From a virus: DNA of 39,674 nt. Position numbers and translations under genes: made by a program. Numbering within the stretch: position 1 is the first letter of the stretch; every line of letters starts with the position of its first letter. The notes below the pieces were generated by a model. That model was not told the origin of the DNA. It did not search any database and saw only the letters and a list, made by a program, of their open reading frames with translations. Shown piece after piece: positions 1 to 39,674 of this stretch. The stretch lies in IMG/VR virus record IMGVR_UViG_3300009085_000445, positions 1 through 39,674 of that record; one strand, 5' to 3'.

Positions 1-1
1 A

Positions 2-367
2 AAAACAACCCATAAGGATTCCCATATGGGAAGCCATATGGAAAATAGAAATAGAAATAGAAATGAAAATATAATAAAGGGGATTATTAAGGGGGGTTTT
101 ACTAAACCAACAACAATTGAAGTGCGAGAGTATTGTAAAGAAAGAAATAATAAAATTAACGCGGAAGAATTCCACGACTTTTATGAATCCAAGGGGTGGA
201 TGATAGGAAAGAACAAAATGAAGGATTGGAAAGCCGCGATCCGCACATGGGAAAAGAAACAAGATAGTTATCCACAGGATATACACAGGTTATCCACAAC
301 TCCAACACAAAAAACAATATCACCAGAAGAAACAGATGCTTATTTGAGGTCCTTACATGAAAGTTAG
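2..367 (+). CDS. DUF1376-type phage replication protein, C-terminal part (5' end missing)
   Basis: The frame is open to the first base of the window, so the gene starts outside it; the first ATG (26) is probably internal. The N-terminal stretch is a low-complexity linker (SHMGSHMENRNRNRNEN), usual in phage replisome-organiser or DnaD/DUF1376 proteins. It is followed by a C-terminal block of the form KPTTIEVREYCKERNN, then FYESKGWMIGKNKMKDWKAAIRTWEK, a recognisable C-terminal signature of these proteins. The matching N-terminal DUF1376 domain sits at the opposite end of the window (39487 onward), in the same frame if the ends are joined, so both are probably halves of one gene. The role is inferred: replication initiation or helicase loading. 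The 3' end overlaps the next gene by 11 bases. Confidence 0.7.
   Translation, partial: KTTHKDSHMGSHMENRNRNRNENIIKGIIKGGFTKPTTIEVREYCKERNNKINAEEFHDFYESKGWMIGKNKMKDWKAAIRTWEKKQDSYPQDIHRLSTTPTQKTISPEETDAYLRSLHES
23..40. repeat. Near-identical terminal repeat, left copy
   Basis: CATATGGGAAGCCATATG differs at one base from CATATGGGATGCCATATG at 39654-39671. Both contain the palindrome CCCATATGGG with the preceding bases. Each lies very close to a window end. Confidence 0.7.
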
Positions 368-1043
368 TGTAATCGTACCAAATCACGGAAGGGATATCAG
401 CCAATTAAGGGCGTCAATACCAAAAGACGTTGAAGTTATTGAGATCAACCGGGGTCTTGAGCGAAGCGAACAGAGAAATATAGGCATTAAGTACGCTTCT
501 GGTGACTGTTTCTTATTCTTAGATTCAGACCAATCCATATCGTCCCGATTGATAGATGAGTGTATCGACCTTGTAAATCAAGGAGCGACAGCTGTTTATA
601 TACCAGAAATAATAATTGCCAAATCGTTCTTCGGAAAGATACGCGCTTTTGAGCGGACGTTCTACACCGGCACAGCAGTAGACGTACCGCGATTCATCCG
701 GAAAGACGCCTGCCCATTGTTTGACACAAAGCTCACAGGTCCTGAAGACGCCGATTGGGGGAACAGAATCGTTGGGAAAAAAGTTGTTTCAAAGAATCCC
801 CTATATCACCATGACGATATATCCTTCCGTGAATACTGCCGAAAGAAAATGTACTATTCAAAAAGCATGGCGTTGTACGCGGTACGATGGCGTAACGATC
901 CATGCCTAAACTTCAAATATCGATGTTGGACAATCTTCACCGAGAATGGAAAATGGAAGAAACTCCTTCAACATCCGATCTTAACTCTTGGAATTATATT
1001 TATTCTACTTGTAAGGGGGGTAATTTATGCCACTAAAGTGTAG
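357..1043 (+). CDS. Family 2 glycosyltransferase
   Basis: A GT-A fold glycosyltransferase of 228 residues. It opens with KVSVIVPNHGRD, has the metal-binding DSD at residues 56-58 after the strand CFLFL, and an acidic GPEDADWGNRI block at 129-137 that fits the catalytic/acceptor ED region of GT2 enzymes. A hydrophobic segment at about 204-225 could anchor it to the membrane. It overlaps the upstream replication gene by 11 bases and the next glycosyltransferase by 17, so the cassette looks translationally coupled. Donor sugar and acceptor cannot be read from the sequence. It is probably the first enzyme of a glycan-modifying cassette that runs to 5661. Confidence 0.85.
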   Translation: MKVSVIVPNHGRDISQLRASIPKDVEVIEINRGLERSEQRNIGIKYASGDCFLFLDSDQSISSRLIDECIDLVNQGATAVYIPEIIIAKSFFGKIRAFERTFYTGTAVDVPRFIRKDACPLFDTKLTGPEDADWGNRIVGKKVVSKNPLYHHDDISFREYCRKKMYYSKSMALYAVRWRNDPCLNFKYRCWTIFTENGKWKKLLQHPILTLGIIFILLVRGVIYATKV

Positions 1044-1938
1044 CGTTGTCATCCCAACATATAATATGGGACATCTTATCTTAGAAACAATAGAACACTG
1101 CCTAAAACAAACATATCCAAACATGGAAATCATCGTGTATGACGACTGCTCAACAGACAACACAATTAACATATTAAAGCCTTTAGTAAAAACCAATATT
1201 ATAAAATATTATCGTGGGGTGAGGAACATAGGCGTAGGAGAAGCATTTAACCGGGGAATGTCCGCAGTCACAGGGGATTTTATCGTTATGCTATGCGCCG
1301 ATGACCTATTCACTAACGATCGTGTTATAACAGACATAGCAAGTATATTTAGATTAAACGATAAAGTTGGATACATAACGCGGTGGTATTACCAATTCAC
1401 AAAAGACTATAAACAGCCGGTACGCGCATGGCGGTCTACCGATCCGGTGCTACTTGCTAACAACCCATCAGGGCTAGCATTCCGCAGGAAAGCGATCACC
1501 GGAAAGAAATGTATCAACGAGATGTTTGTAGAAACAAGCCATCTAGCACATCACGTTTTAATGGATGGGTGGGATTATAGAATCATGCAATGGGACACAA
1601 TAGCAGTCCGCGTACACGACTCAACATCAACACAAAGACTCTACTGGAAAAAAAGGTTTCTATCAAGCCCGGTAGCCCAATGGCGCAAGTTAGGCGTGAC
1701 AGAAGTCCAGAAAGACTACGTGTCATTCATACAGATAAAGAACGGATACAACACTAAAGCGACATGGATGGAAATAAAGAATTTTATAAAGTTCAGACCA
1801 ATAAACCTTTTTCACCCGGCGTTCTGGTTCTATGCGGTCATCGCGCTACTAACACCAAGAAGGATATTGGTAAAGTTACCAAAGATATACAGGAAATACT
1901 TAGGAAAACATTTTGTAAAGGCAATCAAACGACCATGA
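1027..1938 (+). CDS. Family 2 glycosyltransferase (tandem paralog A)
   Basis: A 303-residue GT2 enzyme. N-terminal SVVIPTYNMG, nucleotide-sugar pocket YDDCSTDNT at 38-46 and metal-binding ADD at 91-93 within LCADDLF are all visible. The C-terminal quarter carries a hydrophobic FWFYAVIALL segment followed by basic residues, consistent with membrane association. It shares a series of blocks with the next gene (NPSGxxFR, a VRxH block, a Pro-Arg-rich C-terminal segment), so the two are tandem paralogs. ATG at 1027 follows AAGGGGGG. The stop codon overlaps the next start in an ATGA (1935-1938). The substrate is unknown. Confidence 0.88.
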   Translation: MPLKCSVVIPTYNMGHLILETIEHCLKQTYPNMEIIVYDDCSTDNTINILKPLVKTNIIKYYRGVRNIGVGEAFNRGMSAVTGDFIVMLCADDLFTNDRVITDIASIFRLNDKVGYITRWYYQFTKDYKQPVRAWRSTDPVLLANNPSGLAFRRKAITGKKCINEMFVETSHLAHHVLMDGWDYRIMQWDTIAVRVHDSTSTQRLYWKKRFLSSPVAQWRKLGVTEVQKDYVSFIQIKNGYNTKATWMEIKNFIKFRPINLFHPAFWFYAVIALLTPRRILVKLPKIYRKYLGKHFVKAIKRP

Positions 1939-2828
1939 TAACAATAGCGATCCCCGCATACAATCAAGAAGACATTATCGAAGAATCGATCGCCAGTTGC
2001 CAATGGCAAAATTATACCGATAAAGAAATCCTCGTTGTAGATGACTGCTCAACGGATAAGACAGCCGAAAAATGCTGTGAATGGAAAGGTGTAAGGGTCA
2101 TAAAGAACAAAGCCAATGTAGGATTTGCAAAGAACCTAGAGTTATGTAAGAAAAACGCCAAAGGCGATATTATTGTATACCTCTGCGGTGATGATATGTT
2201 CGCTCATCCTAACGTCATCGGTGATATTGCGGAAATATTTGAAGCAAATCCAGACGTTGGGATAGTCGACAGAAACTATTTTCAATACATGGACGGATAT
2301 GCGGGAGCGGTCGTTGAAGTCAGGGAACGCAACGTTATCATATCATCCGTCAATCCATCAGGTATGGGGTTCAGGAAAAGCATGATGAAAGAATTCTCAA
2401 ATAAGATTTATGTCGAAGTTCCAACAATGGTTAAAGAAATGATAAAGTATTGCCGGTGGGTCAAACTGGAATATGACACAGTCGCTGTCCGCATCCATAA
2501 AAAAAATCAAGCGGTCTCACCGGCATACTACAAAGGCTCACTTATCCAAAACTGGCATGACCTTCTTGGGTCAAATAAAGTCTTATGGGATTTTAAATCC
2601 AATTACATATGTTTAAAAAACAGATCAGGGTTGAGAAACCTTCTTCGAGAGATTAAGATTAATATAGATGTTGAGCCGGACATATTATTCTCGCTTTTAT
2701 TCTACTTCTACGCCATAATTGCCATCATGACGCCACGATGGATATTGATACCGCTATCTGATTTTTATAGGCATAGGATATCCAGAAGATTCTGTTCAAT
2801 CCAATGGAGAAAAGATGAAGATAATTAA
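1935..2828 (+). CDS. Family 2 glycosyltransferase (tandem paralog B)
   Basis: 297 residues from the ATG at 1935, chosen because it overlaps the upstream stop as ATGA and gives the standard GT2 start MITIAIPAYNQED. An earlier in-frame ATG at 1764 would lie deep inside the upstream gene. VVDDCSTDKT at 34-43 and GDD at 85-87 are the nucleotide and metal sites. NPSGMGFRKS, YDTVAVRIH and FYFYAIIAIMTPRWIL parallel the upstream protein, so this is a duplicated and diverged enzyme, perhaps adding successive sugars. It overlaps the following methyltransferase gene by 14 bases. Confidence 0.88.
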   Translation: MITIAIPAYNQEDIIEESIASCQWQNYTDKEILVVDDCSTDKTAEKCCEWKGVRVIKNKANVGFAKNLELCKKNAKGDIIVYLCGDDMFAHPNVIGDIAEIFEANPDVGIVDRNYFQYMDGYAGAVVEVRERNVIISSVNPSGMGFRKSMMKEFSNKIYVEVPTMVKEMIKYCRWVKLEYDTVAVRIHKKNQAVSPAYYKGSLIQNWHDLLGSNKVLWDFKSNYICLKNRSGLRNLLREIKINIDVEPDILFSLLFYFYAIIAIMTPRWILIPLSDFYRHRISRRFCSIQWRKDEDN

Positions 2829-3378
2829 TCTAGGGTGTGGAAACAACCCGATGGAAGGATGTATAAACATAGACGTCTTCCCCTACCCGACAGTAGACAA
2901 AGTCATGGATTTATCGAAATACCAATGGGACTTTGCCAACGAATCTATCGATGGGATATACGCCTCTCACGTTATTGAGCATCTAAAAGACCAAGAAATG
3001 TTTATCAAAGAATGCTATCGGATTCTAAAGCCGGGAGGATTCTTAAGGTTAAACCTCCCACATTCATCTTGTGCCGCGTGCATCGGGTGTATGGGACACT
3101 ACCGGACATACTCCTATGGAACAATGACGGCGTATCTATCTAATGATTTTTATATGTTTGGTACAAAGAAATTTAAAACCATAGAACAACGCCTCAACTG
3201 GTGGTACGAGAAAGGCGATCAAGCAGGATTAGTTCCGAAACCTATCCTATTAATTATAAAAATAATGAATCCAATAATAAATTGGGTAGCAAACCTAAAC
3301 CCACAAATATGTGAAAACTTCTGGTGTTTCTGGGTCGGCGGATTCCGCGAGGTGATATGGAAAGGCATCAAAATATGA
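2815..3378 (+). CDS. Class I SAM-dependent methyltransferase
   Basis: 187 residues with the methyltransferase_11-type layout: motif I INLGCGNNP at residues 4-12, an acidic INIDVFP strand end at 18-24, DGIYASHVIEHL as motif IV and LKPGGFLRLNLPHSS as the post-motif strand. The short C-terminus is Trp-rich. Methyltransferases of this shape are common in LPS and exopolysaccharide clusters, where they methylate glycans or sugar precursors. The setting between glycosyltransferases and a radical SAM gene supports the same idea, but the substrate is inferred. The start overlaps the previous gene by 14 bases, and the stop forms ATGA with the next start. Confidence 0.85.
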   Translation: MKIINLGCGNNPMEGCINIDVFPYPTVDKVMDLSKYQWDFANESIDGIYASHVIEHLKDQEMFIKECYRILKPGGFLRLNLPHSSCAACIGCMGHYRTYSYGTMTAYLSNDFYMFGTKKFKTIEQRLNWWYEKGDQAGLVPKPILLIIKIMNPIINWVANLNPQICENFWCFWVGGFREVIWKGIKI

Positions 3379-4358
3379 GGATTTTATACCTCCCGCACGC
3401 CTACAGCCAACAAAGGCAAACACAGAAACGCGCCAAGATATATCCTATTCTCCTAGCGATGCAGGCAGGGTGGTATCGAAAGCAAGGACATGAAGTCTAT
3501 TGGGACATGATACCAAACGTCAAGGTGGATAAGGTGGTACAAGAGCCGGAGGATATAGCCTTCTTAGACCTTCCGCACCCGGATAGAATTTTCACGCGGT
3601 GGTGGGAATACCAAAACAATGGAAACTTTAAATACTATCCTGCCACTTACATATTATCCGCGACCGGGTGTTGGCATGGGAAATGTACCTTCTGCGTTGA
3701 AAATGGCAAGCCATACATCAAGCGTCCGGTGGACGATGTTATCTCTGAGCTTGCGGAAATACACAAACTCAGGTTCAAGGAGGTCTTTGATGACAGCGCG
3801 ACGTTCCCGGATGGCGACTGGCTGAAAGAGTTCTGTATCAAAAAGATAGAAAACAAGGAAACAAAAGATTTAATAATAGGGTGTAACATGAGGATCGGTG
3901 CAGACACAAACTTCATATTCATGAAGAAAGCCGGGTTCAGGATGCTATTGTTCGGCATAGAATCCGCGAACCAACACACATTGGATAAAATCCAGAAAGG
4001 AATCTCAGTATATGACATCATACCAACACTTCAGCAGGCGAAAAAGGCGGGTCTTGATCCACATATTGCGGTCATGTTTGGGTATCGTTGGGAGGAAAAT
4101 CAAGACTCAGAGCGAACACTCGAACTTGTCCATCACCTTCTCAAAAAGGGATACGCAAAAACTGCTCAAGCATCTTTCCTATGCTCTCCATGCGAAGAAT
4201 CGGCAGAAGAAGGAAGAAAATTCATACGAAAAATCTACGACGTCGCGTCTAGTCCACAGTTCTGGGCAACAAAGGGTAAAGAACTAAAATCCCTGAGAGA
4301 TATATTATATTTATTCAAACAAATAAAGACTGGAATCAAAGAGAGGTTTTATGCTTGA
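3375..4358 (+). CDS. Radical SAM protein with a CX4CX2C cluster motif
   Basis: 327 residues from the ATG at 3375, which overlaps the upstream stop as ATGA; a start at 3324 would be buried in the methyltransferase gene. The iron-sulfur motif is GCWHGKCTFC with Cys99, Cys104 and Cys107, so the spacing is CX4CX2C rather than the usual CX3CX2C. The N-terminal 85 residues begin MRILYLPHAY and include AGWYRKQGHEVYWD, resembling a shortened B12-binding (Rossmann) domain. IGCNMRIGAD and LLFGIESANQHTLDKIQKG are typical later motifs of B12-type radical SAM proteins. It probably makes a radical-based change to a sugar or lipid in the cassette pathway; the reaction is unknown. It overlaps the next gene by 8 bases. 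Confidence 0.85.
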   Translation: MRILYLPHAYSQQRQTQKRAKIYPILLAMQAGWYRKQGHEVYWDMIPNVKVDKVVQEPEDIAFLDLPHPDRIFTRWWEYQNNGNFKYYPATYILSATGCWHGKCTFCVENGKPYIKRPVDDVISELAEIHKLRFKEVFDDSATFPDGDWLKEFCIKKIENKETKDLIIGCNMRIGADTNFIFMKKAGFRMLLFGIESANQHTLDKIQKGISVYDIIPTLQQAKKAGLDPHIAVMFGYRWEENQDSERTLELVHHLLKKGYAKTAQASFLCSPCEESAEEGRKFIRKIYDVASSPQFWATKGKELKSLRDILYLFKQIKTGIKERFYA

Positions 4359-5661
4359 AAGAATAAGTTTTATACTACTTATCAACATAATATTTTTCGC
4401 GAAGTCCTTGTGTTATAAATATTCAAGCGATGACATCCCTGTCTTCCAAGCATCTCAAAAACTAAAATACACCGGATGGAAGAAACGATATCATCAACTG
4501 ATCGCCACGATCCGCGTGAAACCGCAGGAAGACCACGCGATCACGACATTCCTTCACGCGATAACAAGCGCATTGATATACACAGCCTTCGGGGCAAACG
4601 ACATATCATTTACAGCCGCGCTACTATTCAGCTTCAACCCAATCCACAACCAAGGAAGCGTCTGGATATCCGGCAGGGGGTACGTCATCCCGACGCTGTT
4701 ATTGCTTCTAACCATAACATGTCCTTACCTATCGCCACTAACGATATTCGCGATGATGTACTTCAACATAGGATATGTCGCATCGATAATTCTAGTATTC
4801 ATCAATCCCTTATATTTAATATTGATAATAATTGCCGGATTAATTCATTACAAAAGAATAAAAGAAAACATAAAACAAAAATTCTATGTCGAATCCTTCG
4901 CGGAGGACAGGAAAATAAAGATATCAAAGCTCATCATTGCCATCAAGACATTCGGATTTTACATAACGCACGCGATAATACCTATCAAGACAACATTCTA
5001 TCATTCATATATGCAAAGCATGGCAGGAGCAGGCAAAGAGCGATCATATAAGGAGGACAGGTTTTTCGTCATAGGATACATCGCCATTCTTGGGATATTA
5101 ATAAATTTAATTTACGTCGGATGGAATACCCAAACACTAGGTCTAGTCTGGTGGTGTATAGGAATCCTGCCTTTCTTAAATCTATACAGAATATCGCAGG
5201 AGATCGCTGAAAGGTACACCTATCTGCCACTAGCCGGGCTGATGGTGGCATTCGCCACGATAATACATGGGCATCCGGTGATCATCGCAAGCGTGATCGC
5301 GGTATACGCGACAAAGATGTGGTTCTACATGGACTGCTACCAAGACGACTATTATTTAAGCGAGTACGCGTGCTTATACAGCCCAGACGCATGGTTCTCG
5401 TGGCACGTCCGCGCGTTGCGCCGGTGGGAAGTAAAGTCTTACAACGAAGCGATCATCTTCTGGACAATGGCAAAGATGATAAGCCCAAAAGAATTCAAGA
5501 TATTATTTAATCTAGCAACGATCCTAAAGATATGCAAGTTAGACAAGGAAGCCGAGCAATACTTAAACGAAGCAATGAAAAACGTGCCAGAAGGGCAGGA
5601 AGCATACTCAAATAACCTTTTTAAAAACTGGAAGAAAGGCGAATTAGCGGTATTAATATAG
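4351..5661 (+). CDS. Multi-pass GT-C/TMTC-like membrane protein with C-terminal TPR-like helices
   Basis: 436 residues with many hydrophobic segments through residue 310 or so and a soluble helical C-terminus. An acidic pair near the N-terminus (YSSDDIPVF, Asp27-Asp28) sits where GT-C enzymes carry their first-loop catalytic acids. The block FNPIHNQGSVWISGRGY closely resembles the HPIHxExVxWISGRxD signature of TMTC/DUF1736 proteins. The last 90 residues (YNEAIIFWTMAKMISPKEFK, then LNLAT-like and EAEQYLNEAM repeats) look like two tetratricopeptide units. This suggests a lipid-linked-sugar-dependent transferase at the membrane. It starts inside the radical SAM gene with GAGAGG upstream and ends the coupled cassette. 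The family call is from motifs only. Confidence 0.68.
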   Translation: MLERISFILLINIIFFAKSLCYKYSSDDIPVFQASQKLKYTGWKKRYHQLIATIRVKPQEDHAITTFLHAITSALIYTAFGANDISFTAALLFSFNPIHNQGSVWISGRGYVIPTLLLLLTITCPYLSPLTIFAMMYFNIGYVASIILVFINPLYLILIIIAGLIHYKRIKENIKQKFYVESFAEDRKIKISKLIIAIKTFGFYITHAIIPIKTTFYHSYMQSMAGAGKERSYKEDRFFVIGYIAILGILINLIYVGWNTQTLGLVWWCIGILPFLNLYRISQEIAERYTYLPLAGLMVAFATIIHGHPVIIASVIAVYATKMWFYMDCYQDDYYLSEYACLYSPDAWFSWHVRALRRWEVKSYNEAIIFWTMAKMISPKEFKILFNLATILKICKLDKEAEQYLNEAMKNVPEGQEAYSNNLFKNWKKGELAVLI

Positions 5662-5676
5662 TTTAACCCAAAGGAC
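5658..5676 (+). repeat. Spacer repeat, copy 1 (RBS-containing)
   Basis: The 19-base string ATAGTTTAACCCAAAGGAC occurs here and again at 6007-6025, each time at a gene junction and each followed by AAAGGA or TAAAGGA. A shorter related string (AACCCAAAGGA) lies at 7004-7014. Here the TAG inside it ends the upstream gene. Confidence 0.85.
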
Positions 5677-5724
5677 AAAGGATGGGTAAGGTATTTATAA
5701 ATAATAAACATTGGAGGGTATAAA

Positions 5725-6015
5725 ATGAATGATTGGGTTGATGGTGATACTTATTGCAAAAGAGAAAAAGAAAGTGCAAGAGTAAAATATTGTGATGGAT
5801 GGTCTTTTAATATGTCAGAAAGAGATATACATAAATTTAAGACATTAAAATATATTACAGAAAAAGCAACTTATACAATTACTGTTGACAAAGCCATTGA
5901 GAAAGGTTTCGTCAGAGATACTAAGCAGGGTGAGACAAAGTTAAACATACCAGTTAAAAATTGGGAAATGGAGTTAAAGCATGGAGATGCTGACGTCAGC
6001 AAAACGATAGTTTAA
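5725..6015 (+). CDS. Hypothetical protein, 96 residues
   Basis: Not recognised. The ATG at 5725 follows GGAGGGTATAAA, a good ribosome binding site. The protein is hydrophilic and Lys/Glu-rich, with no membrane segment. Two cysteines (in TYCKRE and KYCDGW) do not make a clear metal site. Base use is AT-rich and unlike the glycosyltransferase genes just upstream, suggesting a separate origin. The stop codon lies within the second copy of the 19-base spacer repeat, so this gene is bracketed by repeats and could be a mobile cassette unit. First of a run of small orphan genes. Confidence 0.6.
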   Translation: MNDWVDGDTYCKREKESARVKYCDGWSFNMSERDIHKFKTLKYITEKATYTITVDKAIEKGFVRDTKQGETKLNIPVKNWEMELKHGDADVSKTIV

Positions 6016-6025
6016 CCCAAAGGAC
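6007..6025 (+). repeat. Spacer repeat, copy 2 (RBS-containing)
   Basis: Identical 19-base copy of 5658-5676. In this copy TAA rather than TAG ends the upstream gene, since the repeat is read in another frame. The continuation TAAAGGAGAG supplies the ribosome binding site for the gene at 6039. Confidence 0.85.
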
Positions 6026-6038
6026 TAAAGGAGAGTAA

Positions 6039-6344
6039 ATGAGAAAATGTAATATAATAGCCAACAAAGGAGGATGTGTGGAGAATCAGGCTGTAGGAAT
6101 GAATGACTGTATCAGTTATAGTGGTGGACAACTTACCGCAATGGTTAACAACTGCACGATACCGTGGAACTGGGGATATTGGGATACGCACTACCACACA
6201 TACCCAGTTTATATCGGCTCAAGGAACACATTCGAGATGGCTTTCAAGGTTGTATCGAAGCTACTTGAAAAGAAGATTATTGATAAGCTGACGGTGAAGG
6301 AGTTTATAGAGCTGGTAAATGAGGTGCAGGAGGTCATAAAGTAA
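6039..6344 (+). CDS. Hypothetical protein, 101 residues
   Basis: Not recognised. It starts 6-7 bases after AAAGGAGAG. The N-terminal half has four cysteines (Cys4, Cys13, Cys24, Cys39) and a Trp/Tyr/His-rich stretch (IPWNWGYWDTHYHTYPVYIG). The C-terminal half is a plain amphipathic helical region (FKVVSKLLEKKIIDKLTVKEF). There is no signal peptide or membrane helix. The stop TAA shares its last base with the ATG of the next small gene. It sits in the small-gene array between the glycan cassette and the fourth glycosyltransferase. Confidence 0.6.
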   Translation: MRKCNIIANKGGCVENQAVGMNDCISYSGGQLTAMVNNCTIPWNWGYWDTHYHTYPVYIGSRNTFEMAFKVVSKLLEKKIIDKLTVKEFIELVNEVQEVIK

Positions 6345-6508
6345 TGTTTAAATGTAAGCACCGCAATAAGAAGAAAGTTGATATGGAGATTATAGACTAT
6401 GCTTCAACTGACGCTCAATTAGTCGGCATTGTAACTCCAATAATACTTGGGAAGTTTACGGTATGGAGATGCTTAGATTGCAAGTGTATTGTGTGGGAGG
6501 AGAAGTAA
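6344..6508 (+). CDS. Small zinc-ribbon-like protein, 54 residues
   Basis: A 54-codon gene whose ATG overlaps the upstream TAA by one base and follows GCAGGAGGTCATAAAG, a strong site. It begins MFKCKHRNKKK and ends FTVWRCLDCKCIVWEEK, with a CxH pair near the N-terminus and CX2CXC near the C-terminus that could bind one zinc ion. No larger family is recognised. Similar tiny zinc ribbons recur in this genome (6861, 36849). Confidence 0.6.
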   Translation: MFKCKHRNKKKVDMEIIDYASTDAQLVGIVTPIILGKFTVWRCLDCKCIVWEEK

Positions 6509-6515
6509 TCACAAG

Positions 6516-6719
6516 ATGTGTTGGTGGGTGTGCGATGATAACGCAGAAGGAATCAAGGCTATGGTAAGCGATGTATGGCGAGGAGTAGAAATCCCCATAC
6601 AAAATCTATGCTATAAGTATCTACCTACACCAAGAGCCGAGCGAATAGGGCGAGTATGGCGAGAGTCAGAGAAGTTGAGACTGAAGAACGCAATCAACGA
6701 TATTCGCCCTATTTTATAA
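6516..6719 (+). CDS. Hypothetical protein, 67 residues
   Basis: Not recognised. The ATG at 6516 is preferred over the in-frame ATG at 6489 because 6489 lies inside the previous gene, while 6516 follows GGAGGAG, although at a long spacing of about 12 bases. It begins MCWWVCDDNAEG and ends in a basic helical stretch (ESEKLRLKNAINDIRPIL). The 3' end overlaps a further open frame by 64 bases, so this gene and the next may not both be real. Confidence 0.45.
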   Translation: MCWWVCDDNAEGIKAMVSDVWRGVEIPIQNLCYKYLPTPRAERIGRVWRESEKLRLKNAINDIRPIL

Positions 6720-6874
6720 CAATAAGTATTGTTCCGTATGGAGATAGGCTTAAACAAGTAGATAATACTTTTACATATGAAGAGGCTGAAATTGTGAGTC
6801 AGCTTCTTTACAAAAAACTTCCTATTTATACAAAAGCATTCTCAAAAATAGGAGAAGAAAATGGAGTTGTCTAA
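6656..6874 (+). CDS. Hypothetical protein, 72 residues
   Basis: Not recognised. It overlaps the end of the previous open frame by 64 bases and has only a weak purine-rich upstream site, so the start is uncertain. Codons downstream of 6720 look coding (YFITISIVPYGDRLKQVDNTFTY, split here only for description). The ATG of the next gene (6861) lies inside its 3' end, in keeping with the overlapping style of the array. Confidence 0.4.
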   Translation: MARVREVETEERNQRYSPYFITISIVPYGDRLKQVDNTFTYEEAEIVSQLLYKKLPIYTKAFSKIGEENGVV

Positions 6875-7094
6875 CTGCCCTTTTTGTGGAGAGAAGCTTG
6901 TAAAGCAAGACCCTCGTTACAATATTGGGTTTAGCTATTCGTCTAAATGGTGTAAGACCTGTGGGCTTCATTTTGAGGTGAAGGAAAATATTAAAGTTAG
7001 AAGAACCCAAAGGAGGAGTATAAATGGACAAGTTAATACTATTAATTCTTATGATAGCAATAAACAACCCAGAGGTTTCAAAGCAGTTCATTAA
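6861..7094 (+). CDS. Small zinc-ribbon protein (Lar-like pattern)
   Basis: The ATG follows GGAGAAGAAA. The first 35 residues form a clear zinc ribbon: CPFCG at 6-10 and CKTCG at 31-35, as in Lar-type restriction-alleviation proteins and other phage zinc ribbons; a Lar function is not shown. The last 25 or so residues are read through the ribosome binding site and coding region of the next gene (7024), so they may be a by-product of a lost stop codon. The overlap with that gene is 71 bases. Confidence 0.6.
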   Translation: MELSNCPFCGEKLVKQDPRYNIGFSYSSKWCKTCGLHFEVKENIKVRRTQRRSINGQVNTINSYDSNKQPRGFKAVH

Positions 7095-7200
7095 AAACAT
7101 AAGGGTAGAGATTGTTTATCAAGATGAGTATTCGGTTTGTAAAGGTTTTAACTTTGAAGGTGCAAAGTGTATGGATATTTTATATGAATGGAAGGACTAA
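7024..7200 (+). CDS. Hypothetical protein, 58 residues
   Basis: A 58-codon gene with the strong site AAAGGAGGAG 4-5 bases upstream, so it is well supported despite overlapping the preceding zinc-ribbon frame. It begins MDKLILLILMIAINNPEV, a short hydrophobic N-terminus that could be a signal anchor, followed by a hydrophilic tail with two cysteines. No family is recognised. Confidence 0.55.
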   Translation: MDKLILLILMIAINNPEVSKQFIKNIRVEIVYQDEYSVCKGFNFEGAKCMDILYEWKD

Positions 7201-7209
7201 AGGAGAGAG

Positions 7210-7362
7210 ATGATAAGAGAATCAAAACCAATTAAAAGAGAGGGAATGAAGTGTATTAAAATATTTAAGAAAGATGAGGTTGTTGGAATTGTTAATTTTA
7301 GGAAGAAAATAATTATTGCTACAAAAAATGCTGTTTATATTTATCCAGAGGAGAGTAAATGA
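7210..7362 (+). CDS. Hypothetical protein, 50 residues
   Basis: A 50-codon gene after GGACTAAAGGAGAGAG, part of the repeated spacer motif of this array. It is basic and beta-rich in appearance (KIFKKDEVVGIVNFRKKIIIA). The stop overlaps the next ATG as ATGA (7359-7362). Not recognised. Confidence 0.5.
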   Translation: MIRESKPIKREGMKCIKIFKKDEVVGIVNFRKKIIIATKNAVYIYPEESK

Positions 7363-7532
7363 GCCACGAACAAAGAATAAAAGAAGGGATGAAAGCCTAC
7401 AACTGGCGGACATTCAACGTCCGGAAGACAGAATGTCAGAAGGCAGACACAGATTATTCAATGGTTAGGTACAAATGCAAAGGAAGAAAGCAGAATGCTA
7501 TCAAGATCGCTAACGATATTAATCCCCAATAA
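7359..7532 (+). CDS. Hypothetical protein, 57 residues
   Basis: A 57-codon gene coupled to the previous one by ATGA, with GAGGAGAG just upstream. The product is basic (MSHEQRIKEGMKAYNWRTFN at the start, KCKGRKQNAIKIANDI near the end) and not recognised. The last 38 bases overlap the start of the glycosyltransferase at 7495 in another frame. Confidence 0.5.
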   Translation: MSHEQRIKEGMKAYNWRTFNVRKTECQKADTDYSMVRYKCKGRKQNAIKIANDINPQ

Positions 7533-8067
7533 AACAGAAGAAAACATCGATAATATGCTTAACGAAACAGAAAGCCTATTCCCGGAAGCGCAGATCATCA
7601 TATGCACAGACCGGGAATGTCATGGTAAGGGGTGGGCAGTCCGGGAAGCGTTAAGCCAAGCAACAGGGGAAGTTATCTGCTTTATAGATGGGGACATGGA
7701 CATCCACCCAAGAATGATAAGCCGGCTACTACCGCACTTAAGCGAGTTTGATGTCGTTGTAGGCAAGAAGGACACGCGATCCAAGACCGCGCGGTGGGTA
7801 TTAACCATCTTATCCCGGATATACATCCGGATGATGTTCGGTATCCCGGTAGACACGCAGACAGGGATCAAGGTATTCAGCCGGCACGTCCTACCGGAAT
7901 GGAAATGCGATTCCTTCGCCTTTGACATAGAGATTCTATATAAGATAAAGAAGCAAGGCGTCCGGATGTTCGAGGTAACGATAGAATCCAAGACAACCAA
8001 GCGGATGAAGCTATCATCTATCTTAAAGACATTAATTGAAACCATCAAAATAAAGGGGGAAATATGA
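7495..8067 (+). CDS. Family 2 glycosyltransferase, DPM/polyprenyl-phosphate type
   Basis: 190 residues. LTILIPNKTEENI begins the GT-A fold; GKGWAVREAL at 44-53 matches the GKGxAVRxGL block of polyprenyl-phosphate glycosyltransferases; DGD at 65-67 is the metal site; TQTGIKVFSR at about 121-130 and FAFDIEIL at about 139-146 are further DPM1/GtrB-like motifs. It lacks the C-terminal membrane helices of GtrB. It would make a lipid-linked sugar donor, a natural partner for the GT-C-like membrane protein at 4351. The ATG follows AAAGGAAGAAAGCAGA and the stop forms ATGA with the next gene. Return of C-rich codon use matches the first cassette rather than the small-gene array. Confidence 0.85.
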   Translation: MLSRSLTILIPNKTEENIDNMLNETESLFPEAQIIICTDRECHGKGWAVREALSQATGEVICFIDGDMDIHPRMISRLLPHLSEFDVVVGKKDTRSKTARWVLTILSRIYIRMMFGIPVDTQTGIKVFSRHVLPEWKCDSFAFDIEILYKIKKQGVRMFEVTIESKTTKRMKLSSILKTLIETIKIKGEI

Positions 8068-8237
8068 AATACGTGATCCAAGTGGTAAAGAAGCGCAAGT
8101 TCTGGTATTGGGTATTAAAGCACAGAAATGGAAACATTCTAGCCCACAGCGAAACCTACACATCAATATCAATGGCACAAAAGACAGCAACCCGGCTATT
8201 CAGCGCGTTCAAAGCCGGTATCTGCGAAATGGAGTAA
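8064..8237 (+). CDS. DUF1508-like small protein, 57 residues
   Basis: A 57-codon gene starting in the ATGA of the glycosyltransferase stop, behind AAAGGGGGAAAT. The sequence FWYWVLKHRNGNILAHSETY, followed by SISMAQKTATRLFSAFKAG, fits the DUF1508/YegP pattern (a W-x-L strand, NGxIIAxSExY, then a helix). The fit is by eye; the function of the family is unclear. This frame, not the overlapping longer one from 8108, is the likely gene here. Confidence 0.6.
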   Translation: MKYVIQVVKKRKFWYWVLKHRNGNILAHSETYTSISMAQKTATRLFSAFKAGICEME

Positions 8238-8239
8238 CT

Positions 8240-8683
8240 ATGGCAACGATCCTAGTAATACTACTCAGCATAGCAAGCGCGATCCTATACCGGATGGGTG
8301 GAAGCGGTAAGTTCAACACCTTATACCGCGACTTAGGATGCCCGGCAACAAACATCCTAGCCTTACTGGCAATGGGGATCACCGCGCCGGTATGGGCATG
8401 GGTCGTGACCTACGGTATAATGTTCGGATCAATGACCACCTACTGCAAGATCGGCAATCAAGAAGACGTCAAGTGGTACAACTGGCTATTAACAGGGCTG
8501 ATGTATGGAGTAACGCCGATCCTATTATTGATATTTGGGTCAATAACGATCGTTCCGTTTATAATCCGTACAATTGTACTAGGTTTATCAGTAATGGTTT
8601 CATCAGAGTTCTTAGGGTGGGACGTGGCAGAGGAATCAACGCGCGGGTTCTTATTTACGATAACAAATTTATTTTTTAGATAG
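8240..8683 (+). CDS. Integral membrane protein, 147 residues
   Basis: 147 residues from the ATG at 8240, placed two bases after the previous stop with ATGGAG upstream; a longer in-frame start at 8108 would overlay the previous gene. About four hydrophobic segments are visible, with a conserved-looking YRMGGSGKFNTLYRDLGCP after the first. This pattern recurs in phage membrane proteins of unknown function. It is not GtrA-like by eye. Being coupled to a polyprenyl-phosphate-type glycosyltransferase, it could take part in glycan transfer, but this is only context. Its 3' end meets a convergent minus-strand gene (8-base overlap). Confidence 0.65.
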   Translation: MATILVILLSIASAILYRMGGSGKFNTLYRDLGCPATNILALLAMGITAPVWAWVVTYGIMFGSMTTYCKIGNQEDVKWYNWLLTGLMYGVTPILLLIFGSITIVPFIIRTIVLGLSVMVSSEFLGWDVAEESTRGFLFTITNLFFR

Positions 8684-8852
8684 AATCTATAAAGTCAATA
8701 ATATCATCTTCTTCAAAACCATCATCTAAGAGAGCGAGATAAATCTTCTCCTCAGTTTCTAAAGCCTCTGCTTTAAGCTTTCTTATCTTGTCGATGTCCT
8801 TCTGACGGCAAAGACCTTTCATCCGAGATCGGTTATGTTTTTTATTAGGCAT
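8676..8852 (-). CDS. Small acidic-tailed hypothetical protein, 58 residues
   Basis: A minus-strand gene too short for most gene callers but with AAAGGAGG five bases before the ATG (8852). The product starts basic (MPNKKHNRSRMKGLCRQKDI), continues as a charged helix and ends very acidic (DDGFEEDDIIDFIDSI). Such polarity is seen in small regulators, but no family is recognised. Its start overlaps the end of the next minus-strand gene by 8 bases, so the two are one transcript from the promoter at 9013-9041. Confidence 0.7.
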   Translation of the reverse strand: MPNKKHNRSRMKGLCRQKDIDKIRKLKAEALETEEKIYLALLDDGFEEDDIIDFIDSI

Positions 8853-8988
8853 CTAAGCCTCCTTTCTTATGTTTCTTATATAAATCATCTAAAAACTTAA
8901 GCCTTTTCTTTAACTCTTTCCTATCCTCACACCACTCAATATACAAGAAATACAATATCATGACGCCAAAAAGAAACAAACTAAACAT
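8845..8988 (-). CDS. Small single-pass membrane protein, 47 residues
   Basis: A minus-strand gene of 47 codons with AAAGGAGGGTG upstream of the ATG at 8988. The first 17 residues (MFSLFLFGVMILYFLYI) form a membrane helix; the rest is a charged helix (EDRKELKKRLKFLDDLYKKH). It overlaps the downstream gene by 8 bases. Not recognised. This is one of only two genes seen on the minus strand, so it may act at a different time from the rest (for example in superinfection exclusion or control); that is speculation. Confidence 0.7.
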   Translation of the reverse strand: MFSLFLFGVMILYFLYIEWCEDRKELKKRLKFLDDLYKKHKKGGLDA

Positions 8989-9012
8989 TTAATTCACCCT
9001 CCTTTCCTTACA

Positions 9013-9041
9013 AGATTACCATGCACACACACACTTGTCAA
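9013..9041 (-). promoter_or_regulatory. Sigma70-type promoter for the minus-strand small genes
   Basis: On the minus strand a perfect -35 box TTGACA (9041-9036) is followed after 17 bases by TAATCT (9018-9013), with TGG before it as an extended -10. The spacer is GT-rich. Transcription would start near 9006, about 18 bases before the ATG at 8988. Confidence 0.65.
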
Positions 9042-9072
9042 GGGCTAGGGAGAAAATAAATAAAAAAAACTC

Positions 9073-9101
9073 TTTACACCAAAACCCATTTATGCTATAT
9101 A
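9073..9101 (+). promoter_or_regulatory. Sigma70-type promoter for the packaging and structural genes
   Basis: TTTACA (9073-9078), a 17-base spacer and TATATA (9096-9101), preceded by TGC (extended -10). The start site would be near 9108. The next + strand gene is the small terminase at 9196. It is divergent from the 9013-9041 promoter, with 31 bases between the two -35 boxes. Confidence 0.6.
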
Positions 9102-9125
9102 CCATATTAGATGTTCATTTTTTTA

Positions 9126-9135
9126 AACATATGTT
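9126..9135. promoter_or_regulatory. Palindrome downstream of the late promoter, possible operator
   Basis: AACATATGTT is a perfect 10-base palindrome about 20 bases after the predicted start of the + strand transcript, and ATGTT also occurs just upstream at 9111-9115. It is a possible repressor site. The rest of 8989-9195 shows no gene. Confidence 0.3.
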
Positions 9136-9195
9136 GTTTTTTTTAGACAAAATAACACAAGCCCTTATTCATAAACACATTGAGAATTATAAAAT

Positions 9196-9507
9196 ATGTC
9201 TGGCGTTAAAGGTAGATCAGGTAGGCGTCCACTCTGTGATGAGCAGAAGAAATGGCGCGTCATTGAGAAAGCATGGGAAATCTTAAGAGAATTCCTAGAC
9301 TCAGCAGATATAACCCTGCGAGAAAAGGCAGAATTATCGAAAGTATTAGCAAGTAAGAATATTCCATCAGAGCTTGACATAGACCAAGCCATTGAATATG
9401 TAAATATGCCGACGATAAAAAAGAATGGACAACCAACAGAATTCGATATCGGAAATCGAATACCCGATCTTATTGAATCTACCGGCGAAACTATATCCGA
9501 TAATTGA
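9196..9507 (+). CDS. Terminase small subunit
   Basis: 103 residues starting MSGVKGRSGRRP, the typical N-terminal GVKGRSGR block of phage small terminases, followed by helices (KKWRVIEKAWEILREFLDS and TLREKAELSKVLASKNIP) consistent with a DNA-binding and oligomerising subunit. It binds the packaging start site and feeds DNA to the large subunit. It is the first gene after the predicted late promoter, with a 90-base leader and only a weak ribosome binding site. It overlaps the large terminase gene by 83 bases. Confidence 0.75.
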   Translation: MSGVKGRSGRRPLCDEQKKWRVIEKAWEILREFLDSADITLREKAELSKVLASKNIPSELDIDQAIEYVNMPTIKKNGQPTEFDIGNRIPDLIESTGETISDN

Positions 9508-10795
9508 TTCATTCGATAGGTACAGATACTTCCTCATAGATGGCGGACGCGGTGGCGGAAAGTCGCAGGCGATCGCACGATGGATATTATATCTCGGCGA
9601 CAAACGCGAACTCCGGGTCGTATGCGGACGTGAGATACAAAAGAATATCACTGAATCTGTCTACACCATCATGGTCGACCTCATCCGGCAATACAAACTC
9701 CCTTACCAAATATTCGCAACCAAGATCGTCCATATACACAATTGCACAGAAATAAACTTCAGAGGTTTTCGCGAGCAAGGAGCATTCAACATCCAAGGAA
9801 TGGAAGGTATCGATATCACGTGGATTGATGAAGCGCAGGCAATCACGAAACAGACTCTCGACGTATTAATCCCCACAATCCGCAAAGACAAAGCCAAAAT
9901 ATTCTTCACAATGAATCGCCATGTCGTAGACGATCCAGTATTTGACAAATTCGCGACGCGCGATGACTGCCTTCACATCCACCTAAACTATACAGACAAC
10001 CCCTTCTGCACTCACGCGCTGAACAAAGAAGCGGACGAATGCCGGAAGGTAAGCATAGACGACTTCAACCACATCTGGCTAGGTAGTCCACTAGATAAGT
10101 CAGAAGACTCAGTATACACATATTCCGAACTCCAAACCGCAAAGATAAACAAGTATCCGCTCCGGGAAGGATACGGACTGCGGTTAGCCGGATTCGATAT
10201 CGCAAGGTACGGCGACGACAAATGCGCTTGCATCATCATCCAACAGATGGGAGCGTTGCGATGGGAAGAAGTATTCTCCGATCAATGGGGACAGAAAGAC
10301 TTAAACTACACAACCGGGCGAATCCTATCTATCAACAATGAGCAGAAGGTCAACCGGTCAATCATCGATGAGGATGGAATCGGATCAGGTCCTCTGGACA
10401 CGCTCCAGAAAGGGCGTGGACTAGATAACATCATAGGATTCCGCAACCCATCAATAGGATACCAAGACAACAAAGACTACGCTAACAACCGGACAGTCAA
10501 CGCATACAAGCTAAAGAAGCTTCTGATGAACAACCATATCTGCCTCAACACCGACTCGCTGATAAAAGAACTAAGCACGATGCGGTACACCTTCGATCAT
10601 CAACAACGCAAGATACTAATAAGCAAAGACATCATGCGCAATAAGTTTCAAGTCAAGTCACCCAACCAAGCAGACGCGCTAATCATGGCGGTCAGCCTGA
10701 TAGACGATGAGAAGGCAAGGCAAGACGTTCAATACATGAGGCGACCGGCGGTAAGCAAGGAAGAATCTCTATTCGGGATAGCAGGTGTAAGATGA
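9425..10795 (+). CDS. terL: Terminase large subunit
   Basis: 456 residues. ATPase: Walker A GGRGGGKS at 40-47, Walker B ITWIDEA at 131-137. Nuclease (RNase H-like): AGFDIARYGDD with Asp258, SIIDEDGIGSG with Asp315/Asp317, and SPNQADALIMA with Asp417. This is the full Terminase_3/6-type layout, so the motor and cutting activity should both be intact. The ATG at 9425 lies within the small subunit gene; a TTG at 9473 is an alternative start that reduces the overlap. The stop overlaps the next gene as ATGA. Packaging strategy cannot be told from the sequence alone. Confidence 0.93.
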   Translation: MDNQQNSISEIEYPILLNLPAKLYPIIDSFDRYRYFLIDGGRGGGKSQAIARWILYLGDKRELRVVCGREIQKNITESVYTIMVDLIRQYKLPYQIFATKIVHIHNCTEINFRGFREQGAFNIQGMEGIDITWIDEAQAITKQTLDVLIPTIRKDKAKIFFTMNRHVVDDPVFDKFATRDDCLHIHLNYTDNPFCTHALNKEADECRKVSIDDFNHIWLGSPLDKSEDSVYTYSELQTAKINKYPLREGYGLRLAGFDIARYGDDKCACIIIQQMGALRWEEVFSDQWGQKDLNYTTGRILSINNEQKVNRSIIDEDGIGSGPLDTLQKGRGLDNIIGFRNPSIGYQDNKDYANNRTVNAYKLKKLLMNNHICLNTDSLIKELSTMRYTFDHQQRKILISKDIMRNKFQVKSPNQADALIMAVSLIDDEKARQDVQYMRRPAVSKEESLFGIAGVR

Positions 10796-11190
10796 AAGAC
10801 ATAGGCGAATACTTAATGAAGAACTATTATGCGAAGTATAAAGGATGCCTGATGGACATTGTACCGACGGAAGAACAGTTAGAATTAATGCTTGATGTAT
10901 GCGCCGGGAACACGATCGTCATCAGGAACGCAGAGATTGAAGGCGTAGGCATCTACCTCACGCTGACAGATGAAACATTCAAAGAAATTGAGAAGCACGA
11001 CATCACAGACGTAAACGAACTAAGCCGTATGCTGAAAGAGAGGGGAACGAACTTCCACTTCGTCCTCCTCGCGGCTAATGGTATAAAGACCATCATGTTA
11101 GGGATAGAAGAAGCAAAGCGAAGGAAACCAAAGACGATATCTTGGTGGTCGCCGGACAGGAAACAACTACACAAATATCATCTAAACTAG
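10792..11190 (+). CDS. Hypothetical protein, possibly GNAT-like
   Basis: 132 residues, coupled to terL by ATGA. Alternating strands and helices (IVIRNAEIEGVGIYLTL, FHFVLLAANG, IKTIMLGIEEAKRR) and the ending KTISWWSPDRKQLHKYHL resemble small GNAT-fold phage proteins found between terminase and portal genes, but no acetyl-CoA motif is clear. It might help assembly or packaging. The family call is weak. Confidence 0.5.
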   Translation: MKDIGEYLMKNYYAKYKGCLMDIVPTEEQLELMLDVCAGNTIVIRNAEIEGVGIYLTLTDETFKEIEKHDITDVNELSRMLKERGTNFHFVLLAANGIKTIMLGIEEAKRRKPKTISWWSPDRKQLHKYHLN

Positions 11191-11202
11191 GGGGATAAGG
11201 AT

Positions 11203-11544
11203 ATGCCATTCGTACCATTTGCCGCAGGCGTAGGCGCGGCGTTAGGGACATCAGCCACAGTCGGTGGGATCGTCGTTGCCGGGACAGCCGCTATGGCGGC
11301 ATCAAAGGTTGTCGGTGGGATACAAGCAACAAAGCAAGCCAAGAAGGCAGACAGCGCGGCGGCGGCGGCTAATGCTCAAGCGATCGCGGATGCAAAGGCG
11401 GCGAAGGCATCAGCTGAAGGGCAGGCACAGCAAGCCATCGCGGCAAGGCAGAAGGCACGAGGAGCATCTCAATCGATATACACATCACCGCTAGGGCTGA
11501 CAACACAAGCGGAAACAACCAGAAAGACTTTACTTGGTCAATAG
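11203..11544 (+). CDS. Ala/Gly-rich virion-associated protein
   Basis: 113 residues behind GGGGGATAAGGAT. The N-terminal 40 residues are Gly/Ala/Val-rich and hydrophobic (membrane-like), followed by an Ala/Lys/Gln-rich coiled coil and a short ending TTRKTLLGQ. Proteins of this shape are common just before the portal gene in podovirus genomes and may be particle components; the function is unknown. The portal start lies 7 bases after its stop. Confidence 0.55.
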   Translation: MPFVPFAAGVGAALGTSATVGGIVVAGTAAMAASKVVGGIQATKQAKKADSAAAAANAQAIADAKAAKASAEGQAQQAIAARQKARGASQSIYTSPLGLTTQAETTRKTLLGQ

Positions 11545-11551
11545 GAGATAT

Positions 11552-13219
11552 ATGGAAACCACGATAAAAAAGACAGATAGTCAACCAAGAGCCAAGCAAC
11601 TGATAGACCAATACCAGATACTGAAAGGCGGACGATCGAACTTCGAGAGCTATTGGCAGACCTTGCACGACTACTTCTACATCGAAGCGCAGGACATCAA
11701 CCGGTCATACTACCCCGGCACAGAACTGAATGTAGACTACCTCTACGACTCAACGACGCTAGAAGCCGGCGACGTGCTAGCATCCGGGTTCATGAACTAC
11801 CTGACTCCTCCGACGAGCAAATGGTTCGCATTAAAACCTCGCAACCAAGCGCTAAGGGACAACAAGCCAGTGTTAAGGTTCTTAGAAGAAGTCACAGACC
11901 AAGTCAACGACACGCTGAACAAGTCCAACTTCTACAACCAGATCATAACGAACTATAAATCGTCCGGTGTGTACGGCACATCCTGCATGATTGAGGAGGA
12001 GGACGTTGAGGAGGACGCTAGGTTCACGAGCATTCCGATCAAGAACGTCTGTCTAGTTGAGGACGGCAGGGGACGCGTCACGGCATACTTCCTAGAATTC
12101 GAATACACAGCAAGGCAAGCTGAGGACAGGTGGGGTAGGGAGAAGTTATCGCGCGAGATGCAACAAGAGCTAGATCAAGAAGTCCAGAAGGAAAACAAAC
12201 ATTTATTCTTATTATACATCGCGGAGCGGTACAGAAGGGACATCAAGAAAACCAATAAGCAGAACCTTCCAGTTGAGGCGACATGGGTAGACATGGAAGG
12301 CAAACGGATCGTGGATGAAGGCGGATACTACGAATTCCCTGCGATGTGCCACAGATTTGACAAACGACCTTTTATTCAATGGGGGTTCAGTCCGGCTATG
12401 AAAGCCCTACCATTCGCCCGGATACTCAACGCCATCGCGAAAACGAATCTGAGAGCAATGATGAAGCATACTGATCCCCCTATCGCTGTCCCGGACAACG
12501 CGTTCCTGATGCCGTTCAACGCTAATCCAAGGGCGGTCAACTACTACAACAAATCCAAGATGGAAGGCAAAGACATCTTCGCATTCGGCAACTTCGGCGA
12601 TCCGCAAGTAGGGCTGAACGCTACAGAGTATTATGCCAACAAAGTAAAAGCGCTGATGTACAATGACGTCTTTCTAGCCTTCGACTCAATAACAAAACAG
12701 ATGAACAACCCGGAAGTCATGGAGCGGATAAACGAAAAGATGACAATGCTAGGTCCTGCGGTAGGAAGGTACATCGCAGAGATGCTGAACCCGGTCATTA
12801 TAAGAACAATAGGTATTCTATCTAGGCGTGGGAAACTTCCTGATGTTCCGGACGAATTCCTACTAGACCCGGAGTACGAGATAGATTTGGTCAGCCAGTT
12901 AGCGCAATCACAGCGAAGGTCAGAACTCAATGCGCTGATGACAGGGTTATCGCTTGTCGGGCAAGTAGCACAATTCACACCGGACGTGTTAGACAAAATC
13001 AATCCAGACAAAGTGGTAGACGTAGCGTGGTCAATCATAGGATCACCGGTACGCGTGCTGAGGGATGATGAAGAAGTCAAGATCATCCGTGAAACCAAGG
13101 CACAACTAGCACAGCAGAGGGAATCTATGGCAATGACGCAACAAGGCGCGGAAGTCATAAAGGCAGGAAGCGAAGTTGACCTGAATATGGCAAACGCACA
13201 GAAGGCAGGGAAAGAATGA
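11552..13219 (+). CDS. Portal protein (T7 gp8-type head-tail connector)
   Basis: 555 residues from the ATG at 11552, which has AGGAGA four bases upstream; an in-frame ATG at 11534 lies in the preceding gene. The sequence shows the head-tail connector pattern: YWQTLHDYFYIE, YDSTTLEAGDVLASGFMNYLTPP then W-F, SGVYGTSCM, DPPIAVPDN, NNPEVMERINEKMTMLGPAVGRYIAEMLNPVI. The length fits T7 gp8 and Bordetella-phage relatives. It forms the dodecameric DNA gate at the capsid vertex. The C-terminus is a Gln/Ala-rich helix. The stop forms ATGA with the next gene. Confidence 0.9.
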   Translation: METTIKKTDSQPRAKQLIDQYQILKGGRSNFESYWQTLHDYFYIEAQDINRSYYPGTELNVDYLYDSTTLEAGDVLASGFMNYLTPPTSKWFALKPRNQALRDNKPVLRFLEEVTDQVNDTLNKSNFYNQIITNYKSSGVYGTSCMIEEEDVEEDARFTSIPIKNVCLVEDGRGRVTAYFLEFEYTARQAEDRWGREKLSREMQQELDQEVQKENKHLFLLYIAERYRRDIKKTNKQNLPVEATWVDMEGKRIVDEGGYYEFPAMCHRFDKRPFIQWGFSPAMKALPFARILNAIAKTNLRAMMKHTDPPIAVPDNAFLMPFNANPRAVNYYNKSKMEGKDIFAFGNFGDPQVGLNATEYYANKVKALMYNDVFLAFDSITKQMNNPEVMERINEKMTMLGPAVGRYIAEMLNPVIIRTIGILSRRGKLPDVPDEFLLDPEYEIDLVSQLAQSQRRSELNALMTGLSLVGQVAQFTPDVLDKINPDKVVDVAWSIIGSPVRVLRDDEEVKIIRETKAQLAQQRESMAMTQQGAEVIKAGSEVDLNMANAQKAGKE

Positions 13220-13473
13220 AAGACCTAAGAGATATAAATGTAGTCCGGGAAGTCAAAAGCAATATGCACGCGACATTCGATACGCCACAAGGCAAAGAAG
13301 TCATGGCGTTCCTAGAGCAGACGTGTTGTTGGTATCAAAGCGTTTTTGTGCCAAACAGCCCAGAAATGACCATGATCAACGATGGGAAACGCCAAGTGTT
13401 AGCCACAATCAAGACTATTCTAGCATTAAGTCCAGAACAGTTAGTACTGCTAGTCAAGCAAAAGGAGGAGTAA
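13216..13473 (+). CDS. Bbp19-like small phage protein
   Basis: 85 residues, coupled to the portal gene by ATGA. The block FDTPQGKEVMAFLEQTCCWYQSVF, then MTMINDGKRQVLATI, matches the pattern of Bbp19-like proteins (TPxGxxVxxxLE, a Y/F-rich middle, then NxGxRxVxxxI) that sit next to portals in Bordetella-phage-like podoviruses. The function is unknown and the match was made by eye. Confidence 0.7.
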   Translation: MKDLRDINVVREVKSNMHATFDTPQGKEVMAFLEQTCCWYQSVFVPNSPEMTMINDGKRQVLATIKTILALSPEQLVLLVKQKEE

Positions 13474-13474
13474 G

Positions 13475-13522
13475 ATGCCATGCGGAGGAAGAAAGGGAGG
13501 ACGTAAGGGAGGCAGGAAGTAA
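13475..13522 (+). CDS. 15-residue basic micropeptide
   Basis: ATG at 13475 just after AAAGGAGGAGTAAG encodes MPCGGRKGGRKGGRK and a TAA stop. The strong ribosome binding site lies four bases upstream of the previous stop region, and the GGRK triplication is too regular to be accidental. Such Lys/Arg/Gly-rich peptides could bind DNA or the particle. There is no homology evidence here. Confidence 0.45.
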   Translation: MPCGGRKGGRKGGRK

Positions 13523-13559
13523 GAATTAAATCAACCAAACAAAAACAAGGAGAAATGAA

Positions 13560-14435
13560 ATGGAAACGGACAACTTGACCCCACAGGACAATCAAGCCCA
13601 AACAACAGAAGCACCGGCAATAACTATGCCAACAGGAACAACGCCATCAGCATCATGGAAATCATCTTTAAACACAGATTTGAGGAACAGCCCATTGTTG
13701 CAGAAGTTTGAGGATACGCCAGAGGGATTGAACAAAGCAATAGAAAGCCATGCTAACCTTGAGAAGCTGTTAGGACATGAGAAAGTACCTATTCCAAAGG
13801 ACATCAACGATGTTGAAGGGTGGAACAGGTTCAGCAAGGCAATGGGAATACCAGATAAAGCAGAAAACTACGGACTTCCGGACGCAGCGCTACCTGAATC
13901 CATGAAAGGGATCACGATCGACAAGAACCAGTTTGCCGAAGTCGTACACGCGCATAAGTTGACCCCGGCACAAGCCAAAGGGTTATGGGAAGCGTACCAG
14001 AAGATAAACGTTGATATATATACAAAAACAATGCAAGAACACCAAGAACGCATAACGCAGACAGTCAACCAGTTAAAGAGCGAGTGGGGTGACACATACG
14101 AAACCAACGTTGAGCTAGGACAAGCGGTTATCAACAAGTTCTCAACAGACCAAGAAACAAACGATTTCATTACATCACAACTAGCAAGCGATCCGCGAGG
14201 CGTGAAGTTTTTAGCTAAGATAGGCGACCAGTTCGCGGAGAACAAGATACCTGAATTCTCAATGAAGCGATTCAGCCTAGCTCCAGAAGAAGCACAGCAG
14301 GAAATAGATACCATGGTCAGGGACTTAGAAGGTCCTTACATGAACCAAAAAGGAAAATTCTCAGAACGCGAACACCAAGTAGCAGTAGATAGGGTCAACG
14401 TGTTACGCGCAATGATAAATAAATCCAGAGGATAA
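13560..14435 (+). CDS. Capsid scaffold protein
   Basis: 291 residues. The Thr/Gln-rich flexible start, then SWKSSLNTDLRNSPLLQKFEDTPE, a LEKLLGHEKVPIPKD block and GWNRFSKAMGIPDKAENYGL are the standard pattern of podovirus and siphovirus scaffold proteins, as is the helical Glu/Gln-rich remainder. The acidic composition and the place between portal and capsid agree. It templates prohead assembly and then leaves. The ATG follows AAGGAGAAATGAA. Confidence 0.85.
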   Translation: METDNLTPQDNQAQTTEAPAITMPTGTTPSASWKSSLNTDLRNSPLLQKFEDTPEGLNKAIESHANLEKLLGHEKVPIPKDINDVEGWNRFSKAMGIPDKAENYGLPDAALPESMKGITIDKNQFAEVVHAHKLTPAQAKGLWEAYQKINVDIYTKTMQEHQERITQTVNQLKSEWGDTYETNVELGQAVINKFSTDQETNDFITSQLASDPRGVKFLAKIGDQFAENKIPEFSMKRFSLAPEEAQQEIDTMVRDLEGPYMNQKGKFSEREHQVAVDRVNVLRAMINKSRG

Positions 14436-14573
14436 GCGAACACAGCCCTGATGGGTTTATTAGACAACGCCGACAAGCTCACTGCCCGGCAAAACCAATG
14501 CGAAAAGGAAAAGCCCTTTACCGGACAACCAGACCTGAAAGCATCCACACAACAATCGTAAAGGAGATCGCAA
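14436..14573 (+). promoter_or_regulatory. Scaffold-capsid intergenic leader with short open frame
   Basis: 138 bases between scaffold and capsid. A 36-codon open frame (14451-14561, starting MGLLDNADKL) stays in the scaffold frame after its stop but has no ribosome binding site. A small hairpin is possible at AAAGG/CCTTT near 14510-14530. The capsid ribosome binding site AAAGGAGAT ends the region. It is probably an untranslated leader; a coding role is not supported. Confidence 0.35.
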
Positions 14574-15413
14574 ATGCCAGACACACAAAATCTAATCTAC
14601 GCGCAAGCGTACAGCCAGAATATTATGCAGTTAGCACAGCAGAAATATTCAAAACTGATCAACACAGTCTATATGAAACCAAACGTCAGGGGGAAAACCT
14701 TCTTCCAAGACCAAATTGGCTCATGGGCAATGGAGATCAAAGGCAGTCGCAACACCCAAACACCTAACAATGACCCGGCATTAGCCAGACGTATGGGCAT
14801 CATGGTCGACTACCATGACAACAGATTGTTAGACAGAGGCGATGAACTTAAGACTATCTCTGACCCAAGAAGCGCTTACACAATCGCCGCCGCACAATCA
14901 TTAGGACGAAAAATTGACGATGTCATCCTAGCCGCTATGCCGGGAACAGCATACTATGGCGAAACCGGATCATCCTCAACGACCAACAGCAACATTGTTC
15001 TCGCAACAGTCGCAAGCATCACGCTCGCGAGAATCATCGCTGTGAAAAAGAAGTTAGACGATTCAGACGTTGAGATGGAAGACCGATACTTCGTAACAAA
15101 CACCACGTTATTAAACAACCTTCTTGATGTCACTGAAGCCACAAGCGCAGACTACAACAGCGTCAAAGCTTTAATCAGAGGCGAGATTGATACTTGGATG
15201 GGATTCAAATGGATCATGTCCACGCGCGTCCCAAGCGGTAACATCGGGTTTGCTTATCAAAAGAACGGAGTCTGCGTGGCAATGGCTTCCGCCCCTATGG
15301 TAAGAACAGACGAAAGACCTGACCTGTCTTATTCTTGGCAAGTCTACTATGAATTAAACATCGGTGCTGTTCGTCTAGAAGAAGAAAAAGTAGTTGTTTT
15401 AAACGAAGGTTAA
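14574..15413 (+). CDS. Major capsid protein
   Basis: 279 residues. Start MPDTQNLIYAQAYSQNIMQL, an F-loop-like GKTFFQDQIGSW, RRMGIMVDYHDNRLLDRGDE, and an ending SYSWQVYYELNIGAVRLEEEKVV are typical of the HK97-fold capsid family found in Bordetella-phage-like podoviruses. A good ribosome binding site (AAAGGAGAT) and its location after the scaffold gene support the call. No maturation protease was recognised nearby. The protein is shorter than T7 gp10. Confidence 0.88.
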   Translation: MPDTQNLIYAQAYSQNIMQLAQQKYSKLINTVYMKPNVRGKTFFQDQIGSWAMEIKGSRNTQTPNNDPALARRMGIMVDYHDNRLLDRGDELKTISDPRSAYTIAAAQSLGRKIDDVILAAMPGTAYYGETGSSSTTNSNIVLATVASITLARIIAVKKKLDDSDVEMEDRYFVTNTTLLNNLLDVTEATSADYNSVKALIRGEIDTWMGFKWIMSTRVPSGNIGFAYQKNGVCVAMASAPMVRTDERPDLSYSWQVYYELNIGAVRLEEEKVVVLNEG

Positions 15414-15465
15414 CCTATAGGGATAACCAACAAACCAAGCGCTATAGGCGCAAAAGGAGAACAAC

Positions 15466-15930
15466 ATGACAGCATATGTAGGAGCAAACACAACCAAGTT
15501 CGATGCAGGCGGTTCAGGGGACAATTGTATCAGCGACGGATATATCAAAACTGTTGAAAAAATCTGGATGGACTCGCTTACATTCACAAGCGTAGCCTTA
15601 TCAACAGCCGATACGATCAAGATCGCATCTATTCCGCCAAACAAAAAGATCACCGGAGTAGAAGTCTACTTCCCTACGCTCACGCCGACAACAAGCACGA
15701 TTCTCGTTGGCGTAACCGGAGATACGGACAAATTCATCAACGCCCCAAGCGTTGACATCAACGCATCATCCGTTGTCGCAGGCGTCGGCAAAGTTGTAGG
15801 AAACAATCCTGATGGATTCCAATACGTAACGACTGGATCAACAAATACAAGCATCTATTTGATGATCGGTGTCACAGCAATAACAGCACCAACAACCGGG
15901 ACTATTAAAACCATCGTAAGGTACACCTAA
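15466..15930 (+). CDS. Probable capsid decoration protein
   Basis: 154 residues behind AAAAGGAGAAC. It is a beta-rich, Thr/Ser/Gly-rich protein with ADTIKIASIPPNKKITGVEVYF and STILVGVTGDTDKFI, a pattern (TADTIxxxxIPxNxxI, VGxxxDTDKFI) seen in phage structural proteins that follow the capsid gene. The guess of a head decoration or cement role rests on position and composition. A strong hairpin (15945-15969) follows it. Confidence 0.6.
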   Translation: MTAYVGANTTKFDAGGSGDNCISDGYIKTVEKIWMDSLTFTSVALSTADTIKIASIPPNKKITGVEVYFPTLTPTTSTILVGVTGDTDKFINAPSVDINASSVVAGVGKVVGNNPDGFQYVTTGSTNTSIYLMIGVTAITAPTTGTIKTIVRYT

Positions 15931-15944
15931 CTAGGTACGCGGAA

Positions 15945-15969
15945 GGGGGGTGGCGTCATGCCACCTCCC
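15945..15969 (+). other. Strong RNA hairpin after the capsid block
   Basis: A 10-base-pair stem with one G-U pair (GGGGGGTGGC against GCCACCTCCC) around a GTCAT loop. There is no T-run after it, so it is not a standard intrinsic terminator. It may stabilise the upstream capsid messages or reduce read-through into the tail genes. Confidence 0.6.
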
Positions 15970-15988
15970 AACCGGTCAAAGGACATTT

Positions 15989-16588
15989 ATGGCAATATCA
16001 AAGACAGAACTCATCAATAAAGCGCTGACACAAGTCGGTGCGGCACCTATTGTCAACATAGATGACGACTCAAACAACGCAAGGATCGTTAGCAACGTCT
16101 ACGAAATATCACTAAGGTCAATCCTAAGCGAATGCAAATGGAACTTCGCAACCAAACGCGTAAAACTAAGCGATGTATCAAACACAGTAACGCTAGACTG
16201 GTACGATACCGGCGAGGTGTACGTCTACCAAAAGCCGGCAGACGTGATAAAGATATTCGGCGTCACATCGCCATCAGCGTCGTTCCGTGAAGAAGGCGAC
16301 TACATCATCTCAGATACAACCGGATTAGGTATCCGATATGTCTACTACCTAGATCAACCTAGCAAGTACACAGCGCAATTCATTGAGGCATTCATAGATA
16401 AGCTATGTTCCGACATCGCGTACATGATCGTCAACTCCGCGACCCTTGGCGAGAAATATAAAACTTTATACGAAAAACTATCTTTGCCAAAAGCCATGTC
16501 ATCCAACTCGCAAGTGGGTGTTCAGCAGATATTGCAAGATGACGCTTGGGAATACGCAAAGTATAACAACACTCAGGCGAACTCATGA
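15989..16588 (+). CDS. Head-tail adaptor / tail tubular protein A-like (T7 gp11-type)
   Basis: 199 residues from the ATG at 15989, which follows AAAGGACATTT; an upstream in-frame ATG (15950+) would run through the hairpin. The block ISKTELINKALTQVGAAPI, then WNFATKRVKL, EVYVYQKPADVIKIFGV and FIDKLCSDIAYMIVNSATL, fits gp11-like adaptors of podoviruses. It would sit between portal and tail hub. In T7 the partner gp12 gene is adjacent, but here it is 7.4 kb away (24045). The stop forms ATGA with the next gene. Confidence 0.8.
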   Translation: MAISKTELINKALTQVGAAPIVNIDDDSNNARIVSNVYEISLRSILSECKWNFATKRVKLSDVSNTVTLDWYDTGEVYVYQKPADVIKIFGVTSPSASFREEGDYIISDTTGLGIRYVYYLDQPSKYTAQFIEAFIDKLCSDIAYMIVNSATLGEKYKTLYEKLSLPKAMSSNSQVGVQQILQDDAWEYAKYNNTQANS

Positions 16589-16869
16589 CAGAAAAGAAAG
16601 TCTTCTCAGCGTCAGATGCCGCGCCTGTTGTCCTATACGCCAAGAGGGACGGGAATTCGCAACTCGCACACCCTATCATTGGCGACACAAGCGGATATCT
16701 AATAACAAGCCCATCATCTGGAATGATCATACCAAGACATGATGAACAGGTTATTGACGAATCCGCAGCCCCGGCATTGACAACAATAACCTATAAACTA
16801 AGCAATGTTACTGTGGCAACAAAAACTATTGCCGTCTCTGGAACAACAACAACAATAACTTTAAGCTAA
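16585..16869 (+). CDS. Small structural protein, hypothetical
   Basis: 94 residues, coupled to the adaptor by ATGA. Beta-rich, Ser/Thr-rich, ending TVATKTIAVSGTTTTITLS. No family is recognised. It is probably a tail or baseplate component by position. Its stop overlaps the next ATG by one base. C-rich codon use still matches the head genes. Confidence 0.5.
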   Translation: MTEKKVFSASDAAPVVLYAKRDGNSQLAHPIIGDTSGYLITSPSSGMIIPRHDEQVIDESAAPALTTITYKLSNVTVATKTIAVSGTTTTITLS

Positions 16870-17057
16870 TGGCAAACAAATACGATAAAATCTTAGGTGA
16901 ATACAGAGAAGATGATGCGGCTGGGAAATATGTTGATAAAACTGGCGATACAATGACAGGTGAATTAATAATTAATTCTACTGGGACAACTTCATTAACA
17001 GCGAATAAAGATATAGTTATTAAAGCAGGGCAAAAATTAATATTAGATGGAGCTTAA
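16869..17057 (+). CDS. Short tail-fibre-type protein with DKTGDTMTG motif
   Basis: 62 residues. It contains YVDKTGDTMTGELII, a motif that is very common in phage tail fibres where it marks a trimeric fibre segment, followed by SLTANKDIVIKAGQKLILDG, a beta-type repeat. It lacks a C-terminal receptor domain, so it may be a fibre base or linker used with the protein from 17061. From this gene on the codon use becomes AT-rich. Confidence 0.6.
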   Translation: MANKYDKILGEYREDDAAGKYVDKTGDTMTGELIINSTGTTSLTANKDIVIKAGQKLILDGA

Positions 17058-17060
17058 TCG

Positions 17061-18434
17061 ATGAAATATTATCCGCATAGATTAATAAAAGGAGTTGCAG
17101 CGACTATTCCATTTCAATTATCGACTGGAGATACGACTCCTACTAATAACTCTAATATGTATTCAGTAGCGTGCAGTTCTAATGGAAGCGTAGTAATAGT
17201 CGCAACAGATGTTTGCGTTTGTATATCAACAGACTATGGTCTTAAATATCGTCCAAGACTTCCAAGGGTAAATGCTTATGCAAGTTATTCTTCTGTCGCT
17301 TGTGATTCTGATGGAAGCTTTTTTATTGTCGCTGAAACTAGTGGTAGATTATATACCTCTTCAGACAGCGGAGTTACTTGGACTGAAAGACAACCCTCCG
17401 GAAACGTAGATAAAGCTTGGGTATCAGTTTCTTGTGATTCAGATGGAAGTAATCTCATAGCAGCAGTAAACTCAGGAAGATTATACACATCTGCAGATAG
17501 TGGAGTCAACTGGACAGAACGTCAGCCGGGAGGAGATGCAGATTTGGCTTGGAGAGATGTTGCATCTGATGATGATGGAAGCAATTTAATAGTTTGTGTT
17601 TATGGAGGAAGGCTATACACTTCAAGTGATAGTGGAGTCAACTGGACGGAATGTCAGCCGGTTGGAGATGCAAACGCAAATTGGGCTTGTGTTGCTTCAG
17701 ACTCTGATGGAAGTAATTTATTCGCCTGTATATACGCTGCAAGAAGCTGGATGTCTACAGATAGTGGAGCAAACTGGACAGTAACCACAGTACATGGAAC
17801 AAATAACCTGAACTATACAGATGTAGCAATAGACTCAGACGGAAGTCATATTACAGTTTGCGCTTCTTCAAACAATTTTTATTATTCGTCAAACAGTGGA
17901 AGCAGTTACACCGTAAACAACTTATCTCCTAGTCAATCAAACACAAAAACGTGTATAAATTCTGATGGAACTTATTGTTACGTTGTTGTTTCTGGGAATG
18001 GAATTAAAGTAGGAATATCTTATGCAGGATTTACACAATATCAACCTCAAAAACAAGCTATCGCGATTTACCAAGATGGAGTGTTATTTGGAGTTTCTAC
18101 GAATGAACTGGCAAACGTAATTTCAGACATATACACTCTTCTTTTAACAGCAAGCGAAACAGATGCAAACAGTATTATTCTTGTTAATATTACGACTGCC
18201 TTAAATTCATATAATAGGTTATACATAGAAACTGTTTCTCAAGAACTTTCATCTGCTCCAACATTAACAAGCTCTATTTATGAAAAGATTACAGCGATAT
18301 TTCAGTATCTTTTCTTCAAGAGAACAGTTACAGCTACAACGGAAACTTTATTTAAAAATGACTCTTCTACTTCTTTAGGTACAGCAACGATATCAGATGA
18401 TTCTACAACAGTGACAAAAACAAAGGTCAGTTGA
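17061..18434 (+). CDS. Asp-box (BNR-like) beta-propeller tail protein
   Basis: 457 residues. Asp boxes of the form SxDxGxxW occur at about residues 100-107, 144-151, 188-195 and 232-239, with degenerate ones near 55 and 277. The spacing is 44 residues, and each repeat contains xSDGSNLIVxVxxGRLYTS, giving a six-bladed-looking propeller as in sialidases and YCF48-like proteins. The C-terminal 100 residues (IYEKITAIFQYLFFKRTVTA, then a strand-rich ending) resemble the attachment domain of phage baseplate proteins. It is probably a receptor-binding or glycan-binding tail protein. No catalytic residues for a sialidase can be named. Blades are similar at DNA level. Confidence 0.75.
   Translation: MKYYPHRLIKGVAATIPFQLSTGDTTPTNNSNMYSVACSSNGSVVIVATDVCVCISTDYGLKYRPRLPRVNAYASYSSVACDSDGSFFIVAETSGRLYTSSDSGVTWTERQPSGNVDKAWVSVSCDSDGSNLIAAVNSGRLYTSADSGVNWTERQPGGDADLAWRDVASDDDGSNLIVCVYGGRLYTSSDSGVNWTECQPVGDANANWACVASDSDGSNLFACIYAARSWMSTDSGANWTVTTVHGTNNLNYTDVAIDSDGSHITVCASSNNFYYSSNSGSSYTVNNLSPSQSNTKTCINSDGTYCYVVVSGNGIKVGISYAGFTQYQPQKQAIAIYQDGVLFGVSTNELANVISDIYTLLLTASETDANSIILVNITTALNSYNRLYIETVSQELSSAPTLTSSIYEKITAIFQYLFFKRTVTATTETLFKNDSSTSLGTATISDDSTTVTKTKVS
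17358..17753 (+). repeat. 132-base tandem propeller repeats
   Basis: Three direct copies of a 132-base unit encode the best-conserved blades. Two copies share nearly identical stretches around GATAGTGGAGTCAACTGGAC (near 17499 and 17631). Recent duplication or gene conversion is likely. Confidence 0.7.
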
Positions 18435-18634
18435 TGGTAGGAAGAGTATTAATATGGAATGAGCCAGATGGGGAAATATCAAGTGTGGATAAATATCAAT
18501 TCTCTACACTCTTTTCTCCAAGTTGGCTAATGAGAACACCGAAGATATACTTTTTTGGATGTTCTTCGACAGAGCCTGATGTTATAGATTTTATGACTAA
18601 CAATATTTTAGTAGGAAGGTTAACTAGTGGCTGA
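18431..18634 (+). CDS. Hypothetical protein, 67 residues
   Basis: Not recognised. It starts ATGATG across the stop of the propeller gene, so it is coupled to it. The sequence MMVGRVLIWNEPDGEISSVD is followed by aromatic-rich and Ser-rich segments with no membrane helix. Possibly a small chaperone or accessory of the adhesin, by position only. Confidence 0.55.
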   Translation: MMVGRVLIWNEPDGEISSVDKYQFSTLFSPSWLMRTPKIYFFGCSSTEPDVIDFMTNNILVGRLTSG

Positions 18635-18719
18635 CAATGATACCTATATAGTTTTTGAAGATAGTAAAATGAAAATATATGTTGATGGAGTCTTGGTTAT
18701 CGAGGCAGATGAAACATGA
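18627..18719 (+). CDS. 30-residue peptide with GTG start
   Basis: GTG at 18627 follows AGGAAGG at seven bases and overlaps the upstream stop; its own stop forms ATGA with the next gene. The product (MADNDTYIVFEDSKMKIYVD, then GVLVIEADET) looks like two beta strands. The perfect coupling on both sides supports it being translated. Unknown function. Confidence 0.5.
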   Translation: MADNDTYIVFEDSKMKIYVDGVLVIEADET

Positions 18720-19051
18720 CATGGACACTATACAAGGATTTGATATTAGATACGTTGAAGTCGAAAGGAATACTGGCAACAGATTCAAGTGGAAAAGTCA
18801 TAGAAGGAACGATAGCATCTTTAATCGCTACGGCTGTTTCTGAGAACGAAACTCCGACTCCTGCTACTAATGGAGTTCAACTTATATTTACAACAGCGAA
18901 TAATTATACAGCAGGAACGCTTAAAGTATATCTGGATGGATTAAGGCAAATTAAGAATGTTGATTATACGGAAACAACGAGTTCAACCTTTACAATGGCG
19001 GTTGCTCCAGACGCCGATGAGGTATTATGGGTAGACTATTACAAGGCTTAA
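18716..19051 (+). CDS. Small tail fibre-associated protein, 111 residues
   Basis: Coupled by ATGA to the peptide upstream. The C-terminal half, FTTANNYTAGTLKVYLDGLR then VDYTETTSSTFTMAVAP and a final VDYYKA, is a beta-sandwich pattern often found in phage fibre and baseplate proteins (a TxxxxxAGxLxVYLNGxRQ block). The N-terminus is an amphipathic helix. It overlaps the large fibre gene by 25 bases. Confidence 0.6.
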   Translation: MTWTLYKDLILDTLKSKGILATDSSGKVIEGTIASLIATAVSENETPTPATNGVQLIFTTANNYTAGTLKVYLDGLRQIKNVDYTETTSSTFTMAVAPDADEVLWVDYYKA

Positions 19052-21711
19052 TTATTTTTATGTTATCTGTTTCTTTAGCTTATGCAGCAGACCCTAAAGC
19101 TAACAAGATAAGGATTGATGATGCTGGGAGCAAGTATTCTAGCACTAATGTTGAAGGTGCGTTACAAGAGATTCCAAGCATAGGCACAACAACGCCTACA
19201 CTTGGGAATATACTTGTTTCTGATGGATTAGAATTTAATTCTGTTGTTATGACAGGCGATGCAACGATAGGAAGTACAGGAGAATTGTTCGCTGATTGTG
19301 AATCTATTACAGGGAGTGCCGACCTCTGCGATGGAAGTGATGACGGAGGAGGTGGCGGTGGGGCATTAAGCGATTTAACGGATATAGGGACAATAAACTA
19401 TACGGACAGATACGCTTTGATGGCGGATGGGACTGATTACGAAAGTAGAGAGTTAGTGGAAGCCGATATCAGCGATTTACAGGCATACCTAACAGCCGAG
19501 GTCGACCCAACAGTCGACACAGAGGGAGAGATTGAGGGAATATTAGGCATAGGTTTTGGGGATAGTAAAGTAGCAACATCAGGATATATTTTAGTAGCAG
19601 ATGGCACAGATTTTGAGAGTGATAATACAGTAACAGTAGATACTGTTAACGGAAGAATAGGAATTAATACCGTTCCTTTATATACTTCTCATATAGTGGC
19701 AAATCCAGATTCGGAAACTTTTTATGGTCAATATATTGATATGAACTCCTCAACTACTTATTCTGAGGAAGTGAATTTTGTAGGATTATATCAAGACATT
19801 GATGTGACAGATTCCACATCTACAGCAGATTATTATTTATCTGGACTGTATAATAATATTTCTGCAACTTTAACACAAGGAGAAGAAGATTATTTTGGTG
19901 TCTATGGATTAAAAAATACAGTATCTGTTGATGTTGGGACGACTGCACCCACAGCAGGGTCTGTTTCGGGAAGTTCTAATCAAGCAGTATATTTAGGAGA
20001 TTCCTACGCAGATGTATATGGATATATTAACGAAGCAGATTGCCAACAATCAAGTGGTAAATGTTGGGGGTCGTCAAATGTCGCTTTAAGCAGTATAGTA
20101 ACAGCAGTCGGAATAGCTTCATATGCAGAATCTACCAATGGTGATGAGGTTGATTTTCTTGCATTAGGAGCAGGAAATATACAGTTTATAGAGAAAGCAT
20201 CTGAAGCAAACCCAGATGCAGGGTATGGAAGAATATGGGTTAAAAACGAAACACCAAATACTTTATGGTTCACAGATGATGCTGGTTCTGACCATCAGTT
20301 GGGAGCGGGTTCTGGAACTGGAGATATAGAAACCGTGGGCGACTGTACTACTGGTGCTTGTTTCACAGGGGCAAGTGGAACAACGCTTTCAAGCAACACA
20401 GATTTGATTGTTGACTTGGATAATGACGCTAACGGCACAGAGAGTTTTCAAGTTAGAGATGGCGGTGATGCTGTTGTAGCCGAGATAACCGAAGCTGGTG
20501 CATTACAGATAGACTCAAATTTAACAATAGGTGCTAATGGAGATGTTGACCATACGATAACTTTTGATGGGAACACTTCAGATGGAGTCATCACTCACGA
20601 TGAGGACAATGATATAATTAATTTTGATAGTAATATTGCCAATGGTAGCGATGCCGCAGTAGACGCATCTACTGGTTTTTATAGTGCTTCATCTTTTACA
20701 GGAACTGCGGCGAAACAAATATATGCCACTCCTGTCAACAATCCTGGGTCTTCCACGACTAATAGTGATTGGATTGGTATAGCTGGGTATTCTTATCTTG
20801 TTGGAGATACAAATTTTAGTACAGGAACGAGGTCTGCTGGGTTATCTTTTGGTTCTTATGGACAAGCGTTTGGCACAGGTGGAAGCACGAGTATGGATTG
20901 GATAGCGATAACGGCATTTGGTATGGGTGGTTATGGGACAATTGGAAATGCTAAAGATGTTTATGGATTGCGAGTTGTATCGGTTGATAATAATTCCACG
21001 GCAATAATGGGGGGTATTTCTGGCGGAAATACTAATACCATGACTAATGCTTATGGTATTAAAATTGAAGGAACTGATGACGGAACAGGACAGAACACCA
21101 TAACAACAGCTTACCAACTTTATATAGAAGCAAACACGCATACTGGTTCAGGGGGAGATGATAAAAACATTATTACAAATGAGTACATGGCTTATATAGA
21201 TGCTCCTACCGAAGCAACGAATAAGTATCAAGTTGCTTTAGGTGGTACAGGAGCAGGCACTGGTATTTGGTTTAATGGAGCAACAGGGAACAGGATATTT
21301 GCTTCTGCGACTGGTGTGATGGATGTGGCTATTGGAACAACAACCAAGTTCCAAATGTCAGCAACAGGATTTGGTTATCCCACAGGAGTTGGAGTAGGTG
21401 CAACTGTGGCACAAGGGACAAGTAAGGCAACAGGGGTGACGATAAATACTCCCACAGGACAGATAACCACGCATAACGCTACGCTAAACGCAGCAACGAT
21501 TGTATCGTTTACAGTAACCAACAGTTCTATGGCAGCAACAGATTTAGTTATCTTAAACCATAAAAGTGGTGGAACGCTTGGGGCATACACGCTTAATGCG
21601 GCTGCCGCTGCCGCTGGTTCGTTCCAAATTAATTTAAGGAATAATACAGCAGGGAACTTAGGAGAAGCGTTGGTCATCCTATATTCCATAATCAAAGGCT
21701 CAACGAATTAA
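19027..21711 (+). CDS. Large tail fibre / adhesin with predicted signal peptide
   Basis: 894 residues, Thr/Ser/Gly/Asp-rich, with a Gly stretch at about 107-112 (SDDGGGGGGA), repeated LTDIG-type segments and a C-terminal domain (VTINTPTGQITTHNATLNAA, then LNAAAAAAGSFQINLRN) that resembles C-terminal fibre domains of other phages. The N-terminus MGRLLQGLIIFMLSVSLAYA-AD reads as a clear Sec signal peptide, which is odd for a virion protein. The ATG at 19027 has GATGAGG upstream; an ATG at 19060 would remove most of the overlap but shorten the signal. It is either secreted to the envelope or derived from a bacterial surface protein. Confidence 0.7.
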   Translation: MGRLLQGLIIFMLSVSLAYAADPKANKIRIDDAGSKYSSTNVEGALQEIPSIGTTTPTLGNILVSDGLEFNSVVMTGDATIGSTGELFADCESITGSADLCDGSDDGGGGGGALSDLTDIGTINYTDRYALMADGTDYESRELVEADISDLQAYLTAEVDPTVDTEGEIEGILGIGFGDSKVATSGYILVADGTDFESDNTVTVDTVNGRIGINTVPLYTSHIVANPDSETFYGQYIDMNSSTTYSEEVNFVGLYQDIDVTDSTSTADYYLSGLYNNISATLTQGEEDYFGVYGLKNTVSVDVGTTAPTAGSVSGSSNQAVYLGDSYADVYGYINEADCQQSSGKCWGSSNVALSSIVTAVGIASYAESTNGDEVDFLALGAGNIQFIEKASEANPDAGYGRIWVKNETPNTLWFTDDAGSDHQLGAGSGTGDIETVGDCTTGACFTGASGTTLSSNTDLIVDLDNDANGTESFQVRDGGDAVVAEITEAGALQIDSNLTIGANGDVDHTITFDGNTSDGVITHDEDNDIINFDSNIANGSDAAVDASTGFYSASSFTGTAAKQIYATPVNNPGSSTTNSDWIGIAGYSYLVGDTNFSTGTRSAGLSFGSYGQAFGTGGSTSMDWIAITAFGMGGYGTIGNAKDVYGLRVVSVDNNSTAIMGGISGGNTNTMTNAYGIKIEGTDDGTGQNTITTAYQLYIEANTHTGSGGDDKNIITNEYMAYIDAPTEATNKYQVALGGTGAGTGIWFNGATGNRIFASATGVMDVAIGTTTKFQMSATGFGYPTGVGVGATVAQGTSKATGVTINTPTGQITTHNATLNAATIVSFTVTNSSMAATDLVILNHKSGGTLGAYTLNAAAAAAGSFQINLRNNTAGNLGEALVILYSIIKGSTN

Positions 21712-21720
21712 AGGAGAAAT

Positions 21721-22059
21721 ATGAAAAAGATTCTATATGTATTATTGGTTTCAACTATAGTTTTTTGGGGAGTCTTTAGCTATGCCGAGTGGACAACCGA
21801 CAAGGATAGTGCGTTAGCTGAACTTCTGCAGGAAAGGATTATGCTTGAAAGGAACATCCAAGACTTTATTAAGGCAGGACATACGGAGCTTACTACGACC
21901 AAGATACTGAAATACCTTGACGAGAAAGAGAAGCAGTTGTTATTAAACGCATTGGTTGATGAAAAGGTTGTTACTCAAACGCTCAAACAAGCAGAAGCTG
22001 ACGCAGTTTCTGATAACATAGATACAGCAATAACCAGTTTAAATTCTTTAAAGGAGTAA
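21721..22059 (+). CDS. Secreted or periplasmic helical protein, 112 residues
   Basis: Behind AAAGGAGAAAT. The N-terminus MKKILYVLLVSTIVFWGVFS ending YA-EW is a signal peptide; the rest is a charged coiled-coil region (LAELLQERIMLERNIQDFIK and EKEKQLLLNALVDEK). No lipobox. It could be an envelope factor in lysis, or a partner of the signal-bearing fibre upstream. Not recognised as a family. Confidence 0.55.
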   Translation: MKKILYVLLVSTIVFWGVFSYAEWTTDKDSALAELLQERIMLERNIQDFIKAGHTELTTTKILKYLDEKEKQLLLNALVDEKVVTQTLKQAEADAVSDNIDTAITSLNSLKE

Positions 22060-22062
22060 AAA

Positions 22063-22236
22063 ATGTCAGACGTAAAAAGAGTCCAAGAGTTTAGTATCGT
22101 TATGAAAGTAAAGGGAGAGGAAAAAATGGGATTCTCTATTGATGGAGAGGATACGCCACTAGATTTAGTAAAGACCATTCAGAACAGGTTTCTTCAGGTA
22201 TTGTTAGAACTTAACGTTGTTGACAATGCTTCATAG
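22063..22236 (+). CDS. Hypothetical protein, 57 residues
   Basis: 57 codons behind AAAGGAGTAAAAA. Begins MSDVKRVQEFSIVMKVKGEE, looks like a small alpha/beta protein and has no membrane helix. Not recognised. It is the second gene of the small-gene run leading to the holin-like genes. Confidence 0.55.
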   Translation: MSDVKRVQEFSIVMKVKGEEKMGFSIDGEDTPLDLVKTIQNRFLQVLLELNVVDNAS

Positions 22237-22257
22237 CCAACTAGGGACATTAATCTT

Positions 22258-22464
22258 ATGGATGATAAGCTTGCTCGTAATATCTCTCACATTATTGTCA
22301 TTATGCGGTGGAATAAGCCGACCGAACAATGGCGAATGATAGGAGAGAATGGGAACACGATTCAAGAATTTTTCAACTGTGAGAATATGTGCAAGATATT
22401 TCCAAGATTAGACAAGAAGAAAGACAACAAATACCAAATCCTATTGAGGAAGTTTGATGGGTGA
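22258..22464 (+). CDS. Hypothetical protein, 68 residues
   Basis: Not recognised. The ribosome binding site (AGGGA at 12 bases) is weak. The product is basic, with a Trp-rich middle (MRWNKPTEQWRMIGENG) and Lys-rich tail. It overlaps nothing and lies 8 bases before the next gene. Confidence 0.45.
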   Translation: MDDKLARNISHIIVIMRWNKPTEQWRMIGENGNTIQEFFNCENMCKIFPRLDKKKDNKYQILLRKFDG

Positions 22465-22472
22465 GGTAGAAA

Positions 22473-22871
22473 ATGGAATGGGATAAGAAAGAGAGGAGAA
22501 AAGTGCCACAACATAGTGAACCGCTAGCCGAGTGCATGGAAAGGTATAAAGCTATCTGTGACAAACTGGATGGATTAATAAATAGGTTGGATAAGATCAA
22601 TGGACGATACGACGCTCATCTTTTGGAATCAATAACTTATCGTTCAGCCGTTGATTCGCATACAAAGAAGTTTGAGCAGATGGAAGACCAGACTCGATGG
22701 ATTATAGGAATACTTGTATCTCTTATAGTAACAATTCTTATCCAAATATCAACCTTCGCATTTTTATGGGGGCAACTCACGAAGACAGTCGAATCAAGTC
22801 AAGACAGGTTAACACAAATAGAACAAATTCATCCAAGAGTAACAAGTGGAGGGATACCGATAAATAAATGA
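22473..22871 (+). CDS. Single-pass membrane coiled-coil protein, XhlA/holin-like
   Basis: 132 residues. An N-terminal amphipathic coiled coil (DKLDGLINRLDKINGRYDAH) is followed by a transmembrane segment at about 76-100 (WIIGILVSLIVTILIQISTF) and a short polar tail. The layout resembles XhlA-type hemolysin or holin-associated proteins, which help endolysin cross the membrane. GAGGT upstream. The stop forms ATGA with the decarboxylase-like gene. Confidence 0.6.
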   Translation: MEWDKKERRKVPQHSEPLAECMERYKAICDKLDGLINRLDKINGRYDAHLLESITYRSAVDSHTKKFEQMEDQTRWIIGILVSLIVTILIQISTFAFLWGQLTKTVESSQDRLTQIEQIHPRVTSGGIPINK

Positions 22872-23224
22872 AACAAGTCTGGGGGATATCTAGCAGTATA
22901 GATGTATATCAATGCAACAAGAAGAAGATAACGAGCAAACAGGATATACAAGATTTCGTGATAAAGTTATGCCGATTAATAGAAATGCGAAGGTTTGGAC
23001 AAACAACAATCGTACACTTCGGAGTAGATGAGAGAGTAGCGGGGTATTCTATGATACAGTTAATTGAAACATCTTTGATATCCGCACACTTCGCAAATCA
23101 AAGCAACACAGTTTATTTAGACGTATTTAGCTGTAAACCTTATGACGTAAAGAAAGCCGCACAGTTCACAAAGGAGTTTTTCGGTGGTAAAACTGTCAAA
23201 GTCAAAACCACAGAAAGGATATAG
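22868..23224 (+). CDS. Pyruvoyl-dependent AdoMet decarboxylase (SpeD/SpeH) homolog
   Basis: 118 residues. MIQLIETSLISAHFANQSN followed by LDVFSC matches the catalytic block of bacterial S-adenosylmethionine decarboxylases: Ser69 as the self-processing, pyruvoyl-forming residue, His74 five and Cys89 twenty positions later, the same spacing as Ser63/His68/Cys83 of the Thermotoga enzyme. The residue before the serine is Thr, not Glu, and the usual WPE after the histidine is lost, so substrate use may have changed; SpeD homologs with ornithine or arginine decarboxylase activity are known. It would act in polyamine metabolism, relevant to DNA packaging charge. ATGA coupling puts it in the lysis-like operon. 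Confidence 0.8.
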   Translation: MKQVWGISSSIDVYQCNKKKITSKQDIQDFVIKLCRLIEMRRFGQTTIVHFGVDERVAGYSMIQLIETSLISAHFANQSNTVYLDVFSCKPYDVKKAAQFTKEFFGGKTVKVKTTERI

Positions 23225-23372
23225 ACGAAGTTCTTGTGAAGGGTGCATGATGATAGCAACAAGAGATTTTTGTGAGCGATGGTGTCCACTCACAAAACAA
23301 GGTTTAGTTCGACACGAATGGAGAAAAGAAGATGGGCGAAATAATATGCAGAATAATCAACAAGCTAGCTAG
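23184..23372 (+). CDS. Small cysteine-rich protein with GTG start
   Basis: 62 residues from a GTG with AAAGGAG seven bases upstream, overlapping the decarboxylase-like gene by 41 bases and the next gene by 41. CEGCMMIATRDFCERWC (four cysteines, spacing C-x2-C-x9-C-x3-C) could bind zinc. The remainder is basic. Not recognised. Confidence 0.5.
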   Translation: MVKLSKSKPQKGYRRSSCEGCMMIATRDFCERWCPLTKQGLVRHEWRKEDGRNNMQNNQQAS

Positions 23373-23541
23373 TGGAAGGTATCTTCTAACTCTTTGCGTT
23401 GGCTTTACCTTCATGCAGATGGCTATTACAGGAAAACTTTCAAACGAGTTTATCGCTAATGTGGCTGGTATGGTATTCACCTTGTACTTCACAAGGCAAG
23501 ATAGAAACATAAACGTAGAGAAACGAAAGGAGTTACCATGA
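23332..23541 (+). CDS. Small holin-like membrane protein, 69 residues
   Basis: One or two membrane segments (YLLTLCVGFTFMQMAITG and IANVAGMVFTLYFTR) and a polar, charged tail (RQDRNINVEKRKE). The pattern of a Gly-Arg-Tyr-Leu-Leu start and a VFTLYFTR end is common in small phage membrane proteins near lysis genes. A weak AGAAG site lies upstream. The stop forms ATGA with the next holin-like gene. Confidence 0.6.
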   Translation: MGEIICRIINKLASGRYLLTLCVGFTFMQMAITGKLSNEFIANVAGMVFTLYFTRQDRNINVEKRKELP

Positions 23542-23705
23542 AGCTTTGGACAAAGATTCTTATAGTTTTTATTGGTGGTGGTACAGTTTGGGCACTTAGT
23601 TTTTTGAGCAGCATCAAGCCTGATTTGGCAATGGTTCTATCAAGCGCGAATGCGGCAGTCGTTGGGCTAGTGTCGTACTTCACAGGATTTCAACCTACAA
23701 AGTAG
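23538..23705 (+). CDS. Small holin-like membrane protein, 55 residues
   Basis: 55 codons behind AAAGGAGTTACC. Two hydrophobic segments (ILIVFIGGGTVWALSFL and AMVLSSANAAVVGLVSYF) separated by a short loop give a class II holin-like shape. It is coupled to the gene before it. It would form or regulate membrane lesions. Homology not established. Confidence 0.6.
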   Translation: MKLWTKILIVFIGGGTVWALSFLSSIKPDLAMVLSSANAAVVGLVSYFTGFQPTK

Positions 23706-23714
23706 GAGGTATAA

Positions 23715-23927
23715 ATGCCGGGATTTTTAGATGGTATAGGCGCAATATTAATTAAAGTAACAGACTGGATACCCGGGAGAAAAGAAAAACGTCTTAACGA
23801 TATAGAGGAGCTAGAACGTGAAATCAAAGATATTAAGAATTTACCTTGCACTGATGCTACTCAGCTTAAACTTGAGCGTCTTACTAAGCGGTTGTCTACT
23901 CTTAAAAGGCAAGCCAAAAACTCGTGA
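23715..23927 (+). CDS. Coiled-coil lysis-cassette protein, 70 residues
   Basis: Behind TAGGAGGTATAA. The short start MPGFLDGIGAILIKVTDWIPG may be a weak amphipathic or membrane-surface helix; the rest is a charged coiled coil (KEKRLNDIEELEREIKDIKN and LERLTKRLSTLKRQAK). The lipoprotein gene at 23818 lies largely inside its 3' end in another frame, the arrangement typical of Rz/Rz1 spanin pairs, although a clear transmembrane helix for an inner-membrane spanin is lacking. Confidence 0.55.
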   Translation: MPGFLDGIGAILIKVTDWIPGRKEKRLNDIEELEREIKDIKNLPCTDATQLKLERLTKRLSTLKRQAKNS

Positions 23928-24036
23928 AGAACCACACATGGCTTGGGGACGCATGGGAGAAGAACCAACAAAGGTCTGGAAAAGCTACGACTATTGGATA
24001 GTTGATTCAGACAAATACATCTGTGAGGAACAATAG
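23818..24036 (+). CDS. Small lipoprotein, possible outer-membrane spanin (Rz1-like)
   Basis: 72 residues from a GTG with GAGGAG eight bases upstream. Basic start, hydrophobic core and the lipobox LLSGC (Cys about residue 26) mark a signal-peptidase II lipoprotein. It overlaps the coiled-coil gene 23715-23927 by 110 bases in a different frame, as Rz1 does with Rz. The mature part contains charged and aromatic residues (EEPTKVWKSYDYWIVDSDKY). It would sit in the outer membrane at lysis. The lipobox is certain by eye; the spanin role is an inference. Confidence 0.65.
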   Translation: MKSKILRIYLALMLLSLNLSVLLSGCLLLKGKPKTREEPHMAWGRMGEEPTKVWKSYDYWIVDSDKYICEEQ

Positions 24037-24044
24037 GAGAATAT

Positions 24045-26339
24045 ATGAAAGTTGATACCATTCAGACATCGTTTGTTGGTGGCGAATTCGCGCCATCGTT
24101 ATTCGGAAGGACAGACATCGCTCAATACGCTAACGCTTGTGCTGAATTGGAGAACTTTCTCATCCGTCCTTATGGAACAATCATCTCCACCCCGGGGACA
24201 GAGTATATAAACGAATGTAAAACCGGCGGTACGACAGGGATATCTCGGCTGATTTCTTTTATCTTCTCACGAACAGACTCCTATGTCATAGAATTTGGCG
24301 TCGGGTACTTCCGTTTCTATACGGATGGATCGCTTGTTGTATCGCCGGGGACAACTCCTTACGAAGTAGCGCATACATATACTGCCGAAGAACTATTTGA
24401 TGTACAATATTGCCAAATAAACGATATTATCTTCCTATCGCATCCAAACCACAGGATTCAGAAACTTATCCGTACTGCCGCATCAAGTTGGACATTAGAA
24501 GACTTCGACTTTAAGGGAGGTCCATTCCTAGATGACAACACCAACACATCAATAACCATCAATCCTGATGGCGTAACAGGGACAATCGGGCTTACAGTAT
24601 CTCCAACGAACTCAAACATATTTACTGTATCCGGCTCAACAATGGGACATAATAACACCTATTGGAAGATCGGAAGCACGACAACCGATGCGACAACAGG
24701 GCTAGATGTGCAAGGATATGTCAAAATAACGAATGTCGTCAACTCATACACCGCGACAGCTAGCGTTATGAAGCTGTTAAGCGCATCCGGAGCAACAAGC
24801 AATTGGGCAGAAGGCGCGTGGAGCGATGTCAGAGGATACCCTGCAAGGGTGACGTTCCATCAACAAAGGATAGCGCTAGCAAGAACAAACTATCAACCGC
24901 AGAACGTATGGCTATCAAAATCATTTGAGTTTGACAACTTCGCTGTAGACACCGGATATGATGACAACGCGTTAAACCTTCAACTGGCAAGCAACGAATC
25001 TAACGACATCAAATGGCTTGCATCCGGGCAATCGCTTATAGCCGGTACATACGGAGGCGAGTTTGTCATAAAATCAGCAGACAATGGCGTCCTCACCCCA
25101 TCAAACGTTAATGTTCAAAAAGAAACGTCTTGGGGATCAGAACCTATTATTCCTAAAAAGATAGGAAACTTTTTCTATTATGTCCAGAGGTTCGGAAGAA
25201 AGCTAAGGGAACTATTCTACCTATGGGATTTAGATACCTACAAATCCGTAGATAAGACAATTCTATCACCGCACATCACCGGTGATGGCATCAAAGATAT
25301 GACATACCAACAGAATCCAGATACCATCTTATGGTGTGTACTGACAGGAGGCACGATCGCAACGCTCACGCGTGAAGTTGATCAGGAAGTCCAAGGATGG
25401 GCTAGGCAGACAACAGATGGTCTATATGAATCAATCGTGACTATACCATCAAGGGACACACCGCATGACGAAGTCTGGGTTATTGTGAATAGGACAATAA
25501 ACTCCACCACCAAAAGATATGTTGAAAGGTTCAAGAGCATGGAATTGCCAGATAGGCAAGACCAATGTTTTTATATACATAGCGGACTGTCTTACGACGC
25601 ATATTCATCAACAGTATCGCCAACATCAACAAGTTTAAGCCTAGTAACGACAGCAGGAACAAGCATCATTGTGACATCTTCTGCCGCATACTTCTCAGCA
25701 AACGACGTAGGTCAAAGAATCCGCGCAATAGATGCGGATGGAAACACAGTCGGGGAACTAAAGATTGTCAATTACTCACAAAGCACGATCGTATTAGCAG
25801 ATATCATCTACACTTTTGACGCATTAACCTATGCCGCAGGGTCATGGGGTTTATCCGTAGAGCAAATAAGTGGGCTAGACCATCTTGAAGGCAAGACTGT
25901 TATTGTCCTCGCTGATGGAGGGACAGATAAGCCAAACAAAGTTGTATCAAACGGAACAATAACATTAAGCTATAACTACTTTGTCGTGAATGTAGGTCTT
26001 CCGTATAGCCAAACAATGAAGACTATGCCGCAAGAAGCCGGGTCGCAAAGAGGCACATCACAAGGAAAAATCCAAAGGATCAACCAAGTAGGCTTCAAGG
26101 TAAACAGATCGTTTAAAGGATTCTTATGCGGTGGTGAAACCAAGTATCTAGATAAAATCGTGTTCCGCGATCCAACAACATTAATGGGAACGCCGGAACT
26201 GTTATACACAGGGACAATACCAAACATATCCTTTAGAGATGACTATAAATATGGGTCACAAGTTTTGATAAGAAACGATGAACCATTGCCTATAGAATTA
26301 TTAAGTTTAATGACATCAATCGACACAAACGACAAATAG
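24045..26339 (+). CDS. Tail hub / tail tubular protein B-like (T7 gp12-type)
   Basis: 764 residues after AATAGGAGAATAT. TSFVGGEFAPSLFGRTDIAQ, then NACAELENFLIRPYGTIISTPGTEYI, is the recognised start of the podovirus tail hub family in Bordetella-phage-like genomes. DDNALNLQLASNESNDIKWL and EFVIKSADNGVLTPSNV blocks are also typical, and the C-terminus (LCGGETKYLDKIVFRDPTTL) is beta-rich. It builds the tail tube end that contacts the host. C-rich codon use resumes here after the AT-rich island 16869-24036. Confidence 0.82.
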   Translation: MKVDTIQTSFVGGEFAPSLFGRTDIAQYANACAELENFLIRPYGTIISTPGTEYINECKTGGTTGISRLISFIFSRTDSYVIEFGVGYFRFYTDGSLVVSPGTTPYEVAHTYTAEELFDVQYCQINDIIFLSHPNHRIQKLIRTAASSWTLEDFDFKGGPFLDDNTNTSITINPDGVTGTIGLTVSPTNSNIFTVSGSTMGHNNTYWKIGSTTTDATTGLDVQGYVKITNVVNSYTATASVMKLLSASGATSNWAEGAWSDVRGYPARVTFHQQRIALARTNYQPQNVWLSKSFEFDNFAVDTGYDDNALNLQLASNESNDIKWLASGQSLIAGTYGGEFVIKSADNGVLTPSNVNVQKETSWGSEPIIPKKIGNFFYYVQRFGRKLRELFYLWDLDTYKSVDKTILSPHITGDGIKDMTYQQNPDTILWCVLTGGTIATLTREVDQEVQGWARQTTDGLYESIVTIPSRDTPHDEVWVIVNRTINSTTKRYVERFKSMELPDRQDQCFYIHSGLSYDAYSSTVSPTSTSLSLVTTAGTSIIVTSSAAYFSANDVGQRIRAIDADGNTVGELKIVNYSQSTIVLADIIYTFDALTYAAGSWGLSVEQISGLDHLEGKTVIVLADGGTDKPNKVVSNGTITLSYNYFVVNVGLPYSQTMKTMPQEAGSQRGTSQGKIQRINQVGFKVNRSFKGFLCGGETKYLDKIVFRDPTTLMGTPELLYTGTIPNISFRDDYKYGSQVLIRNDEPLPIELLSLMTSIDTNDK

Positions 26340-26349
26340 GAGTACGACT

Positions 26350-26919
26350 ATGGGTACAGGTGGATTACTACTTGCATATTCTGCGGTCAATGCAATATCT
26401 CAAGTACAAGAAGGATATGCTCAAAAGGCAGAAGCTAACCTGAACGCCACGATCGTGGAGGGTAAATCCGGGCTTGTTCAGGTGCAGAAAGAAACCGAGT
26501 ATGAGCAATATCAAAGGTTAAAAGGCAAGACAGGCGCAACGTCAATGGCAAGTATAGCCGGCATGGGGATCATGCCTTCAGGTAGCGCAATGGCTGTCAT
26601 GCTAGACACGCAGAAACAGATAGCCCTAGACCAATCAATAGGGCAGTTTAACTACGAAATGGAGAAACGTTCTATCATGGCAGAAGCAGAAGCTATACGT
26701 AGGCAAGGCAGGGCGGCAGCCCGGTCAGGATGGTCAAACGCGTTCTCAACGATGTTATCCGGAGTAAGCAACTACGCTATGTACAAAGGATGGGGAACAG
26801 CTAAACCAGATATGGGTGGCGGTGGGATAAGCCAATATGGAAACTCATATGGTGCAAATACGCCAAAAAGCACATTCGATATGGGATCATACAGCGCAAT
26901 AAGAGCCGGGAGGATATAA
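26350..26919 (+). CDS. Internal virion protein, T7 gp14-like
   Basis: 189 residues behind AATAGGAGTACGACT. A membrane-like N-terminus (GGLLLAYSAVNAISQVQEGY), then Ala/Gln-rich helices, MASIAGMGIMPSGSAMAVMLD and AEAIRRQGRAAARSGWSNAFST, follow the pattern of gp14-like proteins (YxxxxxxAQ repeats, a GV/MxxSGSAxxV motif, then RxAR). The C-terminus is Gly-rich. It is probably ejected into the cell envelope as part of the DNA channel. Confidence 0.75.
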   Translation: MGTGGLLLAYSAVNAISQVQEGYAQKAEANLNATIVEGKSGLVQVQKETEYEQYQRLKGKTGATSMASIAGMGIMPSGSAMAVMLDTQKQIALDQSIGQFNYEMEKRSIMAEAEAIRRQGRAAARSGWSNAFSTMLSGVSNYAMYKGWGTAKPDMGGGGISQYGNSYGANTPKSTFDMGSYSAIRAGRI

Positions 26920-26920
26920 A

Positions 26921-28357
26921 ATGTCACCTAGAATTCCAACATACGATTCGCAGAAAAACTTTACAGCGCAGACACAACAACCTCTCCGGGATGAAGTAAA
27001 GCAGTCATTCCAAGACCAACAAAAGGTATTTGGCACAATGCAGGATATCGTACAGAAATGGAGCGACGCCAACGATGTCATGCAGTACACGGAAGCAAAG
27101 GCTAAGTATGAAACAAAAACAGCCGATATTTTATCACGATCAACAGTCGACCCTGATTATAAAGACACAGCAAAATATTATAAAGAATTAGAAGACGCAA
27201 GAATAGACAGCACAAAAGGAATATCAAACAACCAAGTCAAGAATAAGCTTATGATAGAAATGGGGTATGGCAACCAGATGACAGCAATAAAGATAGACAC
27301 CATATCCAAGAAGAAACAGATAGATCATAACCAATACGTCCTAGATGAAGCGCTTGACGCGATGGCAAAGAAGTTAATAGAAGCATCCACACCAACAGAA
27401 GCGATACAAATATCAACTGAAATAGACGACCTAATAACATATAACGTGAAATCCGGCGTTATAAGTGAGGCTGAAGGAAAGAAGAAGCGAGAACAAATCG
27501 AAAAAGCCGCAGTCCAGTACGCAATAAATATTAATCCGGATGAAGCAGAAAAGATGTTAGCGCAAGGAAAATTCCAACATTTATCACCTGATGATAGGGT
27601 GAACTTCTTAAAGATTGTTGAGGCAAAGAAAGCCCAGAATCATGCAGAATTACAAAGACTATATGCTGAGAGCAAGAAAGCCACAGAGGATGCACTACAA
27701 GAGAAGCTGTATATGGAAACGCTAACGATAAATGACCTAGACAACGCTTTAAGCGTTCCTGAAGCTGAGGGTGGCGCAGACCGAAGCATTCTATCTACCA
27801 TGAAAAAGAAGCTATATGATACACAGCAAGAAAAAATAGTAAACTACATAGGAATAAAATATCCTGAATCTCTTGAATATGTCAATCTTATCGACAAGGC
27901 GTTAGATAAAGAATCGGACTTAATTAGATCAAGGCAGATATTGATAGATGCGTATAAAGATGGTAAGATCACAAAAGAAGAAGCTGTCGTTCTTGATAAA
28001 ATAAAAGATATCGCAACAAGTATTGAAATAAAGAAAGCCCTTCCCATAGAAAAACAATGGATACAGGCAGGATCGGCATTAAAAAGATTTAAAGAGTTAA
28101 GGAAGAACCTATACATATCAGACAAGTCCGTTGAAGAACAAGCGCAGGACTTAAGAGAATATCTGACATTATTGTCATCTCAGCAAGATGAGCCGAATAA
28201 AATTTTAGATAACATTATTAAGAAGCGCCAAGATTCAAATTACCCACAATACATGGGATACGAAAAAGGAAATACTTACAGCACAATTCTCGGTTCATTT
28301 GATCTCTTAGGGAGAGATGAAGACGGAATGCCAATCGTAAGGATGCTCAATGAATAA
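26921..28357 (+). CDS. Internal virion protein, T7 gp15-like position
   Basis: 478 residues after GGGAGGATATAA. Almost entirely helical and charged, with long coiled-coil stretches (NDVMQYTEAKAKYETKTADI and many Lys/Glu/Gln heptads) and a Tyr/Gly-rich end. Its place between the gp14-like and giant ejection-type proteins, and its size, suggest the gp15-like member of the ejection complex. Not recognised by motif. It overlaps the giant gene by 8 bases. Confidence 0.6.
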   Translation: MSPRIPTYDSQKNFTAQTQQPLRDEVKQSFQDQQKVFGTMQDIVQKWSDANDVMQYTEAKAKYETKTADILSRSTVDPDYKDTAKYYKELEDARIDSTKGISNNQVKNKLMIEMGYGNQMTAIKIDTISKKKQIDHNQYVLDEALDAMAKKLIEASTPTEAIQISTEIDDLITYNVKSGVISEAEGKKKREQIEKAAVQYAININPDEAEKMLAQGKFQHLSPDDRVNFLKIVEAKKAQNHAELQRLYAESKKATEDALQEKLYMETLTINDLDNALSVPEAEGGADRSILSTMKKKLYDTQQEKIVNYIGIKYPESLEYVNLIDKALDKESDLIRSRQILIDAYKDGKITKEEAVVLDKIKDIATSIEIKKALPIEKQWIQAGSALKRFKELRKNLYISDKSVEEQAQDLREYLTLLSSQQDEPNKILDNIIKKRQDSNYPQYMGYEKGNTYSTILGSFDLLGRDEDGMPIVRMLNE

Positions 28358-31300
28358 TATGCTTATACCAACAGAAGGGCGTCTTGACCAGATGAACTAT
28401 TCATCTGTAGAAGACCAATACCAAGAACTAATGGACGATGACCATCCAAAGACCGGTCGACTAGACGATTTGGAAACGCTCAAAAGCCCATTAACAACGC
28501 CTTTTATAGATAAGCTACTTACCACAATATCTGGTAAGATGACGCTTGGAGAATCTTTAAACATTAAATCAATCCTCGATGTAAAACCAGAAGATATCGG
28601 CAAGGCATTCAACTTCATATCAAAACAACTATCGCCTTTATCGCCACTTGGATGGCTAGATATCGAAGGATGGGAATCAACAGCAAAACTTGCTGAAGCA
28701 GGTATGCGCGAAGGATCACGTATTCCAAAAGCGATCCAGACAGGAATATTCCCAAGGGAAGGAAAGACACGACTTGAATCCGCGTTCTATGGATTTCTTA
28801 TGCCGGACGAAATTCCTTCCGGATACATGGGCGGAGAGATAAGTAAACGTGTCAATCCAGACTTATGGGTAGCGTCTGGTATTGTTGGAGCAGTAGGCGA
28901 ACTTCTTACATACGAAATAGGGCTTGGAAACCTAGGACAACGACTTGTTGCGGGTTATAGAGCAAGTAGAATTCGAGGAGCAGATAAAGAATTAGGGTCT
29001 CTTGTGGATTACATGACAGAAAGACTTGTACCATTCATGGAAGGGAAAGGCGCTTATCCAAAAGAATGGACGATGGCAGATAAGATTGGAAGAACAAGAT
29101 TATCTATTATTCAAGAACTTGAACGTGTTCCTGCACTTGCGGATTATATGCTTTCTCGCCAAACTCCTACAAAGATATTGTTTAACAAAATGATCATGAA
29201 CAAACTAGGAACGCTGAAATTCCAACCAGAAAACGTTCCTTTAAAATCGAACCTAAAAGCTGTCGCTTTCTCTAAACTTCCGACATTAGTTAACGCAACA
29301 CAGGCAATCAACACATTAATGAACGCCTCTGGGCTGTCAAAAGACGAACTGGACTTCTCCGGAGTCATAGAATATCTCAAAGGAAAGAAAGGTAAAGTAT
29401 CGCGCGACGAGATAGTCGATTATATCGAGAAGAATAAAGTAAAGATAAATCCTATTATTCTATCTTCAGAAGGATACAAAGAATACGGATTTGATGACCT
29501 AGAAGTAAAGAAGATACGTGGTAGCACAGGAAAGACAGCATGGGAAGTATACATAAAAGGGCAGGAATCTGATACTCCAATATATGTCTCAACAACATCA
29601 CCGAATGCGTCAGGAGCAAAGTATGAAGCAATCGGTGCAGGAGCAACAAAGATAGGAGGAGGAGCAAAGTATCACACATATACTGTTCCGGGAGAAGCAA
29701 GCAACTATCAAGAAACACTTATTCAGCTTCCAGGGACGTTTAAACAAAAACAATTTAAAGTAATACAGCAACCTAATGGATTATTCAATATAAAGAATCC
29801 TCATGGTGGACTTGTCTACATAGAGAATATGGCTCTAAAGACAAAAGAAGAAGCACAGGAAGCACTTGAGCAGATGAAGATAGGATATGAAGAACATGAA
29901 GGAAAATATCCAATAGAAGGATTCCAGTCTCCACATTTTGATGAGCCGGGAATTGTTGTTCATCATAGGTCAGACCAAAGAGTAGATAGCAAAGGAAAGA
30001 CAGGAACATTTGTTCATGAGATACAATCAGATTGGCATTTAGAGGGGAAGAAAAAAGGTTATGGATATAATGATCCTTATACCAATTTTAAAAAAGAGTT
30101 GATTAAAAAATATAAGACTCGCGATGAAGCTAAACTATTAAGCCTCATGACAAGTGAAGAAGATGCCAGATTGGATAGATTATCTCAAGAACCAACAGGA
30201 AACGTTCCAGACGTTCCATTTAAGAACACTTGGCATGAACTTGCGTTAAAGGACATCATACGTCAGGCTGTAGAACGAGGAGATAGTTTTGTTGCATTTG
30301 CAAGCGGTCAACAAGTGGCAGAATTATATGATCTAACAAAACAAATCGATAGTATTGAATACGCTAAGGCAAACTCTCCTGATCCAAATAGTAAAGAGCA
30401 ATGGTATTCTGTAAATGCAGTAAGATCAGGTCGTTCACTTTATGAAAAGACTCTCCCTGAAAGTCAACTTGAAAGCTTTGTAGGTAAGGATATAGCAAGA
30501 AAGATATTAGAAGAAAAAGGAACTGAATTTTATGTAGAAGGCATAGAGTCTGTGATGGAAGGGAAGTATCATCTTAATTGGAAAGAATTAAAAGGAGAAG
30601 ACTTAAAAATTGGCGGTGAGTGGGCAAAGAAATTCTACGACGACATTCTCATAAAGTCCACCGAGAAGTACATCAAAAAGTGGGGAGGAAAGATAGAGGA
30701 TATAGATATCCATGAGTATAAAAATATATATCCGAAAGGAACAGTTTATTTTGTATTTGATTCTGAAGGAGATACTGGAGAAATTACATCAAGAATGTTC
30801 GAAGATTATGATGAAGCTGTAAAGTTTAGAGATGATAATCCGGGATATATGATACAAACTGTTCCAGAAACAGGAAAGAAAGTAAAATTTAAGAAGACTT
30901 CCAAGATGATTAAGAATAAAGGATTTTACTTAACTCCTTACATGATAAAAGAAGTCAAAGAAATAGGTCAACCTATGTTCGGATCACGTCTAGCAGGAGG
31001 TCTTGAGAAGCTGTTAGAAGAAAAAGGGACAGCCGGAATCGAAGGCAACGAACCGATCCCAGACGATTGGGATGCAGAACCTATTCCAGAAATAATAAAA
31101 GATTTACCAACAGGCGAAATAACTAAAGAGAATATAGATACGTATGTCATGCAACAACTGTTTATGAATGAGAGGGAGTATCTGGAAGATTCTATTATTA
31201 AAGGCAAATCTATAAAAGAGATCGCCAAGAAGAACAACGAAACAATTGAAGAAACACAGAAAGAAATCGAGTGGGCGAAGAAACATTATCAAGAGATCGT

Positions 31301-34300
31301 TGAGGAAGAAGACATAAAGATGCGGGAAGAATTCGGCAAAGAAGAAGCCGAGAAGATGGCAAAAGATAAGAAGAAGCTAAGAGATTACCTGAAAGGAAAA
31401 ATAAGAAATAACCTCCAAAATCAAGGGGAATTCGCTAATGTTAAAGAATTAAAATGGCTATTCGCAAAGCCAGAGGAACGCGGATTCACGCCAGATGAGT
31501 TAGTAACGGAGATGAGTGGAATCGGATTAGGAGAACTCCAAGAAGGCGACGATTTAATCCCATATATTGAAAAGGTTTTTAGTGGTGAAATTAAAGACAA
31601 GATCACAGAAAAATATGTAAAAGAAGAAAAACAGCGCGTCAGTAAGAATATAAGAGATATGAAGAAATCTTTCGGCAAAAAACCGAAAGTAAAACCGGAA
31701 AAGAAGCCGGAGGTAATGGTAGGGCGTGGGACAGTATTGAGCGATAAAGGCGATATAGATAAAGGACTGCAAATAGAAATCATGCAGAAGATGCCTTTCT
31801 CCTTGCTAGGAAATAAAGCGGAAGTATTAAGCCGATTATCAACTAATCTGAAAACTGAGATTAAGAAGGGCGTTGAGAAAGTTTTTGATTTATTCGGCGG
31901 AGCAAAAGGTTACCGCGCAGGATTATTTGATAAAACAGCATCTTCTAAATATGCCTTGAACGAATATAGCGATGAAAGGTTCAACTACTACTCAAACATC
32001 AAAGACCCTGACAAGCTAAAGACAATGAAGAAAACAGTTGCTGACTTAAGGCAAGGTCTTATTGACCGGATCGCAAAAGCCTTCGAGATACCAACCAACA
32101 AATACTCCCCTGAAGAACTCAGGAAAGCGCTGAATAAATGGTTACAGCGAGGCATGGAGAAAGACAGGGCGACATTCGCAAGAGAGATCATCCAGAAGTA
32201 CGGAGAAGAAGTCTTAGCAGAGGCGGTCAAAGACAACTTTGCATCCCCAGAATCATCCGCCGCATACTACTTCCTTCAAAACACATCAGTATTCGGTCTA
32301 TCCAATCAAGGCGACAAATACAAATGGTCACAAGGCGTCATCCGCACCAAAGGCGATAAAGCCGAAATCCGGGACAATATGCGAAGAATTGAAGAAGTCG
32401 ACAAGCAGATGGACATGGAGCATGAAAGAGATAAGAATATGCCGGTCACGCAGAAAGACGCGTGGGAAGTCATGGATGAAATCACGCAAGACATCTTTGC
32501 CGGGAAGGTTAATCCAGATGAGATCGTTGTTCTTGTTGACCCCCAATACCTGAACCCAACAGCCGAGTCCGGAACATACAGCGTTGGACAAAAAGATACA
32601 ACATGGGAAGGACATAGAGAAAACCTAGAACAACATTTACTGCCATTAATCCAGACAGGCGCAAAAGTAATCTATACCAACAACTACGATAAAAACCTAG
32701 TAAAATGGCTTAAACAAAATAAACTGCCTTACAATGTAGAGGAATCAATCGGAGCAACAGCGAATCGAGGAGGACGTGATGAAATCATTTCGCTCATCAA
32801 CTACAATCTACCCAAAGAATACACTCGCCGAGTCGGCGCTGATACTGACGGAGATCAGTACGCCGGAGAAGAAATCACCGGAGAAAGTGAAACCTTCCAA
32901 AAATGGCTCGAAGAACGAAAACGTCTTGAGAAAGAAGGACTGATAAAACCACCTTCTTTTGGTAAAGACTGGACGCCAGACCAACGCAGGGAGATATACC
33001 GGCTAGCCTTAAGAAAAGGTCTTATATGGACAGACGTGGACAAAAAAGTCCATGACAAACTTCATCCACTATTAAGATATTATAAAGGAGCGACATTCGA
33101 CCAAGTCAAAACCTACATCGAAGCGCTAACAGGCGACAAAGATAATCCTCCAAAAGTATACAAGCTCACAGGAGATATAGATAAAGATAAAGACGCGATC
33201 CAAATCATCGCTGATGAAAGCAAGCATTGGAAAGACATAAACGCAGTAGAAGTCAATACCCTTGACCCGGTCAGGATTATTGAGAAAGTAACAGGGCAAC
33301 CTATATGGGAAACAAACTCTCTAGCCGACAATACAATCAACCTCATAATATCGTCTGACGCAGAGATGTTTGACAGGAAGGTCGAAGAACTAAACATCCT
33401 TGATGCGAACAGAGAAGGCGTCTTCGCGAACAGTAAAGAAAGCGCGGAGATCATGCGTAAGTTTGAAGCAAAAGAACCTCTAACGCCAAAAGAACAAAGG
33501 ATCGTCGACTTCCTACGATCTAGGTATGACGCGTTAATAAATGAAGCCAACGAAATGCGAGAATCACTAGGAAGAAAACCTATCCCTTATCGCCAAGACT
33601 ACATGGCGCATATGGAAGAACAAAACCTTTTATCTGAATTTTTCCATGGAAACCCAACGCCGGTAGCTAAGATATCAAGAGAACAGCTAAACGCCATCAG
33701 GATGGGCGACTACACAAAAGGCAATATGCCTTTCAATAGATTCGCATTGCAAAGAAAAGGAACTAAAACAAAGTACGATGCGATAGGAAACTATGTAACA
33801 TATCTAAACACTTTATTGAAAGAAATCTACTACACCCCGGCGATAACGCACGCAAGGAAGTTTATACAATACGCCATGGAAAGGCAACCTAACGCATATA
33901 AATCGCTTGACAGACTATTGAACGACCTAAAAGGAAAACCTTCTGTCGCAGACCAGAACGTGATAGGCGCATTCGCAAGTTGGAAACCTATCAAGTGGCT
34001 ACGATCACAGATGGCAAGAAGCGCATTAGTCGGAAACGTAAACTTCTGGGCAATGAACCTATCTAACGTAACAATATCATATGACGAACTCGGATGGTAT
34101 CTCAATGAAGGCATGAGCAAGTTTTTAGGGGACAAAGCATGGCGTGACTTCGCATTCCAGAACTCAAAGATGCTGAAAGGTCGCGCTATCGACCCGGACT
34201 TCTTAGACAAACCAATCCCAAATAAAATGGAAGAAGCCGTTGCTTCCATAACAAACATAATAGAATATAATAACGTAGGTAGCACGTTTGTCGGCGCATA

Positions 34301-34892
34301 CATAAAAGGCATCGAAGTATTCGGCTTCTCTGACGAACAGGCTATCGCGTATGCCGACGATATCGCGAGAAGAACACAAGTCGGATATAAGCCTTACGAA
34401 GTAAACGCATGGATGCGGTCTAATGCAGGAAAGCTATACAGCCAATACCAGACATGGGCATTCAACGCTATGAATCATATCCTTTATGATTTAGGTGTCG
34501 CAAATGTCCCTGAAGATATCGCCAGTATGTTCACAGATACAAAGACAAACCGAGCAAGATGGGGATCGTTCTTAGCGCTTTTAGGCGTTGCTATAATAAC
34601 AAACGCAATATATAGAGCATTCGGTCTAAGAGAACCATATGACATAAAATCTGCTATTCCATCTGTCGCCGGCATGGGATCAGGCAAATACAGCGACATA
34701 GGTCCTGCAAGAATAGCAAAAGATATTAGCACAATCATAACAGCAAAGAAGAAAGAAACAAAAATAAGAGCCGCACAGCGAGTTGCCGGAGCATTCGTTC
34801 CCGGCGGAACGCAAGCGGTAAGGTTCTTACAAGGTAAGGTCTTCCCTGAGAGCGAAGCTTCCAAGAAGAAGAAAAAAATAATAATAAAATAG
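28350..34892 (+). CDS. Giant ejection-type virion protein with embedded D12 DNA adenine methyltransferase
   Basis: 2180 residues. A block at about 525-690 (SPHFDEPGIVVHH, EIQSDWH at 557-563, VPFKNTWHELALKDIIRQAV) marks a domain common in phage polyvalent virion proteins. Residues about 1148-1475 carry the full D12/Dam-type order: SLLGNKAEVL (motif X, from 1151), VFDLFGGAKG (motif I, 1178-1187), LNEYSDERFNYYSNIKD (from 1203), AAYYFLQNTSVFGL, and DPQY at 1397-1400 where DPPY is usual, then KVIYTNNYDKNLVKWL. The C-terminal 330 residues (RSALVGNVNFWAMNLSN, one membrane helix at 2071-2092) resemble T7 gp16-type ejection proteins. It may methylate incoming DNA. The Gln in the catalytic motif makes activity uncertain. 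Confidence 0.78.
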   Translation: MNNMLIPTEGRLDQMNYSSVEDQYQELMDDDHPKTGRLDDLETLKSPLTTPFIDKLLTTISGKMTLGESLNIKSILDVKPEDIGKAFNFISKQLSPLSPLGWLDIEGWESTAKLAEAGMREGSRIPKAIQTGIFPREGKTRLESAFYGFLMPDEIPSGYMGGEISKRVNPDLWVASGIVGAVGELLTYEIGLGNLGQRLVAGYRASRIRGADKELGSLVDYMTERLVPFMEGKGAYPKEWTMADKIGRTRLSIIQELERVPALADYMLSRQTPTKILFNKMIMNKLGTLKFQPENVPLKSNLKAVAFSKLPTLVNATQAINTLMNASGLSKDELDFSGVIEYLKGKKGKVSRDEIVDYIEKNKVKINPIILSSEGYKEYGFDDLEVKKIRGSTGKTAWEVYIKGQESDTPIYVSTTSPNASGAKYEAIGAGATKIGGGAKYHTYTVPGEASNYQETLIQLPGTFKQKQFKVIQQPNGLFNIKNPHGGLVYIENMALKTKEEAQEALEQMKIGYEEHEGKYPIEGFQSPHFDEPGIVVHHRSDQRVDSKGKTGTFVHEIQSDWHLEGKKKGYGYNDPYTNFKKELIKKYKTRDEAKLLSLMTSEEDARLDRLSQEPTGNVPDVPFKNTWHELALKDIIRQAVERGDSFVAFASGQQVAELYDLTKQIDSIEYAKANSPDPNSKEQWYSVNAVRSGRSLYEKTLPESQLESFVGKDIARKILEEKGTEFYVEGIESVMEGKYHLNWKELKGEDLKIGGEWAKKFYDDILIKSTEKYIKKWGGKIEDIDIHEYKNIYPKGTVYFVFDSEGDTGEITSRMFEDYDEAVKFRDDNPGYMIQTVPETGKKVKFKKTSKMIKNKGFYLTPYMIKEVKEIGQPMFGSRLAGGLEKLLEEKGTAGIEGNEPIPDDWDAEPIPEIIKDLPTGEITKENIDTYVMQQLFMNEREYLEDSIIKGKSIKEIAKKNNETIEETQKEIEWAKKHYQEIVEEEDIKMREEFGKEEAEKMAKDKKKLRDYLKGKIRNNLQNQGEFANVKELKWLFAKPEERGFTPDELVTEMSGIGLGELQEGDDLIPYIEKVFSGEIKDKITEKYVKEEKQRVSKNIRDMKKSFGKKPKVKPEKKPEVMVGRGTVLSDKGDIDKGLQIEIMQKMPFSLLGNKAEVLSRLSTNLKTEIKKGVEKVFDLFGGAKGYRAGLFDKTASSKYALNEYSDERFNYYSNIKDPDKLKTMKKTVADLRQGLIDRIAKAFEIPTNKYSPEELRKALNKWLQRGMEKDRATFAREIIQKYGEEVLAEAVKDNFASPESSAAYYFLQNTSVFGLSNQGDKYKWSQGVIRTKGDKAEIRDNMRRIEEVDKQMDMEHERDKNMPVTQKDAWEVMDEITQDIFAGKVNPDEIVVLVDPQYLNPTAESGTYSVGQKDTTWEGHRENLEQHLLPLIQTGAKVIYTNNYDKNLVKWLKQNKLPYNVEESIGATANRGGRDEIISLINYNLPKEYTRRVGADTDGDQYAGEEITGESETFQKWLEERKRLEKEGLIKPPSFGKDWTPDQRREIYRLALRKGLIWTDVDKKVHDKLHPLLRYYKGATFDQVKTYIEALTGDKDNPPKVYKLTGDIDKDKDAIQIIADESKHWKDINAVEVNTLDPVRIIEKVTGQPIWETNSLADNTINLIISSDAEMFDRKVEELNILDANREGVFANSKESAEIMRKFEAKEPLTPKEQRIVDFLRSRYDALINEANEMRESLGRKPIPYRQDYMAHMEEQNLLSEFFHGNPTPVAKISREQLNAIRMGDYTKGNMPFNRFALQRKGTKTKYDAIGNYVTYLNTLLKEIYYTPAITHARKFIQYAMERQPNAYKSLDRLLNDLKGKPSVADQNVIGAFASWKPIKWLRSQMARSALVGNVNFWAMNLSNVTISYDELGWYLNEGMSKFLGDKAWRDFAFQNSKMLKGRAIDPDFLDKPIPNKMEEAVASITNIIEYNNVGSTFVGAYIKGIEVFGFSDEQAIAYADDIARRTQVGYKPYEVNAWMRSNAGKLYSQYQTWAFNAMNHILYDLGVANVPEDIASMFTDTKTNRARWGSFLALLGVAIITNAIYRAFGLREPYDIKSAIPSVAGMGSGKYSDIGPARIAKDISTIITAKKKETKIRAAQRVAGAFVPGGTQAVRFLQGKVFPESEASKKKKKIIIK

Positions 34893-34902
34893 GAGAACAA
34901 CT

Positions 34903-36726
34903 ATGACAGTCGAAACATCAGTACGCAAACAATCATTTAATGGAGGACAAACATCGCTTGATTTCACGTTCAAGACCTTGCCTGACCATCCAGAATACAT
35001 CAAAGTCGTTGCTGTCACAAGCGGTACAGAAACGCTGTTGACCTACTTGACGCAATATACAGTAACGATTGCAAGCGACGGCGTTGGCGGAACTGTCATT
35101 GTTTCTCCTTCCTATGGGACAGAATACACATATACAGTCTATCGTGAAACGGACAAGGTACAAGAATCCGACTACAACGACTACAACCAATTCCCGGCAG
35201 ACACAGTTGAGAACGACATGGACAGGCTGACTTGCATATCACAAGAGATTCAAGAAACAGTCAATAGGTGTATACAAGTAGAAATTAGCGACACCGGAGG
35301 CACACCTTCTTATGATGACATTGTAGCAGACGCGGCGGCGGCATCATCGGCTTACGCTATCGCGGCGGCAACAAGTGCTACGTTAGCGTTGGGGTATCAG
35401 ATCGCGGCGGCAACAAGCGCAACGCTAGCATTAACCGCGCAAGGTAACGCAGAAACTGCTGAAGGAAATGCTGAAGCGGCTGAAGCAAGCGCGGCGGCAT
35501 ACGCGGCGGCGGCGGCGGCATCTGCGGCAGGGGGTCTTTATAATGAAATTATAGATTTAGCTTTTTCCGATTCGCCTTATATTCCGCTATTGGCGAACAA
35601 AGGCGCGTTATTCAACGTTAACACAACAAATGGAAACGTTGTTATTAACTTAAGTGCTTTATCAACGTATGCGACAGACATGGTATTTGCTTTCAATAAG
35701 GTTTCGGCAGACGCTAATACTATTACTATAAATAGGGGTGGAACAAATACAATTGATGGAACAACAAGCAAAGTCTTAAGCGTACAATACGAACTCAATG
35801 TATTTCTTGGAGATTTAAGCACAGGAGAATGGGTGACATCTGTCCAGTCCGCATCGCTAGCCGATGGGTCAGTAACGTTAGCCAAGCTAGCAGACCTTGC
35901 AAATCTGCGAGTTATAGGTCGTATTGCAGGGACAACCGGAGTACCGGAGGCAGTTGAGATTAAAGATGAAGACAATATGGCAAGTGATAGCGCAACAGCC
36001 TTAGCGACACAGCAAAGCATAAAAGCGTATGTAGATTCAATAGTTTCTAGTGGAGATGGTTTATTAAATACAGTTATTCTTTCTTCTGGAACATCGGCGA
36101 CATGGAACGTTCCGGCAGGAGTAAGTAAAGTATATGTATCTATGGTTGGTGGTGGTGGTGGCGGTGGCGGGTCTAACTCATATGAAGTAGGGTCAGGCGG
36201 AGGTGGCGGTGCTTCTGGGATAATGATACCTTATACCGTAACACCAAGCGGAACAGTAACGTATACCATAGGCGCAGGCGGAAATGGCGGAGCGGCTCAA
36301 ACTCCTTCAGGGCAAGGAACAGCAGGCGGGGCTACTTCATTTGGTAACTTAACGGCTAACGGTGGTTCATTTGGAAACAGCGATGGTACTCAATCTCCCG
36401 GCGGAGCAGGCGGTACAGTAAGTAGTCTAACAGGAACTAGTAGCGTAGAAGGCGAAACAACAGGTAAAGCCGGAGGCATACAAGCAGGAACATTTATAGC
36501 AGGTGGCGCGGGTGGTAATGCAGATAATGGTGATAATGGTGGCGCAGGTGGTGGTGGAACTGCTTTTGGTAAAGGAGCGTCAGGAGGAAATGCAGGCTCT
36601 GGTGGTTCGAATGGGTCTAATGGAACAGCAAATACAGGAGCCGGCGGTGGTGGTGGTGGTGGATATACAGGGAATGGTTGGGAAGGCGGAGATGGTGGGT
36701 CGGGTGTGATTATATTATTTTATTAA
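34903..36726 (+). CDS. Tail fibre with T7-type N-terminus and poly-glycine adhesin domain
   Basis: 607 residues. Residues 1-130 match the particle-binding N-terminal domain of podovirus fibres (TLPDHPEYIKVVAV, YTVTIASDGVGGTVIV, QFPADTVENDMDRLTCISQE). Residues about 140-210 are an Ala-rich shaft with a 14-residue duplication (IAAATSATLAL twice). Residues about 388-607 are Gly-rich: WNVPAGVSKVYVSMVGGGGG, repeated GGAGG, GGNGG and GGGGG runs, ending SGVIILFY. This is a Gly_rich-type domain, likely stacked poly-glycine helices with variable surface loops for host recognition. It follows TAGGAGAACAACT and precedes the terminator. Confidence 0.8.
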   Translation: MTVETSVRKQSFNGGQTSLDFTFKTLPDHPEYIKVVAVTSGTETLLTYLTQYTVTIASDGVGGTVIVSPSYGTEYTYTVYRETDKVQESDYNDYNQFPADTVENDMDRLTCISQEIQETVNRCIQVEISDTGGTPSYDDIVADAAAASSAYAIAAATSATLALGYQIAAATSATLALTAQGNAETAEGNAEAAEASAAAYAAAAAASAAGGLYNEIIDLAFSDSPYIPLLANKGALFNVNTTNGNVVINLSALSTYATDMVFAFNKVSADANTITINRGGTNTIDGTTSKVLSVQYELNVFLGDLSTGEWVTSVQSASLADGSVTLAKLADLANLRVIGRIAGTTGVPEAVEIKDEDNMASDSATALATQQSIKAYVDSIVSSGDGLLNTVILSSGTSATWNVPAGVSKVYVSMVGGGGGGGGSNSYEVGSGGGGGASGIMIPYTVTPSGTVTYTIGAGGNGGAAQTPSGQGTAGGATSFGNLTANGGSFGNSDGTQSPGGAGGTVSSLTGTSSVEGETTGKAGGIQAGTFIAGGAGGNADNGDNGGAGGGGTAFGKGASGGNAGSGGSNGSNGTANTGAGGGGGGGYTGNGWEGGDGGSGVIILFY

Positions 36727-36758
36727 CGAGAGAATACTAGATTTCTTTGCCACACGAC

Positions 36759-36793
36759 TAGGGGGTAGGGAGTAATTCCTACCCTCTTTTTTT
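36759..36793 (+). terminator. Intrinsic terminator of the structural operon
   Basis: Stem GGGTAGG (36763-36769) with CCTACCC (36778-36784), loop of 8, then seven T (36787-36793). It closes the late transcript just before the early promoter. Confidence 0.88.
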
Positions 36794-36796
36794 AAC

Positions 36797-36826
36797 TTGA
36801 CAGATGTGGGTGTGTTGGTGTATAAT
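36797..36826 (+). promoter_or_regulatory. Perfect-consensus sigma70 promoter of the early region
   Basis: TTGACA (36797-36802), 18-base GT-rich spacer, TATAAT (36821-36826). Both boxes match consensus at all positions. The start would be near 36833, 16 bases before the ATG at 36849 with its AAAGGAGGTGG site. Probably recognised by unmodified host RNA polymerase immediately after entry. Confidence 0.85.
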
Positions 36827-36848
36827 TCAAGAGAAAGGAGGTGGTAAG

Positions 36849-36989
36849 ATGTGTAAAGAAAAACCCAAATGTCCTGAATGCGATAGTCACCAAATATTAA
36901 CCAATGTGACAGGCATACGAAGATGTCGAATATGCGGTCATACGTGGCAAAAAGAAAAGGAGGAAGAAAATGCAAACGAAACACATTGA
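36849..36989 (+). CDS. Small zinc-ribbon protein, first gene of the early transcript
   Basis: 46 residues from the ATG at 36849, preceded by AAAGGAGGTGGTAAG (near-perfect anti-SD match); upstream in-frame ATG 36804 lies within the promoter. CPECDSHQILTNVTGIRRCR then ICGHTW gives a CX2C...CX2C zinc ribbon. It might bind nucleic acid or host polymerase as an early regulator. The 3' end overlaps the next gene by 20 bases. Confidence 0.75.
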   Translation: MCKEKPKCPECDSHQILTNVTGIRRCRICGHTWQKEKEEENANETH

Positions 36990-37236
36990 GATTAGCATGA
37001 TAATAAAGCGCGACAACGATGATATTGAAATCATCGCCGACGCTGAGATTCACTACTACATCGACCGCGCGTATGGAGCAGATGCGGATGGCAACAGGGC
37101 TGTATCACGTACGTTCGTCCAAGATGTAAGAGATTTTCATGCTTGTGTGTTTCCGTCATGTGAAGATTTTATATTAACAAAAGATGAGCAGGATATTGCT
37201 GAAGAAATGCTTGTCGATAAGTTTTATATGGACTAA
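36970..37236 (+). CDS. Hypothetical early protein, 88 residues
   Basis: Behind AAAAGGAGGAAGAAA. Begins with beta strands (KHIEISMIIKRDNDDIEIIA) and ends acidic (LTKDEQDIAEEMLVDKFYMD). Not recognised. It sits between the zinc-ribbon and YqaJ genes in the early operon. Confidence 0.65.
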   Translation: MQTKHIEISMIIKRDNDDIEIIADAEIHYYIDRAYGADADGNRAVSRTFVQDVRDFHACVFPSCEDFILTKDEQDIAEEMLVDKFYMD

Positions 37237-37244
37237 GGAGAAAT

Positions 37245-38084
37245 ATGGACAGAAAAGATTATATAGGATCATCGGATATCGCCGCAGTCATGGGCTTAAG
37301 CCGATGGAAGACACCTTTACAACTATGGGCAGAAAAGACCGGTCAAGTTGAGCCGGAAGATTTATCAGACAAAGAACACGTTCAATTAGGAATAGAGTTG
37401 GAGGACTTTGTTGCACAAAAGTTTGAGAAGGTCACCGGGTTAAAAGTCCGGCGATCGCCCAAAGCGTATATCAGCACAGAGAACGCCTTCATGACGTGCC
37501 AAGTCGACCGGTTAGTCACCGGAACAGAAGACCTCCTAGAATGTAAGACATGTAGCGCATGGAAAGAGAAGGAATGGGAAGGCGAAGAAATTCCTTTGGA
37601 ATACATCCTACAAGTTGAATGGCAGTTAATGATTACCGGCAGAAAGACCGGGTATATCGCTGTTCTTATCGGGGGTCAGAAGTTTGTCTGGAAGAAGGTT
37701 GAATCTGACCATGAGTTATTTGAAAAGATGAAGAATTCCGCGCTATCCTTCTGGACAATGGTTAGGTCAAAGACACCGCCGGCAGTCGAATCTGATGACA
37801 ACTCGTTTCTCGTGAAACTCTATCCGCAAGCCAACGATGTCATGCGTGAAGCGACAGAAGATATCATATCCGCAGTCGCGCTGTTACAGCAAACCAAGGC
37901 GCAGATCATCGACCTTGAAGAAACCAAAGGCGAACTTGAAGCCAAAATCAAGGCGGTCATTGGAAACGCGGTAGGAATAGATACGCCAGAATACATAATC
38001 AAATGGTTAAACGTCAAAGGGTCAACCTACACAGTAACTAAGAAGGACAGCAGGATGCTGAAAATAACTAAAAAGAAAGGATAA
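37245..38084 (+). CDS. YqaJ-type viral recombinase / lambda-exonuclease-like nuclease
   Basis: 279 residues behind AAGGAGAAAT. IGSSDIAAVMGLSRWKTPLQ at 7-26, GIELEDF with Glu51 at 49-55, CQVDRL with Asp88, LLECKTC with Glu99 and Lys101, and YILQVEWQLMITG with the QxxxQ pair (Gln123, Gln127) form the complete active site of the PD-(D/E)XK exonuclease family. It resects double-stranded ends to leave 3' single strands for annealing by the product of the next gene. The C-terminal 80 residues are helical. Activity is expected. Confidence 0.88.
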   Translation: MDRKDYIGSSDIAAVMGLSRWKTPLQLWAEKTGQVEPEDLSDKEHVQLGIELEDFVAQKFEKVTGLKVRRSPKAYISTENAFMTCQVDRLVTGTEDLLECKTCSAWKEKEWEGEEIPLEYILQVEWQLMITGRKTGYIAVLIGGQKFVWKKVESDHELFEKMKNSALSFWTMVRSKTPPAVESDDNSFLVKLYPQANDVMREATEDIISAVALLQQTKAQIIDLEETKGELEAKIKAVIGNAVGIDTPEYIIKWLNVKGSTYTVTKKDSRMLKITKKKG

Positions 38085-38088
38085 TAAA

Positions 38089-38973
38089 ATGAGTCAAGTC
38101 GAAAAGGCAAAGAACGCAGTATCTCAGGTCAGGGTCAGACCTATGTCAACGCAAGTGGCAGAGGTCAGGCAGAACATCAACCTAATCCAAGAAGCAATGA
38201 AGGCAACCATGAAGAAGGAAGTCCACTATGGTGTGATCCCCGGATGCCAGAAACCAACGCTGTACAAGCCGGGAGCAGAGGTCATCATCGCTTTATTCAA
38301 GCTGTCAACCGATCCTATTGTAACGGACTTATCTAAAGACAGCGAAATCCGATACCAAGTCAAGGTCAATATTACAACAAGAGATGGGCATTTTGTAGGG
38401 TCAGGAATAGGCGAATGCTCAAGCGGGGAAGAAAAATATATGTGGCGATCGGCAATCTGCGACCGGGAGTTTGAAGTTACCCCGGAAAATATGCGTAGAA
38501 TAAAGTTTAAAAAGTATCAAGGGACAGTAGCAGAAGTCAGCCAAGTCCGAGTCAACCCATCAGATATGGCTAACACAATACTCAAAATGGCAAAGAAAAG
38601 GGCTTTAATTGACGCAGTCCTCACAGCAACCGGGGCAAGCGACATCTTCACACAGGATATTCAAGACCTTCCGGAAGGCTATATTGTCCCAAATGAGGTC
38701 ACAGGGCATCAGGACAATGGGAATGGTGCGGAGGTGGATAAAGAGCCGATCGTTGAAAATAAGCCTATTCCTGCGCAAACAAATGGCATTCCTGAAACGC
38801 CTGTCATAACAGAACCACAAAGAAAACGCCTTTATGCCATAGCTATGAACGCCGGCATGGAAAAAGAATACTTTAAGCAATGGTTATTAGATAAGTTTGG
38901 GTACGATAGCTCAAAGAATGTAACAGTAAAAGATTATGAAATGATATGTGAAGAAGCATCCGGGTGGAAATAG
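38089..38973 (+). CDS. Probable single-strand annealing protein (Rad52-like)
   Basis: 294 residues behind AAAGGATAATAAA. HYGVIPGCQKPTLYKPGAEV, IRYQVKVNITTRDGHFVGSG, and NTILKMAKKRALIDAVLTAT then GASDIFTQDI are signatures of a phage protein group often placed beside YqaJ exonucleases. The C-terminal 60 residues (EPQRKRLYAIAMNAGMEKEY, ending in a helix) match a small domain shared by several annealing proteins. It would anneal the strands made by the exonuclease. The Rad52-like assignment is inferred from context and general pattern. Confidence 0.65.
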   Translation: MSQVEKAKNAVSQVRVRPMSTQVAEVRQNINLIQEAMKATMKKEVHYGVIPGCQKPTLYKPGAEVIIALFKLSTDPIVTDLSKDSEIRYQVKVNITTRDGHFVGSGIGECSSGEEKYMWRSAICDREFEVTPENMRRIKFKKYQGTVAEVSQVRVNPSDMANTILKMAKKRALIDAVLTATGASDIFTQDIQDLPEGYIVPNEVTGHQDNGNGAEVDKEPIVENKPIPAQTNGIPETPVITEPQRKRLYAIAMNAGMEKEYFKQWLLDKFGYDSSKNVTVKDYEMICEEASGWK

Positions 38974-38986
38974 GAGGAATTATCAG

Positions 38987-39325
38987 ATGAATGAAGAAAC
39001 CATCATCCAGACAACATTTATCCATTGGCTTCGATGTAACCATCCAGATTTACTTTTTACGATCGCGCCATCTGGCATGAAACTGCCTATAGGCGTAGCG
39101 GTACGGATGAAGAAAATGGGGTATAGCGCAGGAACGCCTGACGTCATGATATTTCGTCCATCAGGCGATTATCATGGATTGTTTATAGAACTAAAAACTG
39201 AGCGAGGGAAGTTATCTCCGGAGCAAAAGGAATGGTCTTCCCGGCTCAACGCAATGAACTATAAATCCGTCGTGTGTAGGTCTGTTGCCGACGCTATTAT
39301 GGAGGTGCTGAAATACTTAAAATAG
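38987..39325 (+). CDS. VRR-NUC domain nuclease
   Basis: 112 residues from the ATG at 38987 following TAGGAGGAATTATCAG; an ATG at 38948 lies in the preceding gene. IAPSGMKLPIGVAVRMKKMG then GTPDVMIFRP at 49-58, LFIELKTERGKLSPEQ with Glu69 and Lys71, Gln80, is the VRR-NUC active site layout (Holliday-junction type PD-(D/E)XK nuclease). It probably cuts branched DNA in the recombination module. It is the last gene before the predicted RNA. Confidence 0.88.
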   Translation: MNEETIIQTTFIHWLRCNHPDLLFTIAPSGMKLPIGVAVRMKKMGYSAGTPDVMIFRPSGDYHGLFIELKTERGKLSPEQKEWSSRLNAMNYKSVVCRSVADAIMEVLKYLK

Positions 39326-39326
39326 C

Positions 39327-39354
39327 TTGACATCAAAAACCCTTATGGTAAGAT
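39327..39354 (+). promoter_or_regulatory. Promoter before the structured RNA and replication gene
   Basis: TTGACA (39327-39332), 16-base spacer, TAAGAT (39349-39354). The predicted start is close to 39361. The inverted repeat CTTATGGTAAG overlaps the -10 box and could be an operator. Confidence 0.6.
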
Positions 39355-39360
39355 ACTAAA

Positions 39361-39480
39361 AATTGTAAGGGCATTCAATGATAAAAAACAAAAATATAAA
39401 AATATCGCCGGCGCGGGTACGATTCTTCACCCTTACAGTTGAAGTAGACCGTTCGGTCATCTACCCCGCCGGATTTTTTA
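39361..39480 (+). ncRNA. Predicted structured RNA of about 120 nt with pseudoknot potential
   Basis: Between the promoter at 39327 and a T-rich end there is no gene. Stem A pairs 39361-39371 (AATTGTAAGGG) with 39430-39440 (CCCTTACAGTT), 11 pairs with one G-U. Stem B pairs 39408-39419 (CCGGCGCGGGTA) with 39462-39472 (TACCCCGCCGG), 11 pairs with one bulged C. The stems cross, so they can form an H-type pseudoknot; GACC/GGTC around GTTC (39447-39458) forms a small inner hairpin. The first loop is A-rich. It may be a free small RNA, or a leader controlling the replication gene that starts at 39487. No known RNA family was recognised. Confidence 0.55.
39408..39479 (+). terminator. Terminator-like stem upstream of the replication gene
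   Basis: The GC-rich stem CCGGCGCGGGTA / TACCCCGCCGG is followed at once by ATTTTTTATTT, and preceded by an A-rich run as in bidirectional terminators. The loop is long (42 bases) and structured. If it works, expression of the gene at 39487 needs read-through. Confidence 0.55.
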
Positions 39481-39486
39481 TTTCAT

Positions 39487-39674
39487 ATGACTAAAGACCC
39501 GGCATTTTTGTTTTACTATGTTGATTTTCAACATGGAACAAGAAAAATGACTTTTGAAGAAAAAGGTGCTTATATAGAACTACTTTGTGAACAAGCAGAT
39601 TGTGGACATTTATCATTAGATGATATTAAAAGAGCATTAAATTCTTCATTCCCCATATGGGATGCCATATGCTA
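39487..39674 (+). CDS. DUF1376-type replication protein, N-terminal part (3' end missing)
   Basis: 62 codons, open to the window end. KDPAFLFYYVDFQHGTRKMT then EEKGAYIELLCEQADCGHLS and DDIKRALNSSFPIWDAIC is the DUF1376 (YdaU-like) N-terminal domain of phage replication proteins. No ribosome binding site is seen, only a U-rich stretch from the terminator, so translation may be weak or depend on read-through. Joining the window ends keeps the frame of the fragment at 2-367 but creates a TAA at the junction, so the middle of the gene is probably missing from the window. Confidence 0.8.
   Translation, partial: MTKDPAFLFYYVDFQHGTRKMTFEEKGAYIELLCEQADCGHLSLDDIKRALNSSFPIWDAIC
39654..39671. repeat. 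Near-identical terminal repeat, right copy
   Basis: Partner of the repeat at 23-40 (17 of 18 bases equal). It is read in a different frame of the replication gene, so the similarity is not explained by a protein repeat. Confidence 0.7.

Follow-up and report, generated by a model that had tools for sequence, protein, structure and literature searches.

The locus analysed here lies nearest to four described systems: the DarB protein of P1, which is a myophage, the D12/Dam DNA adenine methyltransferases (PF02086; T4 Dam, E. coli Dam and DpnM), the ejection protein gp16 of T7 and the methyltransferase M.HhaII. The methylases of phage polyvalent proteins are mostly gamma-class and helicase-linked (Iyer et al., PMC5512222), and a text search of this 2017 polyvalent-protein paper found no mention of D12. 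DarB is the precedent for an ejected giant methylase protein (PMC5512222, PMC12810830), and the Dar proteins of P1 are, by one report, ejected together with the DNA (PMC12810830); methylation as their mode of protection is unsettled, physical obstruction being cited as a hypothesis in a review (PMC12707154). A review of ejection proteins makes no mention of methylation (PMC8954989). M.HhaII is an active GANTC adenine methyltransferase (PMC12707154, PMC10359602), whose motif IV was reported as DPQY (PMC4190342).

The window, that is the whole stretch of 39,674 nucleotides of viral DNA that was analysed, encodes a protein that resembles DarB and the polyvalent methylase-helicases in being a phage protein of giant size that contains a DNA adenine methyltransferase domain and should be ejected together with the phage DNA. 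The analogy to DarB drawn in the initial annotation is one of functional likeness only; DarB-type proteins mostly carry a gamma-class, EcoKI/TaqI-like methylase with an NPP(Y/F) motif (NPPY in DarB), LPD36 and an SF2 helicase (PMC5512222), whereas the domain of the window is assigned to the alpha-class D12 type, and Pfam gave neither a helicase nor an LPD match in the giant protein.

Giant gene and its late neighbourhood

The giant gene (28350..34892; it lies, like its three upstream neighbours given below, on the plus strand of the window) is a single open frame of 2180 amino acids with an ATG start and no internal stops, the opposite strand carrying many stops over the same interval, and its start overlaps the preceding gene by 8 nt. 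The genes of the window are of the T7-like late type, including terminase, portal, major head protein, tail proteins and a gp14-type protein. Upstream of the giant gene lie, in order, a tail protein gene at the T7 gp12 position (24045..26339; phrog_376, tail protein, E 1.5e-183), the gene of a T7 gp14-type internal virion protein (26350..26919; phrog_418, E 2.6e-17; T7_gp14 at E 4e-4, below the cut-off) and that of a 478-aa protein with no family match, placed at gp15 by position only (26921..28357). Following the gp14-type and gp15-position genes, the giant polyvalent-type protein takes the position of T7 gp16, which it also resembles in its large size, and the same gene layout is seen in the relatives. 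Yet no sequence homology to gp16 was detectable in it by PHROG, Pfam or PDB; of the gp16-like flank and ejection type proposed in the initial annotation, it is the gene position downstream of a gp14-type protein that stands, and not a gp16 domain.

The methyltransferase domain was found in eight contigs, representing seven distinct domain sequences, and in each it is part of a giant late protein whose gene takes the T7 gp16 position. These are the window, L002 (same contig as L004), L005-L008 and L011 from IMG/VR scans and, from the second of two scans of genome contigs (the first had yielded none), L032, in which the domain has the same sequence as in L007. Beyond these eight, contig L031 breaks off within the domain. 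By PHROGs, a gp14-type gene lies upstream of the giant gene in the window, L008, L011 and L032, and no gp14-type protein was found in L002, while the neighbourhood of L005, L006 and L007 was judged from gene layout only.

The giant protein is modular. Residues about 331-787 (29340..30710) match the giant protein of Dolichospermum phage Dfl-JY45 (tblastn E 1e-27), which carries four ART-PolyVal stretches, in agreement with the polyvalent flank proposed earlier. This N-terminal module is not conserved in L002 or L006; a RadC/JAB N-terminal module is found in one of the six aligned giant proteins (L006, by sequence), and that of L011 has an M15 peptidase in its N-terminal part, a peptidoglycan-type peptidase where T7 gp16 has its transglycosylase, which fits an envelope-crossing protein. 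N-terminal modules are exchanged between relatives while the methyltransferase domain stays. This combination of disparate domains, the swapping of modules (RadC/JAB, M15 peptidase and the ART-PolyVal-linked module) and the late gene position beside virion protein genes are the traits of a polyvalent protein. Upstream of the methyltransferase domain, residues 935-990 (31152..31319) form a weak, sigma-region-4-like helix-turn-helix (HTH_38 E 0.064; sigma-factor PHROG E 0.024), and the relatives give similarly weak helix-turn-helix or sigma-factor matches, all of them below curated cut-offs. The C-terminal region, residues 1488-2180 (32811..34889), belongs to no recognised family and shares 52% identity with L002 and 25% with L011.

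Two observations on other proteins may be added. A ParB-like module is suspected by eye in L002. A possible polyvalent cassette is present in L168 (MW202675.1, 765-10568), in the order head-tail connector, M15 peptidase with ART-PolyVal, a protein related to the N-terminal module of the window and an InPase-bearing protein annotated as a type I restriction enzyme.

D12/Dam-type domain and its unusual motif IV

As a single sequence, the protein of the window matched nothing relevant for the methyltransferase domain in Pfam, PHROGs or PDB; the Pfam D12 profile (PF02086) had no match in the window, and a profile search of PDB sequences with the domain returned chance matches only. By tblastn against phages, the window domain gave one match, a chance one to an ssRNA phage, while nine matches at E 2-3 came from the L005 domain, each to a sequence annotated as a DNA adenine methylase, and were taken as a lead only. 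The D12 assignment depends therefore on a family profile, made from the seven-row alignment of the domain relatives, which was compared by hhalign with a profile of twelve phage D12 enzymes. The two profiles aligned at 98% (E 2e-13, as a single comparison) with a score of 95.6 over 246 columns, against 25.6 for the best of 60 column shuffles and 14.8 for the reversed profile. This profile-profile comparison, with its shuffle control, excludes a chance origin of the D12 resemblance. When the whole giant proteins were aligned with the D12 profile, the match fell on the same segment. Residues 1148-1487 (31791..32810) are, as judged from the profiles, homologous to D12/Dam DNA adenine methyltransferases.

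PF02086 matches in G001, G386 and G388 were rejected, for they lie off the giant gene and their frames score as PF01555 N6/N4 methyltransferases; they are free-standing N6/N4-type enzymes of relatives (L003 for G001 and L039 for G388, the match in G388 covering the C-terminal part only). By eye, G001 also has an additional, MT-A70-like ORF with DPPW.

The hhalign alignment keeps the alpha-class motif order X-I-II-IV-V followed by the C-terminal motif, all in register, which bears out the ordered D12 motif set first read in the 2180-residue protein. Motif X (PFSLLGNK, residues 1149-1156, 31794..31817) is invariant at all but one position across the seven family rows, and its Lys1156 aligns with Lys11 of T4 Dam, a lysine nearly invariant among Dams. 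Motif I (VFDLFGGAKGYR, residues 1178-1189, 31881..31916) stands at the SAM-loop position, with DLFGGAKG as its core (residues 1180-1187); in this family it is without the usual GxG pattern, GGAKGYR being the family signature. Motif II (Asn1204-Glu1205, 31959..31964) aligns with ND of the Dams, the motif V region (YTNN, residues 1442-1445, 32673..32684) with their SN, and GRDE (residues 1475-1478, 32772..32783), invariant in the family alignment, with their C-terminal E motif. The SAM and catalytic positions, Lys1156, Glu1205, Asp1397, Pro1398 and Tyr1400, are retained across the family. The domain is thus like the D12/Dam enzymes in its motif order, predicted fold, motif X lysine, motif II acid and D-P-x-Y, and unlike them in its GGAKGYR, its DPQY, some 75 additional residues behind motif II, most of them helical, a similarity below Pfam detection and its embedding in a 2180-aa protein.

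With a two-sequence alignment AlphaFold gave no usable model (pLDDT 45.5), whereas an alignment of 21 rows, of which 7 came from the family and 14 from viral D12 enzymes, gave a domain pLDDT of 78.6 and a pTM of 0.80. Compared with PDB, this model reached a TM-score of up to 0.70, on E. coli Dam; 17 of the 19 matches at E<=0.001 were E. coli Dam, DpnM or T4 Dam, the other two being chains of 7m6b ('Mcbe1'), and several viral structure matches at the same level are annotated as adenine-specific methyltransferases. The model matches the Dam fold, and a domain lacking the Rossmann fold, the adverse outcome named in the initial annotation, was not what it predicted; because Dams were among the input rows, it is only partly independent evidence and supports a Dam-like fold without independently proving it.

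Motif IV (residues 1397-1400, 32538..32549) reads DPQY instead of DPPY, exactly at the Asp1397-Tyr1400 noted at the outset, and keeps three of the four positions. DPQY is invariant in all seven family rows and in the L032 prophage domain. Among 87 free-standing D12 enzymes, not all mutually independent, DPPY was found in 85 and DPQY in none: DPPY is present in all 12 phage enzymes, all 45 viral-contig sequences and 28 of 30 Omnitrophota loci, the exceptions being SPPY in L166 and L164, which is without such a motif in the stretch read. M.HhaII, known here from description, is like the window family in its reported DPQY and differs in being a free-standing restriction-modification enzyme rather than a domain of a giant protein. 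Since this active enzyme is reported to carry DPQY, the motif is compatible with catalysis and does not necessarily mark decay.

The domain gave dN/dS ratios of 0.038-0.085 (about 0.04-0.09) in four computable pairs, which are rough because of high synonymous change, and on these ratios it is under purifying selection. In all pairs compared, the domain is better conserved than the N-terminal part. Against the C-terminal part it comes out ahead in six pairs of seven, by a slim margin in L006/L008; in L005/L008 it is less conserved than both the C-terminal part and the helix-turn-helix region. Over 52-66% identity, the Asp, Pro and Tyr of motif IV, the motif X Lys and the acidic residue of motif II do not vary. 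L011 has lost about 10 residues from the hairpin that corresponds, in the alignment, to the target-recognition region of the Dams. Random drift to a dead remnant was rejected, as the low dN/dS and the motif invariance speak against it. Hence, of the variant enzyme, new specificity or remnant offered by the initial annotation, the last is opposed by purifying selection and the family-wide DPQY, and a variant is compatible with catalysis through the precedent of M.HhaII. From its sequence, the methyltransferase domain is probably an active variant adenine methyltransferase.

Possible role of the domain

We tentatively favour, at not quite an even chance, a modular polyvalent ejection protein that stands at the T7 gp16 position and contains an alpha-class D12/Dam SAM-dependent adenine methyltransferase acting on incoming DNA. 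The giant protein would be a virion component alongside the proteins of the gp14 and gp15 positions and would enter the cell at the start of infection, where the domain may methylate adenines of the phage DNA as it arrives, ahead of host restriction or at the same time. Points against activity at entry are the motif I without GxG, a motif IV unlike that of all other D12 enzymes examined, the hairpin loss in L011 and the gp16 homology not found. Moreover, given Dam turnover, an ejection protein present in a few copies may be too slow for 124 GATC sites, or a similar number of sites, at entry. A free-standing N6/N4 methyltransferase was above the Pfam cut-off in three of the six contigs searched, and the chief modification enzyme may therefore be a different one.

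Perhaps the methyltransferase is active late, in the producing cell, where it would be made in quantity before assembly and modify the progeny DNA ahead of packaging or in its course; through its place in an ejection protein, methylation would be tied to the capsid and not to entry. The late position of the giant gene beside tail and internal virion genes agrees with this, a late-made enzyme could reach replicated DNA, and phages are known to shield their progeny genomes with free-standing methyltransferases (PMC4190342). However, this would leave unexplained why every relative keeps the domain in a modular ejection protein even though some of them encode free-standing methyltransferases as well, and we regard late methylation as possible but unlikely.

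Methylation may also have been lost, leaving a module of the ejection machinery that binds or grips DNA like the cytoplasmic DNA-binding part of T7 gp16, whose gp16-C is described as DNA-binding (PMC8954989). The unusual motif I, the DPQY and the hairpin loss in L011 would suit such a module; yet a pure grip would need no SAM and catalytic positions, the motif IV, X and II residues named above are invariant over the whole identity range, and DPQY has an active precedent in M.HhaII, which makes the loss of methylation unlikely. That the domain methylates a target other than phage DNA, such as host DNA or RNA, altering host gene expression on entry, is very improbable, as its nearest profiles and structures are DNA adenine methyltransferases, even though polyvalent proteins often carry host-modifying enzymes (PMC5512222) and the motifs diverge from those of the Dams.

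Returning to methylation of the incoming DNA, it is conceivable, if doubtful, that a podovirus-like lineage with at least one apparent Omnitrophota prophage carries an alpha-class adenine methyltransferase in its particle and delivers it with the DNA, GGAKGYR and DPQY reflecting a distinct specificity or a cis-acting, low-specificity methylation at entry. If the domain is active, the anti-restriction functions that phages eject would gain a second, unrelated class of methyltransferase, here in a short-tailed phage and with no attached helicase, and whether a phage can mark its own DNA on entry would become testable.

Omnitrophota link and restriction-site counts

L032 (QZKA01000026.1; L034-L036) sits in a 109-kb contig of a Candidatus Omnitrophota metagenome-assembled genome (MAG), and its giant protein is equal in length to that of L007. 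Its flanks, with ORFs read by eye, hold cellular-looking genes on both sides; one end has a recombinase-like ORF, the opposite end tRNA genes. It is apparently a prophage in an Omnitrophota contig, seen in a single MAG, and a relative of the window phage rather than the window phage itself. No additional member turned up when 384 Omnitrophota genomes were searched with the family profile; D12 enzymes are present in 33 of 145 genomes of the phylum at E<=1e-10. A literature search, with subscription journals and preprints outside its scope, found no paper devoted to Omnitrophota phages. The family is small and conserved, has a non-canonical catalytic motif that is fixed in all its members and is linked to Omnitrophota through an apparent prophage.

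GATC is scarce in L005 (19 vs 50 expected in 17.2 kb) and L008 (23 vs 71 expected in 21.0 kb). Such scarcity would be surprising if the domains of these two gave GATC sites efficient protection. The window (1-39674) has no GGCC site, vs 71.6 expected by the Markov estimate and a mean of 78.3 in shuffles, while CCGG is about twofold enriched (165 vs 85 expected); GGCC counts are ordinary in the loci of the relatives and in the prophage and its host flanks. As GGCC holds no adenine, an adenine methyltransferase could not protect these sites. Site loss under restriction pressure is a natural reading of this absence, which may instead stem from a library or assembly bias.

Finally, elsewhere in the window, a block of glycosyltransferase-like ORFs and a radical-SAM-like ORF were seen by eye at 357-5661, a SAM methyltransferase (PF08241) is encoded at 2815-3378, and repeats at 132-base spacing lie within one ORF at 17272-17713.
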